NCBI GenBank assembly: GCA_017857395.1
Contig: JAFMDF010000003.1
Location: 1 to 64,000 of the forward strand
Direction: 5' to 3'
Source of the DNA: Bacteroidota bacterium
GTDB taxonomy: Bacteria; Bacteroidota; Bacteroidia; Chitinophagales; Saprospiraceae
DNA: 64,000 bases
The position numbers and the translations under genes are program-made. Positions within the stretch are counted from its first letter, which is position 1, and each line of letters starts with the position of its first letter. Of this stretch, positions 1-64,000 are shown one piece after another. Below the pieces are notes generated by a model. It was not told the DNA's origin. It made no database searches and was given only the letters and a program-made list of their open reading frames with translations.

Positions 1-1215
1 CAAGCCTTGGCAAAGGGAGAATATTGGGGCTGGATGCATGGCATGCCACATGCCGTCAAGGATTTAGCGGCTGTTGCTGGGATGCGCTATACTCAAGGTT
101 CGTTGTTGTTTAAAGACCGTATAGCAGAAGAAGACAGTCCGTTGATTGCTAAGATTCGGCAGGCAGGGGCTATTTTTATTGGCAAGACAAATACGCCTGA
201 ATTTGGATTGGGATCTCAAACTTATAACCCTATTTTCGGTGCGACTGGAAGTGCTTATAACCCCAATTTAACGGCTGGAGGAAGTAGTGGAGGTGCAGCT
301 TGTGGACTTGGCACAGGGATGTTGCCCGTTGCAGATGGAGGGGATATGATGGGGTCCCTCAGGAATCCTGGTGCCTTTAATAATGTCATTGGATTTCGAC
401 CAAGTACGACGGTTGTAATGGAGGAGGGAGATGCCAAGAATCGACTTTTATGGACTTCTGGACCAATGGGTAGAAATACGCGAGATGCTATTCAATTGCT
501 GCAAACGCTTGCCCGAAAACCCGTTTTTAATGACCTAAAACCTTTAGCATTGAAAGATGTCAAGATTGGTTGGATGGGGAACTTGAATAACTATTTGCCT
601 TTAGAAACGGGTATTCTTGATTTATGTGAGACCAGTTTGAAAACTGTCTCCGCTGCTGGTGCGATAGTCGAACCCATGCAGCCCCAATTTAATTTATCTG
701 ATTTATGGTTTTGTTGGACGACGCTTCGACATCATATTCGTTTAGAGCAGTTGGACTATTTAGAATTTCCAGCTAAACGGGACTTACTTAAACCAGAGTT
801 AATTTGGGAAATAGAAGAAGGCTTAAGCTTCTCCACACAAACCGTAGAAAAAGCGAACCAAATTCGGGCTGATTGGTATGTTGAATTAGACCGTATGTTT
901 GAGCAATATGATTTTTTAGTCTTACCGTCTGTACAAGTTTTTCCTTTTTCTAAGGAAACGCATTGGCCAAAAGAAATCAATGGCCAACCGATGGATACGT
1001 ATCATCGCTGGATGGAAGTGGTTATTTTGAGCAGTCTTGGTGGAATACCTGCGGTGAATGTTCCCGTGGGGTTTGACGCAAAGGGTAGACCAATGGGGAT
1101 GCAAATCATGGGGAAATTTGGAGCCGATAAAAAAGTGTTAGAATTTGCCTTGGCTTATGAACAAATTACAGATTATTTGAGTGTGCAACCGAAATTGATA
1201 GGAGGAGGTAATTAG
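1..1215 (+). CDS. Amidase signature family protein, 5' end outside window
   Basis: The reading frame is open to base 1 (the TTG at 7 is only the first start-like codon), so the N-terminus is missing. The remaining roughly 404 residues carry the amidase-signature core. This includes the 'HAVKDL' lysine, the glycine/serine-rich 'GGSSGG' holding the cis-serine, and 'MMGSLRNP' holding the nucleophilic serine of the Ser-cisSer-Lys triad. By family knowledge such enzymes hydrolyse amide bonds of small molecules; the substrate cannot be read from the sequence. The segment before the nucleophile reads 'DGGD', where many relatives have 'DGSD'. The gene converges on the NCS1 permease locus, which fits a shared role in amide or nitrogen-compound use, but that link is inference. 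Confidence 0.9.
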   Translation, partial: QALAKGEYWGWMHGMPHAVKDLAAVAGMRYTQGSLLFKDRIAEEDSPLIAKIRQAGAIFIGKTNTPEFGLGSQTYNPIFGATGSAYNPNLTAGGSSGGAACGLGTGMLPVADGGDMMGSLRNPGAFNNVIGFRPSTTVVMEEGDAKNRLLWTSGPMGRNTRDAIQLLQTLARKPVFNDLKPLALKDVKIGWMGNLNNYLPLETGILDLCETSLKTVSAAGAIVEPMQPQFNLSDLWFCWTTLRHHIRLEQLDYLEFPAKRDLLKPELIWEIEEGLSFSTQTVEKANQIRADWYVELDRMFEQYDFLVLPSVQVFPFSKETHWPKEINGQPMDTYHRWMEVVILSSLGGIPAVNVPVGFDAKGRPMGMQIMGKFGADKKVLEFALAYEQITDYLSVQPKLIGGGN

Positions 1216-1325
1216 GTGTTTATAGTGTCAATAAGTAATTAGACAAAAAAAATGTTAGTTGACTTTTGGCGTACTGCTTAAAAGCCATTTTTAGCCGACT
1301 ATACATTTTGGTTGTCTAAGGCTTT

Positions 1326-1356
1326 GACTTGCGAAGTTTTCAAAACTTAGTAAGTC
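1326..1356. repeat. Tight inverted repeat between convergent genes
   Basis: Two 15-base arms (1326-1340 and 1342-1356) flank one base and match at 13 of 15 positions. The centre reads TTTTCAAAA. The arms resemble the dyads at 25297-25330 and 51106-51135 (shared theme GAYTTRCTAARTTTT). The element lies between the amidase stop and the NCS1 permease stop, so it could end transcription from both sides. A short T-run (TCTTTTTGG) follows on the plus strand. Confidence 0.6.
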
Positions 1357-1411
1357 TTTTTGGCTAACAATCAGTTGTTTAGACTTCCCAAGCCTGTATC
1401 TGTATAGTAAT

Positions 1412-2662
1412 CTAAGATTTTTTATTAAGCAAATAATAACAAGCACCTGCTATCAAAAAAGAATCTAGAAAATGCGCATGGGTGAGTTGAAAGACCTCAA
1501 AATAAGTGCATAAGGCGATAGTGGAACTAATACCCCAACTGATTAACCCTTTGATTCCCCAAGGTTGAATCTCGGCCAAATCATATTGCTGTTTTTTTAA
1601 CCAAAAGAAATCCAGCAGATAGATAGCGGAAATAGAGGGGGTAAAAACACCTAGAATATCTAAAAAATCAAACAGGTAATCAGAAAATTGAAAAAGCGCC
1701 AACAAAGTGCCAAGCACACTAGTCACTATACACATAGTGCTAAATTTCCATGTCGTTTCCACCGTAGAAAAAGTCAAGACTGTAGAATATAAATTGGAGG
1801 CGTTGGTGACCCAAGTAGAAACAAATAATAAGACAAAAGCTGGCAATATTAAACCTAGTGAATTCATTATTTTTATAATGTCCACTTCTCCCGTTTTTAT
1901 AGCTGTAATGGCACTAATGATTAGAAAGAGTGGCGTACCAATGATTATTCCTAATACTGCAATTAAGCTTTGTTTATCATTATAAATAAATCTTGAAAAA
2001 TCTGCCATTAAAATAGGGACAAGGATGGAAGAACCTATTAAAACTGAAGTCGCATCAAATAAAGACATGCCGTTATTTGGGTCTGGCGCATAGTCCCAAA
2101 GATTGGTCACTACTGTGCTTTGACCTAATGCTTTATACGTGGCATAACCTAAAAATACGGTGAGCAATGGTACTGCAATATTTGCTAACTTTTCAAGACT
2201 TCGAATGCCATAAATAGTCGTTACGGTAATAAAGATACTAGTAAAAACGACGATACTCCAGAGCGGAAAAGCGGTATCAAATACAAGTAGCCCGGTTGCT
2301 TGAATGGCTTGTGCCAATAATTCTAAGGCAACAGAAAACCAGCCTAATAAAATTAATCCTATGATGAAATTGATGATTTTAGCACCCTGTTCTCCAAATG
2401 GAAACCGTAAAATCATGTAAGTGGATAATCTCGACCGATTGCCAACTATAGTGGTGGCAATACATAAGACAGTTAATATCATCGTTGAGATGCTATAAGC
2501 AATAAGTGCCTCTTTTAGTCCAACCGACAAGGCAATTTCTGCCCCTAAATACATAATGGGTAAACTAAAGCCCATCCCTGCAAGCACTAAAGCAATCATC
2601 CAGCCAGAAGTGAAGTCTTTTGCTTGTACTTTTGAAGTGGTGTATTGGTTATTTTCTGACAT
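1412..2662 (-). CDS. NCS1-family nucleobase:cation symporter, copy 1
   Basis: This 416-residue protein is almost entirely hydrophobic, with about 12 predicted membrane spans. It shows the purine-cytosine permease (CodB-like) pattern, for example 'RLSTYMILRFPFG' near residue 80 and 'STWVTNASNLYS' near residue 285. NCS1 carriers import nucleobases, hydantoins, allantoin or related vitamins together with H+ or Na+; the substrate is not predictable here. It is the last gene of a minus-strand series and starts 15 bases after pepD ends. It is clearly paralogous to the NCS1 protein at 4182-5441, sharing the 'TRLSTYMIL.FPFG' and 'FSTW.TN..NLYS' segments. Two NCS1 carriers around one dipeptidase is unusual. 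Confidence 0.88.
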   Translation of the reverse strand: MSENNQYTTSKVQAKDFTSGWMIALVLAGMGFSLPIMYLGAEIALSVGLKEALIAYSISTMILTVLCIATTIVGNRSRLSTYMILRFPFGEQGAKIINFIIGLILLGWFSVALELLAQAIQATGLLVFDTAFPLWSIVVFTSIFITVTTIYGIRSLEKLANIAVPLLTVFLGYATYKALGQSTVVTNLWDYAPDPNNGMSLFDATSVLIGSSILVPILMADFSRFIYNDKQSLIAVLGIIIGTPLFLIISAITAIKTGEVDIIKIMNSLGLILPAFVLLFVSTWVTNASNLYSTVLTFSTVETTWKFSTMCIVTSVLGTLLALFQFSDYLFDFLDILGVFTPSISAIYLLDFFWLKKQQYDLAEIQPWGIKGLISWGISSTIALCTYFEVFQLTHAHFLDSFLIAGACYYLLNKKS

Positions 2663-2677
2663 GATTCGAGTTGCGAG

Positions 2678-4129
2678 TTATAGTACTGCCAAAACAGTTG
2701 TTAAATACGTCCAAAACTTTTGAGTTGAACTAATTTGTAAGGCTTCATCAGGTGAATGTGCGCCTGTAATATTTGGCCCAAAAGAAATGATTTCTAAATG
2801 GGGATAAGTTTCGGCTAAAATGCCACATTCTAAGCCTGCATGAATGGCAAAAATATCAGGTGCTTGACCGTATAATCGTTCATACACCTTTTTCATCGTG
2901 GCAAGGGTTTGGGTATTCGGTTCGGGTTTCCAACCAGGGTATGGATCCATTTCTGTTATTGCTGCATTTATAGCTAAAAAACTACTGCGAATCCCATTCA
3001 CTAAATCAGCTCGTTCGCTTTCAATAAAACTACGGGTGTGACAACTTATTTTATAATGTCCATTTCCCAATTGAATTTTGGCTAAATTATTAGAACTCTG
3101 CACCAAATTATTCAAAGCAGGCGTCATTCTATAAATACCATTTGGGCAAGTATAAATACTGGCGATTAATGATTTTTGGAGGGCATCAGGTAAAACAAAA
3201 GACTCCTTTTTTTCAGGGGTTAACTCAATGGCAAGTTTAGGGTCGTTCTCTTTATTTTCTTTTTGTAGTAAAACCGCCCAAGACAAGACCGCTTCTTTTA
3301 ACAAAGGAATAGCTGCTTTTTCAATACCAATAATAGCAGTACATTCCCTTGGTATGGCATTCGTTAGACTTCCGCCATTTATGGCACCGATTCGAACGCT
3401 AAAGTTTTTATCTAATTCAAATAATAATCTATTGAGTAACTTGATAGCGTTACCTTTTCCTTTGTGAATATCCACGCCTGAGTGACCGCCTGATAAGCCT
3501 TTGACACTTAATTTAAAAAAAGAAACGTCGGGAGACAGCATACTTTCATAATAACTTCCTTCAATTTCCACATCTACACCACCCGCCGAACCAATCGTCA
3601 AAGCATCATCTTCTTCCGAATCTAGGTTTAATAAAATAGCTCCTGTTAAAAACCCTTTTTTTAAACCCATTGCCCCTGTCATTCCGACCTCTTCGTCTAT
3701 GGTAAATATTGCCTCGATGGCTGGGTGTACTAAATCATTGGCTGCTAAAACTGACATAATTGCCGCAACTCCGATGCCATTATCTGCTCCAAGCGTTGTG
3801 CCTTTTGCCCGCACCCAATCCCCATCAACATACATATTGATACCCTGAGTGGTAAAGTCAAAATACGTATTGGCATTTTTTTGATGGACCATATCCAAGT
3901 GCCCTTGTAGGATAATGGTTGGTTTGGATTCCATGCCTTTAGTCGCTGGTTTTTTTATGAGGACATTGCCAATTTCATCGCCTATCGTTTCCAAACCTAA
4001 GTTTTCTCCAAATGTCTTCATAAATTGGATGACTTGTGCTTCTTTTTTGGAAGCCCTTGGAATGGCATTTAATTGACTGAAATGTTTCCAGATAGCAGTT
4101 GGTTGGAGGTGATTTAATGTATTTGACAT
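2678..4129 (-). CDS. pepD: Aminoacyl-histidine dipeptidase (M20 family, PepD-like)
   Basis: The 483-residue length and order fit PepD/carnosinase-type M20 peptidases. The metal-binding 'GHLDMVHQ' (H77, D79), 'GADNGIG' near residue 117 and 'DEEVGMTGA' near residue 147 supply the usual two-zinc site. The dimerisation/lid insertion follows, with 'GLSGGHSG' near residue 215. The enzyme is expected in the cytoplasm, splitting dipeptides such as Xaa-His. There is no signal peptide. It sits between the two NCS1 permease genes on the same strand, 52 and 15 bases from its neighbours, so co-transcription is likely. This suggests it acts on an imported dipeptide or amide. Family assignment is firm; the true substrate in this locus is not. 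Confidence 0.92.
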   Translation of the reverse strand: MSNTLNHLQPTAIWKHFSQLNAIPRASKKEAQVIQFMKTFGENLGLETIGDEIGNVLIKKPATKGMESKPTIILQGHLDMVHQKNANTYFDFTTQGINMYVDGDWVRAKGTTLGADNGIGVAAIMSVLAANDLVHPAIEAIFTIDEEVGMTGAMGLKKGFLTGAILLNLDSEEDDALTIGSAGGVDVEIEGSYYESMLSPDVSFFKLSVKGLSGGHSGVDIHKGKGNAIKLLNRLLFELDKNFSVRIGAINGGSLTNAIPRECTAIIGIEKAAIPLLKEAVLSWAVLLQKENKENDPKLAIELTPEKKESFVLPDALQKSLIASIYTCPNGIYRMTPALNNLVQSSNNLAKIQLGNGHYKISCHTRSFIESERADLVNGIRSSFLAINAAITEMDPYPGWKPEPNTQTLATMKKVYERLYGQAPDIFAIHAGLECGILAETYPHLEIISFGPNITGAHSPDEALQISSTQKFWTYLTTVLAVL

Positions 4130-4181
4130 GAAATTATTTTGTGTCTTATATAATCGCCAAATTTGGCGGTTACGAGTGATA

Positions 4182-5441
4182 CTAATCCTTCTTCACCTTC
4201 AAAAGTACCCCATAAAAAATCAAACCTGCCAAAAAAGCATCAATAAAAGGAATAGTCGTCAATTGAAATAATCCATTATGCGTAGCAATCGCCACTAAAG
4301 AACTAGCGCCCCAAGCCAATAAGGCTTGCCAAATATAAGCTGGTAATGCCTCGATTTCATTCACGTCGTATACACCTTTACTTACAAAAAAATAATGGAG
4401 GATAAATATGGATGCTAGAGAAGGAACGACGAGACTCACAAAAGTCAACATATCAATAAAATAAGTCGAGAACCCCATTATGGCGAGTAGGGTAGCGATA
4501 ATACTCGATACCACACCTATTGCCCAAAATTTCCATTTTTTATTAAGGGTGGCAAAAACGAGGATGGAGGAATAGAGATTGACCACGTTGGTCGTCCAAG
4601 TAGAGAAAATAAGTATAAAAAAAGCAGGTATCGTTAAACCTAACCCAATCATTATTTTCATAATGTCTTCTTCTCCTGTGAGAATAGACGGCGCTGCACC
4701 TGCAATTAAAACGAAGGGTTGACCTATAGCTAATCCTAAAGCACCCAACAAAGCATCTTTATCTTTTGCTGCAAAACGGGAAAAATCAGGCATAAAGACA
4801 GGCATTAAGATGGAAGTGCCTGTAATGATAGAAATAGCTTCTAAAGTAGTCATTTTACCATTGCCTGCAAAAGTCCAAATTTTCTCCCAACTCTCTGGTT
4901 CTTGTAACGAAACGTACAAAATATACCCAACAAAAAGGATTAAAAAGGGAACGGCGACATTGGAAAATTTCTCAATGACCCTAAAACCAAAAATGGTTGT
5001 TAAGGTCATCAATAGGCTACTCACCAAAATTAATATGGTTAAAGGAATATCAATATTAAGTACTTCAATGAAAGCGTCTGAAAGGGCTTGCCCGAATAAT
5101 TCAATGGTAATGGCATACCAACCCAATGCAGGTATGGCGACTAGCAGGTTAATAAATTTAACGCCCCTTTTTCCAAAGGGAAAATGCAAAATCATGTAGG
5201 TGGACAATCTTGTGCGCCGACCAATAATAGCCGTAATGGTACAAAGGACACCCAATACAATAGAAACAAAACCAAAGACCAATAAGGCAGATTGAAAACC
5301 GATAGATTGGGTCACATTCGCCCCTACATAGAAGACAGGAAGGGTAATACCAATCCCTACAATAACCCCCATGATGCTTAAGCCACCAACGGTGGCATTT
5401 TCTGGTACACGGGTAGTTGTAAAGTCGCCTTGTTCTGCCAT
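4182..5441 (-). CDS. NCS1-family nucleobase:cation symporter, copy 2
   Basis: A 419-residue polytopic membrane protein of the CodB/purine-cytosine permease type. It has the conserved 'TRLSTYMILHFPFGKRG' segment near residue 75 and 'IFSTWTTNVVNLYSS' near residue 280. It shares these and general layout with the NCS1 protein at 1412-2662, but they have diverged enough that a recent duplication is unlikely. It lies between the M29-like enzyme (60 bases upstream, with a dyad in the gap) and pepD (52 bases downstream), all on the minus strand. The role is substrate import across the inner membrane, probably of the product that crosses the outer membrane through the TonB receptor. Substrate unknown. 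Confidence 0.88.
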   Translation of the reverse strand: MAEQGDFTTTRVPENATVGGLSIMGVIVGIGITLPVFYVGANVTQSIGFQSALLVFGFVSIVLGVLCTITAIIGRRTRLSTYMILHFPFGKRGVKFINLLVAIPALGWYAITIELFGQALSDAFIEVLNIDIPLTILILVSSLLMTLTTIFGFRVIEKFSNVAVPFLILFVGYILYVSLQEPESWEKIWTFAGNGKMTTLEAISIITGTSILMPVFMPDFSRFAAKDKDALLGALGLAIGQPFVLIAGAAPSILTGEEDIMKIMIGLGLTIPAFFILIFSTWTTNVVNLYSSILVFATLNKKWKFWAIGVVSSIIATLLAIMGFSTYFIDMLTFVSLVVPSLASIFILHYFFVSKGVYDVNEIEALPAYIWQALLAWGASSLVAIATHNGLFQLTTIPFIDAFLAGLIFYGVLLKVKKD

Positions 5442-5453
5442 TTTTATTTTACT

Positions 5454-5486
5454 AAATCATGGTGATTTTCAAAATCACTATGATTT
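5454..5486. repeat. Tight inverted repeat inside the permease locus
   Basis: Arms 5454-5469 and 5471-5486 (16 bases, one mismatch) flank a single C, with the centre TTTTCAAAA as in the dyad at 1326. It sits 15 bases downstream of the M29-like stop codon and 12 bases upstream of the permease start. It could therefore be an mRNA processing or attenuation point within a co-transcribed series. No T-tract follows on the minus strand. Confidence 0.6.
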
Positions 5487-5501
5487 AAACATGATTTAAA
5501 C

Positions 5502-6560
5502 CTACGAAACCAATTCCTGTTTCGCTAAAATTGCATCTGCCATTTCTTTTAAATCAGGATGACAAACGACCCCCTCTTTGACAATTAATTGGTCATCAAA
5601 GTAGATATTAGTCTTAGCAACAATGCCATCAAAATGAGATTTAGCAGGCTGACCAAGTGGCGGCATATCAATCGGACTCGTATGACCAAAACCAAAATCT
5701 ACCCCGCCCCAAATGCGTTCATCTTCTACGATTTCGCCACAGAGTTCATGGATGTTTGGATGTAAACCAATCATGTGGTGGGAAATTTTATACATATTGG
5801 GGTCATTAAAAGCGGCTAGATAATTGGCAAATTTTTCCGCCACTTTTCCGCCTTTTACGGCAGCTATTTTACCCGCTTTCATTTCGAATGTGACTCCTCC
5901 TTTATGCAAATCAGCGTTCATTAATTCATCAAAAACAATAGTGCCATTCATACTGCCTATCTTGGGCACAATATTGACATACCCCGGTGCGGTACAAAAT
6001 TTTGGGATAGAAAAATCTCCATTGTCTAAATCTAAGGCAAAATTAGCATCTGTTTCATAGCTGACATCGGTTCCATTTTTACTGGTAACCCGCACTTTCT
6101 GAGTGGTCGCTGCCATATCCTTTACTCGATGTAATAGCTTGCCTAGACTTGCTATATCAAAATCAGTAAATACTCTAGCCAAAGATTCAATAGAAGAGTC
6201 TCCTATGATGACATAGCGCAATTTTTTGTTCTTCGCCATTGCTGTCTCCCAGATTTCAGAATATAAAAGAATCGGCACATTGAGTTCTATCCAAACATCT
6301 ACTTCGCATAAGGCAGCGGTTAACGCTTTTGCGGGCCAATCGGGCATGCCTGCTTGTCCGTCTTCTCTTGCTCTTGGCGTATAGATAATCATCGGAATGC
6401 CACCTGCTGCATAAGCTGCTGCTGCCAAACCATCTACTATTTGTCTATCTGTCGCCGAATCAGCAGTAATCGCCACGGTTTCTCCTTTTTTTACTTGAAA
6501 CATCTCCTCTAGGAGTACCTTGGAAAATTTGGCTATTTCTAAATTATATTTGTTGGTCAT
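5502..6560 (-). CDS. M29 aminopeptidase / NicX-like metalloenzyme
   Basis: 352 residues. The N-terminal part ('LEEMFQVKKGETVAITAD') and the C-terminal metal-site region ('HELCGEIVEDERIWGGVDFGFGHTSP', quoted only in part elsewhere, and 'KSHFDGIV') match the M29 thermophilic aminopeptidase (AmpS/AmpT) fold. That fold is shared with 2,5-dihydroxypyridine 5,6-dioxygenase (NicX). The conserved Glu, the FGH histidine and the SHFD His/Asp pair are candidate metal ligands. Aminopeptidase and ring-cleaving dioxygenase share these ligands, so the chemistry cannot be decided from sequence alone. It is the second gene after the TonB receptor, with pepD and two NCS1 carriers downstream. Either a peptidase or an N-heterocycle-cleaving enzyme would make sense there. 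Confidence 0.8.
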   Translation of the reverse strand: MTNKYNLEIAKFSKVLLEEMFQVKKGETVAITADSATDRQIVDGLAAAAYAAGGIPMIIYTPRAREDGQAGMPDWPAKALTAALCEVDVWIELNVPILLYSEIWETAMAKNKKLRYVIIGDSSIESLARVFTDFDIASLGKLLHRVKDMAATTQKVRVTSKNGTDVSYETDANFALDLDNGDFSIPKFCTAPGYVNIVPKIGSMNGTIVFDELMNADLHKGGVTFEMKAGKIAAVKGGKVAEKFANYLAAFNDPNMYKISHHMIGLHPNIHELCGEIVEDERIWGGVDFGFGHTSPIDMPPLGQPAKSHFDGIVAKTNIYFDDQLIVKEGVVCHPDLKEMADAILAKQELVS

Positions 6561-6573
6561 TTATCTTTTTTTC

Positions 6574-6639
6574 CGTAGCTTAGACCTCTGGTCTGAGCAG
6601 ATTTACATGCTACTACTCAGGCCAGAGGCCTAAGCTACG
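6574..6639. repeat. Long dyad, GTAGCTTAG family, copy 1
   Basis: Arms 6574-6600 and 6613-6639 (27 bases, 24 complementary) flank a 12-base loop. Left arm begins CGTAGCTTAGACCTCTGG. The same outer sequence occurs in the dyads at 20168-20231 and 47818-47890. It lies five bases downstream of the TonB receptor stop and 14 bases upstream of the M29-like start. On the transcribed minus strand it is followed by an A-rich stretch, not a T-tract, so it is not a normal intrinsic terminator. It may protect the receptor message or reduce expression of the enzymes downstream. Confidence 0.8.
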
Positions 6640-6643
6640 ATTC

Positions 6644-9016
6644 CTAAAAATCAATTCCAAAAGTCGCTCCAATGGTAGCAGGACGACCTCTCCATCCGAT
6701 ACCTCCAAAAGGGTCTGCCTCTAAATAATATTGTTGGTCTGTGATATTTTTTCCCCAAAGCGCAAAACTAAGCTTATTCACATTTAAGGACACTCTAGCA
6801 TTGAGCAATTGATAGGCATCAGCAATAGTACCTTCCTCATTAGAATCATACCAATAGATTTTTCCCGTACCGTTCAGATTGATATTGATATCTAAACTTG
6901 CATTTTCTCCTACCTCAAAACTAGAAGCCAATCCGATATTGAAATTATTTTGAGGGACAAAAGAAGTAAAATTACCATTGAATTCATTTAAGTCTCTTGA
7001 AGTACCATCCGCTCCACCAGTAGTACCACCTTGATCAATTTTGGAATTGACCAAACCATAACTTAGGTTAACATCCAGGTATTTTGATAACCTGATTTTT
7101 GAATCTAATTCAAATCCAGCAATCGTACTCTTTTCATAGTTGTAATTACCAGGCACAAAATTATCTAAATCATATATAAATTGCTGCCTGTCCGTAAAGT
7201 CAGAAAAGAAGACAGAGGCATTCAGTAGAAACCGATTGTCCCAAAAGGAAGTTTTAGCACCGATTTCAAAATTATCAGATAATTCTTTGCGGAAATCAGC
7301 AGCAAAAAGTTCTGTGAACTGCGCATTGAAACCTCCTGATCGGTAGCCTCTACCGTAATTAAAATACATCAAGGCATTTTCAGACGCTTGGTAACTCAAC
7401 GAAGCTTTAGGTTGCAATACATTCGCATCTCTTTTGTTCACGATAGCCTCGGGTTCACCAAAAAGTAAGGGCAATCTATCTTCTTGCTCGTAATTGTCGA
7501 TATCATATCTAAGTCCAAATGATGCCGTCAACTTATCGTTTAGGCTATAATCTAAGAATCCGAAAAAAGCGATGGTATTGAAATCAACCGTATAATCAGT
7601 TACTGCCCAATCATCCGAAAAAGTTAAGTCAGACTGATAGAAGTTACGTTCTACATTTTGAAAAAAACCACCTACACTCCAATCTAATTTGGAAGCATTA
7701 TTATTGTTGGATAATCTAAATTCTTGGTTGATTGATTTTGTATCATTAAATTCTCCTTGATCTAAGCCAAAAAAGTCAACAAAACCATCAAATGGCTCTT
7801 CCGTAAAGTCAAGATCACCAGTTGTATTCCTGTCTACTTTACTGTAGGAAGTAATGCTCTGTAATTTAGCCTTCCCTAAATTAAATTGAAGGTTGACACT
7901 CCCAAATAAATTTTTCATATCAGAATTTCCGAAAACATCCTGATGGATGACACTATTCTCATTCGTCGGATTTGGATTAATCCCAGCAAAAAAGGGTGCT
8001 CCACCCGAGCCTATACTTGCAGGGTCTATAGAATAATAGGTCGCTCCTGCATCCGTATTCATATACTGCAAGGTGGCAGTCGCTTTTACTTTGCTAGAAG
8101 GCGTAAGGATTACTTGACCCCTTAGATTCAAATCTTTGCTAAAATCTACTTTTTTATCAAGAAAAGTATTCGTTAATAGCCCATTAAAATTCTGGTACTT
8201 CCCTGAAATTCTATAGTAAGCCTTATCTTCTGTTATCGCACCAGAGGAAACCAACTGACCAGAATAATAGCCTCCATTACCCGCACCAATCTGAATATTA
8301 TTTTTGCTTTCATTGGTCGGTTCTTTAGAATAGATGTTGATGGCTCCAGCAATAGCGTTTTTACCATATAAGGCGCCTTGAGGACCTTTTACCACCTCAA
8401 TTAAGGCTAGGTCAAAAACTTCTTGGTTCAATAATGCTGGATCTGGAATAGTCACTCCATCCACGACAAAAGCTACAGGTGCATCCGAGTTCCTTATTTG
8501 TGGAATGCCTCGGATTACCAAAAAATTAACGCCTACAGCTTGAGATTCGCTCAACTTCATATTAGGCACCAATTCAGCGAAGTCCGCTACATTAGAAATA
8601 CCTGCTTTTTCTATCCCCTCACTATTAAGCGCAGTTACGGACTCTGGTATTTTTTGAATAGAGGCGACTCGTTTTCTAGCTCTACCAACTACGCCAGAAA
8701 ATCCTTTAACAACCACCTCTTCTAATGTTTCGGCGGATTCCGTTAGCGTAATATTCAATCGGCTTTTTCCATCCAATGGCATTTCTATATCCCCATATCC
8801 TGTATAAGTAATCATTAAGGTAGCATCGGCGGATGCTACGGTTAATTCATAATTTCCATTATAATCGGAAACCGTCCCATTATTGGTGCCTTTTTCAACG
8901 ATTGTTGCGCCAATAAGCGTTTCGCCCGCCGCATCAACGATAGTTCCTGATACCGTTACTTGGGCATAGGAAAAAGTCGAAACAAGTAGAAATAATAAAT
9001 AAGTATATTTTTTCAT
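6644..9016 (-). CDS. TonB-dependent outer-membrane receptor
   Basis: 790 residues. A signal peptide ends at 'FSYAQ' (about residue 18). Next come a carboxypeptidase-regulatory-like beta domain (about 20-105, 'GTIVDAAGETLIGATIVEKG'), a plug domain (about 120-230, with 'FVVDGVTIPDPALL' and 'VKGPQGALYGKNAIAGAI') and a 22-strand-type barrel to the C-terminal Phe. The overall form is the non-SusC type, near the siderophore/vitamin receptor length of 700-800 residues rather than the 1000 of SusC. No SusD-like lipoprotein gene is adjacent. It heads the minus-strand locus and presumably brings the substrate of the downstream permeases and hydrolases across the outer membrane. No clear TAnnTTTG promoter was found in the 132-base gap upstream. 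Confidence 0.92.
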   Translation of the reverse strand: MKKYTYLLFLLVSTFSYAQVTVSGTIVDAAGETLIGATIVEKGTNNGTVSDYNGNYELTVASADATLMITYTGYGDIEMPLDGKSRLNITLTESAETLEEVVVKGFSGVVGRARKRVASIQKIPESVTALNSEGIEKAGISNVADFAELVPNMKLSESQAVGVNFLVIRGIPQIRNSDAPVAFVVDGVTIPDPALLNQEVFDLALIEVVKGPQGALYGKNAIAGAINIYSKEPTNESKNNIQIGAGNGGYYSGQLVSSGAITEDKAYYRISGKYQNFNGLLTNTFLDKKVDFSKDLNLRGQVILTPSSKVKATATLQYMNTDAGATYYSIDPASIGSGGAPFFAGINPNPTNENSVIHQDVFGNSDMKNLFGSVNLQFNLGKAKLQSITSYSKVDRNTTGDLDFTEEPFDGFVDFFGLDQGEFNDTKSINQEFRLSNNNNASKLDWSVGGFFQNVERNFYQSDLTFSDDWAVTDYTVDFNTIAFFGFLDYSLNDKLTASFGLRYDIDNYEQEDRLPLLFGEPEAIVNKRDANVLQPKASLSYQASENALMYFNYGRGYRSGGFNAQFTELFAADFRKELSDNFEIGAKTSFWDNRFLLNASVFFSDFTDRQQFIYDLDNFVPGNYNYEKSTIAGFELDSKIRLSKYLDVNLSYGLVNSKIDQGGTTGGADGTSRDLNEFNGNFTSFVPQNNFNIGLASSFEVGENASLDININLNGTGKIYWYDSNEEGTIADAYQLLNARVSLNVNKLSFALWGKNITDQQYYLEADPFGGIGWRGRPATIGATFGIDF

Positions 9017-9148
9017 CCTATTAAGTTTTAAAATAAATGAAAGATTAAGCTAAAAAGAATGTGAACTTAGGGAAGAGTTAATTCTATTCGTTTATTTTTA
9101 CTTATTTTTATTTTATTTAGTAATTCTATTTAAAAAATCAGAATAAAT

Positions 9149-10402
9149 ATGAAAAATCGGAAAAATGTAGAAAATAATACCCTTTTGGTGACGGGATATT
9201 GTTTTAAAATTTTATTAGCAATGATTTTAAAACAATTTAAAGAAGAACATAAAGAAAATGCAGCAGTTATTGGTCGGGTCACTCAACTGTATGGATTTGG
9301 GAATTATAATGCAAACCTGCCTAGTTTAGGGCAAACATTAGAAAAATTGACAGGCGAATTTATCAATGGCAAATACCTATATGATAAACAAAGAGAGCTA
9401 CAAATGGGAAAACCTGTATTAAAGTTGAATGGTTATTATAAAACCGTCCTTTTTCAATATATTGGCTATGAAGGGATTGTCGATTTTACTAAAAAAGTGA
9501 TTAAAGAGGAACAAGAAAAAGCTAGACAACTTGCCTTAATTCAAAATGATTCGCTCGAACAGAATTTCTTTTATGTGTGCTATTATTATGGAGAATTCAA
9601 AGAAGTGGTTAAATGTCAAGTGGTCGTATTGAATAATTGGAAAAACCTGCAATACACTTATTTATATCCACTGAAAAATGGGACTTTTAAAAAATTTCTA
9701 GCTTCTGGAACGGCTAAAAGGAGAGCGGATATCTTGCATGTGCGAACAAAGACATTGATGGATGGAAGGATGATAGATGGAGGAGAAGATATTTTATACG
9801 TTGGTCATACCGAACCAGGTACGAATGCTTTTATGTTAGGCGTATTTTCAGCATTTGACATTAATAATAGAGTAGTTGCAGGCAAAATAATTTTTGAAAA
9901 ATGTGATTCCAAAGCGGAAATGATTGCTAAATCTACTACCTTAAAAATTCCTGCTTATATCGCACAAGAATTAAGAAATGTAAGAATTGAAAACGATGGG
10001 ATTATACCTAATAGCACCTTTGATATTTCGTCCAAAAGCCCTTATAGCATTACTTATGATAAAATTCCTGGCAATTATACCTTCACCCTTTTTCAAGAAG
10101 AAAAACTACTAGGCGATTTCCAATTTTCGATTCATTCAGACACCTACAAATTAGCTTCTTTGACGGAAGGGGTATTAATCGTAAAAGATAATTTTGAATT
10201 GATTCAGAATGGTTCCGTTATTCATTTTAGTCTTCAACTGACGGGCATTGCTTTCTTTACTAGATTAGAAGTCTTTATTAAAACTTATTATTTAAACAAA
10301 GGCTCAGCGGATATTCGAGGGGTATTTAGTGGCTTGGATATTGAAAATCGCTTGATTAATGGAGCTGTTCAGGTAATTTATAAGCCTTGTCTTGCTAAAT
10401 AA
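9149..10402 (+). CDS. Unrecognised protein with a repeated domain
   Basis: I do not recognise this 417-residue protein. It has no signal peptide or membrane span, so it is probably cytoplasmic. The first 110 residues are rich in Lys/Glu and look helical. The rest contains two related beta-rich units. Both end in the same signature: 'LGVFSAFDINNRVVAGKIIF' followed by 'EKC' at about residues 230-252, and 'RGVFSGLDIENRLINGAVQV' followed by 'IYKPC' at about 389-413. This gives G-V-F-S-x-x-D-I-x-N-R-x(3)-G and a closing cysteine. It is divergent from the TonB receptor operon with a 132-base gap. A regulatory or sensing role for that operon is possible, but no DNA-binding motif is visible. Confidence 0.8.
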   Translation: MKNRKNVENNTLLVTGYCFKILLAMILKQFKEEHKENAAVIGRVTQLYGFGNYNANLPSLGQTLEKLTGEFINGKYLYDKQRELQMGKPVLKLNGYYKTVLFQYIGYEGIVDFTKKVIKEEQEKARQLALIQNDSLEQNFFYVCYYYGEFKEVVKCQVVVLNNWKNLQYTYLYPLKNGTFKKFLASGTAKRRADILHVRTKTLMDGRMIDGGEDILYVGHTEPGTNAFMLGVFSAFDINNRVVAGKIIFEKCDSKAEMIAKSTTLKIPAYIAQELRNVRIENDGIIPNSTFDISSKSPYSITYDKIPGNYTFTLFQEEKLLGDFQFSIHSDTYKLASLTEGVLIVKDNFELIQNGSVIHFSLQLTGIAFFTRLEVFIKTYYLNKGSADIRGVFSGLDIENRLINGAVQVIYKPCLAK

Positions 10403-10464
10403 TCCTAATTGTGTAACGGGCTAGTCAAGTGAGTCAAGTTATATAATGTCAGATAAATCGTAGC

Positions 10465-10514
10465 TTGTAAATTCATATCCAAGAAGAAAGTTTCCTCTGG
10501 ATATGAATTTACAA
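10465..10514. repeat. Perfect 17-bp dyad between convergent genes
   Basis: Arms 10465-10481 (TTGTAAATTCATATCCA) and 10498-10514 are perfectly complementary around a 16-base loop. It lies midway between the stop codons of two convergent genes (10402 and 10543), so it may serve both as a transcript end. No clear T-tract follows on either side. Confidence 0.75.
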
Positions 10515-10542
10515 TTCATAATTTTTGAATCGATTAATCCTT

Positions 10543-11640
10543 TTATTTTGCCAAATCCAACGGCTCGTAATAACTCCAATTAGCATCATTAAGGTATTTC
10601 ATTTTCGTTTTTCGACGCCATTGTTGAATCGCATAATCCGTACCTTTAAACGTCCAACTTTGTCGGCAGATATTCCAGTTGTCAGGTGCTAATTCCTCTG
10701 CTATAGCTAAATATTTTTGCGCATTTTCTTGGTCAGAAATACCTTCAAAATAAAGCCCCATTTTAAAGTAAGCATCTGCCAAAAAATCCTCGGTTGATTG
10801 CGAGCGAGTATTGGCGTTTAATTTTTCTGGCGCTTGTTTTAGGTGGTCGCCCAAGCCATTTTTGACCCAATCTATTGTTGCTTCTCCAAAAAGGGCGTCC
10901 CCAAAGGAATAAGGCTTTTTTTCTGTAGGAACAGTATGTTTAGCCGCATAAGCCGACTCATTGACCCGCACTATTTTACCTGTTTCATCTATCCAGGCCG
11001 CCGTCGGTACATTGACCCAACCGAATAAAGTGCTGATTTTATGAGTAGGGTCAACGATGCATTTATAAGTAGCATTGGCATCCGTAAACCAAACTTTAGC
11101 AACTTCTGGTCCTTCAGAATCTTCTGCCACACAGATAATTTCAAAATTAGGGTCATTTAATGTTTCATAAATGTCCTGCCATACTTTTACATCAAATCGA
11201 CAACCGCACCAAGTGGCCCAAGTAACTATCAAGACTTTTTTTCCTTTTAAATCAGACAAACGAACGATTGCGCCATTAATATCGGCTATTTCAAAATCAG
11301 GAGCGATAGCAGATTCCAACATCGCCTTTCTCACTGCTGGAATTAAACCTAAACTCCAAACAGTTTTATCGACATTCGCCACACAAGCTTGTTCCAACCT
11401 ATTCGCCAATTTATAAACATTGAGCCATTGATGACCTGCTGCTTCCTGTACAAATCCGTCTTCCAATAATGGAATACAAATATTTAGAGGGTCGTAACAA
11501 GCACCGCTTTTTTTAAGCTCAAAACCAGTGGCTGCTTTCAGTTCGGTTTTTTTTATCCATAAGTCATTACTATTGGTTGGTAGCGCCGTGATTTTTGTAG
11601 TGGTATCATTGGCAAGGAGGACTATTTCTTTTTTATGCAT
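10543..11640 (-). CDS. Redoxin-domain protein with C-terminal TPR-like region
   Basis: 365 residues with no signal peptide. Residues about 1-100 form an N-terminal region I do not recognise. Residues about 115-255 form a thioredoxin-like redoxin fold ('DFEIADINGAIVRLSDLKGK', 'VTWATWCGCRFD', then a late 'VPTAAWIDETGKIV'). Residues about 285-335 look TPR-like ('DAYFKMGLYFEGISDQENAQ'). The active site reads C-G-C-R instead of CxxC, so the usual thioredoxin redox pair is displaced to CxC. By family this would be a TlpA/AhpC-related redox protein, but its cytoplasmic location and odd motif leave the partner unknown. It is flanked by convergent and divergent genes and so is probably transcribed alone. 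Confidence 0.8.
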   Translation of the reverse strand: MHKKEIVLLANDTTTKITALPTNSNDLWIKKTELKAATGFELKKSGACYDPLNICIPLLEDGFVQEAAGHQWLNVYKLANRLEQACVANVDKTVWSLGLIPAVRKAMLESAIAPDFEIADINGAIVRLSDLKGKKVLIVTWATWCGCRFDVKVWQDIYETLNDPNFEIICVAEDSEGPEVAKVWFTDANATYKCIVDPTHKISTLFGWVNVPTAAWIDETGKIVRVNESAYAAKHTVPTEKKPYSFGDALFGEATIDWVKNGLGDHLKQAPEKLNANTRSQSTEDFLADAYFKMGLYFEGISDQENAQKYLAIAEELAPDNWNICRQSWTFKGTDYAIQQWRRKTKMKYLNDANWSYYEPLDLAK

Positions 11641-11775
11641 GTTCTTTTTTATGGTTTTATTACCCTAACTGCCCCTAATAAACAGGTCGGATAGTTTTTT
11701 GTATTAAAGGCTGTAAATATATGAATTTTATTTTCTTAGGAAAATTCCTGTTTTTTCTCTAGGTTAAAAATTGGC

Positions 11776-11904
11776 ATGTCTCCTAATAAAAAATATAAAC
11801 AAATTCAGTATGTTTACGTCCCCGATGGAAATCCTATACCTGATAAATTTTTAGAAAAATTAAGAGCGGAGGCAATACGATTAGTTCTCAACGAACTAGA
11901 ATAA
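11776..11904 (+). CDS. Possible small protein, 42 residues
   Basis: An ATG-initiated frame too short for the ORF track encodes 42 residues beginning 'MSPNKKYKQIQYVYVPDGNP' and ending '...RLVLNELE'. It sits alone in the 300-base gap between the redoxin start and the esterase start, 36 bases before the latter, on the same strand. The composition (charged, a beta-like start then an amphipathic helix) looks protein-like rather than translated AT-rich spacer. I do not recognise a family. No promoter or strong ribosome site is apparent, so this is a candidate only. Confidence 0.4.
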   Translation: MSPNKKYKQIQYVYVPDGNPIPDKFLEKLRAEAIRLVLNELE

Positions 11905-11940
11905 AGAGGGGTTTTTAAAACTCTTTCAATAAATTATTTT

Positions 11941-13014
11941 ATGAAAATGCTATTAACCATACTAAAAATCCTACTTCCGTTCTTGATGGGAATAGGCATT
12001 ACCGCCTATTATTTTTTGAAGCCCAAAGGAGAAACCAACGATGGCTGGAAATTAAGCGAACGATTTTTACCATTTCCCAGTCATGCAAGTCCAGCATTTA
12101 ACGAGCTACTTAAAAAGGGAGGCGTGCCTAATTATCAGGTAAGACAAATGGTACCGCCTTCCAAAGCAATTTGGAAAAAACAGTTGCAGTCAATGGAATT
12201 AGCAAGGGCAGAAGGCATTGAAAAACAGGTCGCTGCATTGGATATTCAAATAGATTCGGTGAATTTAGGTGGCGTAGTGGTTAGGAAATTAATACCTGCT
12301 ACAATTGATACCAACTTTGCCAATGCCATTTTTATACATATACATGGTGGCGCCTTTGTATTAAATGGAGGGATGAATAGTGTTAGAGAAGGACTAATCG
12401 TTGCGAATCGACTGAACATGCCCGTTTGGTCGATTGATTATCGAATGCCACCAGATTTCCCTTTTCCTGCAGCCTTAGAGGATGTGGTCAATGTCTATAA
12501 AGCAATCATTCGGGAACATCCAAATAAGCAGATAGTGATGGGCGGAAGCTCGGCAGGTTCACAATTGGTGATGGCAGCAACGCTACAATTAAAAGGGGAG
12601 AATATTAAACTCCCCAATGCCCTTCAATTAAGTACGCCGTGGAGTGATTTAACCAAAACAGGTGATAGTTATTATACCAATGATGGCGTAGACCAACTAA
12701 TCGTTACCAATGATGGATTTTTGGAAGCTTGTGCTAAATTATATGCGAATGGGAAGGATTTAAAAGACCCTTTATTATCTCCTGTTTATGGCGATTTGTC
12801 GGACTTCCCACCTTCGCAACTTATTTCAGGTTCAAGGGATTTATTTTTAAGCAATACCATTCGGACGCATCGAAAATTAAGAGATGCTGGAGTGGAAGCA
12901 GATTTGATTGTATTGGAAGGTTTTTCTCATGCACAACATGTGCTATTTTACGATACACCAGAATCTATTGCTGTTTATAAGGATTTAGAACTTTTTTTGA
13001 AAAAGCATTTGTGA
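11941..13014 (+). CDS. Membrane-anchored alpha/beta hydrolase, HSL-type esterase
   Basis: 357 residues. An N-terminal hydrophobic segment (about residues 2-24) anchors or exports the protein. The hydrolase domain carries the hormone-sensitive-lipase oxyanion motif 'HIHGGAF' near residue 135, the nucleophile motif 'GGSSAGSQ' (GxSxG) near residue 200, a candidate acid in 'SGSRDLF' near residue 300 and the histidine in 'FSHAQH' near residue 330. The full catalytic triad is therefore present. Members hydrolyse short-chain esters. It is followed after 88 bases by an SDR gene on the same strand; the pair may be co-transcribed, but no shared substrate can be named. Confidence 0.88.
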   Translation: MKMLLTILKILLPFLMGIGITAYYFLKPKGETNDGWKLSERFLPFPSHASPAFNELLKKGGVPNYQVRQMVPPSKAIWKKQLQSMELARAEGIEKQVAALDIQIDSVNLGGVVVRKLIPATIDTNFANAIFIHIHGGAFVLNGGMNSVREGLIVANRLNMPVWSIDYRMPPDFPFPAALEDVVNVYKAIIREHPNKQIVMGGSSAGSQLVMAATLQLKGENIKLPNALQLSTPWSDLTKTGDSYYTNDGVDQLIVTNDGFLEACAKLYANGKDLKDPLLSPVYGDLSDFPPSQLISGSRDLFLSNTIRTHRKLRDAGVEADLIVLEGFSHAQHVLFYDTPESIAVYKDLELFLKKHL

Positions 13015-13102
13015 TTTGCTAAATTTTTAGAATTTGTAATCTATAATTCCTTTATTTTAAATTTTGCCAATTTCTAGAACTTCACCCTTTACAATTTAAC
13101 AA

Positions 13103-13879
13103 ATGATAAAAGAAAAATTCAACTTAACTGGAAAAATTGCCATTATTACAGGCGCATCAAAAGGCATCGGAGAAGCGATGGCAAGAGGAATCGCAGAATT
13201 CGGAGCAACCGTTATTGTGAGTAGCCGAAAACAAGCAGCAGTAGATGCGGTTGCAGAGCAATTTCAATCCGAAGGATTATCCGCTTTTGGCATCGAATGT
13301 CATGTTGGGAATGCTGAACATCGAGAAATTTTAGTTAAAAAGGTAATGGAAAAATATGGCCGTATTGATATTTTAATTAATAACGCAGGAACGAATCCAT
13401 ATTTTGGCCCTATCCATGAAATGCCCGAAAATTTGTATCAAAAAACAATGGATGTCAATATCAATTCGGCAATGTCATTGAGTAATTTGGTGTATCCGAT
13501 TATGAAAGCACAGGGTGGGGGAAGTATTATTCACATCAGTTCTATCGAAGGTTTTCATGCAACTAAACTAATGGCGGCCTATAATATTAGTAAAACTGCT
13601 TTGATTATGTTGGGAAAAAATCAAGCGATTGAATGGGGGAGGCATAACATTCGAGTCAATACGATTTGCCCAGGGTATGTCCGAACCAAATTGAGTGAAG
13701 CGCTTTTGTCCAATGAAGAAGTAGTGAAAAAATTTGAAGCCAATTGTGCTTTGGGTCGGTATTCGACACCTGATGAAATGGCGGGTTTAGCAGTCTTTTT
13801 AGCCTCTGATGCTAGTTCTTATATGACAGGGTCTACGCTTGTGAACGATGGGGGGTTATTGCATGCGCCGTTGTTCTAA
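13103..13879 (+). CDS. Short-chain dehydrogenase/reductase (classical SDR)
   Basis: 258 residues, the typical classical SDR size. The NAD(P)-binding 'TGASKGIGEAMARG' begins near residue 13 and 'NNAG' lies near residue 94. The Ser-Tyr-Lys catalytic set appears as 'HISSIEG' and 'YNISK' near residues 140-160, followed by 'CPGYVRTKL' and 'GSTLVNDGG' near the C-terminus. It is an NAD(P)-dependent oxidoreductase, probably acting on a hydroxyl or keto group; the exact substrate is not predictable. It lies downstream of the esterase on the same strand and is followed by a dyad before the DUF6702 gene. Confidence 0.9.
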   Translation: MIKEKFNLTGKIAIITGASKGIGEAMARGIAEFGATVIVSSRKQAAVDAVAEQFQSEGLSAFGIECHVGNAEHREILVKKVMEKYGRIDILINNAGTNPYFGPIHEMPENLYQKTMDVNINSAMSLSNLVYPIMKAQGGGSIIHISSIEGFHATKLMAAYNISKTALIMLGKNQAIEWGRHNIRVNTICPGYVRTKLSEALLSNEEVVKKFEANCALGRYSTPDEMAGLAVFLASDASSYMTGSTLVNDGGLLHAPLF

Positions 13880-13924
13880 AGCGTTTTAAAAGATGATTTT
13901 TGAGGATATAAATGGTCAAATAGC

Positions 13925-13996
13925 ATGGCATAACTCACCGTGTTGTGTTATTGTTGACCGCTTGAAAGTAATACAACGCTGTGAGTTGTGCTGCAT
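13925..13996. repeat. Imperfect dyad, GTGAGTTGTGCTGCAT family, copy 1
   Basis: Left arm 13925-13952 and right arm 13970-13996 pair imperfectly (core AACTCAC with GTGAGTT, then TGTTGT with ACAAC). The right arm matches 25 of 27 bases of a second copy at 43325-43351, some 29 kb away. It lies 46 bases downstream of the SDR stop. Confidence 0.7.
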
Positions 13997-14033
13997 TTCG
14001 TTCAAAGAAATTAAAATGTAGGTTGATTAATGC

Positions 14034-14061
14034 TTGATCCAATTAATTTGCTGTATTTTTG
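14034..14061 (+). promoter_or_regulatory. Bacteroidota-type promoter for the DUF6702 gene
   Basis: TTG at 14034-14036 and TATTTTTG at 14054-14061 are separated by exactly 17 bases, matching the -33 TTG / -7 TAnnTTTG pattern. The predicted transcript would start near 14067, only about nine bases before the ATG at 14076. This places the ORF-track start at 14034 inside the promoter and argues for the later start. Confidence 0.65.
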
Positions 14062-14075
14062 TAGAAAAATTCCGT

Positions 14076-14591
14076 ATGGTTTATTGGAGGTGTTTTTTAA
14101 TATTGATGCTTACTACTTGTATGGCATTTACTTTTCAGGAAAATCCAGAGAATCATGCCTTATATATTAGTGTGGTGAAAATTGAACATAAAACAGGAGC
14201 AGCCACTGCTAAAATTCACATGCGTGTTTTTACAGATGATTTAAAAAGTGTGTTGCGGAATAAATTTGGCTACGAGGCTATTAGGGAAAAGGAGACGTTT
14301 TGTACGGATTATGAAAATTATATCAATCGATATTTTGAAAAACAATTTATTTGTTCGATAAATGATGGACAGACTAGTTTTAAACTCGCTGACTGTGAAC
14401 GAACGGATGAAGTTTATCAGTTAACTTTTGAAATGGATTGTCCTGAAACTTGGACGACCGCTCAGATTAATGCAGGATTTTTTATGGAATTATTTCCAAA
14501 ACAATCGAATGTCTTGCATGTGGAAGATGGAACAACTAAACGATTCGGCAGAGCCACCAAAGGAAATAAAATACTTAAAATAAGATTTTAA
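14076..14591 (+). CDS. DUF6702-like exported protein
   Basis: 171 residues from the ATG at 14076, chosen because the promoter covers the longer ORF start and because a signal-like hydrophobic stretch ('RCFLILMLTTCMAFTF') then follows at once. The mature part begins 'HALYISVVKIEH' and contains 'MRVFTDDLKSVL', which is how I recognise the DUF6702 pattern. The molecular function of this family is unknown. It probably sits in the periplasm or outer membrane. The gene is followed after seven bases by the long dyad at 14598 and then the CvfB-like gene. Confidence 0.75.
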   Translation: MVYWRCFLILMLTTCMAFTFQENPENHALYISVVKIEHKTGAATAKIHMRVFTDDLKSVLRNKFGYEAIREKETFCTDYENYINRYFEKQFICSINDGQTSFKLADCERTDEVYQLTFEMDCPETWTTAQINAGFFMELFPKQSNVLHVEDGTTKRFGRATKGNKILKIRF

Positions 14592-14597
14592 TTTTTG

Positions 14598-14764
14598 AAT
14601 GATGAACGATAAAGGATGAATGATGAATTGTTAGATTTACAGAATTAACAAGGTCTAAATATCCGAAACAAAAGTAAGGTATCATGGATGTATAATATTT
14701 TAGGTAAGCATCATTCTATTTGCTGAGCATCTAATTTATCATTTATAGTTCATCATTCATCATT
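14598..14764. repeat. Long-range dyad of GATGAA-type repeats
   Basis: The left part (about 14598-14640, GAATGATGAACGATAAAGG and following) is roughly the reverse complement of the right part (about 14729-14764, ending TCATCATTCATCATTTT), with some 90 bases between. Related short copies occur at 16531-16563 and 53538-53562. It fills most of the 194-base gap between the DUF6702 and CvfB-like genes. Confidence 0.65.
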
Positions 14765-14785
14765 TTACAACATATAACTTATTCA

Positions 14786-15616
14786 ATGATTCCATTAGGA
14801 ACTTATTCAACTTTAACGGCAAAACGACAATTACTACAGGGCATTTATTTAGAAGATGGAGAAGGAGATGAAGTACTTTTACCGAATAAATATATTCCAA
14901 ATGGTCTGCAACTAGAAGATGAAATTTCTGTTTTTGTTTACACAGATTCAGAGGATAGAATTATTGCAACCACTATAAAACCCAAAATACAATTACATCA
15001 ATTTGCCTGCCTAAGGGTTAATCAAGTCAATAACATTGGAGCTTTTCTGGATTGGGGCTTAGAGAAAGACTTATTTGTGCCTTTCAAAGAGCAAAAATTG
15101 AAAATGAAGGAAGGCAATGAGTACATAGTTTATCTTTATAATGATGAAGAATCAGATAGATTAGTCGCTTCTGCTAAAATTTTTAAATATTTAAGCAATG
15201 AGGAATTGACGGTCAAGGAAGGGGAACAAGTCAATTTATTGATAGCGGAACCTACTGATTTAGGCGTGAATGTAATTATTAATAATCTACATCGTGGATT
15301 GATTTATAGAAATGAGATTTTTCAAAATTTAGAATTAGGTGACCAGATAAAAGGATATATTAAAAAAGTAAGAGAAGACAATCGATTGGATGTAAGTCTA
15401 CAAGCACAAGGCTTGCCAAATATCGAACCAAGTGCGATTAGAATTTTGGATTACTTGACAATGAATCAAGGTTTTATGACTTTGACGGACAAAAGTCGTC
15501 CAGAAGAAATTATGGCAAAGCTGCAAATGAGTAAAAAATCCTTTAAAAAAGCATTAGGGAGTTTATATAGACAAAAACTAGTGCGGTTAGAAAAAAATGG
15601 GACGTATTTAATTTAA
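14786..15616 (+). CDS. S1-domain RNA-binding protein, CvfB/YitL family
   Basis: 276 residues, matching CvfB length and arrangement: three consecutive small beta-barrel (S1-like) domains (about 1-65, 70-135 with 'NNIGAFLDWGLEKDLFVPF', and 145-215 with 'GDQIKGYIKKVREDNRLDVS') and a C-terminal winged helix (about 220-276). CvfB proteins bind RNA and affect virulence and translation-related regulation in Firmicutes; the function in Bacteroidota is less clear. Its stop codon overlaps the stop codon of convergent folK within TTAA, so no terminator can lie between the two genes. Confidence 0.88.
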   Translation: MIPLGTYSTLTAKRQLLQGIYLEDGEGDEVLLPNKYIPNGLQLEDEISVFVYTDSEDRIIATTIKPKIQLHQFACLRVNQVNNIGAFLDWGLEKDLFVPFKEQKLKMKEGNEYIVYLYNDEESDRLVASAKIFKYLSNEELTVKEGEQVNLLIAEPTDLGVNVIINNLHRGLIYRNEIFQNLELGDQIKGYIKKVREDNRLDVSLQAQGLPNIEPSAIRILDYLTMNQGFMTLTDKSRPEEIMAKLQMSKKSFKKALGSLYRQKLVRLEKNGTYLI

Positions 15617-16107
15617 TTGGGGATAGTTTCAATTTGCCAAACTTCTAATGGATCTCCAGAATTAGCATATAAAGTGGCAATAGATTTTTGCAAGACAGGA
15701 TGAATAAAATTGGGCGCAATTTCTGCTAAAGGAGCTAAAACAAAATTTCTTTCTGCTAAAAATGGATGAGGAATAGTTAGTTTTTTACTAGTAATAATTT
15801 GATTATCAATGAATAATAGGTCAATGTCAATGATTCTAGTAAACCATTTTTGGGTTCGAACCCGACCCATTTGTATCTCTATTGCTAAAGCCGTTTCTAA
15901 AATTTCGATAGGTGATAAATTTGTTTCTACCAGCAATGCTTGATTGAGGAAATCTGGTTGATTTTCAATCCCCCAAGCTTTGGTTTCGTAAATAGAAGAA
16001 AGGGCTAAAATCGGGCCGATTTGTTTAGAAATAGCAGCAATCGCTTTTTCCAAATTATGATACCTATCACCAATGTTACCACCGATACTAAAGAATACTT
16101 TATGCAA
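15613..16107 (-). CDS. folK: 6-hydroxymethyl-dihydropterin pyrophosphokinase
   Basis: 164 residues, normal for HPPK. Motifs are complete: 'SIGGNIGDR' near residue 8, 'NQALLVET' near residue 55, 'R..IDIDLLFID' near residue 95 with the two magnesium-binding aspartates, and 'PHPFLAERNFVLAPLAEI' near residue 115. It transfers pyrophosphate from ATP to 6-hydroxymethyl-7,8-dihydropterin in folate synthesis, in the cytoplasm. It is followed only by the overlapping stop of the CvfB-like gene; upstream on the same strand lie the ArsC-like gene and trmD, so a housekeeping series is possible. Confidence 0.94.
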   Translation of the reverse strand: MHKVFFSIGGNIGDRYHNLEKAIAAISKQIGPILALSSIYETKAWGIENQPDFLNQALLVETNLSPIEILETALAIEIQMGRVRTQKWFTRIIDIDLLFIDNQIITSKKLTIPHPFLAERNFVLAPLAEIAPNFIHPVLQKSIATLYANSGDPLEVWQIETIPN

Positions 16108-16175
16108 TCGTTATTTTTTAAATTCAATAATTGAGAGAGCGTTTCTTTTTTTAGACCAATGAGTTATAACTTAAG

Positions 16176-16514
16176 TCACAATAAATCAAGCACATTTTCT
16201 GGCGGTCTGCCCAAAACGGCCTTTCCATCTTTAACAACGATTGGTCGCTCTATTAGTTTTGGATACTCCATCATAATATCAATCCATTCCGCTTCTGAAA
16301 CTTCCTTTCCTTTGAATTGCTCTTTATAAATCTTTTCTCCTTTTCTCAATAATTGGGAAGGCTTGATATTTAATTGCTTCACCAATGTTTGTAATTCCCT
16401 TTTAGACGGCGGTGTATCTAAATACAACACAATTTCAGGTTCAATCCCCTGTTCTTTCAGTAAATTTAGGGTTTGCCGACTTTTACTGCATCTTGGATTA
16501 TGGTATATTTTCAT
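16176..16514 (-). CDS. ArsC/YfgD-family arsenate reductase-like protein
   Basis: 112 residues from the ATG at 16514. The ORF track begins 11 codons earlier, inside a GATGAA-type spacer repeat (16531-16563), so the shorter start is preferred. 'IYHNPRCSKSRQTL' gives the thiol-active Cys near residue 9, and 'RPIVVKDGKAVLGRPPENVL' is the conserved C-terminal substrate loop. The family uses glutathione/glutaredoxin-type thiols to reduce arsenate, although many chromosomal YfgD-type members have no proven arsenate role. No ars operon surrounds it; an arsM gene lies about 31 kb away. Confidence 0.85.
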   Translation of the reverse strand: MKIYHNPRCSKSRQTLNLLKEQGIEPEIVLYLDTPPSKRELQTLVKQLNIKPSQLLRKGEKIYKEQFKGKEVSEAEWIDIMMEYPKLIERPIVVKDGKAVLGRPPENVLDLL

Positions 16515-16530
16515 GTTTTTATTTTTTAGA

Positions 16531-16563
16531 AGTTCATCGTTCATCATTTATAGTTCATCGTTC
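16531..16563. repeat. Short GATGAA-type spacer repeat
   Basis: AGTTCATCGTTCATCATTTA followed by TAGTTCATCGTTC fills the gap between trmD and the ArsC-like gene. It belongs with the repeats at 14598-14764 and 53538-53562. Its presence explains the artificial N-terminal extension of the ArsC-like ORF. Confidence 0.65.
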
Positions 16564-16569
16564 CTAGCA

Positions 16570-17247
16570 TTATTTATCCAACAAATCTGGTCGACGCTCT
16601 TTCGTTCGTTTAAATGATTGTTCATCTCTCCAATCATCAATTTTTTTAGCATGCCCACTCAATAAAATATCAGGTACTTTTTGTCCTCTAAAATCGGCTG
16701 GTCTAGTATATACAGGAGGAGCTAATAAATCATCTTGAAAAGAATCAAATAAAGCGGAGGTTTCATCATTTAGTACGCCAGGAATTAATCGCCCGATAGA
16801 ATCCACTAAAACGGCTGCAGGTAATTCTCCACCAGATAACACAAAATCGCCAATGGAAATATCCATCGTGATGTAATGCTGTCGAATGCGTTCATCTACG
16901 CCTTTATAATGGCCGCAAAGCAATAACAAATTGTCATAAAGGGATAATCTATTAGAAAGGGACTGATTTAATCGAGTACCGTCAGGTGTTAAGTAAATAA
17001 TTTCGTCATACTTCCGCTCCGCCATTAATTGGTCAAAACAATTAGCAATTGGCTCACACATCATCACCATGCCTGCACCACCACCATATTGGTAGTCATC
17101 TACTTGTCGATTTTTGCCTAGCCCAAAATCCTTTAAATCGTGAATGACCACTTCTAATAAACCACGGTCTTGTGCCCGTTTCATTATGGAGTGTTCCAAT
17201 GGACTTTTAAGTAAATCAGGTTGTACAGATACAATGTCTATTCTCAT
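16570..17247 (-). CDS. trmD: tRNA (guanine-N1)-methyltransferase
   Basis: 225 residues, the usual TrmD size. The SPOUT knot signatures are present: 'GGGAGMVMMCEPI' near residue 58, 'LCGHYKGVDERI' near residue 110 and 'SIGDFVLSGGELPA' near residue 130. The aspartate of 'RPADFRG' is in the C-terminal part. The enzyme methylates G37 of tRNAs that carry G at position 36, using S-adenosylmethionine, and prevents +1 frameshifting. Here trmD is not next to rpsP, rimM or rplS as in many bacteria. A promoter-like element ends only five bases from the ATG, which suggests a leaderless or near-leaderless message. Confidence 0.96.
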   Translation of the reverse strand: MRIDIVSVQPDLLKSPLEHSIMKRAQDRGLLEVVIHDLKDFGLGKNRQVDDYQYGGGAGMVMMCEPIANCFDQLMAERKYDEIIYLTPDGTRLNQSLSNRLSLYDNLLLLCGHYKGVDERIRQHYITMDISIGDFVLSGGELPAAVLVDSIGRLIPGVLNDETSALFDSFQDDLLAPPVYTRPADFRGQKVPDILLSGHAKKIDDWRDEQSFKRTKERRPDLLDK

Positions 17248-17251
17248 GGGG

Positions 17252-17282
17252 CAAAGTTAAGGAGAAGGTAGCGAGGTAACAA
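17252..17282 (-). promoter_or_regulatory. Probable promoter for trmD
   Basis: Read on the minus strand, TAACTTTG (17259-17252) fits TAnnTTTG and TTG (17282-17280) lies 20 bases further upstream. The -7 element is five bases from the start codon, so transcription would begin at or very near the ATG. Confidence 0.45.
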
Positions 17283-17415
17283 GGAGAAAGGGGGGCAAGG
17301 TGACATGGAAGTAAAATGCGTCCAACCTTTTAACCTTTCCACCTCTTAATCTTGCAACCCTCCCTATTATTCCCTACATTTGGTAATTATTGAGAAAACG
17401 AAAAGAAACGACACA

Positions 17416-18516
17416 ATGCTTCCAATTACCAAAGCTTATTTGACGAATCACAATCGGCCTGCGCTTAAAAAGCGACAGTTTTATTCTATCCGTAAATTAA
17501 AAGGGATTATTGCCCACTGGACGGCCAATACTGGCTGGGGGGCTAATGCTCGAGCCAACCGAAATTATTTTAATACGACGCCAAGAAAAGCCTCTGCACA
17601 TTATATCGTAGATGACCATTCCATTATTCAATGTTTGCCAGATAGTGAGGTGGGCTATCATGTGGGAGCTAGGAGTTATAAACCAATTGGTAAGGAAATT
17701 TTGGAAGGAAATTTAACGCCCAATTTTTTCACGATTGGTTTTGAAATGTGTGTGAATATGGACGGGGATTGGGATAGAACCTACCAGCATTCCGTAGAAT
17801 TAGCCCAATATTTATTGAATAAATACAATTTTACGATTAATGAATTATATCGGCATTATGATATAACAGGGAAACTTTGCCCTCGAATGATGATTGATGA
17901 AAAAGATTGGCAAGCCTTTAAACGGGATGTCAATGCAGGACTAAAATTCCAAATTGAACACCCTGTAAAACAAGGCTTGGTTAATACGAATGACTTAAAT
18001 GTTCGGAAAGGCCCTGGTATTCAATATTCGATTATCAAAGTATTGAACCAAGATGATAAAGTAGAAATTTACGAACAGGTGGGTAATTGGTATCGAATAG
18101 AAGATGATAATTGGGTGCATAAACATTATATAGAAATTACTTTTACTCAAAAAAGAGGCATCGTAGAAGACCCGACAGGATTGAATGTCCGTTCTGGCCC
18201 AGGTATGCGGTTTCCAGTAGTGGAAACGATTCCAGATGGGACAGATGTGGTCATTGAAAATAGAGTAGGGAATTGGTATCAGTTAGATGACAAAAAATTT
18301 GCTTACCATAGTTTAGTGAAAATTATTGAAGTTAAAACGGGTAGAGTCAAAGAAGCTGGGTTTTTGAATGTTCGGAAAGGTCCAGGAACGAATCATTCCA
18401 TTGTTAAAAAATTACAAGATGGGGCTTTAATGGAGATTTTTGAAACGAAGGGTAAGTGGCTGCGCATTGGTGCGGATGAATGGGTGCATGGGGCTTATGT
18501 GGAGATTATTGAGTAA
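17416..18516 (+). CDS. N-acetylmuramoyl-L-alanine amidase with three SH3b repeats
   Basis: 366 residues from the ATG at 17416; the ORF-track start is a TTG 12 codons earlier and less likely. The amidase_2 domain (about 1-170) shows 'IIAHWTANTG', 'SAHYIVDD', 'IGFEMC' and 'HYDITGKLCP', supplying the zinc-binding histidines and cysteine. Three bacterial SH3 repeats follow (about 180-240, 245-300 and 305-366), each with 'LNVRKGPG' or 'LNVRSGPG' and '.GNWY.I' or '.GKWLRI'. Such domains bind peptidoglycan. No signal peptide is evident, so export or release may be unconventional, as in phage-type or autolytic amidases. It is flanked by convergent rmuC with a nested dyad between. Confidence 0.85.
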   Translation: MLPITKAYLTNHNRPALKKRQFYSIRKLKGIIAHWTANTGWGANARANRNYFNTTPRKASAHYIVDDHSIIQCLPDSEVGYHVGARSYKPIGKEILEGNLTPNFFTIGFEMCVNMDGDWDRTYQHSVELAQYLLNKYNFTINELYRHYDITGKLCPRMMIDEKDWQAFKRDVNAGLKFQIEHPVKQGLVNTNDLNVRKGPGIQYSIIKVLNQDDKVEIYEQVGNWYRIEDDNWVHKHYIEITFTQKRGIVEDPTGLNVRSGPGMRFPVVETIPDGTDVVIENRVGNWYQLDDKKFAYHSLVKIIEVKTGRVKEAGFLNVRKGPGTNHSIVKKLQDGALMEIFETKGKWLRIGADEWVHGAYVEIIE

Positions 18517-18670
18517 AAGAGAAGTGAGAGGTCAGATCGTTTATTACATAAACTGTCAGAAGTCAGATAAGTTAGTAAATTAACTATTGATATTCAAGGA
18601 TTTGCAAACATGGCGTCTGACTTCTGACAGAAAAATTTATTTTTCGGTCTGACTTCTCACTTCTCTTTTA
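18514..18670. repeat. Nested double dyad spanning two convergent stop codons
   Basis: The outer arms 18514-18539 and 18645-18670 pair at 24 of 26 bases; inner arms 18553-18567 and 18616-18630 pair perfectly over 15 bases (CTGTCAGAAGTCAGA). The outer left arm includes the TAA of the amidase gene and the outer right arm includes the stop of rmuC. Transcripts from either side would therefore fold the same structure at their 3' end. Confidence 0.75.
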
Positions 18671-19984
18671 TTCCAACAACTCATTAGGCAACTGCTTAGA
18701 AGTCTTAGCTCCCAAATTTTTAATCTTTTCCGCCCGACCAATCAAGGTATCACCAAACTTTTTAGAATCCACCAATTTATTCATCGCATCACCGTAAGCC
18801 GCTTGAGTTTGCTGAATTCGATTGCCAATATTTTTTAAATCGTCTACAAAATTGACAAATTTATCATAGAGTAAACCACTTTGTCGAGCAATTTCTAGTA
18901 CATTTTTCTTTTGTTTTTCCTGTTTCCAAATAAAGGAAACGGTTCGCATGGTGGCGAGTAAGGTAGAGGTGGTCACTAAAACGATATTTCGGTCTAAAGC
19001 TTCCATAAATAAGTTACCGTTTTTTTGTACTGCTACAGAAAATGCGGCTTCGATAGGAATAAACATCAATAAATAATCGGGCGAATTGATTTGATATAAT
19101 TGGGTGTAATTTTTACTCCCTAAATCTTTGATATGGTTGCGAATACTTTCAACATGTAAATTTAGGAAGGTTTTTTCTTGTCCTTTTTCGGTGGTATTAA
19201 AATATTGTTCATAAGCTTTTAAAGACACTTTAGAATCAATAATTAGATGTTTGCCATCGGGCATATTAATAATAAAATCAGGTCGTTTTTTATTACCTGC
19301 TTCATCTGTATAAGTGGATTGAGTGGAAAAATGGATGTTTTGTTCTAAACCCGCTTTTTCTAACAGCGTTTGCAGTTGAAATTCTCCCCAGTCTCCTTGA
19401 ATTTTTGAATCTCCTTTTAAAGCACTTACCAAATTGGCGGCATCCTCACTTAACTGAATATTTAAATCTTTCAGTTGTTCAATTTCCCTTTTTAGTGAAA
19501 ATCGTTCTTTGGTTTCATCGAGGTATTTTTGATGAATACTTTGTTCAAAATCATTGATTTTTTCCTTTAAAGGAGATAAAATCTGATTCATTTGAACTTG
19601 GTTCTGCGCGGTAAATTTTTGACTATTTTCTGCTAAAATTTTATTGGCTAAATTTTCAAATTCCAGTTTAAATCGTTGTTGTAATTCGTCAACTTCTTCT
19701 TTTTGTTGAGCCAATCGCTCTTCAAGATGCAAGACATTTTGCTCTTTACCTGCAACTAATTTATTTAAGCGAATGATTTCTTGGTCTTTTTCATTTAAAT
19801 CTGCCCTAAATGTATCATTTTGAATTTGTAAAGCCTCAAATACTTCTTTGGTAATATATTTTGCTCGTATTTCTTGCTCAGAAACATATCCTTTAGTAAA
19901 ATGCTGTTTAAAAAATAACCAGAGGATAAGTCCAAGGAGTATCCAACCTATGACTAATAAAATAACGACTTGGGTTAATTCCAT
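18668..19984 (-). CDS. rmuC: DNA recombination protein RmuC family
   Basis: 438 residues. An N-terminal membrane segment ('VVILLVIGWILLGLILWLFF', about 7-26) is followed by a long coiled-coil region (about 45-185) and the RmuC nuclease-like domain (about 190-400), including 'GDWGEFQLQTLLEKAGL', 'RPDFIINMPDGKHLIIDSKV' and 'YLLMFIPIEAAF'. RmuC limits inverted-repeat-associated recombination in E. coli. The presence of many long inverted repeats in this genome makes that known phenotype notable, but any link is speculation. It is alone on its strand between two dyads. Confidence 0.92.
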   Translation of the reverse strand: MELTQVVILLVIGWILLGLILWLFFKQHFTKGYVSEQEIRAKYITKEVFEALQIQNDTFRADLNEKDQEIIRLNKLVAGKEQNVLHLEERLAQQKEEVDELQQRFKLEFENLANKILAENSQKFTAQNQVQMNQILSPLKEKINDFEQSIHQKYLDETKERFSLKREIEQLKDLNIQLSEDAANLVSALKGDSKIQGDWGEFQLQTLLEKAGLEQNIHFSTQSTYTDEAGNKKRPDFIINMPDGKHLIIDSKVSLKAYEQYFNTTEKGQEKTFLNLHVESIRNHIKDLGSKNYTQLYQINSPDYLLMFIPIEAAFSVAVQKNGNLFMEALDRNIVLVTTSTLLATMRTVSFIWKQEKQKKNVLEIARQSGLLYDKFVNFVDDLKNIGNRIQQTQAAYGDAMNKLVDSKKFGDTLIGRAEKIKNLGAKTSKQLPNELLE

Positions 19985-20167
19985 TGTAAGGTATTATTGT
20001 TTGTCAGTTGTGTAGTTGTTGGTGCTCACTTTTGTGGCTTGTCAACGTTTTAAAAGTAATCGTCATTATCAGCAGTAGACTTAATAGAAGGGTATTTGAA
20101 TTCAAGGTCAAAAGTAATTGAATTTTTCTAATTTAAGCGGTTTATTAAATTTTGAAAAAGCTGAAAA

Positions 20168-20231
20168 GTAGCTTAGACGGCTGGTCTGAGTAGCACACTA
20201 TGAAACAACTCAGACCAGCCGTCTAAGCTAC
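20168..20231. repeat. Long dyad, GTAGCTTAG family, copy 2
   Basis: Arms 20168-20190 and 20209-20231 are perfectly complementary over 23 bases, with an 18-base loop. The left arm starts GTAGCTTAGACGGCTGGTCT, the same frame as copies 1 (6574) and 3 (47818). It sits nine bases downstream of the stop of the YdeI-like gene. Confidence 0.85.
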
Positions 20232-20239
20232 ATTAACTA

Positions 20240-20836
20240 TTATTTTTTATATTTATCATTCAGACCGATACCTTGTAAAATCATCGGAATTATTTTCTGC
20301 ATTCGCTTTTCTTTGGTTTCCATTCTTTTAGCGGAACAGATATAGTCGGCAAAATCTCTTTTATTGGTTAGACTAAAAGTTTCAAAATGAGTAGCTAATA
20401 AGCTATTGTTAGTCAATGCAGTTTGTAATTCTGGCGGAATAACTAAGGGTTTTTTAGTTCTGGTAGGCTTAATAACTTTACCATCTTTTTGATTTTGAAT
20501 AGCTTCTTCAATATAAGCCAAGAGGGCTTCCTCATTAATATCGGCTATGGACGTAAAACGCCATTGCCGCATCGCCTTGGTTTTCCCTGCTTGCGCATTC
20601 GTCAGTACTTTAAGGTTATCCCTGAGCGTCCCACCTTGAAAAAACCAGACACCAAAATACTCCTTAAAAGCCCCAATTGCGACAATATTTTTACCATTTA
20701 AAGTATAAGTAGGGAACATCCATTTTATCGTTTCTTGTAAACCAGTTGATAAAATTAATGCCCTAAGTAATTCTAGTGCTGCTTGCCATTTTTCATGATT
20801 CGCAATATAAGCATCAACATTTGTCGGTTTTTCCAT
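20240..20836 (-). CDS. YdeI/OmpD-associated family protein (DUF1801-like)
   Basis: 198 residues. The N-terminal DUF1801-type fold (about 10-115: 'ETIKWMFPTYTLNGKNIVAIGAF', quoted in part, and 'GVWFFQGGTLRD') is followed by the YdeI C-terminal helical region (about 130-198), with 'LVIPPELQTAL', 'FETFSLTNKRDFADYI' and 'KR.ET..KRM.KI..M...G'. The biochemical role of this family is not established; some members are linked to envelope or antimicrobial tolerance. The start codon overlaps a plus-strand promoter for the divergent serine hydrolase gene. Confidence 0.85.
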   Translation of the reverse strand: MEKPTNVDAYIANHEKWQAALELLRALILSTGLQETIKWMFPTYTLNGKNIVAIGAFKEYFGVWFFQGGTLRDNLKVLTNAQAGKTKAMRQWRFTSIADINEEALLAYIEEAIQNQKDGKVIKPTRTKKPLVIPPELQTALTNNSLLATHFETFSLTNKRDFADYICSAKRMETKEKRMQKIIPMILQGIGLNDKYKK

Positions 20837-20848
20837 GGTCTATTTTTG
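20820..20848 (+). promoter_or_regulatory. Promoter reading toward the serine hydrolase gene
   Basis: TTG at 20821-20823 and TATTTTTG at 20841-20848 are 17 bases apart, an exact fit to the Bacteroidota consensus. It overlaps the start codon (20834-20836) of the divergent YdeI-like gene, so use of either gene could interfere with the other. The predicted leader is about 105 bases. Confidence 0.55.
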
Positions 20849-20957
20849 TAATCCTAAAATATTTGATATTTTCACCCAAATAAAACGAATAACTAGCTAT
20901 AATGCAAGATTATAGCTTGGTTTTCTAATTCATTTTCATCAGACAAAAATTTATACA

Positions 20958-22244
20958 ATGAGATTTTTACTCTTTTACATTGCCTTTTTCTTAATTGGCA
21001 ATATAAATGCCCAAACAGTATCTATTCAAAAGTCAGCGGCTTTAACAGCAACTACACCCGAAGATGTTGGTATGTCTTCCGAAAGATTAGCCAGAATTGA
21101 TGCGATGTGCGAAAAAGCGATTGCCAATAAGGAAGTGCCTGGTATGGTCGCATTGGTTGCTAGAAAAGGAAAGATTGTGTACCATAAATCTTTTGGTACA
21201 GCAGACCATACAGCCAATCGGCCTTATGCCAATAATGATATTTTTAGAATTGCCTCTCAAACAAAGGCGATTACTTCGACGGCTGTCATGATGTTGTGGG
21301 AAGAGGGGAAATTTAGATTGGATGACCCGATTTCCAAATATATCCCTGCCTTTAAAAATCAACAAGTTTTAAAATCCTTTAAATATGCAGATACTTCTTA
21401 TACAGCAATTCCTGTCAAACAAGAAATAACCATTCGACACTTATTAACGCATACTTCTGGTTTAGGATATGGCGTCATTGATGGAGATGAACGGATTAAA
21501 ATGCTGTATCAAAAAGCAGGGGTTACAGATTTATTTACGACGAAACCAATTACCATCAAAGAGAGCGTTTTAAAATTAGCCAAATTGCCTTTACATCACG
21601 AACCAGGGACAAAATACGTCTATAGCGAAGGATTAGATGTATTAGGATATTTTATAGAAGTTATGTCAGGGATGCCATTTGATGAATTTTTAAGAACCAA
21701 AATTTTTGACCCATTAGGGATGAATGATACTTGGTTCTATTTACCTTATCAATTGCATGACAAATTAGTACCCGTCCAATATGCTAAAGACGGAAAATGG
21801 ACAAATTTTCCAACTACTTTCTATGACCCAGATTATCCTAAAAAAGGTGCTAAAACCTTTTTCTCTGGAGGCGCTGGCTTATCAAGTACTGCTAAAGATT
21901 ATGCGACTTTCCTACAAATGTATCTAAACAAAGGAGAGTTGAATGGTAAACGATTATTGAGTAGAACCACGGTTGACGCCATTTTAAGCAATCAAGTTGG
22001 AGACCTTTGGGGAGATACTAATTTTTATGGCTTAGCTTTTGGCATTACAGGTGAAAAAGGAGCAGCTAAAGGCGGAGAAGGTAGCGAAGGTTCTTTCTGG
22101 TGGGGCGGTTATTTTAATACCAATTATTTTGCGGATCCCAAAGAAGATATTATTGGGATTATTATGAAGCAAACCCAATGGACAGGGAATGATAATACGA
22201 CTTGGCGGTTTAAATTATTGGTGGGGCAAGCGGTTGATGATTAG
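20958..22244 (+). CDS. Serine hydrolase, class C beta-lactamase/transpeptidase-like
   Basis: 428 residues with a signal peptide ('MRFLLFYIAFFLIGNINAQ'). The catalytic 'SQTK' (SxxK) occurs near residue 100. The second motif position reads 'YSEG' near residue 222 where AmpC has YxN. A glycine-rich block ('GSEGSFWWGG') near residue 380 marks the third motif region. 'LLTHTSGLGYG' is typical of the EstB/penicillin-binding-like esterases. By family it could be a DD-peptidase, esterase or beta-lactamase-fold hydrolase; true beta-lactamase activity is uncertain. It acts in the periplasm. The next gene is separated by a dyad. Confidence 0.88.
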   Translation: MRFLLFYIAFFLIGNINAQTVSIQKSAALTATTPEDVGMSSERLARIDAMCEKAIANKEVPGMVALVARKGKIVYHKSFGTADHTANRPYANNDIFRIASQTKAITSTAVMMLWEEGKFRLDDPISKYIPAFKNQQVLKSFKYADTSYTAIPVKQEITIRHLLTHTSGLGYGVIDGDERIKMLYQKAGVTDLFTTKPITIKESVLKLAKLPLHHEPGTKYVYSEGLDVLGYFIEVMSGMPFDEFLRTKIFDPLGMNDTWFYLPYQLHDKLVPVQYAKDGKWTNFPTTFYDPDYPKKGAKTFFSGGAGLSSTAKDYATFLQMYLNKGELNGKRLLSRTTVDAILSNQVGDLWGDTNFYGLAFGITGEKGAAKGGEGSEGSFWWGGYFNTNYFADPKEDIIGIIMKQTQWTGNDNTTWRFKLLVGQAVDD

Positions 22245-22256
22245 CAAATTTAATTC

Positions 22257-22375
22257 AAAATGTAAAATTCTAAATTTAAAAGTGAGCGCCAGCAAATAAA
22301 GCCTTAAATACTCAATATAAGGTTCTTAATTTTCGACCTGTTTTTGCTGTCCTCACTTTAGAATTTTACATTTTT
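22257..22375. repeat. Long-range AT-rich dyad
   Basis: 22257-22286 (AAAATGTAAAATTCTAAA, then TTTAAAAGTGAG) is complementary to 22352-22375 (CTCACTTTAGAATTTTACAT and following) except for a six-base insertion in the left arm. Inner CAGCAAA/TTTGCTG pairs extend it. It starts 13 bases after the serine hydrolase stop. Confidence 0.65.
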
Positions 22376-22437
22376 AATTTTAGATTTTTTTCCTACTGCC
22401 TGTAACCAAAGCTAAACTCAGTCGTCTTCCACAAAAT

Positions 22438-22947
22438 ATGAGCACCGAACAATTTAAAAAAGACATATTATCCTTACAAAATAAGCTATACCGATATGCT
22501 TTGAGTATCGTCTTTGACGCCGATTTGGCAAAGGATATTGTACAAGAGGTGTTCTTAAAAGTTTGGACCAAAAGGGTCGAATTAATTGACATAACGAATA
22601 AAGAAGCTTGGTGTGTCAGAATTACTCGAAATTTAGCTTTAGATAAGTTGAAAGCAGCGAATCGAAAAAATGTAGATTTAGCATTCGCAGCCAACCATTT
22701 TGTCGGAGATGCCAGCCCAGCTATGCAAGCAGAGGAAAACGATTTGATTGCGTCTATTTATGAAGCAATGAAAGATTTATCCCCTCAACAAAAAGAAATA
22801 TTTAGACTGAGAGATTTACTGGGATATACGAATAAGGAAATAAAGGAATTAATGGATTTAAATGATAGCCAAGTAAAAGTGAACTTATTTAGAGCGAGAC
22901 AGAAAATTAAAGCAAAACTTGGAAAATTAATTAATTATGGAAGCTAA
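22438..22947 (+). CDS. ECF-type RNA polymerase sigma factor
   Basis: 169 residues. Region 2 ('YALSIVFDADLAKDIVQEVF' near residue 18 and 'AWCVRITRNLALDKLKA' near residue 57) and region 4 ('LSPQQKEIFRLRDLLGYTNK' near residue 115, 'VKVNLFRARQKIK' near residue 145) are both complete. There is no region 3, as expected for an ECF sigma factor. Its gene overlaps the next one by 11 bases, which strongly suggests translational coupling with a probable anti-sigma factor. The DUF4252 genes downstream are the likely targets or effectors. The usual Bacteroidota TAnnTTTG signal was not found in front of it. Confidence 0.92.
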   Translation: MSTEQFKKDILSLQNKLYRYALSIVFDADLAKDIVQEVFLKVWTKRVELIDITNKEAWCVRITRNLALDKLKAANRKNVDLAFAANHFVGDASPAMQAEENDLIASIYEAMKDLSPQQKEIFRLRDLLGYTNKEIKELMDLNDSQVKVNLFRARQKIKAKLGKLINYGS

Positions 22948-23425
22948 AAAACAGTCGGAATTAGCAAAAAAATATTGGGAAGGACAAACGTCGAACTTAG
23001 AAGAAAAGGCTTTGTTGAACAGTCAATTAAATGGCGTAGAAGAAGCGGAGAAAGCCCATTTCGAGCAGTTAAAACAATTTTCTAACTTATCCTTAGACGC
23101 CTCTTTTGAGGACGAATTGATGGATAAGATAAATCAGGAAAAACAAGCGGTTGTAAGACAATTAATCCCTTCCTTTGTTTGGAAAGTTGCCGCAACAGTA
23201 GTAATTGGTTTATCGACTTATTTTTTATACCAACCGATGCCAGTAGTGGAAGAGATGACCCAAATTGCAGCCTTAGAAGAGGAAGACCCAGAAAAAGCTT
23301 TTGAAATGACCAAACAGGCTTTATTATTAATTTCTTCCAAGTTAAATAAGGCATCCAAAGTAGATTTGCCCCTCAATAAATTTGAAGAAACTAGAGCGAA
23401 AATTCAAGAGAAAGAAAATAGTTAG
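22937..23425 (+). CDS. Probable anti-sigma factor, single membrane span
   Basis: 162 residues. The first 75 residues are acidic and helical ('MEAKKQSELAKKYWEGQTSN'). One membrane span follows (about 84-101, 'VWKVAATVVIGLSTYFLY'), then a C-terminal part outside the cytoplasm. The layout and the 11-base overlap with the ECF sigma gene fit an anti-sigma factor that holds the sigma factor at the membrane. No zinc-binding HxxxCxxC motif is present. This call rests mainly on context. A stop-proximal dyad follows. Confidence 0.65.
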   Translation: MEAKKQSELAKKYWEGQTSNLEEKALLNSQLNGVEEAEKAHFEQLKQFSNLSLDASFEDELMDKINQEKQAVVRQLIPSFVWKVAATVVIGLSTYFLYQPMPVVEEMTQIAALEEEDPEKAFEMTKQALLLISSKLNKASKVDLPLNKFEETRAKIQEKENS

Positions 23426-23434
23426 TACTTAAAA

Positions 23435-23472
23435 GTTGCGATGTTGCCCTGTCAGTGAAAGGACATCTCAAC
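23435..23472. repeat. Short dyad, GTTGCGATGTTGCC family, copy 1
   Basis: GTTGCGATGT (23435-23444) pairs with ACATCTCAAC (23463-23472) at nine of ten bases. The sequence GTTGCGATGTTGCC reappears as the reverse complement of an arm of the dyad at 58107-58171. It lies ten bases after the anti-sigma stop. Confidence 0.5.
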
Positions 23473-23518
23473 AAAAGAGTAAGATTTCACCCGATTAAAT
23501 AATTAAAATTTTATTATC

Positions 23519-24376
23519 ATGAAAAAAACCTTGGTATTAAGCCTAATGACCGTGTTTAGTTTGTCCCTTTTTGCTCAGCAAAATGTCATTGACAAATACT
23601 TTAAAGCACATTATGACAACCCTGCATTTGATAAATTTGAAGTAACCGAAAAGACCTTTGATTTAGTAGAAGAAATCGAAACGGAAGATGCCGAAGAACA
23701 GAGAGTACTAACAGCATTAGCTAATATTGATGGCATCAAAGTATTAGCAAATAAAGAAACAGCAATTGGTGGAGAATACTATCGGGAAGCAATGGACAAA
23801 TTAATTCCAGATACAGATTATGAAGACTTAGTAATACTAGAAACCGATGGCAATGAGATTCGGTTTATGATAAGAGAAAATGAGGAAGGGATTCAAGAGT
23901 TTGTAGCGATTGTCCATGCAGACCAAAGTTTTGTCATTGCTTCTTTACACGGTACAATTGATGTATCCAGTTTATCAAGAATGATGGAAGTGATGAAAAA
24001 TGGTGGTGGTGATTGGTTAGGCAATTTTAATAACCTTCATTCCGAAGAAATTATCATTGGGAAACCATCTATTCAACAACAAAATACGAGCGCCTTATCA
24101 AAAGTAAGTATTAATGATATTAAGCTGAATATTTTCCCGAACCCTGCGACTGATTATATTAATATCGCAACGGAGGGTGGTGTTTCTGCTAAAATGAATA
24201 TTGGATTTTATTCTTTATTAGGTAAAGAAATCCAATCAGCAGGTACGATTAATTTACCGCATAAAATGGATTTAAAAACCTTACCAGGCGGGACTTACTT
24301 CTTGCGTATAACAGACGAAACAGGCACTTACAAAAATTTTAAAATAGTAAAGCCTGTTGGAAGTAGTAATAATTAG
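23519..24376 (+). CDS. DUF4252 protein with T9SS sorting domain
   Basis: 285 residues: a signal peptide ending 'SLFAQ' near residue 19, a DUF4252 domain (about 25-165, 'FMIRENEEGIQEFVAIVHAD' and 'SLHGTIDVSSL'), and a C-terminal T9SS type A sorting domain ('LNIFPNPATDYINI' near residue 203, then 'LPGGTYFLRIT' near residue 257). It is therefore predicted to cross the outer membrane and be attached or released at the cell surface. DUF4252 has no known activity. It is first of three DUF4252 genes downstream of the sigma/anti-sigma pair. Confidence 0.85.
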   Translation: MKKTLVLSLMTVFSLSLFAQQNVIDKYFKAHYDNPAFDKFEVTEKTFDLVEEIETEDAEEQRVLTALANIDGIKVLANKETAIGGEYYREAMDKLIPDTDYEDLVILETDGNEIRFMIRENEEGIQEFVAIVHADQSFVIASLHGTIDVSSLSRMMEVMKNGGGDWLGNFNNLHSEEIIIGKPSIQQQNTSALSKVSINDIKLNIFPNPATDYINIATEGGVSAKMNIGFYSLLGKEIQSAGTINLPHKMDLKTLPGGTYFLRITDETGTYKNFKIVKPVGSSNN

Positions 24377-24389
24377 GGATAAATAATCT

Positions 24390-24520
24390 AAGTTGCGTTA
24401 AATTGTTTTATTGTTAAATGGCTATATTGTTCTAGGTTAAAATCTACCTTTAGTCAACATTTTCGGTCGTTTTAACAATATAACCATAAAACAATATAGC
24501 CATTTGGATTTTCTGCAACT
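24390..24520. repeat. Compound dyad, TGGCTATATTGTT family, copy 1
   Basis: The outer AGTTGC (24391-24396) pairs with GCAACT (24515-24520). A perfect 16-bp stem pairs 24416-24431 (AAATGGCTATATTGTT) with 24490-24505. Related copies occur at 31093-31176 and 34304-34379. It starts 14 bases downstream of the first DUF4252 gene. Confidence 0.75.
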
Positions 24521-24674
24521 GAGGTTAAATAATAAAACCAATTTAATAGTGTAGAGATAAAAAAGACAAATAATATTCAATATTCTGGCAAAATGCTGTA
24601 AAGGTCTCTTTTCTCTAATCTCTGCTTTCTATTCTAAATAGATTAAAATAATTTTCTAAAATCTAAAATAAATC

Positions 24675-25238
24675 ATGAAGAAAGGAATCATATTTTTATT
24701 CGTAGGGCTTTTCGCAGTTAGTTTACAAGCCCAAAATAATGCAATTAGTAAGCATTTTTCTAAATTTCAAAGAGACACCAGTTTCACCAAAGTAACGGTA
24801 ACTAGCAGAATGTTCTCTTTATTTACTGAGATAGAAGCGGAAGATGCAGATGAAGAAGAAATTTTGAAAGCGATGGCAAAGCTAAAAGGGATTAAAGCCA
24901 TCGTAAAGAATAATTCAGATAATAGCAAAAAACTATATTTTGATGCAGTAGACCTGATTCAAAATGATGGCGGTTATGAAGAATTAATGACCGTAGAAGA
25001 TGCAGGAGAAAACATCCAATTTATGATTCGAGAAGAGGGCGACCAAATTAGTGAATTACTGATGATAATTGGTGGTAATGAAAATTTTATGGTGATGACT
25101 TTATATGGAGAAATTGACCTGAATACGATTGCTAAACTATCAAGAGTTTTAAAAATAAATGGCATGGAAGCTTTCCAAGCTTTAGATAAAGATAGCAATA
25201 AGAAAAAGGAAAAAAGGAATGAGGAAAAAAAGAATTAA
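24675..25238 (+). CDS. DUF4252 protein, second paralogue
   Basis: 187 residues. The signal peptide ends 'SLQAQ' near residue 19. The DUF4252 domain covers about residues 25-165 and shares 'SLFTEIEAEDADEEE' and 'ENIQFMIREE' patterns with the first paralogue. The tail is highly charged ('KDSNKKKEKRNEEKKN') in place of a T9SS sorting domain. The product is probably periplasmic or outer-membrane associated. Function unknown. It is separated from the previous gene by the dyad at 24390 and is followed by two hairpins. Confidence 0.8.
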   Translation: MKKGIIFLFVGLFAVSLQAQNNAISKHFSKFQRDTSFTKVTVTSRMFSLFTEIEAEDADEEEILKAMAKLKGIKAIVKNNSDNSKKLYFDAVDLIQNDGGYEELMTVEDAGENIQFMIREEGDQISELLMIIGGNENFMVMTLYGEIDLNTIAKLSRVLKINGMEAFQALDKDSNKKKEKRNEEKKN

Positions 25239-25296
25239 ATAAAATTAGATATAGCGGGTAATTTTTTAAAATCATTTCCTGTTAAGCATACATTTA

Positions 25297-25335
25297 GATT
25301 TACTAAAACCTTTAGGATTTAGTAAATCTTTTTGT
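25297..25335 (+). terminator. Hairpin with T-run after second DUF4252 gene
   Basis: AGATTTACTAAA (25297-25308) pairs perfectly with 25319-25330 around a ten-base loop and is followed by TTTTG. It ends 59-97 bases after the stop codon. The stem is AT-rich, so it would be a weak terminator. The stem sequence belongs to the GAYTTRCTAAR family. Confidence 0.5.
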
Positions 25336-25346
25336 ATTTAAAAAGC

Positions 25347-25379
25347 ATTTATTAGGGTTTTTATTTACCTAATAAGTGT
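25347..25379. repeat. Second hairpin in the DUF4252 spacer
   Basis: CATTTATTAGG (25347-25357) pairs with CCTAATAAGTG (25369-25379) with one mismatch, and is followed by TTTTTT. Together with the hairpin at 25297 it gives two successive stems between the second and third DUF4252 genes. Confidence 0.4.
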
Positions 25380-25564
25380 TTTTTATATATTGTAAATTAA
25401 TTGACAATCAATTAGTTAAGCCAGTTTTTATAGAGGTTGTCATTAGTCGATGAAAACAGTTGATTTGTAGGTTTAGTTTTAAAATAAATCTTCTTTTTAA
25501 TACCTTTGAAAGGTCAACGAAATCCTATTTTAGCAATTTATTGATAAGTTTATCTAGACCCTAT

Positions 25565-26209
25565 ATGAAGCATTTTTTCCTTGTTTTTACCCTTGTATTT
25601 ACTGCCTATTTTGTGGGTATTGCTCAAAGTAAAGTATTGAAGGAATTGAAAGATAGTAATGCGATACAGCTCCATTTATTTTTTACGCCGAGTACGCTAA
25701 GAATGTTAAATTTTCAGGATGACCCCGGTTATAATGAAATGGTTAGAGGTGTGGAAAAATTACATTTTTACTTGATGAACCCAAGCAATTTTTCAATCAA
25801 TGATTATTTTGATACTGCAGAACGCTTATTAAAAGAAGAAAATTATGAAGAATTTATTATTTGGGATGGAGACGGCGATGAGTTTCAGGTTTTAGGAAAA
25901 CCAACCGAAAAAGATATGATTGGTTTGGCAAGTTATGCCGATAGGCATTATATATTTAATTTAAAAGGAACGATTGATTTGATGAAGTTACCTGATATTT
26001 ATGAAAAAATGACAACGCAAGATTCCACGATGGATAATGGTATTAGTTTTATTGTTGATATGATAAAAAATGATGATAACGATAGGATTCGACGAGAAAA
26101 AAGGCGGAAGGAATGGGAAGAAAGAAGCCGAAAAGAAGCCGCAGAAGCCAAAATTCAAGCAGACAGTATTCGGTTGGATAGTATAAAAAATAACACGATT
26201 AAACCCTAA
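25565..26209 (+). CDS. DUF4252-like protein, third paralogue
   Basis: 214 residues from the ATG at 25565; the ORF-track start 35 codons earlier would put an implausible tail before the signal peptide 'MKHFFLVFTLVFTAYFVGIAQ'. The middle ('EENYEEFIIWDGDGDEFQVL', then 'YIFNLKGTIDLMKLP') follows the DUF4252 pattern of the two preceding proteins. The last 45 residues are a Lys/Arg/Glu-rich probable helix ('RREKRRKEWEERSRKEAAEA'). The gene ends 12 bases before the ABC ATPase start, so the three may connect to the ABC pair as one unit. Confidence 0.7.
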   Translation: MKHFFLVFTLVFTAYFVGIAQSKVLKELKDSNAIQLHLFFTPSTLRMLNFQDDPGYNEMVRGVEKLHFYLMNPSNFSINDYFDTAERLLKEENYEEFIIWDGDGDEFQVLGKPTEKDMIGLASYADRHYIFNLKGTIDLMKLPDIYEKMTTQDSTMDNGISFIVDMIKNDDNDRIRREKRRKEWEERSRKEAAEAKIQADSIRLDSIKNNTIKP

Positions 26210-26221
26210 AAAATAATATAA

Positions 26222-27112
26222 TTGATTGTATTAAGCACCCAGAATTTAACGAAAAAATACAGCCGACTTACTGCTTTAGACCAACTCAATTTTGAGATAC
26301 AGACAGGGATGATTTTTGGTCTATTAGGCCCTAATGGTAGTGGGAAAACGACTACTTTGGGTATGATATTGAGCGTTCTAAAACCAACATCAGGCACCTT
26401 CCAATGGTTTGAAAAACCGCCTTCCGCAGCGAGTCGTAGAGAGATTGGCGCTATCCTAGAAATTCCATGTTTCTATCCGTATATGACTGCGGAACAAAAT
26501 CTACAAGTTGCTGCTAAAATAAAAAAATGTCCTACGGCTAATATTGCTCCTACGCTTAAAACGGTCGGTTTGTATGAACGAAGAAATGACCCTTTTAAAA
26601 CCTATTCTTTGGGGATGAAACAACGGTTAGCTATAGGCGCTGCTTTATTGGCTAACCCTCCTGTTTTAATTTTAGATGAACCAACTAATGGACTTGACCC
26701 TCAGGGGATTGTAGAGATTAGAGAACTAGTGATTCAAATCGCTAAATCGGGTAAAACTATCATTTTTGCCAGCCATTTATTGGATGAAGTGCAAAAGGTT
26801 TGTACGGATTTTATGGTGCTAAAAAAAGGTAAAAAATTATTTCAAGGAAATGTAAAAGAAGCCTTATCTGACCAACGCATGGTGGAGGTAGGTGCTGAAA
26901 ATTTAGCCGATTTACAAAATGCTTTTAGTAATTATCAGGGCATTTCAAAACTAGAAATTAAAGATGACTTATGCTTGTTGACTGCACTTCCAGAAATTAC
27001 AACGAATGACATAAGTCGGTATCTTTTTGATAAAAAAGTCATTATTAACCATTTAGTTGAACGAGAAGGAAGTTTAGAGAAACAATTCCTTAAAATATTA
27101 GCCGAGAAATGA
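26222..27112 (+). CDS. ABC transporter ATP-binding protein (CcmA/NatA type)
   Basis: 296 residues. Walker A 'GPNGSGKTTT' near residue 38, the signature 'YSLGMKQRL' near residue 130, Walker B 'VLILDEPTNGLDP' near residue 150 and the switch histidine in 'FASHLLDE' near residue 183 are all intact. The start is TTG at 26222: a TAA stop in the same frame lies directly before it (26219-26221) and no ATG precedes the Walker A region. It would power the adjoining permease, with which it overlaps by four bases (ATGA). The class exports antibiotics, lipids or sodium; the substrate is unknown. Confidence 0.92.
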   Translation: MIVLSTQNLTKKYSRLTALDQLNFEIQTGMIFGLLGPNGSGKTTTLGMILSVLKPTSGTFQWFEKPPSAASRREIGAILEIPCFYPYMTAEQNLQVAAKIKKCPTANIAPTLKTVGLYERRNDPFKTYSLGMKQRLAIGAALLANPPVLILDEPTNGLDPQGIVEIRELVIQIAKSGKTIIFASHLLDEVQKVCTDFMVLKKGKKLFQGNVKEALSDQRMVEVGAENLADLQNAFSNYQGISKLEIKDDLCLLTALPEITTNDISRYLFDKKVIINHLVEREGSLEKQFLKILAEK

Positions 27113-27951
27113 AGAGATTACTCCAAATAGAATGGTTAAAACTAAAGCATTATCGCCCATTTTGGGTGTTAACGGGGCTTTATACAGTTATGGTAAGCTT
27201 AATTTGTATTGGTGTTCATTTCTTTTTTGCTTATCTAAAAAGAGAAGGTGCTGATATTAATGGGTTTGACCCAACGATGTTTCCTTTTTATGATTTTCCA
27301 GATATCTGGCAAAACATTACCTATATTGCGACTTGGTTCAAATTATTTTTAGCTTTTATCGTCGTGATATCTATTGCCAATGAAGCCACTCACCGAACTC
27401 TTCGGCAAAATATTATAGATGGCATGAGTAAGAAAGATTGGTTGGCTTCCAAACTTTTATTAATCGTCGCTTTGGCAGTAGCAGCGACTCTTTTATTATT
27501 TGTATTAGGAATTATTACAGGATTAATTTATGGTCATCCTGAAAGTTATACTTCCATTTTTGATTCTACCGAATTTCTATTGGCTTATTGTTTGGAAGTC
27601 ATTACGTATTTAACCTTTGCTTTTTTGGCAACGCTTGTTATTCGGCGTTCAGGCATCGTGATTGTCGCTTTAATGATGTATACCTTGGCATTCGAACCAT
27701 TAACAACCCTTTTCTTAACAAATTTTCCAGATTCTTTGTCTAGTTATGCCAAGATGCCCGAAATCTTGTCCACAGCCGCCGCTTTTTTCCCAATCCGAGC
27801 CATCAATAATTTGATCCATGTGCCTTACCAAAGATGGGTATTACAAGAGATTCAAGACTATGTTTCCTTTACAGAAGTATTGATTGTTTTGGGGTGGTTG
27901 GCTTTTAATATTCGTGCTTGTTATTGGTTATTGCGGAAAAGAGATTTATGA
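27109..27951 (+). CDS. ABC transporter permease (ABC-2 type)
   Basis: 280 residues with about six membrane spans, starting in the ATGA overlap with the ATPase gene, so the two are translationally coupled. The pattern 'HRTLRQNIIDGMSKKDWLASKLL' near residue 92 (given in part) is typical of ABC-2 permeases such as NatB-type exporters. The stop codon TGA is immediately followed by the stop codon of the convergent TlpA-like gene with no spacer. Confidence 0.88.
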   Translation: MKRLLQIEWLKLKHYRPFWVLTGLYTVMVSLICIGVHFFFAYLKREGADINGFDPTMFPFYDFPDIWQNITYIATWFKLFLAFIVVISIANEATHRTLRQNIIDGMSKKDWLASKLLLIVALAVAATLLLFVLGIITGLIYGHPESYTSIFDSTEFLLAYCLEVITYLTFAFLATLVIRRSGIVIVALMMYTLAFEPLTTLFLTNFPDSLSSYAKMPEILSTAAAFFPIRAINNLIHVPYQRWVLQEIQDYVSFTEVLIVLGWLAFNIRACYWLLRKRDL

Positions 27952-28506
27952 TTAATTTGCATTCAAAGTAGCCAAAACTTTCTTTTCAAAACCTTCATAA
28001 TTTAAAGAACCAGTAATTGTCTCTATTTTTTCCCCCTCTGAATTAAATAAAAAAGAAGTAGGAATAACTCCCAGCCACAACGGGTCAATTTTATTGATAA
28101 TGGTACTTGGGTCTTCTGTACCAATAACATAATAATCCATAGAAAACCCTTTGCTTTTCCAATAAGGAAGGACCAAACTATCCGCTTTTGCTAATTCATC
28201 TAAAGATAAAGCGATGATTTTCACCCCTTTATTCTGATAGTTTTGATGCAATTTTTCTAAGGCAGGCATTTCGTGAATACAAGGTTTGCACCAAGTTGCC
28301 CAAAGGTTCACTAAAGTTACTCTCCCTTTTTGTGCGCTTAATAATTGTTGCAACTCCGTTTCATTTTTGACTACAGACAAGGTCGCTACTTTGGGAATGT
28401 TTTCCACTGAGGTAATAAGTTGCTCAACTGCTACTTTTTTAGGTTGACAGCCTATTAAAATGAACGCACCTAAGAAATAGACCCAAAAAGACTTTGATAA
28501 GAGCAT
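27952..28506 (-). CDS. TlpA/ResA-like thioredoxin lipoprotein
   Basis: 184 residues. The N-terminal hydrophobic stretch ends in the lipobox 'LIGC', so the protein is predicted to be a lipoprotein facing the periplasm. The thioredoxin fold carries the active site 'WATWCKPC' near residue 73 and the cis-proline loop 'VIPTSFLF' near residue 147. It would reduce or rearrange disulfides, for example in cytochrome c maturation. It is alone on its strand between the ABC pair and hbd. Confidence 0.9.
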   Translation of the reverse strand: MLLSKSFWVYFLGAFILIGCQPKKVAVEQLITSVENIPKVATLSVVKNETELQQLLSAQKGRVTLVNLWATWCKPCIHEMPALEKLHQNYQNKGVKIIALSLDELAKADSLVLPYWKSKGFSMDYYVIGTEDPSTIINKIDPLWLGVIPTSFLFNSEGEKIETITGSLNYEGFEKKVLATLNAN

Positions 28507-28858
28507 AAATTATTTTTTGAATTAAATAGTTGAACAAAGCAATTTTAAAATTAAGAATGGAAGATACAACCATTTCTGGACTTTTAGAAAATAGATAATA
28601 ATTTACCTTTTTGGTTATAAAATTTACTCATTTAAAAATTTCTTATTATTTATAATTTAATAAATTTAAGCACTTTTAAAAAGAATCATCAACAATTATA
28701 AATATGGCCTCAAAAGGACAAAGGTCGTAAATTTAGAGCATGAAAGAATTCTTTTTTCAAAACCATGCATTTGATTCTATTCATTTACTAAAGGGACTTA
28801 AAATAAATATTTACCTTTGCGTTTTTTAAATGGATAGCTCGTATAATACATAAAAAGC
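28507..28858. other. 352-base AT-rich divergent spacer
   Basis: This spacer separates the TlpA-like gene and the 3-hydroxyacyl-CoA dehydrogenase gene, which point away from each other. It is strongly AT-rich. I see a TACCTTTG promoter-like element near the right end, no strong dyad and no convincing small gene (a 29-codon frame at 28740 overlaps the promoter). Confidence 0.5.
28812..28819 (+). promoter_or_regulatory. Possible -7 element for the dehydrogenase gene
   Basis: TACCTTTG fits TAnnTTTG and lies 39 bases before the ATG at 28859. No TTG was found at the expected 17-23 bases upstream, so the promoter call is weak. Confidence 0.35.
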
Positions 28859-29746
28859 ATGCAAAATATAACAGTAATCGGCGCAGGAACAATGGGAAAC
28901 GGAATCGCCCATATTTTTGCAATGAAAAATTTTAGCGTAACTTTAGTGGATATATCTGAAACTGCTTTGGAAAAAGCAATAACCACTATCGGCAAAAATT
29001 TAGACCGAATGGTGCGGAAAGAAAAGATTTCAGAAGCAGATAAAGCGGCTACTTTGGGAAATATTACAACTAGTACGAACTTACCCGAAGGTGTTAGTAA
29101 TGCAGATTTAGTGGTAGAGGCGGCAACTGAAAATGTGAATTTGAAGCTCAAAATTTTTAAGCAGATTGACGAAAATGCACCAGCGAAGGCTGTTTTAGCA
29201 AGTAATACTTCTTCTATTTCTATTACCAAAATTGCAGCAGTTACGAATAGACCAGAAAAGGTAATTGGCATGCACTTCTTTAATCCAGTTCCAGTAATGA
29301 AATTGGTAGAAGTAATTAATGGTTATGGAACAGATAAGTCAGTAACTGCGGATATTATGGAATTATCCAAGAAATTAGGGAAAGTTCCTGTAGAAATTAA
29401 AGATTACCCAGGATTTGCAGCGAATAGAATGTTGATGCCTTTATTGAATGAAGCCTTTTTTACCTTGTATGAAGGGGTAGCAGGCGTAGCAGAAATTGAC
29501 ACCGTGATGAAATTAGGCATGGGGCATCCAATGGGGCCATTGCAATTGGCAGATTTTGTAGGATTAGATGTTTGTTTGGCGATTTTAAATGTATTACATG
29601 ATGGATTTGGTAATCCAAAATATGCACCTTGTCCACTTTTAGTAAATATGGTGACGGCTGGTAAATTAGGAAGAAAATCAGGCGAAGGATTTTATAATTA
29701 TAAGGAAGGCGGAAAAGATTTAGTGATTGCAACGCAATTTGTCTAA
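28859..29746 (+). CDS. 3-hydroxybutyryl/3-hydroxyacyl-CoA dehydrogenase
   Basis: 295 residues. The NAD-binding 'GAGTMGNGIAH' begins near residue 7. 'VVEAATENVNLK', 'SNTSSISIT' and 'MHFFNPVP' (with the catalytic His near residue 138) follow in the standard order, and the C-terminal helical dimerisation domain begins 'GFAANRMLMPLLNEAF'. It oxidises 3-hydroxyacyl-CoA to 3-ketoacyl-CoA with NAD, in fatty-acid or butyrate metabolism. It stands alone, without thiolase or crotonase genes beside it. Confidence 0.93.
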   Translation: MQNITVIGAGTMGNGIAHIFAMKNFSVTLVDISETALEKAITTIGKNLDRMVRKEKISEADKAATLGNITTSTNLPEGVSNADLVVEAATENVNLKLKIFKQIDENAPAKAVLASNTSSISITKIAAVTNRPEKVIGMHFFNPVPVMKLVEVINGYGTDKSVTADIMELSKKLGKVPVEIKDYPGFAANRMLMPLLNEAFFTLYEGVAGVAEIDTVMKLGMGHPMGPLQLADFVGLDVCLAILNVLHDGFGNPKYAPCPLLVNMVTAGKLGRKSGEGFYNYKEGGKDLVIATQFV

Positions 29747-29888
29747 CTGATTTTCAATGTTTGCTTTTTAGTTTAAAGCTAATAGTAGGTTTTCAAGGAG
29801 GTAACATGGTTATAATTAGGTGGTCAATAAATATATTTTTCTACTTTATTCTATGCCTGTTGAAAATTGAAAATTAAAAATTACAATA

Positions 29889-31067
29889 ATGTCAAACTAT
29901 AAATACGATCTAAGAGGCGTTTCTGCAACCAAAGACGAAGTTCATGAAGCTATCAAAGGCTTAGACCAAGGACTTTATCCCAATGCTTTTTGTAAAATAT
30001 TACCCGATGTAGCTGGTGGAGACAAGGATTATGTAAACCTAATGCATGCGGATACGTCTGGGACAAAAACCAGTTTGGCTTATTTGTATTGGAAAGAAAC
30101 GGGAGATGTATCTGTATGGAAAGGGATTGCCCAAGATGCCTTAGTGATGAATTTGGATGATATGGGTTGCGTAGGTTGTGTAGATAATATTTTATTATCT
30201 TCTACGATTGGTCGAAATAAAAATTTAATCACGGGAGAAGTTATCACTACTTTAATTCAAGCAACCAAAGCCTTAACCGACCAATTAGCCAATTATGGTA
30301 TAAATGTGCATTCTGCTGGTGGAGAAACAGCAGATGTTGGAGATATTGTACGGACCATTGATGTAGGATACACGGCTTTTGCTAGAATGAGTAAAGCAGA
30401 TTTAATCGTTAATAATATCAAACCGGGCAATGTAATTGTGGGATTAGCGTCTTATGGTCAGGCAACTTATGAAACGGAGTATAATGGAGGAATGGGGAGT
30501 AATGGATTGACTTCTGCTCGACACGATGTTTTAGCTAAAGAATATGCTAAAAAATACCCAGATAGTTATGACGCTAATACACCTGATGAAGTAGTTTACA
30601 TTGGGTCTAAGAAACTAACAGATAAAGTGGATATTGATGGCCAACAGATTGATGTTGGAAAATTAATTCTATCGCCAACGAGGACCTATTTGCCAATTAT
30701 CAAAGCCATATTAGATGAGTTTAAAGGACAGATTGATGGGATGATTCATTGTACAGGCGGCGGGCAAACTAAGGTCATTAAGTTTGTAGATAAAGTACAT
30801 ATCATTAAGGATAATTTATTGCCGATTCCACCACTTTTCCAAATGATTAAAGCCGAATCAGATACAGATTGGCGAGAAATGTACCAAGTTTTCAATATGG
30901 GACATCGTTTGGAATTATATGTCGAACCAGCTATTGCAGCTAGAATTATTGAGATTTCTAAATCCTTTAATGTGGACGGACAAATAATTGGTAGGGTAGA
31001 AGAGTGTGAGGAAGCAAAGGTTACAATCGTTGCGCCAGACGGTCGGAAAATGGATTACTATAACTAA
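29889..31067 (+). CDS. purM: Phosphoribosylformylglycinamidine cyclo-ligase, long Bacteroidota form
   Basis: 392 residues, longer than the roughly 345 of E. coli PurM but typical of the Bacteroidota type. The AIR-synthase-related fold has the N-terminal ATP-binding segment ('MNLDDMGCVGCVDNILLSSTIGR', given in part), 'GGETADVGDIVRTIDVG' near residue 142 and 'GMIHCTGGGQTK' near residue 285. It makes aminoimidazole ribonucleotide from FGAM and ATP in purine synthesis. No other pur genes are adjacent. A TGGCTATATTGTT dyad follows the stop. Confidence 0.85.
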   Translation: MSNYKYDLRGVSATKDEVHEAIKGLDQGLYPNAFCKILPDVAGGDKDYVNLMHADTSGTKTSLAYLYWKETGDVSVWKGIAQDALVMNLDDMGCVGCVDNILLSSTIGRNKNLITGEVITTLIQATKALTDQLANYGINVHSAGGETADVGDIVRTIDVGYTAFARMSKADLIVNNIKPGNVIVGLASYGQATYETEYNGGMGSNGLTSARHDVLAKEYAKKYPDSYDANTPDEVVYIGSKKLTDKVDIDGQQIDVGKLILSPTRTYLPIIKAILDEFKGQIDGMIHCTGGGQTKVIKFVDKVHIIKDNLLPIPPLFQMIKAESDTDWREMYQVFNMGHRLELYVEPAIAARIIEISKSFNVDGQIIGRVEECEEAKVTIVAPDGRKMDYYN

Positions 31068-31092
31068 GTAATTCAAGTTGCGGATAATTACT

Positions 31093-31176
31093 GTATGGCT
31101 ATATTGTTTTATTGTTACAGCGTAGAATAACCCTTAATTCGATATTTTTTTAGTTCCACTCACAATATAACCATAC
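31093..31176. repeat. Dyad, TGGCTATATTGTT family, copy 2
   Basis: 31093-31107 (GTATGGCTATATTGT) pairs with 31162-31176 at 14 of 15 bases. The left side continues TTTATTGTTA as in the copies at 24390 and 34304. It starts 26 bases after the purM stop. The rest of the 276-base spacer before the next gene shows no further structure. Confidence 0.7.
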
Positions 31177-31343
31177 TTGAATGATTGATTGTCTTGAGGA
31201 TTCTTCAATCCTTGTACTTAAACTATTTAAAACTAAGCAAAAAGCCATAAAAACGATTAAATTTGAGCAATTAATTAAGCGAAAAGCAAGTTATTTATTA
31301 GTTTGCATAAAAATTGAGGTACAGCTCGGTAAGTAGCAATAAA

Positions 31344-34214
31344 ATGTTTAGAGAAATACTACAAATTAGGTTAAGACTATGCGTGTGCTTATATGTGATG
31401 ATATGGGCCAATTTCGTATATGGGCAATCAAACCTAACTAATCCTACAGTCATATTTTGTGGTAAAATTACACAAGCAGATTCTAGTCAAGATATTACAC
31501 TGCGTTTTTATAAAGACTTTCTCACCTTTGAAGAAATAACCTATTCTGCTCCAATAATTAATGATTCTTTTTATTTAAAAATTCCATTCAAAGAAAATAC
31601 TTCGGGCTTTATTGCTTTAGGAAGCATCAATGTGCCTGTTTTTATTGAAAAATCGGATAGCATCTATGTTCAATCAGTCGCCAATTCGTTTGCAGATTCG
31701 CTGACTTATAAGGGAAAGGGGAGCTTAGCCAATAATTATTTAAAGCAAACTTTTTTAATTTTTGATGCGAATGATGCCAAGAAAATAGCGAATGGAATGG
31801 CAAAGAATACCGCCACAGGATACCAAAAATTATTAAGCGATTATAAGCAACAAAAATTAGCTTTTTTAGATACTTTTTTAGTCCAAAGAGACACTCAGTT
31901 TACAAAGCCTTTTAAGGAATATGTATTGGCAGATATTAATTATTGGTGGGGGCAAAATTTAATGCGTTATCGGGCGGAACATCCTGCTTCTGACGTATTA
32001 CCGGTTTCGTTGAATTTATCTGAAGCGTATTTTAAATTTATGGATACGCTTGATTTAAATAATGAAGCAGCTTTAAATAATGTCAATTACCTTTTTTATT
32101 TAGAGCAATATACGGCCTGGAGACAAGAAAGAATTGCTAAAGGCAAACTTCAATTTAAAAATGTAGCGGAAACCAAAAAAGAATTGATTAAAGTGAAAAT
32201 GGTGGAAACTTTTGGCCAAGTGTTGATTGATAGTTTAGAAGTCAGAAAGGAAGCTCATGATGAGTTATCTAGTTTCTTCAAATTGGAACGTGGCTCAGAA
32301 GTACTTTATCTACAAGATATAACCAGCGATCGTTTTGCTTATCCCTTTGAAGGTAAAAGATACCGAGATAAATTTTTAAAAATTGAATTGCCAGATGGGC
32401 GTAAAGGTTGGGTATTCAGAGGCGGTATTAATCTAAAACAAAAGGTCGTATATACTAAAAAGTGGGTAGCAATTCCTGACCCTCGTCCTGAATTGATGCG
32501 AAATTTTAAATATGCTAATTTTAAGGGAAAAGTTATGCATTATACCATTGCAAAGGATTTGTATTGGGAGGTATTAAAAAAAGATAAAAAAGACAATGCA
32601 CTGCTTAAAGATTATTTAGATAAAGCTGAAGACAATACTTATACAAATATTCTGAGAAGGGCTTACGTCGCCATGGAAAAAGATACAAATAATATTATTG
32701 CTAATGGAACTAATTTGCCCATACCACAAGCAGCATCTATTGAAATAAAAGATAGCACAAAGCAAATAGTTGGTCTACTAAAAGAAATTACTACTCAAAC
32801 GGCTACGAATTTAATGCAGAAAAAAGAAAGCGATGAAAAGCCCATTGTAGTTAAAAAGAAAGTAGAAGAAATAGTGATTAGTCCTCCTGATTTTAGCAAA
32901 TACGTTAGGATTACCTCTCTAGATGGAAAAACCAATAGAGCAACTGGAAATCGACCAGAAATTATTATTAATACGAACCCACTCCTTAGAGAAGAAACTA
33001 CTTTTCTATTTCCTAATCAGATAGATACAGATTTTCATTTTGATATTCCTTTAAAGTCTAGCACTACGGCAACCATTAAATTAGGAAAACAAAGCATCGA
33101 CTTATACCTCCAGCCAGCTTATAACTTAAAAATAACCATTGACGGGAATGATTTGTACCAAAATTTGACCTTTTCGGGGAATGGTAGCAAAATTAATAAT
33201 TACCTCGTAACGGCTGCAAAATTATTTAGGCATGTCGAATTAGAACTAGAAACAAATATTAGGTATGCGGAGCCAGCTGCATTTAAAACTTTTTTAAATA
33301 AAATAAGAGCCGAGAAATTACAATTTTTAAGAACCTATTTGCAAGGCCATACGCTCTCGACAGAGGTAATAAAATATGCACATGCAGACATAAATTATTG
33401 GTATGCTTTTAATTTAATGAATTACCCTTATGAGCATCCAATTTTTCAAAACCAACCAGCGCCAATGCCTGTTCCAGCCGATTATTATGATTTTACGGAA
33501 GAGATAGATTTAAATAACGCTGGGGCTTTGCCCAATAAATATTATATATACTACCTACAAGATTATTTAAGTTTTCAAACGGCTAAGCTAGAAAATAAAG
33601 GTAAATCTAGATTTGAATTAGCCGATAAATACTTAAAAGGTAAACCGCTCTATTTTTATAAAGCGTTACAGCATTCCGTTAATGTAAAACGGCTAAATAA
33701 TGTATTAGCAGAACAGGCAGCTTATGAATTTATAGATAATTGTCCTTATAAATTATACGGTGAATTTGTGAAATTAGCCTACCATGAAAGTAGAGGAATC
33801 GTAGCAGGAATGGATGCACCTGAGTTTGAATTGGTGGACGCTAATGGTGAAAATGTTAAATTATCTGATTATAAAGGTAAAGTTGTTTTTTTAGATTTTT
33901 GGGCGACTTGGTGCAAACCATGCCTTAGATTAGTTCCTGCGCATCAAAAATTGCAAGACCAGTTTAAAAATGATAATGTTGTGTTTTTATATGTTTCTAC
34001 AGATAGGAATTCAAATAGCTGGAAAAACTATGTAAGCAAAGGGACTTTTCCTGGCAAACATTTATTGGCAGACACTAAATTGATAACCCGATATAAAGTA
34101 GAAACATTACCCTATAGTTTGCTAATTGATACGGAAGGAAAAATTGTTTGGCACCATATCGGAGGTTTTAGTGTTCAGCGCACAACTCAACGCATTTTAG
34201 AATTGCTGCAATAA
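31344..34214 (+). CDS. Large exported protein with C-terminal thioredoxin domain
   Basis: 956 residues from the ATG at 31344 (the ORF-track TTG start is ten codons earlier); a signal peptide ends near 'FVYGQ' (about residue 28). The protein contains two similar units. Unit one (about 35-270) begins 'VIFCGKITQADSSQDI'; unit two begins about residue 525 with 'YVRITSLDGKTNRATG' and ends near residue 800. Each includes an 'L.SG.GS..NNYL'- or 'YKGKGSLANNYL'-type segment and a helical 'ADINYW...NLM.Y..EHP' segment. An SH3-like part ('LPDGRKGWVFRGGIN', about 350) lies between them. The C-terminal 130 residues are a TlpA-type thioredoxin with 'WATWCKPC'. It is probably periplasmic; the partner is unknown. 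Confidence 0.8.
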   Translation: MFREILQIRLRLCVCLYVMIWANFVYGQSNLTNPTVIFCGKITQADSSQDITLRFYKDFLTFEEITYSAPIINDSFYLKIPFKENTSGFIALGSINVPVFIEKSDSIYVQSVANSFADSLTYKGKGSLANNYLKQTFLIFDANDAKKIANGMAKNTATGYQKLLSDYKQQKLAFLDTFLVQRDTQFTKPFKEYVLADINYWWGQNLMRYRAEHPASDVLPVSLNLSEAYFKFMDTLDLNNEAALNNVNYLFYLEQYTAWRQERIAKGKLQFKNVAETKKELIKVKMVETFGQVLIDSLEVRKEAHDELSSFFKLERGSEVLYLQDITSDRFAYPFEGKRYRDKFLKIELPDGRKGWVFRGGINLKQKVVYTKKWVAIPDPRPELMRNFKYANFKGKVMHYTIAKDLYWEVLKKDKKDNALLKDYLDKAEDNTYTNILRRAYVAMEKDTNNIIANGTNLPIPQAASIEIKDSTKQIVGLLKEITTQTATNLMQKKESDEKPIVVKKKVEEIVISPPDFSKYVRITSLDGKTNRATGNRPEIIINTNPLLREETTFLFPNQIDTDFHFDIPLKSSTTATIKLGKQSIDLYLQPAYNLKITIDGNDLYQNLTFSGNGSKINNYLVTAAKLFRHVELELETNIRYAEPAAFKTFLNKIRAEKLQFLRTYLQGHTLSTEVIKYAHADINYWYAFNLMNYPYEHPIFQNQPAPMPVPADYYDFTEEIDLNNAGALPNKYYIYYLQDYLSFQTAKLENKGKSRFELADKYLKGKPLYFYKALQHSVNVKRLNNVLAEQAAYEFIDNCPYKLYGEFVKLAYHESRGIVAGMDAPEFELVDANGENVKLSDYKGKVVFLDFWATWCKPCLRLVPAHQKLQDQFKNDNVVFLYVSTDRNSNSWKNYVSKGTFPGKHLLADTKLITRYKVETLPYSLLIDTEGKIVWHHIGGFSVQRTTQRILELLQ

Positions 34215-34303
34215 AACTCCTTTGTTTTCTTAAACTATTTAACCTTAATTCCCGTACGTATATATGCTGCAGCGGGGTAACAATCGGACTTTAAATATTA
34301 AGA

Positions 34304-34379
34304 ATTGTTTTATTGTTATATGGCTATACTTTGATAAACAAACCTTCCTGTTCTGATAACAATAAAACAATATAGCCAT
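34304..34379. repeat. Crossed inverted repeat, TGGCTATATTGTT family, copy 3
   Basis: TTGTTTTATTGTTA (34305-34318) is the perfect complement of 34357-34370, and ATGGCTATA (34320-34328) of 34371-34379. The order is A-B-A'-B', so both stems cannot nest in one simple hairpin; they could alternate or form a pseudoknot. Copies at 24390 and 31093 use the same words. Confidence 0.7.
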
Positions 34380-34462
34380 GTAACCATTAAGCAGTATAAC
34401 AACTTAACCCAATTGATTTAGTTATTAAAATAGACCATAGAACAACACACAATGAGAAAAGT

Positions 34463-36499
34463 ATGAGTGCCAGATTTTATCCCATTTTCATTATTATTAT
34501 CTTCTTTTTTACCTTACCCAATATTGGTAATACGCAAAAAAAATTATCAAAAGCTCAACAAGTTGAATTTTTAAATGCCTTCCAATCAGGAGATGAATTC
34601 CTAGTTAAAAAGAAATACGAAAAAGCAAAAAAATCCTTTGAGAAAGCGATTGCGCTTAAACCTCAAACGGCGGCGGTCTATCGACGTTTGGGGGTGGTTC
34701 ATGAACTGCTCAAAGAGTATGGCCAAGCCGCTGAATATTTTGAAACAGCAATAGAAATTAACCCTAAACTTTCTAGGGCTCTGTATTTTCAATCCGGAGA
34801 AATGTTGATGAAAATTGAAAATTATTCGAAGGCAAAAGAGCGATTAAAAGAGTATGAAAATTTTCAGAAGTTAGCTCCAGAATCTTTTGATAATGGGGAA
34901 CTAGAATTGAGTACAGAAAATTATTATAATACACTCCTAAAGAGTTACCTAGCTAATTGCACGTTTGCTGCCCATAAAACAGACTTTATTAATGTTGAAA
35001 TGAAAAATTTGGGGCCTAAAATTAATTCTGAGCTAGATGATTTGTTCCCCTATATTGCAAATAATGAAAGTTGGATGTTTTACACGCGAAATGTGCCAAT
35101 TTATGGAGGAGAAGACCAATTGATGTATAGTACTGCAGAAAATGGAGGATGGGCGAAAAGTAAAACATTGTTGGATAAAAAAATGCGAGAAGAATTTAAT
35201 CAAGGAATGGGGAAAATTAGCCGAGATGAAAAAGTGATGTTTTTTCCAGTTTATGATAGAGCAGACGAAGGGAACGACTGTAATATTATGAAGGCAAATA
35301 TGCACCGAGATGCGATTCTTGATATTAATAAATTGGGAGAAGAAATAAATTCTCCTTATTGGGAAAGTCAACCCACCGTTAATTGCGAAGGTAAATCGCT
35401 CTACTTTGTGAGTGACCGACCAGGAGGAATTGGTGGTAAAGATATTTGGGTCAGTCATTTACAGGAAAATGGGAAATGGACAAATGCTATTAATTTAGGA
35501 GATAAAATTAACACGGAAATGGATGAAGAATCTCCTTTTATCGCCGATGATAATACGACTTTGTTTTTTACATCAAATGGACATCCAGGGTATGGGAGGA
35601 CAGATATATTTTATTCCAAATTCAGTGAGAATAGCGAATGGGGGACGCCTCAAAATATGGGAAAACCAATTAATTCTTCAGCTGATGAGCTAAGTTTTTT
35701 TATGACTGCCAGAGGGGATACGGGATATATTGCCTCTAATAGAGAAGGAGGATACGGTAACTTTGATATTTATCAATTCAGCATTCCTGCAAAAAAAGAT
35801 TTTGAAGAAATTGCTTATATAAAAGGAAAGGTAATGGACGCAATAACCAAAGAGCCCATAGAATCGGTGGTATACATTGGTGAAAAAGGAAATTATCCAA
35901 CGGATGAGGCAGGTAATTTTTTTGTATGTCATCCATCTCTAAGTAAATTGCAGGTTTTGGTATCTGAAAGAAAATATTACGATTTTGAAAATGCTTTTGT
36001 CTTAGATAATTGGAATTCCGAAGGGTTTGTGGAATTAAATATATATTTGCGCCCATTAAGCGAGCCATTAGGTTTGGAAACACTAGATTCAAAAGTAATC
36101 TCTAAATCTGCCAAGCCAGAAGAAATTAAAACTAATCAGGTAAAAATTAATAAAAGTGAGTTACCAACAGAGAAACTTTATGCTACTTCTGATGTTTACT
36201 TTTACTTTGATGATTTTTCGCTGACGCAGGAGGCTAGATATAATATGGACCGACTAATTGAAGATTTGGATAAAGACCAATTAGCTTTAATTATAATTGA
36301 AGGATTTGCAGATCAAATTGGAACAGATGATTATAATATGAGGCTATCAGAAAAGCGTGCAATAGAGGTAGCAGATTATTTTAAATCTAAAGGATATACC
36401 AATTTAAGGGTAAAATATAAAGGATATGGAGAGACACGGAATTCCTTTATATATTCCAGAAATAGGAAAGTTGAAATACATGTTTATTATAAGATTTGA
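34463..36499 (+). CDS. PorE-like TPR/PD40/CRD/OmpA envelope protein
   Basis: 678 residues. After a hydrophobic signal (about 5-24) come TPR repeats (about 40-135), six-bladed PD40-type propeller repeats (about 185-440, with 'LFFTSNGHPGYGRTDIFYSK'), a carboxypeptidase-regulatory-like domain (about 448-535, 'IKGKVMDAITKEPIESVVYI') and a C-terminal OmpA peptidoglycan-binding domain (about 575-678, 'IIEGFADQIGTDDYNMRLSE'). This order and length match T9SS protein PorE of Porphyromonas gingivalis, although similar paralogues are common in Bacteroidota. It would link the outer membrane to peptidoglycan. A four-codon frame overlapping its ATG (34452-34466) is probably chance. Confidence 0.85.
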   Translation: MSARFYPIFIIIIFFFTLPNIGNTQKKLSKAQQVEFLNAFQSGDEFLVKKKYEKAKKSFEKAIALKPQTAAVYRRLGVVHELLKEYGQAAEYFETAIEINPKLSRALYFQSGEMLMKIENYSKAKERLKEYENFQKLAPESFDNGELELSTENYYNTLLKSYLANCTFAAHKTDFINVEMKNLGPKINSELDDLFPYIANNESWMFYTRNVPIYGGEDQLMYSTAENGGWAKSKTLLDKKMREEFNQGMGKISRDEKVMFFPVYDRADEGNDCNIMKANMHRDAILDINKLGEEINSPYWESQPTVNCEGKSLYFVSDRPGGIGGKDIWVSHLQENGKWTNAINLGDKINTEMDEESPFIADDNTTLFFTSNGHPGYGRTDIFYSKFSENSEWGTPQNMGKPINSSADELSFFMTARGDTGYIASNREGGYGNFDIYQFSIPAKKDFEEIAYIKGKVMDAITKEPIESVVYIGEKGNYPTDEAGNFFVCHPSLSKLQVLVSERKYYDFENAFVLDNWNSEGFVELNIYLRPLSEPLGLETLDSKVISKSAKPEEIKTNQVKINKSELPTEKLYATSDVYFYFDDFSLTQEARYNMDRLIEDLDKDQLALIIIEGFADQIGTDDYNMRLSEKRAIEVADYFKSKGYTNLRVKYKGYGETRNSFIYSRNRKVEIHVYYKI

Positions 36500-36575
36500 A
36501 ATGAGTATAAATCAATAGATAAGTAGAGTTATTAGAGAAATTTGTTAAAATACCTAACCATTCAATACCAAGATT

Positions 36576-38207
36576 ATGTCAAATGCTATCTTTCAAGTAC
36601 CTGTACCTAAAAACGAGAAAGTACTTAGTTATCAACCGGGGTCTCCCGAGAGAAAAGCAGTAAAAGCGGCACTTAAAGATTTAAAGTCTAAGGAAATTGA
36701 GATTCCGATGACCATTAACGGGAAAAAGGTGAAAACTGGAAATCTTATATCTATGCACCCGCCCCATGAAATAGCACATACCCTAGGGCATTTTCACCAA
36801 GGGGATAAAAAGCATGTTAAAGCAGCGATTAATGCGGCATTATCTGCTAAAGAAGCATGGGAAAATATGCCTTGGCAAGATAGAGCGGCTATTTTTTTAA
36901 GAGCAGCAGATTTATTAGCAGGGCCATTTCGGGCTAAAATGAATGCAGCTACGATGTTGGCGCAATCAAAGAATGTTTATCAAGCAGAAATTGATGCAGT
37001 GGCTGAATTCTGCGATTTTCTACGTTTTAATGTACAGTATATGACCGAAATATACCAACAACAACCGATGAGTGTTGATGGTATTTGGAATCGACTAGAG
37101 TATAGAGCCTTAGAAGGATTTGTTTTTGCCATTACTCCTTTTAATTTTACTTCTATTGCTGGTAACTTATGTGCAGCGCCTGCTTTAATGGGGAATACGA
37201 TTGTCTGGAAACCAGCGGATAGTCAAATTTATTCTGCGGAAGTGGTCATGGAAGTTTTTGAAGCGGCAGGCTTGCCGCCGGGCGTTGTTAATTTAATCTT
37301 TGCGGATGGTCCAGAGGCAGGAAAAGTAATTTTTAATCATCCTGATTTTGCAGGATTACATTTTACTGGAAGTACTAAAGTGTTCCAAAGTTTATGGCAA
37401 ACAATCGGTAATAATATTTCAAAGTATAGAAGTTACCCAAGAATTGTTGGAGAAACGGGAGGTAAAGATTTTGTAGTAGCGCATGCCTCTGCTAACCCGA
37501 AACAAGTTGCCACTGCCTTATCTAGAGGCGCTTTTGAATTCCAAGGCCAGAAATGCTCCGCAGCAAGTAGAGCTTATATTCCTAAAAGTATTTGGAAATC
37601 AGTCAAGAAGCATTTGTTGGCAGATTTGGCTAGCTTTAAAATGGGGAATCCTGAGAATTTCACCAATTTCATCAACGCTGTTATTGATGAGCGATCTTTT
37701 GATAAAATTAGTGGATATATAGAACGGGTAAAAAAAGATAAAGACGCTATAATTATTGCTGGAGGAAAATCCGATAAATCTAAAGGGTATTTTATAGAAC
37801 CTACAGTAATTGTTACCACAAATGATCAGTATTTAACCCTTTGTGAAGAAATATTTGGGCCAGTTTTAACAATTTTTGTCTACAATGATAAAAATTACGA
37901 AAAAATGCTTAACATTGTGGATAATACTTCCCCCTACGCACTAACAGGTGCTATTTTTTCCAACGACCGATATGCAACTTTAAAAGCAAATAAATTACTT
38001 AAGCATGCTGCTGGTAATTTTTATATAAATGATAAGCCAACAGGAGCAGTAGTAGGACAGCAACCATTTGGTGGCGCTAGAGGATCAGGAACAAATGATA
38101 AAGCAGGCTCAATATTAAATTTATATCGGTGGGTTTCCCCACGTACTATAAAAGAAAATTTTAATCCTCCAATGGATTATCGATATCCATTTATGGAGGC
38201 AAAGTAA
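36576..38207 (+). CDS. pruA: 1-pyrroline-5-carboxylate dehydrogenase
   Basis: 543 residues, the usual length of a stand-alone P5C dehydrogenase. The aldehyde-dehydrogenase pattern is complete: 'ITPFNFTSIAGNL' near residue 185, 'GETGGKDF' with the general-base Glu near residue 293 and 'FQGQKCSAASRAY' with the catalytic Cys near residue 325. It oxidises glutamate-5-semialdehyde to glutamate with NAD in proline breakdown. No proline dehydrogenase gene (putA/fadM-type) is next to it in this window. A strong terminator follows. Confidence 0.94.
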   Translation: MSNAIFQVPVPKNEKVLSYQPGSPERKAVKAALKDLKSKEIEIPMTINGKKVKTGNLISMHPPHEIAHTLGHFHQGDKKHVKAAINAALSAKEAWENMPWQDRAAIFLRAADLLAGPFRAKMNAATMLAQSKNVYQAEIDAVAEFCDFLRFNVQYMTEIYQQQPMSVDGIWNRLEYRALEGFVFAITPFNFTSIAGNLCAAPALMGNTIVWKPADSQIYSAEVVMEVFEAAGLPPGVVNLIFADGPEAGKVIFNHPDFAGLHFTGSTKVFQSLWQTIGNNISKYRSYPRIVGETGGKDFVVAHASANPKQVATALSRGAFEFQGQKCSAASRAYIPKSIWKSVKKHLLADLASFKMGNPENFTNFINAVIDERSFDKISGYIERVKKDKDAIIIAGGKSDKSKGYFIEPTVIVTTNDQYLTLCEEIFGPVLTIFVYNDKNYEKMLNIVDNTSPYALTGAIFSNDRYATLKANKLLKHAAGNFYINDKPTGAVVGQQPFGGARGSGTNDKAGSILNLYRWVSPRTIKENFNPPMDYRYPFMEAK

Positions 38208-38296
38208 CAGTTTTTGTTAAATTAAGGTGGGTAGAGACATCTACCTATTATTAATTACTTTAAAATAGGTGGGAATTTAATTTCCAACTAACTTTT

Positions 38297-38334
38297 GCCC
38301 CGCAGTCCTTTGTGACTGCGGGGCTTATTTTTTG
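38297..38334 (+). terminator. Intrinsic terminator after pruA
   Basis: A GC-rich 11-bp stem (GCCCCGCAGTC, 38297-38307, with 38314-38324) and six-base loop are followed by TTATTTTTTG. This is the most conventional terminator in the window and contrasts with the T-tract-poor dyads elsewhere. Confidence 0.85.
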
Positions 38335-38501
38335 CCCCTAAATTGACTGCTAACGAACATTTCTTACTAAAAGCGATATTTCCTTTTTTTTATCCCATCA
38401 AATAATGTAATTTTAGTTTGTCTCACTGTCTTCCGCTGTTAACTTGGATTTCTAAAGCTAATAGAATTCTTGCTTAACTATGGCTAATTGAGAAACCATA
38501 G

Positions 38502-40886
38502 ATGGTGCAACCTAAAATGGATTATCTAGCACTAAAGAGCGTAAAGAAGAAAAATACCTACTATTGGTTTAATTTTACTGGATTTAAAGAAATATACGAT
38601 TTGGCTATTTTAAGAACAACGATTTTACTGATTTTATTTTTTCTAGGTTCTCTTGAATTGGAAGCTGCACATATCATTGGTGGCGAAATCACCTATGTTT
38701 GTACTGGAAACGGGAAATATGATTTTACGATGCGGATTTATAGAGATTGTGCTGGGAGTGGAGCTTGTTTTGATTCAGATCAAACTTGTAGTAGGACATC
38801 CTTGGAAGGTAATATTACCTTTTTTGATGGCATCCAAGTTATAGGAACTCTAGTTTTAGGCCAACCTGAAATAACAAGAATAGAACCTAATTTGAGTAAC
38901 CCTTGCTTGATTGCCCCACCTAATGTCTGCGTAGAACAAGGAGTCTATAGGTTTTCGGCTGAATTGGATCTAAACAGTGAAGGCATAACCGTTTCTTATC
39001 AGCGCTGTTGTCGGAATAATACGATTACAAATATTATTAACCCTCGAACCTCTGGATCAACCTATACGACTACTTTATTTCCAATTACGATAGATTCTTG
39101 TAATAGTAGCCCGACTTTCAATGATTTTCCACCTATTGTGATTTGTAGAGGAGAAGACGTAAATTTTGACCATTCTGCTTCTGATATAGATGGGGACTCC
39201 TTAGTTTATTCTTTTTGTGAGCCTTATTATGGTGGTGGTTGGGACGGAGACCTCAATACTCGCGTCCCTACAGATGCTCCAAATGGGCTTGCACCTAATC
39301 CAGAAACACCACCAGGCTATACAGCAGTTAGGTTTACAAGTGGTTATAGTTTTGCTAAACCGCTTAATATTTTCTCTACTAGAGATGAACCACCAGTATC
39401 AATTGACCCTGTTACTGGGTTGATTTCAGGATTCCCAGGGGTTACGGGTCAATATGTAGTGGGTGTTTGTGTTCGAGCTTATGATAAGAATGGCGTATTA
39501 ATGAATGAAGTGAGGCGGGACTTTCAATTTAATGTAGCAGAATGCCGAAATGGGCTAGTAAGTGATGTAGAAGAAACGGAATTAAGAGATAGGAATGGAG
39601 AACTGTTATATTATATTAGAATTTGTGGAGACGGAGAGATTATTAATGAAAGTAGGGAAACAAGATTTATAGAGAATCAATTTTGGTCTTTCGATGTACC
39701 AGGAAGTACGATTACTTCTACAAAATTTGATCCGAGCGATTTAGTTTTTCCTGGGGCAGGTCTTTATGATGGTATTTTAATATTGAATAGAGGTTTTCCC
39801 AATTGCACAGATACTGCATTAATTCAAGTGGATATATACCCTGAAGTAGTGGCAGATTTTGATTTTGAGTACGATACTTGTAAAACTAGCCCAGTTGAGT
39901 TTACCAATTTATCCTATTCTGATGCTGGACCAAATGCCCTAAGGGAGCTTAAATGGGAGTTAGACACTTTTGGCAATTCTTTTGATACAGATGTTTCCTT
40001 ACAATTTGCTGGGCCGGGGAGATATGACATAACTTTAACGGCGAAAGATTTAAATGAATGTACCCAAAGTATAACTAAAGAGGTCCCTTATTTTCCTATA
40101 CCAGAAGTTATTGTTATTGCTCCATCTACGCTAGTAGGTTGTGCACCAGCACCCATTACTTTTGAAAATTTAACGAACCCTATCAATAATGATTATGATA
40201 TAATTTGGGATTTTGGCGATGGAAATATGGGAACAGGAGTTAGCCCAACCCATATTTATGAAGAAGTGGGCATATTTCCCTTAAATATATCGGTTACCTC
40301 GCCATTCGGTTGTCAAATTGATACAGCTTTTGGCGATTTAATTACTACTTTGCCTAGTCCAATTGCTGATTTTTCTGCGGATGCTTCCGAAGTGAGTCGA
40401 TTAAATCCTATTGTCACTTTTATGGATGAATCTATTGATGCGGTACGATGGAATTGGTTATTTGAAGGCTTTGGACTTTCTTTTGAAGAGCATCCTGTTT
40501 ATACCTTTAGAGAAAGCGGCAGAAAACAGGTTCGGTTAGTAGTGACTGCCGCTAATGGTTGTACAGATACTACTTTTTCTGAAGTGTTAGTTGTACCAGA
40601 TATTGCCTATAAATTACCAAATGCCTTTACGCCAAATGGAGATGGGGTAAATGATCGTTTTTTTGGCGTTGGAAATGCCGAGGAAGCAGAATCTTTCCGT
40701 TTAACTATTTGGAATAGATGGGGAGAGTTGATTTTTGAAACTGATGACGCCAATGAAGGTTGGAATGGGCAAAAATTTAATACAGGTAAACTAGCGCCTA
40801 ATGGTGTTTATGTCGTAGTGGTACAATATGTTAATTATGAAGATGTAATAACAACATTAGACGGATTTGTAACCGTTTTAAGATGA
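38502..40886 (+). CDS. PKD-domain surface protein with CHU_C T9SS domain, copy 1
   Basis: 794 residues from ATG 38502. The hydrophobic signal core lies at about residues 35-52 ('LRTTILLILFFLG'), unusually far in, so a TTG start at 38601 is a realistic alternative. The N-terminal half is cysteine-containing ('TMRIYRDCAGSGACFDSD', then 'SYQRCCRNN') and includes an 'IDPVTGLISGFPGVTGQYVV' cadherin-like segment. PKD-like domains follow (about 440-700, 'WDFGDGNMGTGVSPTHIYEE'). The C-terminal 90 residues are the gliding-motility-associated type B T9SS domain ('LPNAFTPNGDGVNDRF', 'FVTVLR'). It is probably exported and anchored at the surface. It is paralogous to the next gene. Confidence 0.88.
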   Translation: MVQPKMDYLALKSVKKKNTYYWFNFTGFKEIYDLAILRTTILLILFFLGSLELEAAHIIGGEITYVCTGNGKYDFTMRIYRDCAGSGACFDSDQTCSRTSLEGNITFFDGIQVIGTLVLGQPEITRIEPNLSNPCLIAPPNVCVEQGVYRFSAELDLNSEGITVSYQRCCRNNTITNIINPRTSGSTYTTTLFPITIDSCNSSPTFNDFPPIVICRGEDVNFDHSASDIDGDSLVYSFCEPYYGGGWDGDLNTRVPTDAPNGLAPNPETPPGYTAVRFTSGYSFAKPLNIFSTRDEPPVSIDPVTGLISGFPGVTGQYVVGVCVRAYDKNGVLMNEVRRDFQFNVAECRNGLVSDVEETELRDRNGELLYYIRICGDGEIINESRETRFIENQFWSFDVPGSTITSTKFDPSDLVFPGAGLYDGILILNRGFPNCTDTALIQVDIYPEVVADFDFEYDTCKTSPVEFTNLSYSDAGPNALRELKWELDTFGNSFDTDVSLQFAGPGRYDITLTAKDLNECTQSITKEVPYFPIPEVIVIAPSTLVGCAPAPITFENLTNPINNDYDIIWDFGDGNMGTGVSPTHIYEEVGIFPLNISVTSPFGCQIDTAFGDLITTLPSPIADFSADASEVSRLNPIVTFMDESIDAVRWNWLFEGFGLSFEEHPVYTFRESGRKQVRLVVTAANGCTDTTFSEVLVVPDIAYKLPNAFTPNGDGVNDRFFGVGNAEEAESFRLTIWNRWGELIFETDDANEGWNGQKFNTGKLAPNGVYVVVVQYVNYEDVITTLDGFVTVLR

Positions 40887-41002
40887 TTATTAAGAACTTT
40901 AGCCTATCTTGGTTGCTAAAATTGCTATAGGAAACCATACAAAAAAAGGAGCATAAAGAGTAGACTTATTAGCAGGCAAGTCTTTTCTTAAAACGTATAA
41001 TC

Positions 41003-43315
41003 TTGAAAAACTACCAAATAAAAGAAACGAACGCTTTGATTATTTTAAAAAGAATCCTCCCTTGTTTAATTTTATTATTATGCACTCAACTAGAGGCTAG
41101 GCATATTATTGGTGGAGAAGTCACCTATGTCTGTAGAGGTGATGATAATTATGATTTTACCATGCGTATTTATAGGGATTGTGCAGGAAATGGTGCTTGT
41201 TTCGATGCACAAACAAATTGTCCAAATGGCCCTCCGTCTGATGCCCATGTTACTTTTTTTAATGGCACTTCTATTCTGGATATATTATTTCTGAGCCCAC
41301 CAACGGTTAGATCAATTGAACCCAATTTAAGTAATCCTTGTTTAATTGCACCACCGAATGTCTGTGTAGAAGAAGGTGTCTATAGATTCTCAATCAGATT
41401 ACCAAATACTGCTAATAGTATCACTTTTGCATATCAACGCTGTTGTAGAAATGTAACAATTAATAATATCATTAGTCCTAGGGATGTTGGTGCGACTTAT
41501 GTTGCTGAAATATTTCCAGTAACTCAAGATTCTTGTAATAGTTCGCCTACGTTTAATGATTTTCCACCTATTGTTATCTGTCAAGGAGAAGATGTCAATT
41601 TTGATCATTCTGCATCTGACCCAGAAGGAGATTCTTTAGTTTATGCTTTTTGTACCCCTTATAATGGTGGTGGTAATAACTTTATGGGAGGACCAAAAGT
41701 AACAGATGCACCAGATGGCGTAACACCAAATCCTGAAACGCCTCCACCTTATGATCCTGTTCGATTTGTCACAGGATACTCGGTTGAAAGCCCTTTAAAT
41801 ATTAGTTCAAATAGAGATGAACCTGATATTACTATTGATTCCGAGACAGGTTTGATTTCTGGATTCCCAGGCACAACTGGACAATATGTGGTAGGAGTTT
41901 GTGTACAAGCTTTTCAGAATGGAGTATTGATGAATGAAGTAAGACGAGATTTTCAATTTAATGTGGTGGCTTGTAGAAATGGATTAGTGAGTGACGTGGA
42001 AGAAACAGAGTTGCGAGAAAGAAATGGCGAGCCTTTATATTACATTAAGATTTGTGGAGAAGGAGATATCATTAATGAAAGTAGCGAACAGCGTTTTATT
42101 GATGATCAATTTTGGTCTTTTGATATTCCTGGCGGGCAAACGACCTCTTCAAAATGGGATCCAGATGATTTAGTATTTCCAGAAACAGGACTTTATGAGG
42201 GTATTTTAGTTTTAAATCCAGGTTTTACCAATTGTACAGACACTGCTTTAGTACAAGTAGAGATATTTCCCGAAGTTGTGGCAGATTTTGAATTTGACTA
42301 CGATACCTGCCAAGCAAGTCCAGTAAATTTCACCAATTTATCTTATTCCGATGCAGGGCCAGATGCCTTAGAAGAATTAATTTGGCAATTAGATACCTTT
42401 GGAACATCTGATCGTTCAGACGTGGCCTTGCAATTTGATGGTCCTGGTAGATATGAGGTAACCCTAACGGCAAGAGATACGAATGAGTGTATAGAAAGTA
42501 TTACTAAAGAAGTACCTTATTTTCCAATTCCAAGAGTTATTGTGATTTCGCCATCTACAAGAACAGGCTGTGTACCAGCGGCCATTACTTTTGAAAACTT
42601 AACGGATCCTATCAGTGAAGCGTATGAAATTATCTGGGACTTTGGAGATGGAACAATGGGGCAAGGGGTAAGTCCAACGCATATTTATGAGGAATTAGGT
42701 ACGTTTCCATTAACTATTTCTGTTACTTCCCCTTTTGGTTGTCAAATAGACACTACTTTTGGAGATCTAATTACAACTTTACCAAGCCCAATTGCTAATT
42801 TTTCCGCCGATGCTTCTGAAGTTAGCCGATTGAATCCTATCGTCACGTTCATGGATGAATCGACGGATGCTGTTCGTTGGAACTGGCTATTTGACGGTTT
42901 TGGTATTGCCTTTGAGGAAAACCCTGTCTATACTTTTAGAGAAAGCGGTCGCAAACAAGTTCGATTGATTGTAACGGCTGCAAATGGTTGTACAGATACG
43001 ACTTTTTCAGAAATATTAGTTGTGCCAGATATTGCTTATAAATTACCAAATGCTTTTACGCCCAATGGAGATGGCATAAATGATAGTTTTTTTGGTGTAG
43101 GTAATGCCGATGAAGCAGAATCTTTTTATTTATCTATCTGGAATCGGTGGGGAGAACTTATTTTTGAGACCAATGATGCCAAAGAAGGATGGAACGGACG
43201 GAAATTGAATACGGGGAAATTAGCGCCGAATGGCGTATATGTCGTTACAGTGAGTTATGTAAATTATGAAGATGTGGTCACTAATTTACAAGGGTTTGTA
43301 ACTGTTCTTAGGTGA
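41003..43315 (+). CDS. PKD-domain surface protein with CHU_C T9SS domain, copy 2
   Basis: 770 residues with a TTG start at 41003: an in-frame TAG lies at 40970-40972 and no ATG or GTG follows before the signal peptide core ('LKRILPCLILLLCTQLEARH'). Domain order is the same as the preceding gene: 'TMRIYRDCAGNGACFD', 'AYQRCCRN', 'SGFPGTTGQYVVGVCV', PKD-like 'WDFGDGTMGQGVSPTHIYEE' and the C-terminal 'LPNAFTPNGDGINDSF'. The C-terminal 200 residues are nearly identical to those of copy 1, while the N-terminal half differs more. This fits tandem duplication with selection or gene conversion on the secretion and PKD parts. Confidence 0.88.
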   Translation: MKNYQIKETNALIILKRILPCLILLLCTQLEARHIIGGEVTYVCRGDDNYDFTMRIYRDCAGNGACFDAQTNCPNGPPSDAHVTFFNGTSILDILFLSPPTVRSIEPNLSNPCLIAPPNVCVEEGVYRFSIRLPNTANSITFAYQRCCRNVTINNIISPRDVGATYVAEIFPVTQDSCNSSPTFNDFPPIVICQGEDVNFDHSASDPEGDSLVYAFCTPYNGGGNNFMGGPKVTDAPDGVTPNPETPPPYDPVRFVTGYSVESPLNISSNRDEPDITIDSETGLISGFPGTTGQYVVGVCVQAFQNGVLMNEVRRDFQFNVVACRNGLVSDVEETELRERNGEPLYYIKICGEGDIINESSEQRFIDDQFWSFDIPGGQTTSSKWDPDDLVFPETGLYEGILVLNPGFTNCTDTALVQVEIFPEVVADFEFDYDTCQASPVNFTNLSYSDAGPDALEELIWQLDTFGTSDRSDVALQFDGPGRYEVTLTARDTNECIESITKEVPYFPIPRVIVISPSTRTGCVPAAITFENLTDPISEAYEIIWDFGDGTMGQGVSPTHIYEELGTFPLTISVTSPFGCQIDTTFGDLITTLPSPIANFSADASEVSRLNPIVTFMDESTDAVRWNWLFDGFGIAFEENPVYTFRESGRKQVRLIVTAANGCTDTTFSEILVVPDIAYKLPNAFTPNGDGINDSFFGVGNADEAESFYLSIWNRWGELIFETNDAKEGWNGRKLNTGKLAPNGVYVVTVSYVNYEDVVTNLQGFVTVLR

Positions 43316-43324
43316 TTCGACTAT

Positions 43325-43351
43325 AATACAACTTTGTGAGTTGTGCTGCAT
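43325..43351. repeat. Half dyad, GTGAGTTGTGCTGCAT family, copy 2
   Basis: AATACAACTTTGTGAGTTGT and the bases after it match 25 of 27 bases at 13970-13996. It lies nine bases after the stop of the second PKD protein. No matching left arm was found here, so this is one arm only. Confidence 0.6.
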
Positions 43352-43426
43352 CTCGTAGGGTAAGCCTTTGAATTTAATCTTTAAGTAAAAAAGTAGTAGA
43401 AAATCCTTTAATTTATAACTAGATTA

Positions 43427-43456
43427 TTCGCTCCCACAAAAAATTAACTACATTTG
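43427..43456 (+). promoter_or_regulatory. Probable promoter for the S10-type peptidase gene
   Basis: TACATTTG (43449-43456) fits TAnnTTTG. A near -33 element (TTCG, 43427-43430) lies 18 bases upstream. The ATG is at 43497, giving a leader of about 34 bases. Confidence 0.4.
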
Positions 43457-43496
43457 CGGTGCTATTTATTTTTATATCTAACCAATATCACTAAAG

Positions 43497-44978
43497 ATGA
43501 AGAGAATATCAATCCTATACACCCTTATCTTAATTTTTGCCCTATCGAGTAATGCTCAGAGAAGTAGACAATTACCCATTGATACGATGGTCGTAACCAA
43601 TCATGCATTGAGCGTAAAAGGGCAACAAATCAATTATACAGCCACTACGGGGACTCAACCAGTTTGGGATGAAGACGGACAGCCAATTGCCTCCTTATTT
43701 TATACTTATTACGAAAGAAAAGGTATTGCGAATAATGCGACTAGACCATTGATTATTTCTTTTAATGGTGGCCCGGGTTCTGCTTCTGTTTGGATGCATG
43801 TAGCTTACACAGGTCCAAGAATCTTAGAAATTGATGATGAAGGATTTCCTATCCAACCTTATGGCATTAGAAAGAATCCACATTCTATTATTGATGTAGC
43901 AGACATTGTTTTTGTGAATCCTGTGAATACAGGTTATTCTAGAATCGTAGGTAAAGATGTAGATAAAAAGAAGTTTTTTGGCGTCAATGCGGATATTAAA
44001 TACCTTGCGGAATGGGTGAATACCTTTGTGACTAGAAATGATAGATGGCGGTCTCCCAAATATTTAATTGGGGAAAGTTATGGCACGACAAGAGTGTCAG
44101 GTTTAGCATTAGAATTGCAGAATCGCCAATGGATGTATTTGAATGGGGTAATTTTAGTCTCGCCAACTAGTTTAGGGGTGAAGAGAGATGGACCAGTTGG
44201 AGCAGCGAATAGATTGCCTTATTTCACTGCAGCAGCTTGGTATCATAAAGCTTTACCACCTGAACTACAACAAAGAGATTTAACAGATTTATTACCAGAA
44301 GTTGAAAGCTATACCATTAATGAATTAATGCCTGCTTTGGCAAAAGGCGGCTTTATCGATGATGCAAAGCGAAAAGAAGTAGCTGTTCAAATGTCAAAAT
44401 ATTCAGGTATTTCTGAAAAAGCTATTTTACAAAACAATTTAGATATTTCGCCTTCTTTTTTCTGGAAGGAACTATTACGGGAGGAAGGATATACCGTAGG
44501 TCGATTAGATTCAAGGTATAAAGGACTCGATAAAAGTGATGCGGGGACTAGACCTGATTTTAATTCTGAGCTAACTTCTTGGCTACATTCTTTTACGCCA
44601 GCTATCAATTATTATTTAAGAAATGACTTGAAATTTAAGACAGATATTAAATATAATATGTTTGGCCCTGTTCGACCTTGGGATAGAAGTGGAGATAATA
44701 CGGGCGAAAATTTAAGACAAGCCATGGCACAAAATCCTTACTTAAATGTAATGGTGCAATCAGGTTATTATGATGGCGCAACGCAATATTTCGATGCTAA
44801 ATATACGATGTGGCAATTAGATCCAAGTGGAAAAATGAAAGACCGACTTCGATTTGAAGGTTACCGCAGTGGGCACATGATGTATTTAAGACAAGAAGAT
44901 TTAGCTTCCGCCAATGACCATATTCGGGATTTTATTACAAAAAGTTTACCAAAGCCTGGTCAACCAGCGAAGTATTAA
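43497..44978 (+). CDS. S10-family serine carboxypeptidase-like protein
   Basis: 493 residues. A signal peptide ends near 'LSSNAQ' (residue 20). The alpha/beta hydrolase core has 'FNGGPGSASVWMH' near residue 92, the nucleophile 'GESYGTTR' near residue 195, the acid in 'QSGYYDGATQ' near residue 425 and the histidine in 'YRSGHMMY' near residue 460. All three triad positions of carboxypeptidase Y-type enzymes are present. It should remove C-terminal residues from peptides in the periplasm or outside. It is probably transcribed from the promoter at 43427. Confidence 0.9.
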   Translation: MKRISILYTLILIFALSSNAQRSRQLPIDTMVVTNHALSVKGQQINYTATTGTQPVWDEDGQPIASLFYTYYERKGIANNATRPLIISFNGGPGSASVWMHVAYTGPRILEIDDEGFPIQPYGIRKNPHSIIDVADIVFVNPVNTGYSRIVGKDVDKKKFFGVNADIKYLAEWVNTFVTRNDRWRSPKYLIGESYGTTRVSGLALELQNRQWMYLNGVILVSPTSLGVKRDGPVGAANRLPYFTAAAWYHKALPPELQQRDLTDLLPEVESYTINELMPALAKGGFIDDAKRKEVAVQMSKYSGISEKAILQNNLDISPSFFWKELLREEGYTVGRLDSRYKGLDKSDAGTRPDFNSELTSWLHSFTPAINYYLRNDLKFKTDIKYNMFGPVRPWDRSGDNTGENLRQAMAQNPYLNVMVQSGYYDGATQYFDAKYTMWQLDPSGKMKDRLRFEGYRSGHMMYLRQEDLASANDHIRDFITKSLPKPGQPAKY

Positions 44979-45115
44979 ATTGTTATAAATATACATTAAC
45001 ATAGCACAGACATTCCCCGATGTTAGGGATTAAAACTTATCTGTGATAAAAAGTGGGTCGATTATCATTTATTTGTTAATCGCCTCGCAAATAGTCTATT
45101 CTAAAGAAAAGGAAA

Positions 45116-45340
45116 ATGTCTAAAACAGCAACAACTATCATTGGTTTTTTATTATTTATAATCGGAGGCTTAGCCCTAGTATTAAGTTTAATTGGCGTCC
45201 AATTATCCTATTTAACTTGGATTGATAAACCAAGTCTATTATTAGGTTTTGTCATCCGCTTATTGATGATTTTAGGAGGAATTGTAATGGTAGTTTTGGC
45301 TCGGACTGATTGGAGAGAAGATGAAGAATTAATGGAATAA
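45116..45340 (+). CDS. Small two-span membrane protein
   Basis: 74 residues with two membrane spans (about 5-27, 'ATTIIGFLLFIIGGLALVLS', and about 42-62, 'LLGFVIRLLMILGGIVMVVL') and a charged cytoplasmic tail ('WREDEELME'). I do not recognise a family. It stands alone on the plus strand and ends at a strong bidirectional hairpin shared with the convergent TPR gene. Confidence 0.65.
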   Translation: MSKTATTIIGFLLFIIGGLALVLSLIGVQLSYLTWIDKPSLLLGFVIRLLMILGGIVMVVLARTDWREDEELME

Positions 45341-45376
45341 ATTATTAGACACACCAACCAATACCCGCAAGAAAAC

Positions 45377-45412
45377 AAGAAAGGGATGTAATATGCATTA
45401 CATCCCTTTCTT
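45377..45412. terminator. Bidirectional hairpin terminator
   Basis: A perfect 16-bp stem (AAGAAAGGGATGTAAT, 45377-45392, with 45397-45412) and four-base loop lies between the small membrane protein and the TPR gene, which converge. Purine-rich and pyrimidine-rich stretches make the stem usable from either side. Confidence 0.75.
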
Positions 45413-45436
45413 AGTCTTTATAGAGAAAAAAATTAA

Positions 45437-46246
45437 TTAAGCACCACCTAATTCCTTTACTTTAAAATCAGCATTTGCCTTATATTTTTCTCCTGTAATT
45501 TTCTTGTAAGCAGCTAAAGCATCTGCTTTTTTGCCAGTCGCCTCTAAAATATTTCCTTGCGCCCAGTAGTATTTATCTGGAACAGCCGTTCCAGCAGCTG
45601 CTGTTAAGTCAACCGCTTTAACAATATGAGTAGCTGCAGTAGCATTGTCTTTTGTTTTTGAGAAAGATTGAGCTAAGTAATAATGTACATTACCCGCTTC
45701 TTTTAGTTCTAAATGCGCTTTTCCAGCTTCAATAGCCCCTGCATAGTTTTTTCCAGAATATAATTTACCAACAATACTACCTGCTTTTTTAACTAATTGA
45801 ACAGCACGGTCTGCTTTTCCACTCTTTTCGGCTAAGTCCGCTGCAGCGATGTAAGCTTTTACAGCTGCTGTTTTTTCTCCTTTTCCATCTAAAGCTTGCG
45901 CTTTACCCATGAAATTGGAAGAGTAAGTTGGATTTAATTCGATGCCTCGGTCAAATAAAGTCAATGCTTCATCATAAGCTTTTGCTTTTCTTTTTTGAGA
46001 ACCTAAGTTATAGGCTGCTTTAGCGCCATTTTTCTTAGCCAGCGTAACTACTTTTTCATTGCCTTCTGTTTCTGCTGCTTTTAAAGCTGCTTCGATTTGG
46101 GGATAACCTGCTTCATAATCTTTTGCTTTCAAACTTGCTAATCCTTTGTTGTACAAACTAGCTGCGGTGGCATCTTGGGCAGATAAAGAAGTAAGTAGTC
46201 CAAGTGTTAATACAAATACTAATGTTCCTTTTGTTAAAAAATTCAT
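45437..46246 (-). CDS. Exported TPR-repeat protein
   Basis: 269 residues from the ATG at 46246, chosen because a signal peptide then follows directly ('TLVFVLTLGLLTSLSAQ', about 7-23); the ORF-track start is eight codons earlier. The remainder is almost all TPR-type helical repeats, rich in Ala/Lys ('LNPTYSSNFMGKAQALDGKG' near residue 105, 'VHYYLAQSFSKTKDNATAA' near residue 190). It is probably a periplasmic scaffold for protein partners. No specific partner can be named. Confidence 0.82.
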   Translation of the reverse strand: MNFLTKGTLVFVLTLGLLTSLSAQDATAASLYNKGLASLKAKDYEAGYPQIEAALKAAETEGNEKVVTLAKKNGAKAAYNLGSQKRKAKAYDEALTLFDRGIELNPTYSSNFMGKAQALDGKGEKTAAVKAYIAAADLAEKSGKADRAVQLVKKAGSIVGKLYSGKNYAGAIEAGKAHLELKEAGNVHYYLAQSFSKTKDNATAATHIVKAVDLTAAAGTAVPDKYYWAQGNILEATGKKADALAAYKKITGEKYKANADFKVKELGGA

Positions 46247-46429
46247 GGAAAGTTGTTTCAATAAATACATAAATAGAAAATTGTTTTTGATTTAAAAAAT
46301 AAAATTTTGTTAGGGTAGTTTTCAAAACGGGCAAATTAAAAAAATGATTGGGAAAATTATGTTAAGATGACTTTAAAGTTTTAATTTTTTTCTTTTTGCG
46401 TAAGGTTTCGGACTTATTCATTGCAATCC

Positions 46430-46459
46430 TTGGACTTCCTTACAATTATTCTATTTTTG
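46430..46459 (+). promoter_or_regulatory. Promoter for ilvA
   Basis: TTG (46430-46432) and TATTTTTG (46452-46459) are 19 bases apart. Transcription should begin near 46465, exactly where the leader hairpin starts. Confidence 0.5.
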
Positions 46460-46464
46460 CTTTT

Positions 46465-46525
46465 TTGTATAAAGGGACTTCCATTCCCTATAATTTTTTG
46501 GGGAATTGAAGTTCCCCCTATACAA
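46465..46525 (+). promoter_or_regulatory. Hairpin filling the ilvA mRNA leader
   Basis: Left arm 46465-46488 (TTGTATAAAGGGACTTCCAT and following) is largely complementary to 46500-46525. The structure would occupy nearly the whole predicted leader and end eight bases before the ilvA ATG. It could therefore control ribosome access or transcription. No leader peptide with an ATG is present. It is the one long dyad in this window that stands before a gene instead of after a stop codon. Confidence 0.5.
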
Positions 46526-46533
46526 TATAAAAC

Positions 46534-47790
46534 ATGAAGCAAACCGAATTAATTTCTGTAGAAAATATATACAAAGCAAAGGTCAGACTTAAAAATGTGG
46601 CAATAAAAACACCTTTGATGCACAATCATTTTTATTCTGAAAAGTATGAAGCTAATATCTACTTTAAAAGAGAGGACTTGCAAGTCGTTCGTTCGTATAA
46701 AATTCGAGGCGCTTATAATAAGATGGCAAGTTTATCTAAGGAGGAATTAAGCAAAGGTATCGTCTGTGCGAGCGCTGGCAATCATGCCCAAGGCGTTGCT
46801 TTTGCCTGTCAAGCGTTGAAGGTTAACGGGAAGATTTATATGCCCAGTACAACGCCTAAACAGAAAATTAAAAAAGTAAAATCTTTTGGGAAGGAATATG
46901 TCGAAGTACTATTGATAGGAGATACTTTTGATGATTCTTATGCAGAGGCGAGGAAAGATTCAGAAGCTAATAATTTAGCCTTTATACATCCTTTTAATGA
47001 TGAAAAAGTAATTGAAGGACAAGGAACTGTGGGGTTAGAAATACTGGAAGATTGCGACAGAGATATTGATTATATTTTTGTAGCTATCGGTGGCGGTGGC
47101 ATTATTTCGGGATTAGGTAGTTATTTTAAACAAATGAGCCCTACTACCAAAATTATTGGAGTTGAACCAGCAGGTGCACCAGGCATGAAAACCTCTTTAG
47201 ATAAAGGAGAAGTCGTTACTTTAGAAACAATGGATGTTTTTGTGGACGGAGCAGCCGTCCGTAGGGTAGGGGATTTAAATTTTAAAATCTGCCAACAAGT
47301 AGTCGATGATATTATTATTGTTCCCGAAGGAAAGGTTTGCACGACTATTTTAGAATTGTATAATGAAGAAGCCATCGTTGTTGAACCCGCAGGCGCCTTG
47401 TCAATAGGTGCATTAGATTTTTATAAAGAAGAAATAAAAGGTAAAACGGTTGTTTGTTTAATTGGTGGAGGTAATAATGACATCACAAGGATGGAGGATA
47501 TTAAGGAGCGGTCTTTATTATACGAAGGAATCAAGCATTATTTTATCATTCGATTTCCCCAAAGAACAGGTGCTTTAAGACAATTTTTGAATGATGTATT
47601 AGGCCCAAATGATGATATTACGCACTTTGAATACAGTAAAAAAAATAATAAAAGTGCAGGTCCTGCTTTGGTTGGGATAGAGCTGAAAAAGAAAGGAGAT
47701 TATGAGGGGTTAATTGCTCGGATGAAAGAATATCAGATTGATTACCAGACGATTAATGACCAGAAAATGTTGTTTAATTTTTTGGTGTAA
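46534..47790 (+). CDS. ilvA: Threonine ammonia-lyase (threonine deaminase)
   Basis: 418 residues. The PLP-lysine segment 'RSYKIRGAYNKM' occurs near residue 54, 'SAGNHAQGVA' near residue 82, the phosphate-binding 'AIGGGGIISGL' near residue 187 and 'CLIGGGNND' near residue 308. A C-terminal ACT-like regulatory part follows (about 330-418). This is the shorter form with one regulatory domain. It converts threonine to 2-oxobutanoate and ammonia for isoleucine synthesis. No other ilv genes are adjacent. Expression may depend on the leader hairpin just upstream. Confidence 0.93.
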   Translation: MKQTELISVENIYKAKVRLKNVAIKTPLMHNHFYSEKYEANIYFKREDLQVVRSYKIRGAYNKMASLSKEELSKGIVCASAGNHAQGVAFACQALKVNGKIYMPSTTPKQKIKKVKSFGKEYVEVLLIGDTFDDSYAEARKDSEANNLAFIHPFNDEKVIEGQGTVGLEILEDCDRDIDYIFVAIGGGGIISGLGSYFKQMSPTTKIIGVEPAGAPGMKTSLDKGEVVTLETMDVFVDGAAVRRVGDLNFKICQQVVDDIIIVPEGKVCTTILELYNEEAIVVEPAGALSIGALDFYKEEIKGKTVVCLIGGGNNDITRMEDIKERSLLYEGIKHYFIIRFPQRTGALRQFLNDVLGPNDDITHFEYSKKNNKSAGPALVGIELKKKGDYEGLIARMKEYQIDYQTINDQKMLFNFLV

Positions 47791-47817
47791 ATAAAAGATA
47801 ATTTTTTGACGCTGATT

Positions 47818-47890
47818 AACCGTAGCTTGGACATTCTTGTTCGAGCAGTCGTATTAGATGTGCTCGGACAAGAATGTCCAAGCTACGGTT
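47818..47890. repeat. Long dyad, GTAGCTTAG family, copy 3
   Basis: Arms 47818-47847 and 47861-47890 pair at 29 of 30 bases (one T-G wobble), with a 13-base loop. The left arm begins AACCGTAGCTTGGACATTCT. It lies between the stop codons of convergent ilvA (47790) and arsM (47906), with no T-tract on either side. Confidence 0.85.
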
Positions 47891-47905
47891 AGTATAGTAT
47901 ATCGC

Positions 47906-48790
47906 CTAACAACAGCCACTATTAGGGTCACAAACAGCGCCTTGGTCAAACCCTAAATCAATAGCTTTATACGTAGATGACTTCCCTTTCTTTTGTGCAA
48001 AAACAGTAATACTAAAAATACCAGTTGTTCCATTCTTAAAAGAAGCCAATGCCTCCCCATCTAAATAATTTGTCAAAATATCATCAGGAATAATGATAGG
48101 CTTTTCTTTTTGAATAGTAATATTGGTGAAACCTGCTTCGGTAATTAAGTTCATGTAATCGTCCTTCTGAATAGCTCCAGCCACACAACCTGCATACATT
48201 TCTGCACTTTGTTGCAAAGCATCAGGTAATTCCCCTTTTAAGACAATATCTGAAATACTAAAATGTCCACCTGGTTTTAAAATTCGCTGAATTTCATTGA
48301 AGATTTTATCCTTTGCAGGCAATAAATTGAGTACACAATTACTGACCACCACATCAACTGTTCCATCAGAAATAGGCATTTCTTCAATGTCGCCATAACG
48401 AAATTCTACATTATTAAAACCCATTTTATCGGCATTCGTTCTGGCTTTCTTAATCATTTCTGTTACAAAATCTACACCGATGACTTTTCCAGTTGGGCCT
48501 GTTTCATGCCGAGCTACAAAAGCATCATTCCCTGCCCCTGAACCTAAATCCACTACTGTATCACCTGCTTTAATTTTTGCAAATTGAGTAGGTAGACCAC
48601 ACCCTAAACCTAAATCTGCATCTTTTACATGTCCTTCTAACTCACTATAATCATCGGTCATGATATTATACACTTCTTTGGAAGATTCCCCTGCACCACA
48701 ACAAGAAGACAAATTAACTTTGATTTCTTGATTAGCTATTTGACTATATTTTTCTTTGACTAAATTTTTTAAATCTGTTGCTGTATCCAT
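47906..48790 (-). CDS. arsM: Arsenite S-adenosylmethyltransferase
   Basis: 294 residues. The SAM-binding core shows 'VVDLGSGAGNDAFVA' near residue 95 and 'VEFRYGDIEEMP' near residue 145. Conserved cysteines of ArsM appear in 'LGLGCGLPTQFA' near residue 83, 'VVSNCVLNLL' near residue 165 and 'YAGCVAGAI' near residue 214. There are extra cysteine clusters near both ends ('SSCCGAG' near residue 28, 'CDPNSGCC' at the C-terminus). It methylates trivalent arsenic, in the cytoplasm. It is not in an ars operon, and converges on ilvA. Confidence 0.93.
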   Translation of the reverse strand: MDTATDLKNLVKEKYSQIANQEIKVNLSSCCGAGESSKEVYNIMTDDYSELEGHVKDADLGLGCGLPTQFAKIKAGDTVVDLGSGAGNDAFVARHETGPTGKVIGVDFVTEMIKKARTNADKMGFNNVEFRYGDIEEMPISDGTVDVVVSNCVLNLLPAKDKIFNEIQRILKPGGHFSISDIVLKGELPDALQQSAEMYAGCVAGAIQKDDYMNLITEAGFTNITIQKEKPIIIPDDILTNYLDGEALASFKNGTTGIFSITVFAQKKGKSSTYKAIDLGFDQGAVCDPNSGCC

Positions 48791-48953
48791 GGTTAATTTT
48801 GAATGAATGAATTTTGAATCTAGAACCCTTGAATTGTTGATAATAATAAAGCCCCTTAAATAAATAAGCCTTAAACAGGTAAAGTTACCAAATTCAAGGC
48901 TTATAATAAAGTACTGAGGATGGCAGATTCAGTATCTACAAAATGTAAGTTCT

Positions 48954-49068
48954 AAACTACATCCTGTTAATCCTGAAAAATAAAGCTAACCCATCCGCTT
49001 TGCGGTTCACTTCCTTGAATGTTCCCCGAACATTCATCCTTCGGAATCGGTCGCTCATCCTGTAGTTT
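48954..49068. other. Structured intergenic region with several hairpins
   Basis: AAACTACA (48954-48961) is complementary to TGTAGTTT (49061-49068), which reaches the stop codon of the upstream gene on the minus strand. Between these arms are perfect small hairpins at 48995-49005 (CCGC-TTT-GCGG), 49017-49035 (GAATGTTC-CCC-GAACATTC) and 49037-49045 (TCC-TTC-GGA). The region is richer in GC than nearby spacers. It could be a structured RNA or a dispersed repeat; the sequence resembles no RNA family I can name. Confidence 0.5.
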
Positions 49069-50857
49069 ATTTCATAGATAATTTCTTTCTATCCTTATCA
49101 TATTCAAAACTCATATAACCAATCAACATCTCATCAAAAGAGAAATCTCCCCAATACACCGTTTTTTCAGGTGCAGGATTAAAGCTATTCTGAGCAGAAT
49201 TATCAAATACGGCATCTACATAAATGACCGTTCTAGCAGGAATTTTCTTAGGCTCTTTAAAATTGTACCCTCTCTGCCAGTTGAAACTATAATTCGGTAC
49301 ATTTAATAGGACTTCTTTGGTGCCATCAGGATAAAGCGCCGTAAATTTCATCGCTTTACCTCTAAAGTGCATGTGAGGGAACAAAGCATATAAAGTAGCA
49401 TCATGTTCAAATAATTGCTTGGCTTTATTTTCATAATTTCCTTCACCAGCAGGAATTTGTAGTTTAGGATTGAAAGCACCAACCATTAAATATTCATTTT
49501 CTGGTTGCTTGTCTGTAAAATAGAGACCTACTTTTGATTGGTCAGCTTGCGCCTTTCCATTGGTTGTATAGTGCATTTGGAAATGCAATTTTGACCCTTT
49601 AGGAATCACCCGTCCCGTATTTGCTGGGAAGACTTCTGTTTCCCCTCCTGGTGCCCAAGCAGCTAATAATCCATCCAACCAAGGGCTTTCTCTATCAATT
49701 GGTTCCATGAAGCCTTCAGGGTATATAACACTGACCAAAACATGGTGCAAAACTTCTCGATTACCTGGTAATACTTGGAAACCCGTTGCCCAAATATCTT
49801 TATCTAATTTAACTTCATGCTCTTGGTAGCGATAATCGACGACTCCATTTGCAGGAATTTCTTCATTATTTAAAGTAAAAACCATATCTGGTTGACCTTG
49901 ATCCCATGTTGGGGCAACTGCAGTATAAGCAGCTAAAGGGTCTTTTTCTCCTTCTGCCTTTTTAGCACCCGCATCAATCCAATGTACTAAAGTCTGTAAT
50001 TCTTTGGTCGTTAAAGATAAATCTTGTTCCCATAAACCATAATGTGGATCTGCATGCCAAGGCGGCATTCTTTTAGTTCTTAAAACTTCTCTCATCATAT
50101 TTGACCAACCAAAAACGGTTTCATAATTCTTCATTTGCCAAGGCGCAATACCACCTTCTACATGACACTTCATACATTTTGCGACCAAAATTGGCGCAAC
50201 ATCATGTTCATAAGAAATGGAAGCAAATGCAGCAGGGTCATCGTGTAACCTTTTAATCAAACAACCTTTTCCTTTAACCAAAGTTTCTACAGGCAATTCA
50301 TCTTTTAACTGCGCATTGATAGCATCTACTAAATAATGTTTGTCGGCATCATCTCTTTGACTTTCGTAACCAATTCTATCATTAATTGGCCCTCTATAAA
50401 TGACGGTCCAAGTCGAAGGGTCTAATACAATCGCCTCATTTGTTCGGTGTAATTGTAAAGCTTCCGCTACTAATTGCGACTCATCTTTTAAGATAGAAAA
50501 ATCCATATCAAATTCTTCCGCTTCTTTCTGAATGGCTGCTCTATCATCTTGTACACTTGAATTAAGCATAAAAAACTTAACGCCCTTTCCTTTAAATTGT
50601 CGTCGAACAGATTTTAAATCAGTTACCGCATTTCTATTGATTGGACAAGAATTTTGTTGGACATATAACACCACCGCTTTCGCATCACTATAATAGTACA
50701 AAGTATGAAATTCTCCATTTTGATCATGCAAACCAAAGTTAGGTGCTTCTAAATCCATATCTACTTGTACTTCTGGCCCATCTGAATTTTGGCAAGCAGC
50801 GACTAGGAAAATTAATCCAAATAATAATAAAAAGGGTGATTTAAAAAGACGATTCAT
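49067..50857 (-). CDS. Lipoprotein: redoxin, haem-binding motif and copper-monooxygenase-like domain
   Basis: 596 residues. The signal ends in a lipobox ('LVAAC' near residue 21). A peroxiredoxin-like domain (about 35-190) has a single catalytic-type Cys in 'QNSCPINR'. A 'AKCMKCHVEGG' c-type haem motif (CxxCH) lies near residue 228. The C-terminal 300 residues resemble the copper type II ascorbate-dependent monooxygenase fold, with histidines in 'EVLHHVLVSV' near residue 365, 'LHFQMHYTT' near residue 420 and 'LFPHMHFRG' near residue 495. This points to an extracytoplasmic electron-transfer or oxidation role. The three-part fusion is seen in Bacteroidota genomes; the substrate is unknown. Confidence 0.85.
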   Translation of the reverse strand: MNRLFKSPFLLLFGLIFLVAACQNSDGPEVQVDMDLEAPNFGLHDQNGEFHTLYYYSDAKAVVLYVQQNSCPINRNAVTDLKSVRRQFKGKGVKFFMLNSSVQDDRAAIQKEAEEFDMDFSILKDESQLVAEALQLHRTNEAIVLDPSTWTVIYRGPINDRIGYESQRDDADKHYLVDAINAQLKDELPVETLVKGKGCLIKRLHDDPAAFASISYEHDVAPILVAKCMKCHVEGGIAPWQMKNYETVFGWSNMMREVLRTKRMPPWHADPHYGLWEQDLSLTTKELQTLVHWIDAGAKKAEGEKDPLAAYTAVAPTWDQGQPDMVFTLNNEEIPANGVVDYRYQEHEVKLDKDIWATGFQVLPGNREVLHHVLVSVIYPEGFMEPIDRESPWLDGLLAAWAPGGETEVFPANTGRVIPKGSKLHFQMHYTTNGKAQADQSKVGLYFTDKQPENEYLMVGAFNPKLQIPAGEGNYENKAKQLFEHDATLYALFPHMHFRGKAMKFTALYPDGTKEVLLNVPNYSFNWQRGYNFKEPKKIPARTVIYVDAVFDNSAQNSFNPAPEKTVYWGDFSFDEMLIGYMSFEYDKDRKKLSMK

Positions 50858-51256
50858 TTTGTGAGATTTTGATTGATTTGTATTTGAAAGGTACGAATTT
50901 AAGTACTTATAGAACTCTAATTCCTACAATTACTTGTTGTTAGTATAAACGTTTTTTGAATAAGAAAGTTATCCAATACCAAATTTATGGAAATCTTCCT
51001 ATTAAATCCGATTTAATAGCCTGATTTGTATTTTTTTTCAGGTAAAGGGGAGAAAATGGGCGTTTAACTGTTTATTGTAGCTTAGCAGGCTGACCGAGAA
51101 TGGGCGATTTGCTAAATTTTAAAATTTAGTAAATCTCTATAACTGGATTTCAATGGAATCAAGATTTAGTAAATCAGGAGTTCTCGGTTCTAGTCTGAGA
51201 AGCGAATATTTAGATTCTCTAAGATTTGAAAGTCACCAAACGCCCGAATGAACGGC
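50858..51256. other. 399-base intergenic region
   Basis: It separates the start of the redoxin/copper protein gene from the stop of the DUF2459 gene, both on the minus strand. The right two-thirds holds the compound repeat described at 51077-51203. A CAAATTTA element (minus-strand TAAATTTG, near 50979-50986) could be a -7 box for the redoxin/copper gene, but no -33 partner was found. No convincing gene is present. Confidence 0.5.
51077..51203. repeat. Degenerate compound dyad with nested palindrome
   Basis: The left end (GTAGCTTAG, 51077-51085) matches the GTAGCTTAG family. ACCGAGAA (51093-51100) pairs with 51181-51188. Inside lies a 30-base palindrome without loop (51106-51135, one mismatch: GATTTGCTAAATTTT with its complement), and a further GATTTAGTAAATC at 51163-51175. 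It looks like a GAYTTRCTAAR element inserted in, or built into, a decayed GTAGCTTAG dyad. Confidence 0.6.
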
Positions 51257-51937
51257 TTACGATTTCTGATATTGATAAAAAATTCCTTTGTCAAAAGGTG
51301 TCCAAAAACTTGCTTTTTGTCCCGCTGCTTTTAAAGCTCGATTGGTCCAACTATTACAGGTATGGAAGAAGCTATAACTACCCGTTGCATCATAGAAAGC
51401 ATCAGAATCGGTATAAACAGCATCAGTTTTTATATGGGTAACTTCTCCGTTTTTTTGTCGAATTAAATCTTTTTGTATAAAGTCAATCAATCGTTGGTAT
51501 TGATTGTTAGAAATGTCAATTTTAACGCAAGTTTCTCCTTCTTGCATCGTTCGATAATAGGTGGCATGTATAGCTGCGGTACTTAATCCTGTTGCTGCTT
51601 TAAAGGCGGTACTAAATTTTAATTCTGCCCAAGTTGGTGTATCTAAGTAAAAACCTTTATCGCCCCAACCGATGGAAATAAAATTATAATCGGTTCGTTT
51701 GCCCTTGGTATTTTCAAATTTTAATTGTTGACTCCAATCAATTTGAGGTGTTTTAATGGGCATCACTAAATCGGTATGCACGCCATTGGTTAAAATGTAG
51801 ATAGACAAATCATCTTTAGCATTCGCTTCTTCAGCTATTCCAATTCTGCCTAAGCCTAAGCCCGCTAAGACATAAAGCGCAACAAATCCAACCAAACTTA
51901 AAATGGCGAAGCCTGTAATTTTGAGTAGTTTTTTCAT
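51257..51937 (-). CDS. DUF2459 (TIGR02117-like) membrane-anchored protein
   Basis: 226 residues from the ATG at 51937; the ORF-track start seven codons earlier lies at the edge of a hairpin repeat. One N-terminal membrane span (about 5-27) precedes the DUF2459 domain, recognised by 'YILTNGVHTDLVMPI' near residue 48, 'ISIGWGDKGFYL' near residue 88 and 'CNSWTNRALKAAG' near residue 195. The conserved His and Cys suggest a papain-like fold, but no activity is established for the family. It is the last gene of the minus-strand efflux series. Confidence 0.82.
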   Translation of the reverse strand: MKKLLKITGFAILSLVGFVALYVLAGLGLGRIGIAEEANAKDDLSIYILTNGVHTDLVMPIKTPQIDWSQQLKFENTKGKRTDYNFISIGWGDKGFYLDTPTWAELKFSTAFKAATGLSTAAIHATYYRTMQEGETCVKIDISNNQYQRLIDFIQKDLIRQKNGEVTHIKTDAVYTDSDAFYDATGSYSFFHTCNSWTNRALKAAGQKASFWTPFDKGIFYQYQKS

Positions 51938-51955
51938 AGTATATTGTTGGTCTAT

Positions 51956-52026
51956 CATCCCGTAACTTCCTGTTACTGGATGATTTAGTATGGCAAAATA
52001 TACCCAATAATTTCCCGTTATTGGAT
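51956..52026. repeat. Two tandem, related hairpins
   Basis: Hairpin one pairs 51956-51966 with 51972-51982 (CATCCCGTAAC with GTTACTGGATG). Hairpin two pairs 52002-52010 with 52018-52026 (ACCCAATAA with TTATTGGAT). The units align over 22 bases (AACTTCCTGTTACTGGATGA versus AATTTCCCGTTATTGGATGG) with four differences, all transitions. They lie between tolC-like and DUF2459 genes. Confidence 0.55.
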
Positions 52027-52134
52027 GGTTGTTTTTTTAAAATTTATCTAGCACCATTAATTGTCGAATCAATGGTGGAAAGTTACTTGATAAAAGAAGT
52101 CACCAATATATTGAAAACCAACGATATAAAAAAA

Positions 52135-53448
52135 TTATTTGACGCCTTCCATTAATTGCCCACTCAATTGTAATAATTGAATTTCTATCACTTTCGCATC
52201 AAATTTAGCTGTATTGAGACTAGTTGCTGCATTTAATAAATTGAGTTGTGCTTGCCTAAATTCTACAGAATTGACTTGTCCAACTTTAAATTGTTCTTCT
52301 GTACGTTCAAAATTTAATTGATTGATGCTTAGATTTTTAGCTTCTGCTTTTAAAATAAATAACGCATTTTGGTAACTTTCCCAAGCATTGCGTACATCTC
52401 TTTCTAATTGCTGCAAAACCTGTTCCTTTTGAACTAATTGTGTTTCTACATTAATCTTGGCATTCTGATTTTGTAATTTTCGACGACCACCATCGTATAA
52501 ATTCCAAGACAAAGTAACCCCTGCTGATAACCCACGAGTGTTAGAAACATCAATAAAGGAACCAGCCGCATTATCTGAAAAGGTAAAATTATAATTGGCG
52601 TTTGCGCCTAAGGTAGGCTTCTTAGTAGCGTCAATAATATCAAAATCTAAAGCGGAGATGTTTAAATTTTGATTGAGGACTTTGACGATAATATTATTAT
52701 TTTGAGCAGCTTGAATGAGTTGTTCTAAATTGAGATTTTGCTGATAAGTAACTATTGTATCAACTTCAAAATCAGTCATTACCCCTCTGCCCATAGCTAC
52801 ATTTAAATTCCTTTTTGAATTAGCTATTTGATTTTTTAAGTTCATTAAATTAATAGAATCTCTTTGTATATCTACTTCCGCATTTAATACATTCAATCGA
52901 ATGCCTTGCCCGTAATCATATTGATATTGTGCCCTTTGTAAGCGCTTTTTGGATAATTCAATCGTTTGTTCTAGTACTGAACTGTTTTGTTCCAATTGAG
53001 CAACTTCATAATAATTATTAAAAACAGCTAAAACATTATTTTCAATCGTTTGGCGAAGTTGCAAATCCGTTAAATTAGCAATTTCTTCCAATTGTTTAAC
53101 TGTTAAATCTCTAGTTTTATCAACGAAAGTATAATTTGCTTGTACGGTCGCATTACTACCCCAATTAAAGGCATTTGAAGTAGTGTTTTCATTGCCATTG
53201 CCAAATTTTTGGTTAGAACCACCCAATCTAGAATTAATTCCTGCGGTGGCATTGACCGTTGGTAAATAACCATTTAATTCTCTACTTGTATTGTTTTTGG
53301 CAATTTCAATATCATTTTTTGCTAGTTGAATATCGAAATTGTTAGCTAGGGTAATTTGGATAGCTTGGGCTTTGGTTAAAATATTTTGAGCTTCTCCTGT
53401 ATTCATAAGCATAAAGCTTATTATTAGAGAATATATATATTTGGACAT
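52135..53448 (-). CDS. TolC-family outer-membrane efflux protein
   Basis: 437 residues. A signal peptide ends near 'NTGEAQ' (residue 20). The OEP repeat pattern follows, with long helices containing 'NFDIQLAKNDIEIAKNN' near residue 37 and again 'QYDYGQGIRLNVLNAEVDIQ' near residue 175 and 'FKVGQVNSVEFRQAQLNLLN' near residue 380. These mark the two structural repeats of TolC. It would form the outer-membrane exit channel for the RND pump encoded 114 bases upstream on the same strand. Confidence 0.92.
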   Translation of the reverse strand: MSKYIYSLIISFMLMNTGEAQNILTKAQAIQITLANNFDIQLAKNDIEIAKNNTSRELNGYLPTVNATAGINSRLGGSNQKFGNGNENTTSNAFNWGSNATVQANYTFVDKTRDLTVKQLEEIANLTDLQLRQTIENNVLAVFNNYYEVAQLEQNSSVLEQTIELSKKRLQRAQYQYDYGQGIRLNVLNAEVDIQRDSINLMNLKNQIANSKRNLNVAMGRGVMTDFEVDTIVTYQQNLNLEQLIQAAQNNNIIVKVLNQNLNISALDFDIIDATKKPTLGANANYNFTFSDNAAGSFIDVSNTRGLSAGVTLSWNLYDGGRRKLQNQNAKINVETQLVQKEQVLQQLERDVRNAWESYQNALFILKAEAKNLSINQLNFERTEEQFKVGQVNSVEFRQAQLNLLNAATSLNTAKFDAKVIEIQLLQLSGQLMEGVK

Positions 53449-53537
53449 TTTTTATTTTTTTAATATCAGCGACGAACGAATAATGGATACATTAGAAATT
53501 CCCCTTTCGACAAATTAAATTGTCGATTTTGGAAGAA

Positions 53538-53562
53538 TTCATCATTCATCATTTATCATTCC
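53538..53562. repeat. GATGAA-type spacer repeat before the pump stop codon
   Basis: TTCATCATTCATCATTTATC followed by ATTCC abuts the RND gene stop codon. It belongs with the repeats at 14598-14764 and 16531-16563. Only one arm is clear here. Confidence 0.5.
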
Positions 53563-56500
53563 TTAATAAACTTCCTCCAACGCTTCTTTTTCTATTTTTT
53601 GCTCAATTACAGCTCGTTCTATATCCCGTCTGGCAGGACGTTTTCCTGTAAACAACCAGATTCTAGCACGCTTGATGGAATTACTTAAATAGAGTAGAAG
53701 CGGTAATAAAAATAAAGTCAAAAAAGTTGCATAAGCAATACCATAGGAAATCGTAATCGCCATTGGAATTAAGAATTTAGCACTTCTTGCCGTTTCAAAA
53801 ATTAGGGGCATTAAACCAGCAACCGTAGTCACCGAAGTTAAGAAGATAGCTCTAAATCTAGAACGGCCGGCTTCATAAAGTGCCTCTTTAAAGGGTAAGC
53901 CTTGTTTGAGAAAGACATTAAATTTACTCACTAAAACCAATCCATCATTCACTAAAATACCGATTAAGGCAATAACGCCTAAGATAGATAACATACTAAG
54001 CGGATAACCATGAATCCAATGACCCCACGCAACACCAACTAAACTAAAAGGTAGTAATAGGAATAATAATAAAGGTTGACTATATGACCTAAAAGAAAAG
54101 GCAATAATGGCATACATCAAGAAAAAAGTAACTGGCAAAATAGTCTTAAAAGACCGACCAATTTTAGCAGTTTCTCGACTTTGTCCTTCATATAATGGCG
54201 TGACGGAGGGATAGCGAGCTAGAATTTCTGGCATAAGATTATTTCGAACATCTGCCATGATTTCCACCGAACTATCATCTGCATTTTTAAGGTCAGATTC
54301 TACTTTTATTTCTCGAATACCATTTAGGTGATTAATTGAAACTTCTCCTCTTTCAATAGAATATTCTGCAATTTCAGATAAGGGTACACGTTCTCTAGTA
54401 TTGGTGACAATCCACATGTCATCCAAATTTTTAATAGAGGCTCTTTCTGCTCGGTCATACCGAACCCAAACTCTAATTTCGTCTCTACCTCTTTGGAATC
54501 TTTGTACGGCTTGCCCAAAGAAACCCGCTCGAACCTGTGCCATTACATCGTTCAAATTCAATCCCAATAAATAAGCATTTTCTTTGAGTTCTAATTCGAT
54601 TTCCTTAATACCAGCAGGGTCATTATCCGTGATATCTTTAAGTCTTGGATTATCTTGAAAGGCTTTTTTTAAGGTATTTTTTGCGCCTTTTAATTCTTTA
54701 ATATCACTACCTGTCAAGGAAATAGAAACAGGTTGACCACCAAAATTTCTATTAGAACCAAACGTTAATTTTTCCACGCCATAAATAGGCCCTGTTGCTT
54801 CTTCTACCGCATTGGCAATAATACTTGCATTAAAATCTCTTTGCTCACCAGGGAGTAAATTCAATTCTAAAGTAGCATTGGAAATACCTGGGCCGATTCT
54901 TCTTATCATATTCTGAATAACCGACTTTCCACCAGATTGCTTTTCTTTAAAATCTTCATTGACTGCAATGGCGGCTTTTTCTATTTGTTCCATCACTGCT
55001 ACCGTAATATCCTCACTTGTGCCTTCTGGCATTGCTAAACTGACACTTACTCGGTCACTAGAAAATGGCGGAAAAAAAGAGATACCAATCACCCCGCCAC
55101 CGATGGCACCAAAGGTCATAATCAATAAGGCTAGGGGAATACAAAAAGCAAAAATTCTATAAGTCAAAAAGAAGCGTAAAACAGGCGAATAGAGTTTATC
55201 TTTAACCCAATTGACACCATTATCAGCCCAACGATTGAGTAAAAAATGTTGCCCATCTTTTTTCATGGCGCTAGAATGGGCAATATGTGCAGGTAAAAAA
55301 ATGAGGGCTTCGATTAGAGAGAATAATAAAGTAATGACGACGACTACAGCGACTTCATAATAAAAATCACCAAAGCGGCCTTCTAGGAAAAAGAAAGCAG
55401 AAAAAGCAACAACCGTCGTCAAAATTGCTGAAATAATGGCAGTGGAAACTTCTAATGTACCGTCAATGGCTGCTCTAGTAGGGGATTTACCCATTTCATA
55501 ATGGGCATAAATATTTTCGCCAATCACAATGCCATCATCCACCAAAATACCGATGACGACAATCATCCCAAATAAAGACATGAAGTTTAAGGTAATCAAT
55601 CCTGGTACTAAAATAAACATGCCTAAAAAAGATACTGGTAAGCCAAAAGCTACCCAGAATGCCAAACTTGGTTTTAGGAAAATAGATAATAAAATGAGGA
55701 CTAAAACAATCCCTAACAAACCATTTTCACTTAAAATCCGTGTTCTATCTCGCAAATCTACAGAACGGTCATTGGTAATATTGAGTTGAATATTGTCTCG
55801 TTGCTCATTGAATTTTTTGGAATAGGCACGCATCATATTGGAGGCCCCTAAATATTCTTCATCATTGGTCGTTTGTACCCTAATCTGCACAGCAGATTGT
55901 CCATTAAAATAAATTCTATCAGGATTTTCAGACCATTTATCTCGAATCGTGGCGACATCCTTCAATCGAATGACATTCCCATTCTGGTCAGCTCGAATGA
56001 CAATATAATCCAGTTCATCGGCATAATAAGCTCGATTGGTGGCTCGAATTAAATAATCTTCTTCTTTGGTTTTTATATTCCCTCCTGTTGCTAAAATATT
56101 GGCTTTGGCTACGGCAGTCGTTACTTCGTTAAACGTCAGGTTTTTAGAGCGCAAATCGTTTTCTCTGACTGCAATTTCTATTTCTTCTTTTGGAAAACCA
56201 GTAATTTCTACTTGAGAAATCCCTTCCATATTTCGAATATCATCTTCTACTTGGTAAGAAATTTTCTTAAGGGTTTGTAAGGGAATATCTTTTCCACTTA
56301 AAGCCAAACTAATTACCTCGTTCAGCCTTTCTCTTTTAGAAATAACGGGAGGTTCCATGTCTGCGGGAAAAGAAGGGACTCTGTCCACCGCATTTTTGAC
56401 TTCCTGCAACATATCATTGATGTCGTATTCTTCAAAAGTTTCGATGGTTATCGTTGCCGTATTTTCGGAAGACTTAGAGGTAACTCTTTCTATCCCTACA

Positions 56501-56724
56501 ATGCCTTTAAGATTGTCTTCAATTTTCAAAACAATGCCTTCTTCCATCTCGATAGGAGAGGCGCCAGGATAGGCAATGTTTATAGCAATCGTTGTATTGG
56601 GGAATTGTGGATATAAGGAAAAATTCATCCTTGATAAACCGCCAATTCCAAAAATAAAAATGGCTAATAAGGCAACATTTACAGCAACGGGAAATTTTAT
56701 AAAATAAGCTATTATATTTTTCAT
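53563..56724 (-). CDS. RND-family efflux pump inner-membrane protein (AcrB-like)
   Basis: 1053 residues, the standard RND/HAE1 length, with 12 membrane spans and two large periplasmic loops. The proton-relay aspartates occur in 'IGILVDDGIVIGENI' near residue 397, and the second-half equivalent is 'LIGILVNDGLVLVSKF' near residue 928. The N-terminal 'FIKFPVAVNVALLAIFIFGI' is typical. It would take drugs, lipids or metals from the inner membrane or periplasm and, with the adaptor and TolC-like protein, expel them. The gene lies between its partners on the minus strand, as expected. An AraC regulator is encoded upstream. Confidence 0.94.
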   Translation of the reverse strand: MKNIIAYFIKFPVAVNVALLAIFIFGIGGLSRMNFSLYPQFPNTTIAINIAYPGASPIEMEEGIVLKIEDNLKGIVGIERVTSKSSENTATITIETFEEYDINDMLQEVKNAVDRVPSFPADMEPPVISKRERLNEVISLALSGKDIPLQTLKKISYQVEDDIRNMEGISQVEITGFPKEEIEIAVRENDLRSKNLTFNEVTTAVAKANILATGGNIKTKEEDYLIRATNRAYYADELDYIVIRADQNGNVIRLKDVATIRDKWSENPDRIYFNGQSAVQIRVQTTNDEEYLGASNMMRAYSKKFNEQRDNIQLNITNDRSVDLRDRTRILSENGLLGIVLVLILLSIFLKPSLAFWVAFGLPVSFLGMFILVPGLITLNFMSLFGMIVVIGILVDDGIVIGENIYAHYEMGKSPTRAAIDGTLEVSTAIISAILTTVVAFSAFFFLEGRFGDFYYEVAVVVVITLLFSLIEALIFLPAHIAHSSAMKKDGQHFLLNRWADNGVNWVKDKLYSPVLRFFLTYRIFAFCIPLALLIMTFGAIGGGVIGISFFPPFSSDRVSVSLAMPEGTSEDITVAVMEQIEKAAIAVNEDFKEKQSGGKSVIQNMIRRIGPGISNATLELNLLPGEQRDFNASIIANAVEEATGPIYGVEKLTFGSNRNFGGQPVSISLTGSDIKELKGAKNTLKKAFQDNPRLKDITDNDPAGIKEIELELKENAYLLGLNLNDVMAQVRAGFFGQAVQRFQRGRDEIRVWVRYDRAERASIKNLDDMWIVTNTRERVPLSEIAEYSIERGEVSINHLNGIREIKVESDLKNADDSSVEIMADVRNNLMPEILARYPSVTPLYEGQSRETAKIGRSFKTILPVTFFLMYAIIAFSFRSYSQPLLLFLLLPFSLVGVAWGHWIHGYPLSMLSILGVIALIGILVNDGLVLVSKFNVFLKQGLPFKEALYEAGRSRFRAIFLTSVTTVAGLMPLIFETARSAKFLIPMAITISYGIAYATFLTLFLLPLLLYLSNSIKRARIWLFTGKRPARRDIERAVIEQKIEKEALEEVY

Positions 56725-56748
56725 GGTCAGAATGTATTGTCAGTTGTC

Positions 56749-56800
56749 GGTTGTCAGTTACCAGTTGTCAGTTAGTGCGTCAAACTGGTAACTGGTAACC
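56749..56800. repeat. Dyad between adaptor and RND pump genes
   Basis: 56749-56766 (GGTTGTCAGTTACCAGTT) pairs with 56783-56800 at 16 of 18 bases. The left flank contains tandem CAGTTGTCGGTTGTCAGTTA words. It lies eight bases downstream of the adaptor stop, within a presumed operon. Confidence 0.6.
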
Positions 56801-56807
56801 CATAACT

Positions 56808-57959
56808 CTAATTTTTTAAGGCTGTTTTATTATCCGTAGGCGTTTTATCTGAAAATATTTTGACTTTCATCCCCACGTAAGCACTAGGAATCGGTTTAGC
56901 CAATATCTGCATGCCATCTGTTAAACCTTTTACGACGGCTGTACTTTCTTTAAAATAAATTGGCTCTACTTCAACTAATGCTAAAACAGTGTCATTTACA
57001 ACGAATACCTGATTATTTTCTACCAATAATTTTCGATTCAATTCATAGGTGTTTTGCTCTTCTTTTGCCGTGATGTCCGCTTCTAAATACATGCCTTCCT
57101 TTAGTCCTTTTCCACGGACTTGGATAAAAGTAGGAATCGTTTGAGAAGCTGGGTCGACCAAACTATTCACTCGAATAACTTTGCCTGTCCAATTTTTTGT
57201 CTTGGCAACGTTGTGTAATTGTACCGTTTTCCCAATACCCAATAAATCTCCATAAGCCGTATTTACCGCAACTTCTAATTCATACACACTTTGGTCAATC
57301 AATTCTCCTAGTTTTTGCCCTGGACGAATCAATGCACCAGGATTAACCAAAGCTTGGGTTAAAACACCTGAAAAAGGGGCTTTGACCACATAATTTTGTA
57401 ATTGTGTTTCTAAATTTTTTACATTATAGAAAGGCGTATAAATATTTCTACCAGAAAGGAATAATTTTTCTTTTTCGCTTTCAGGTTCAGGTAAATTCGC
57501 CAAAGGTTGATTAACATCAAAATTGCGGACATATTCATCCCATTTATCTATCGCATCAGGGTAATCCAAACGTAAATCGGGAATTAATAAAACCAACTGG
57601 TTGTAAAAACTACTTTTTTGCGCTTTTAAACCAATGATTTCTTCCTTATTGTCCAAAGCTAAAAGCGTTTCTCCTTTTTTATACCAAGTACCAGGCTTAA
57701 AAGGTCGACTACTACTATTGAAAATTCCTTGCACTTCTGCATATAATTCCACCCGATTCTTTGCCATTAAATTACCAGCAGTAGTGATGGTAATGGGGGT
57801 ACTAGCATTTCTAACAATATCTACAAAAGCACCAGTTTCTAATTTTTTTTCCTTTCTAGGTTTCCATTCTTTTTTATTAGCGATGGTTCGTTTGGCAACA
57901 GTAAAAGCCCCAAAAAGGAGCAAAATGCCAAGCACTGCTAGGATAATTTTTCTGACCAT
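56808..57959 (-). CDS. RND efflux periplasmic adaptor (HlyD/MFP family)
   Basis: 383 residues. An N-terminal membrane anchor (about 4-22) is followed by the lipoyl/barrel-sandwich halves ('YAEVQGIFNSSSRPFKPGTW' near residue 72 and 'VVKAPFSGVLTQALVNPG' near residue 190) and a beta-barrel domain ('GKTVQLHNVAKTKNWTGKVI' near residue 238). An unusually short, non-coiled spacer lies between the lipoyl halves. It would bridge the RND pump and TolC-like channel. It is the first of the three efflux genes on the minus strand. Confidence 0.9.
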   Translation of the reverse strand: MVRKIILAVLGILLLFGAFTVAKRTIANKKEWKPRKEKKLETGAFVDIVRNASTPITITTAGNLMAKNRVELYAEVQGIFNSSSRPFKPGTWYKKGETLLALDNKEEIIGLKAQKSSFYNQLVLLIPDLRLDYPDAIDKWDEYVRNFDVNQPLANLPEPESEKEKLFLSGRNIYTPFYNVKNLETQLQNYVVKAPFSGVLTQALVNPGALIRPGQKLGELIDQSVYELEVAVNTAYGDLLGIGKTVQLHNVAKTKNWTGKVIRVNSLVDPASQTIPTFIQVRGKGLKEGMYLEADITAKEEQNTYELNRKLLVENNQVFVVNDTVLALVEVEPIYFKESTAVVKGLTDGMQILAKPIPSAYVGMKVKIFSDKTPTDNKTALKN

Positions 57960-58106
57960 AATTATTTTTCAATTTTACTTTTCTATCCAACACTCCTTAT
58001 TTATATATGTTGTGTTTAGATTTTGATTTCTTTCTGATTTTTATAAAATAAGGCTATTTTTGACTCCTGGCAGAACTTATAAGTTTTTGATAATTTAATT
58101 TGTGTT

Positions 58107-58171
58107 GTTGCGATGTTACCTTGTTGCGATGTTGTGGATAGTGTCTCGATTTAACAAGGCAACATCGCAAC
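58107..58171. repeat. Dyad, GTTGCGATGTTGCC family, copy 2
   Basis: 58107-58125 (GTTGCGATGTTACCTTGTT) pairs with 58153-58171 at 18 of 19 bases around a 27-base loop that repeats GTTGCGATGTTG. It begins 20 bases downstream of the AraC stop. It shares GTTGCGATGTTGCC with the dyad at 23435-23472. Confidence 0.75.
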
Positions 58172-58190
58172 TTTAAAGATTAATTGTTAC

Positions 58191-59066
58191 TCATTTATGA
58201 ACCGAGCCATTAGCTTGGTTATTATCTCTAAATTGTCGAGGAGTCGTTTTGACTTGAATTCTGAAAACTCTAATAAAGTAAGAGGTTTCTTCAAATCCTA
58301 AATTGGTGGCAATCTCTTTAAGACTCTGTGGTGTGAAGATGAGTAAACGTTTAGCTTCTGCAATAATTCGTTCCAAGATTAATTGTTTAGCGGTTTTACC
58401 TGCATAAATTTTGGTGTAATTGGTTAAATTTCTAGCACTTACGCCTAATTTTTGCGTGTAAAAAATTAAGCGATGTTGGGTTTTAAAGTTCGTTTCAATT
58501 AATTGCAAAAATTCTTGATAAACGGAGAATTTATAATCTGGTTTTAATAATTCATTTTGAGGAGAAAACTGGTGGATATTTCGTTCAATTATCGTTAAAA
58601 AAATCATTAAAAACCAAATTAGGTTTTGGTTTCTTCCGAAAGTATGCTTTGGTTTATTGAATTCATTAAGCATTTGATGAATGACTACATCTAATTCCTC
58701 AATCGCAGCACTAGCAAAAGGAATGACATTAAAATTTTTTAGTTTTTTAGAAATAATAGCAAATCGAAAAGGAAAATAGGTCTTTAGAAAATTGGGGTCA
58801 AATACAATAATATAAGCTTCCATATCCTTTCCCTCTTGAAAGTTATGCACTTGACCTCTGGCAATAAAATAGAGTGTATTGGGTTTTACGGTGTAAACTT
58901 GGTTGTCTATTAATTGAGTACCAGTTCCAGATTTGACCCAAATTAATTCTTCATAAGTATGTCGATGATTCGCTTCATCCTTACTAAAATTAGCATCCAA
59001 TTTCCGTACTTTAATCCAAACTTCTTCTGCTTTGTCTTTATTAAAAATGGGGATTTCCTGTTTCAT
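58191..59066 (-). CDS. AraC-family transcription regulator
   Basis: 291 residues. The N-terminal half (about 15-150) is a cupin-type sensing domain ('DEANHRHTYEELIWVKSGTG' near residue 30, 'LYFIARGQVHNF' near residue 70). The C-terminal 100 residues form the double helix-turn-helix ('LILERIIAEAKRLLIFTPQS', 'IATNLGFEETSYFIRVFRIQ'). It is encoded between the ThuA-like gene (ten-base gap) and the efflux genes on the same strand, and is therefore a natural candidate to control the pump. The ligand is unknown. Confidence 0.9.
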   Translation of the reverse strand: MKQEIPIFNKDKAEEVWIKVRKLDANFSKDEANHRHTYEELIWVKSGTGTQLIDNQVYTVKPNTLYFIARGQVHNFQEGKDMEAYIIVFDPNFLKTYFPFRFAIISKKLKNFNVIPFASAAIEELDVVIHQMLNEFNKPKHTFGRNQNLIWFLMIFLTIIERNIHQFSPQNELLKPDYKFSVYQEFLQLIETNFKTQHRLIFYTQKLGVSARNLTNYTKIYAGKTAKQLILERIIAEAKRLLIFTPQSLKEIATNLGFEETSYFIRVFRIQVKTTPRQFRDNNQANGSVHK

Positions 59067-59076
59067 TTTATACTAG

Positions 59077-59955
59077 TTAATTACAAGAACCTTCTAATTT
59101 TCCTGTCCAACGGATACCTTTTTCCAAAATCTCTAAATGAGTTGGTTCTTGGAAACTAGCCCCCGTATGCCCCATAGCAGAATAGAAAGTCCTACCTCCA
59201 TTAGGTAAGCATTTATACCAAATAATTGGATGGTCGGTTCCCATACCAAAGTCTTTATCATTCACTAAATATTTAATATTACCACTCATTTCTAGCCCTT
59301 TTTCGGCTAAAGTATATAAGACTTTAAAACCTTTCGTTCTAGGATTATCGAAAAATACATACCATTCATCCGCACGATTAAAAGTGGCAGGAAGTCCCAT
59401 ACAAGGATAGCTACTAGTAGAATCACATTCCAAATGTAAATTAGCTGCTTGGATTTGAGGACTCAACGGATGGTGAGAAAAATGAGCACCAATTAATTCA
59501 TTATAGTACCAATCCCAATGATGAGAATCATCTCCTGTACCATGAATCCCTAAAAAACCACCTCCATTTTCCATATATTCCCTAAAAGCTATTCTTTGTT
59601 CATCCGTTAGGTTTCGCCCCGTTGCATTACTCCAGATGACTACATCAAATTTGGCCAATTGTTCCTTGTTGAAAACGGCGGCATTGTTGGTCGCATAAAT
59701 ACTCCAATCATTCTTTTTAGCCATCTTTTCAAAAGCAGGAATGGCACTAGCAATAGCTTCTGAGTGAGGAAAACCATTGGTCTTACTAAATAATAATACC
59801 GAGAAATCCTTCATCTCAACAGGCAGTGTAGGCGGTGTTGAATCATAAAAAGGAAGTCCGTATTTCACTTTGTAAACAAAAGTGCCAATGCCAATCATTC
59901 CTATTAAGAGTAGGCTTAAAAAACTATACAATACAAATTTTAAAAACTTATTCAT
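59077..59955 (-). CDS. ThuA-like membrane-anchored protein
   Basis: 292 residues. A single N-terminal membrane span (about 5-26) precedes a ThuA (trehalose-utilisation-type) domain with the glutamine-amidotransferase-like fold. 'VLLFSKTNGFPHSEAI' is near residue 54, 'DVVIWSNATGRNLTDEQR' near residue 104, 'GGGFLGIHGTGDD' near residue 131 and 'HPIIWYKCLPNGGRTFYSAM' near residue 243. It may act on sugars or their derivatives, but ThuA biochemistry is poorly defined. It is first in the minus-strand series and is followed after ten bases by the AraC gene. Confidence 0.88.
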   Translation of the reverse strand: MNKFLKFVLYSFLSLLLIGMIGIGTFVYKVKYGLPFYDSTPPTLPVEMKDFSVLLFSKTNGFPHSEAIASAIPAFEKMAKKNDWSIYATNNAAVFNKEQLAKFDVVIWSNATGRNLTDEQRIAFREYMENGGGFLGIHGTGDDSHHWDWYYNELIGAHFSHHPLSPQIQAANLHLECDSTSSYPCMGLPATFNRADEWYVFFDNPRTKGFKVLYTLAEKGLEMSGNIKYLVNDKDFGMGTDHPIIWYKCLPNGGRTFYSAMGHTGASFQEPTHLEILEKGIRWTGKLEGSCN

Positions 59956-60044
59956 AAGAATATTTAGAAATGTACAAAATTGCTTTTGCGAAGATATTGA
60001 TTTATTTTATAATGCGTAATTTTTACGCGAAGCTTTTAGGAAAG

Positions 60045-60096
60045 ATCCGTAGCCAACCAATACATACAATTGGCAACGGATGTAAGGCAACGGATT
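60045..60096. repeat. Dyad, CAACGGA family, copy 1
   Basis: ATCCGTAGCCAA (60045-60056) pairs with 60070-60081 at 11 of 12 bases. The right half, 60073-60096 (GCAACGGATGTAAGGCAACG and following), matches 21 of 24 bases of the right arm of the dyad at 61440-61504. The two therefore flank the aminotransferase gene. Confidence 0.65.
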
Positions 60097-60175
60097 TGAC
60101 GAGCTAGACAAAATATTAAGTATTTTCTTAAAATTAATTTTTAATCTGATGCTCTAATTATGGAGTAACCGTAAA

Positions 60176-60191
60176 ATAAAGTATACTTTAT
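60176..60191. promoter_or_regulatory. Perfect 16-base palindrome, possible operator
   Basis: ATAAAGTATACTTTAT is its own reverse complement with no loop, as expected for a site bound by a dimeric regulator. It lies 115 bases before the aminotransferase ATG and 221 bases before the ThuA-like start. There is no direct evidence of binding. Confidence 0.35.
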
Positions 60192-60305
60192 ATATAACTA
60201 TATTTTGAGATGCAGCCACAAACTGAGGACTGCTAATCAACTAAAAATGATAACAACTTTACCAGCTAAATATAATAACTTTACCCAAATTTTAAATATA
60301 TAAAT

Positions 60306-61418
60306 ATGACGATAAAACCATTTAGGCTAGAAAGATATTACACACTGTATGAATTTACAGCAAAATATTCTTTATGTAATTCTGATTGTGAGGCGATGAG
60401 TATTGGAGATTTATTAGCCTTAGAAGATGGCGCACAAGAAAAATTCAATAATTTATGGTTAGGATATACAGAAACAAAAGGACATCCAGCACTTCGACGA
60501 GATATAGCAGCTACATATGAGCAGCTATCCGATGAAGATTTATTGGTTTGTACAGGAGCACAAGAACCTATTTTTTTGTTTTCGCAAGCCATGTTAAAAG
60601 CAGGAGATGAAGTAATTGTCCAAACCCCTTGTTATCAATCGGTACAATCTATTCCAGAGAGTATGGGCTGTAAGGTAATGGATTGGTTGGTTAAATATGA
60701 AAATGGAGTACCTACATTTGATTTGGCCGAGTTAGAAAAAATGATTACTAATAAAACCAAGGTAATATATATAAATACACCTCATAATCCAACAGGGTTT
60801 CATTTTTCAAAAGAACAACAAAAAGCACTTATTGAAATTGCTAGAAGGCATAATATTATCATTTTTAGCGATGAAGTCTATCGAGAATTGGAGCATCAAC
60901 CAGTTTATGCTATTTCAGGATTTGGAGATGCTTATGAAAATGGGGTTTCACTAGGCGTGATGTCTAAAGCTTATGGTTTGCCAGGATTGAGGATAGGCTG
61001 GTTGGCGACTAAAAACCAGGAGATTTTAGAAAAAGTAGCAATGTTAAAAGAATATACGACTATCTGTAATTCAGCACCAAGTGAATTCTTAGCAGGCGTA
61101 GGCTTACGAAATAGACAACATTTACTAGATAGAAATCTATCAATAATCAATCAAAACCTCCCGTTATACGATGCCTTTTTTGAAAAACATGCCGATTTAT
61201 TTTCTTGGTATAAACCCAATGCAGGGCCGATTGCTTTTGTGAAGATGAATTTTACGACAGCGGATATGGCATTTTCACAGCGGGTTTTAAAAGAGGCAAA
61301 ACTATTATTATTACCAGGTGGCATCTATGATTATCCTGGTTTTTTTAGAATAGGTTTTGGTCGAAAGGCGATACCTGAAGCTTTGGAGGTATTTGAGTCT
61401 TTTATTGAAAAAATGTAA
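60306..61418 (+). CDS. PLP-dependent aminotransferase, class I/II
   Basis: 370 residues. The fold-type I pattern includes 'TKGHPALRRDIA' near residue 57, 'YINTPHNPTGF' near residue 155, 'IFSDEVYRELEH' near residue 185 and the PLP-lysine motif 'VMSKAYGLPGLRIGWLATKN' near residue 217. The opening 'RLERYYTLYEFTAKYSLCNS' is that of a small aminotransferase subgroup related to those used in arginine-derived (capreomycidine-type) chemistry, a tentative point. It would transfer an amino group between an amino acid and an oxo acid. It is monocistronic and flanked by related dyads. Confidence 0.88.
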   Translation: MTIKPFRLERYYTLYEFTAKYSLCNSDCEAMSIGDLLALEDGAQEKFNNLWLGYTETKGHPALRRDIAATYEQLSDEDLLVCTGAQEPIFLFSQAMLKAGDEVIVQTPCYQSVQSIPESMGCKVMDWLVKYENGVPTFDLAELEKMITNKTKVIYINTPHNPTGFHFSKEQQKALIEIARRHNIIIFSDEVYRELEHQPVYAISGFGDAYENGVSLGVMSKAYGLPGLRIGWLATKNQEILEKVAMLKEYTTICNSAPSEFLAGVGLRNRQHLLDRNLSIINQNLPLYDAFFEKHADLFSWYKPNAGPIAFVKMNFTTADMAFSQRVLKEAKLLLLPGGIYDYPGFFRIGFGRKAIPEALEVFESFIEKM

Positions 61419-61439
61419 AATGTAAATAGAACATTGTAT

Positions 61440-61504
61440 AATCCGCTGCCATACCTCCGTTGCCTCAAAGCCCAGTTTAAGCAACGGAGGTATGGCAGCG
61501 GATT
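61440..61504. repeat. Perfect 24-bp dyad, CAACGGA family, copy 2
   Basis: Arms 61440-61463 (AATCCGCTGCCATACCTCCG and following) and 61481-61504 are perfectly complementary with a 17-base loop. It begins 22 bases after the aminotransferase stop. A TTTAATTAGCTTTTT stretch follows, so this copy could also serve as a terminator. Confidence 0.85.
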
Positions 61505-61544
61505 TAATTAGCTTTTTATCTGCCAACCACTCCTCGATAATTCC

Positions 61545-61552
61545 TATCTTTG
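61545..61552 (+). promoter_or_regulatory. Possible -7 element for recQ
   Basis: TATCTTTG fits TAnnTTTG and lies 38 bases before the TTG start at 61590. The expected TTG box 17-23 bases upstream was not found. Confidence 0.35.
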
Positions 61553-61589
61553 CCACATTAAAAAACCTAATTAAAATAACTGTTCATTT

Positions 61590-63491
61590 TTGCAAACGCC
61601 AGTAGAAATACTTAAGAAAAATTGGGGGTTTGATGCTTTTCGTCCCTTACAAGAAGACATTATCCAATCTGTTTTAGATGGAAAAGATACCCTTGCCTTA
61701 TTGCCAACTGGTGGTGGAAAGTCGATTTGTTTTCAAGTACCTGCTTTGGCAAAAGAAGGTATATGCATTGTCGTCTCCCCTTTGATTGCCTTGATGAAAG
61801 ACCAAGTAGATAACCTGAAAAAACGAAATATTGCTGCTATTGCTATTTATTCAGGGATGCGGTATACAGATATTGATCGAGCGTTAGATAATTGTATTTA
61901 TGGAAATATAAAATTTCTATACCTTTCACCAGAACGATTAGTGACTGATTTAGCAAGAGCTAGAATTGCGCAGATGAATGTTAATCTATTTGCAGTTGAT
62001 GAAGCGCATTGTATCTCGCAATGGGGCTATGATTTTCGACCACCTTATTTGGAAATTGCGACTATTCGGGAATTACATCCCAAAGTGCCTATTTTAGCTT
62101 TAACGGCAACAGCTACCCATCAAGTTATTGAAGATATTCAAGAAAAACTGAATTTTCCCACTTCCAATCTTTTTCAGGTAAGTTTTGAAAGAAAGAATTT
62201 GGCGTATGTCGTCTTACCTGAAAAAAATAAATACACTAAACTCTTAGAAATAGTTCGGAATGTAAAAGGTACAGGAATTATTTATACCCGCAGTCGTAGA
62301 AATACCAAAGAGGTAGCTAGTTTTTTACAGCGAAATAATATTCGAGCAGATTATTACCACGCGGGACTGAACCCAGAAATTCGTACCCATAAACAAGAAG
62401 CGTGGATGAAGAACCAAATCCGTGTTATGGTGTCTACGAATGCTTTTGGTATGGGGATAGATAAACCCGATGTGCGGTCAGTGATTCATTTGGATTTACC
62501 AGATAGTTTGGAAGCTTATTTTCAAGAAGCGGGTAGGGCAGGACGAGATGAAAAAAAGGCCTATTGTGTCTTATTATACGATGAATTAGATGGAGCAAGA
62601 TTACGGAATAATTTTGAAGGGGCTTTTCCTTCGATGAAAATTATTCGACAAGTTTATCGAGCTTTAGGGAGTTATTTTCAATTAGCGGTTGGTGCTGGAA
62701 TTGGCAGAAGTTTTGATTTTGATATTGGTGAGTTCTTGCAACGATATAACCTGAAAGCCATACCAACCTATAATAGCCTGAAAATATTAAGTCAAGCAGG
62801 ATGGTTAGTCATGAGTGAAGCTGTTTTTTCACCTGCTACTATAAAAATTAAAGTAAACAGAGAAGTATTATATGATTACCAGTTAAAGCAACCTAAAATG
62901 GATAAGGTAATCAAATGGATTTTGCGATTATATCCCCAATCTATTAATAATTATACCCATTTTCAAGAAAGTAAAATAGCGAATAAAGTAGGAGCGTCTA
63001 GAGGAGATTTGACTAAAGCTTTTCAAAAACTAGTGCAAGACCAAATTATTGATTACCAGCCTCAAAAAGATAAACCACAGCTGATTTATCTCAAAGAAAG
63101 AGTAGATGCAGATAATTTGGCTATTGACATGGCATTATATAATTTTCGTAAAAAACGATACCGGGAAAGTATTGAGCAAGCTATTCAATATGCAGAAACG
63201 CCCCGTTGCCGTAGTAAACAATTATTAAGTTATTTTGGAGAAAAAAAAGCACCGCTTTGTGGTCTTTGCGATGTATGTTTAGGTAGAACAAAAGGGGAGT
63301 TTGACGAACAAGAGTATGAGCGATATAAACAAAAAATTAAACGCTTAGTCAAAAGAGAAAAACTGACTACCGCAGAGCTAGTTACTTCTTTTGGTCATAA
63401 ACGAACGGAATTAATTGAACAAGTTTTGGCTTATTTGATGGAGGAAGGATTTGTAGATATTCAGGAAGATATTGTAATTTGGCAAGCCTAA
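61590..63491 (+). CDS. recQ: RecQ-family ATP-dependent DNA helicase
   Basis: 633 residues. The start is TTG at 61590, because an in-frame TAA at 61572-61574 and absence of ATG leave no alternative before the conserved '[14 protein letters not shown]'. Walker A is 'PTGGGKS' near residue 41, the helicase box '[18 protein letters not shown]' near residue 137, and motif VI '[11 protein letters not shown]' near residue 315. The RQC zinc cysteines appear in '[10 protein letters not shown]' and 'CGLCDVC' near residues 542-565. The C-terminal winged-helix-like part ends without an HRDC domain. It unwinds DNA during recombination and repair. The YbjQ gene follows on the same strand. Confidence 0.94.
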
Positions 63492-63520
63492 AATATACAT
63501 TAATCAAACTCCAAAAAAAA

Positions 63521-63862
63521 ATGATATTAACTACCACAAGTACACTACAAAACCAAGAAATCGAAGCTTATTTAGGCCTAGTGACAGGCGAAACGATTAT
63601 TGGCGCTAACTTATTTAAAGATTTATTCGCTAGTATACGAGATGTTGTTGGTGGGCGATCATCATCTTATGAAAGTGTATTGAGAGAGGCAAAGGATACG
63701 GCTATGTCGGAGATGCAAAACCATGCAGAACGATTGGGGGCGAATGCAATTATCGGTATTGATTTAGATTATGAAAGTATTGGTGCAAGCGGTAGTATGT
63801 TAATGGTCGTAGCAACAGGAACAGCCGTTCGGGTTAAAAATGCACCAGATGATTTTGTATAG
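63521..63862 (+). CDS. YbjQ/UPF0145-family protein
   Basis: 113 residues from the ATG at 63521, which begins '[20 protein letters not shown]'; the ORF-track start 14 codons earlier overlaps the end of recQ and lacks family similarity. The conserved '[20 protein letters not shown]' near residue 21, 'GGRSSSYE' near residue 48 and '[17 protein letters not shown]' near residue 76 define the family. It probably forms a pentameric ring and may bind metal; its role is not established. It could be co-transcribed with recQ. Confidence 0.88.
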
Positions 63863-63881
63863 TCTTACTTAAGGCTGGTTA

Positions 63882-63975
63882 GGACTTTTAGTCCGATACT
63901 TCTATTTTTCTTGCCTCTGGCAAGTGCGAATAATTGACTTTTTGAAAAATATTTGCCCTAATCTCGCCAGAGGCG
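63882..63975. repeat. Cluster of short hairpins at window end
   Basis: GGACTTTTAGTCC (63882-63894), TTGCCTCTGGCAA (63911-63923) and CGCCAGAGGCG (63965-63975) are small hairpins. In addition GCCTCTGGC (63913-63921) is complementary to GCCAGAGGC (63966-63974). It lies just downstream of the YbjQ-like stop and may run past the window edge. The CCTCTGG core recalls the dyad at 6574-6639. Confidence 0.45.
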
Positions 63976-64000
63976 GGTCGTATTAATCGTAAAGCATGAA

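Follow-up and report, generated by a model that had tools for sequence, protein, structure and literature searches.

A 417-residue protein from a Saprospiraceae bacterium, encoded in the window (the whole stretch of 64,000 nucleotides analysed here) and hereafter called REG, carries an internal repeat whose two units are predicted to be barrels, belongs to no curated family, lies divergent from an uptake operon and shares its N-terminal domain with proteins spread through Bacteroidota. We consider it moderately probable that REG acts in the cytoplasm as a one-component regulator, with two lipocalin-like sensors in tandem, and controls the divergent operon. It would do so, probably, by sensing a small molecule; ligand binding, DNA binding and regulation are the parts of this picture that we infer. 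The protein is laid out as follows.

9149 to 10402, forward strand: REG, proposed regulator of 417 residues, an open reading frame with an ATG start; helical N-terminal domain and two predicted lipocalin-like barrels.
9173 to 9553, forward strand: all-helical N-terminal domain, residues 9-135, proposed output domain (AlphaFold2 model of the domain alone).
9365 to 9445, forward strand: most conserved, basic helix-turn stretch within the N-terminal domain, residues 73-99, NGKYLYDKQRELQMGKPVLKLNGYYKT.
9566 to 9904, forward strand: predicted barrel 1, residues 140-252, eight strands from 140-147 to 242-252 (AlphaFold2; Foldseek to lipocalin-like structures).
9839 to 9871, forward strand: signature copy 1, GVFSAFDINNR, in the predicted beta7-turn-beta8 hairpin of barrel 1.
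9905 to 10045, forward strand: inter-barrel linker, residues 253-299, in which two helices are predicted and one stretch is modelled with low confidence (AlphaFold2).
10070 to 10387, forward strand: predicted barrel 2, residues 308-413, eight strands (AlphaFold2; Foldseek).
10319 to 10351, forward strand: signature copy 2, GVFSGLDIENR, in the predicted beta7-turn-beta8 hairpin of barrel 2.

A preliminary description of this DNA had pointed to two related units about 160 residues apart that end in the same signature, and this is borne out. The two copies of the signature (residues 231-241 and 391-401) are spaced by exactly 160 residues, and local alignment of the two halves of the protein against each other gives a score of 60 that is reached in 0 of 2000 shuffles, the best of which attains 54. 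When profiles of the two units, built from 15 orthologues, are aligned with each other, P is 1.3e-5, the similarity being confined to 22 columns; together with the half-to-half score, this argues that the repeat is real. Judging from the sequences, it is the final hairpin alone that can still be recognised as a repeat. The exact D-I-x-N-R signature is no more than the form that a more general hairpin motif, G-x-[YF]-...-P-x-x-G-[KR]-x-x-[LF], takes in this subfamily; many relatives in Bacteroidota carry the general motif roughly once for each barrel. The cysteine said to close each unit turned out to be incidental and was rejected as a conserved feature, since Cys414 is found in the window protein only (15 orthologues compared) and Cys252, although present in 14 of the 15, is absent from the paralogues.

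In searches of Pfam, NCBIfam, PADLOC and PDB sequences with REG, its barrels or its N-terminal domain, nothing reached the cut-off, and by this measure the family is in none of the databases searched. The lipocalin models in Pfam gave no match either, which leaves REG without sequence membership in the lipocalin family. Matches to the ParB CE domain, DUF5659, bPH_4, HTH_19 and similar Pfam entries were discarded, being below cut-off and not common to the members; ParB CE (PF24392), for instance, reached 15 bits where its cut-off demands 23, and in one of nine members only. An anti-phage role was likewise discarded, PADLOC giving no known defence family and phage and plasmid records yielding no relatives of REG.

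The description of the repeated unit as an unrecognised domain thus stands for curated sequence families. It does not stand for the fold, which can be recognised in predicted structures as an eight-stranded lipocalin-like barrel. The full-length AlphaFold2 model (mean pLDDT 77, pTM 0.39) is helical as far as residue 134; eight strands follow between residues 140 and 252, then further helices and eight more strands between residues 308 and 413, with the signature of each barrel forming the turn that joins its last two strands. Confidence in the barrels is moderate (pLDDT mostly 70-90, with stretches of barrel 1 near 50). In Foldseek searches of the PDB, the top matches were the DUF4822 protein EF0375 (E 1.5e-5) and the lipocalin-like EF0376 (E 3.3e-5), both in long alignments spanning the two barrels, followed further down by many single lipocalins with probabilities of about 0.95-1.0. 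The best structural matches are therefore lipocalin-fold proteins, although target-normalised TM-scores against the single lipocalins are low (about 0.35-0.42). The match to a described fold is thus a modest one by TM-score, and we regard the C-terminal units, with moderate confidence, as lipocalin-like: the model has the eight-stranded up-and-down arrangement expected of such barrels, their closure being read from the Foldseek matches only.

The third and fourth Foldseek matches are double-lipocalin enzymes of the kievitone hydratase / 25-phosphosteroid lyase type, which raises the idea that REG is, through its paired barrels, such an enzyme and acts in the same catabolic pathway as the genes beside it, which do look catabolic. 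We find this most improbable, because these matches have lower probabilities (0.60-0.72) and a poor inter-domain superposition, most of the near-invariant residues in the barrels have structural roles (Gly, Tyr and Asp/Asn of the hairpin) and no catalytic set is evident among them, and there are relatives of REG with a single barrel or none.

On its other side, across a short spacer, REG faces an operon that runs from position 9016 down to 1412.

9017 to 9148, no strand: spacer of 132 bp that separates the start of REG from the divergent start of the TonB receptor gene; proposed as operator/promoter region, AATTC lying at 9122-9126.
6644 to 9016, reverse strand: TonB-dependent receptor, divergent partner of REG and first gene of the proposed target operon (Pfam Plug and TonB_dep_Rec_b-barrel).
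5502 to 6560, reverse strand: M29 / NicX-like protein (phmmer to 7cn3; conserved synteny).
4182 to 5441, reverse strand: NCS1 (cytosine-permease-like) transporter (Pfam Transp_cyt_pur; NCBIfam).
2678 to 4129, reverse strand: Beta-Ala-His dipeptidase, PepD-like (TIGR01893 above cut-off).
1412 to 2662, reverse strand: second NCS1 transporter (NCBIfam), kept in orthologous operons.

The divergent arrangement noted in the preliminary description is confirmed and extends well beyond this genome. REG is a single-copy gene in its own 10.2-Mb genome and has orthologues with 45-87% identity in Saprospiraceae genomes. All 16 orthologues with upstream DNA are divergent from the same TonB receptor gene, with spacers of 107-273 bp. 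Wherever the flank is long enough, the M29/NicX-like gene and the gene for an NCS1 permease come next in the operon, PepD and the second NCS1 gene being present in some of these loci. The link between REG and the TonB/NCS1 locus, for which the preliminary description had proposed a test, is strong, and its linkage with the proposed target operon is conserved. Seen from the other side, 12 of the 14 genomes with an M29-like gene (among 298 family genomes) also carry REG, and in the remaining two (G207 and G313) the contig ends inside the receptor. Any match to REG, weak distant ones included, was found in 26 of the 398 family genomes sampled; as the search scored only some first-pass candidates per genome, counts of distant relatives are lower bounds on presence.

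A group of paralogues with about 27% identity, found in the same genus and, in the case of L039, in another family of the class, lies opposite other genes: proline dehydrogenase in Saprospiraceae and another TonB receptor in the other family. Of the 18 family members compared in this respect (the window protein being one), 16 are divergent from their upstream gene. In three loci (L022, L036 and L037) the gene facing the paralogue is proline dehydrogenase-like, and in the last two a gene identified by eye as FKBP-type isomerase-like follows directly.

The constant company of REG and the uptake operon would also suit a cytoplasmic carrier or chaperone, whose barrels would hold an imported molecule and pass it to the NCS1/hydrolase pathway while the N-terminal domain docks proteins, a role in keeping with the lack of a DNA-binding match in that domain. 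Small molecules are, moreover, the usual cargo of lipocalin-like folds. However, REG is always opposite the operon and never within it (16/16 orthologues with upstream DNA), its paralogues oppose proline dehydrogenase or others, and its membrane-anchored relatives (see below) oppose SIMPL-family secreted proteins. Such varied genes fit regulators better than a carrier of one substrate, and we consider a carrier unlikely. For a regulator, divergent orientation is suggestive evidence, not proof.

The N-terminal domain, modelled alone, reaches a pLDDT of 95.4 and a pTM of 0.88, and Foldseek finds no fold relatives for it in the PDB or among viral models; because this is a confident fold with no PDB match, its structure would be informative whatever its partner. 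Residues 73-99 have a mean conservation of 0.825 across 15 orthologues and a net charge of +4 to +6 in every one of them. Pfam gives no HTH or other DNA-binding match for the domain. The pattern 'REL..GKP' within it looks XRE-like; profile comparison gives this no support, hhalign with nine XRE domains encoded in the REG genome returning probabilities of 0.2-0.3%, and an XRE-type HTH was rejected. No recognisable DNA-binding domain was thus found in REG by Pfam, by hhalign against XRE domains or by Foldseek against the PDB.

In distant Bacteroidota relatives, the same N-terminal domain is joined to differing C-terminal parts. It precedes two hairpin motifs and a helical tail in L041, L093 and L094, one barrel in L044, a NUDIX domain in L034 (1279-3228; Pfam E 4.6e-12) and, as read by eye, a membrane helix and periplasmic part in L046 and L096-L104. 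E-values of the N-terminal profile go down to 1e-30 for L041/L092, which was itself in the profile, and are 1e-14 to 1e-15 for L093/L094 and 1e-2 to 1e-8 for the membrane group. Where scanned, L041/L093/L094, L044 and the L046, L096-L104 group received no Pfam names. That one N-terminal domain is joined to a single barrel, to two or more barrels and a helical tail, or to a membrane helix and periplasmic part is the pattern that a shared output domain would show if its sensors had been exchanged. It is possible, and we put it forward tentatively, that these proteins form an undescribed, Bacteroidota-wide regulator family. Each member would combine a new DNA-binding helical fold with one of several interchangeable sensors, be it two lipocalin-like barrels in tandem in the cytoplasm, a single barrel, or a membrane helix together with a periplasmic domain, and would control a divergent uptake or secreted-protein gene.

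Among the membrane-anchored relatives, those in L096, L097 and L099 are divergent from a secreted-protein gene, which in L097 and L099 matches SIMPL/DUF541. In L100-L104 (e.g. L101:1609-3127) the next gene is lipoprotein-like and begins before the regulator-like gene has ended, an overlap reminiscent of co-component pairs.

The N-terminal fold, lacking a DNA-binding match, could alternatively belong to an anti-sigma-like or adaptor signalling protein that contacts RNA polymerase or a sigma factor instead of DNA; the presumed cytoplasmic location of this domain in the membrane-anchored relatives, whose genes are directly followed by a lipoprotein-like one, would agree with such a role. The conserved basic helix-turn stretch speaks against it, as does the finding that no sigma-factor gene lies beside REG in the window or in the orthologous loci inspected, and an adaptor seems to us very unlikely.

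The case for a one-component regulator draws on divergent placement, on a signal peptide not being apparent in REG (inspected by eye), on an N-terminal domain that is common to proteins with differing, seemingly exchangeable sensors, and on the conserved basic stretch. It is weakened by the missing DNA-binding match, the moderate confidence of the barrels and their low TM-scores, and by the search of the spacers, in which no shared palindromic operator was found. In the model that we propose, REG would be located in the cytoplasm, where its barrels would bind a small molecule, most likely one that the TonB receptor and the NCS1 permeases encoded next to it import, or a product of that molecule. 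Binding would alter the seating of the N-terminal helical domain, as output, on the 132-bp spacer and thereby switch the operon of receptor, M29/NicX-like, NCS1, PepD and NCS1 genes, and probably the REG gene itself. As to the signal, the M29/NicX-like protein resembles 2,5-dihydroxypyridine 5,6-dioxygenase (7cn3; phmmer E 3e-7, its Pfam Peptidase_M29 match being below cut-off) and the permeases resemble cytosine permease, so that a nucleobase- or pyridine-like molecule is a reasonable first guess, no more.

Within the spacer, a palindromic operator common to the orthologous sequences was looked for and rejected, none being found. Each of the 16 orthologous spacers has an AATT[CA] element about 26 bases ahead of the REG start codon, against a mean of 2.4 and a maximum of 7 spacers in shuffles (a statistic that ignores kinship); the element may be a promoter element, not an operator.

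Of the systems already described, the lipocalin/calycin fold, including EF0375 (4nw4) and EF0376 (4kh8), has the eight-stranded meander barrels predicted for REG, which differs by its extra N-terminal helical domain, the lack of an apparent signal peptide and the lack of a Pfam or PDB sequence match. Classical cytoplasmic one-component regulators of the TetR, GntR/HutC and AraC types resemble REG in combining an N-terminal output part with a C-terminal ligand-binding part (both putative in REG) and a divergent target operon, but the N-terminal fold and sensor of REG match none of them in Pfam. The relatives L041/L093/L094, L044, L046 and L096-L104, which share its N-terminal domain, are mostly divergent too. 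The nearest published precedent for a sensor of the proposed type is VtrA/VtrC, in which a lipocalin-like domain senses bile acid and signals to a DNA-binding transcription factor (PMC9214523). As proposed for REG, a lipocalin-like sensor feeds a transcription regulator in both VtrA/VtrC and ToxR/ToxS (PMC9214523). However, their barrel is periplasmic and on a separate membrane-anchored partner, whereas REG has two barrels on one apparently cytoplasmic chain, and their HTH is known, whereas none was found in REG. A literature search for a lipocalin-type cytoplasmic regulator or for the REG-linked operon returned no paper.

For many of the uptake operons in Bacteroidota, no local regulator is known. 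If real, the regulator family outlined here would be one missed by Pfam and NCBIfam, whose members could nevertheless be recognised from the N-terminal domain and the divergent position of the gene. It would yield testable regulator-operon pairs and bring lipocalin-like barrels into the cytoplasmic sensor repertoire.

In a further relative, L030 (1255-2004), the search match crosses one TAG stop, and HTH_19 matches the N-terminal part weakly, at E 0.005 and below cut-off. L040:1495-1743 is open for the last 82 residues only of a protein like the REG orthologues, ends in GVFSGIDNENR and is possibly a broken copy.
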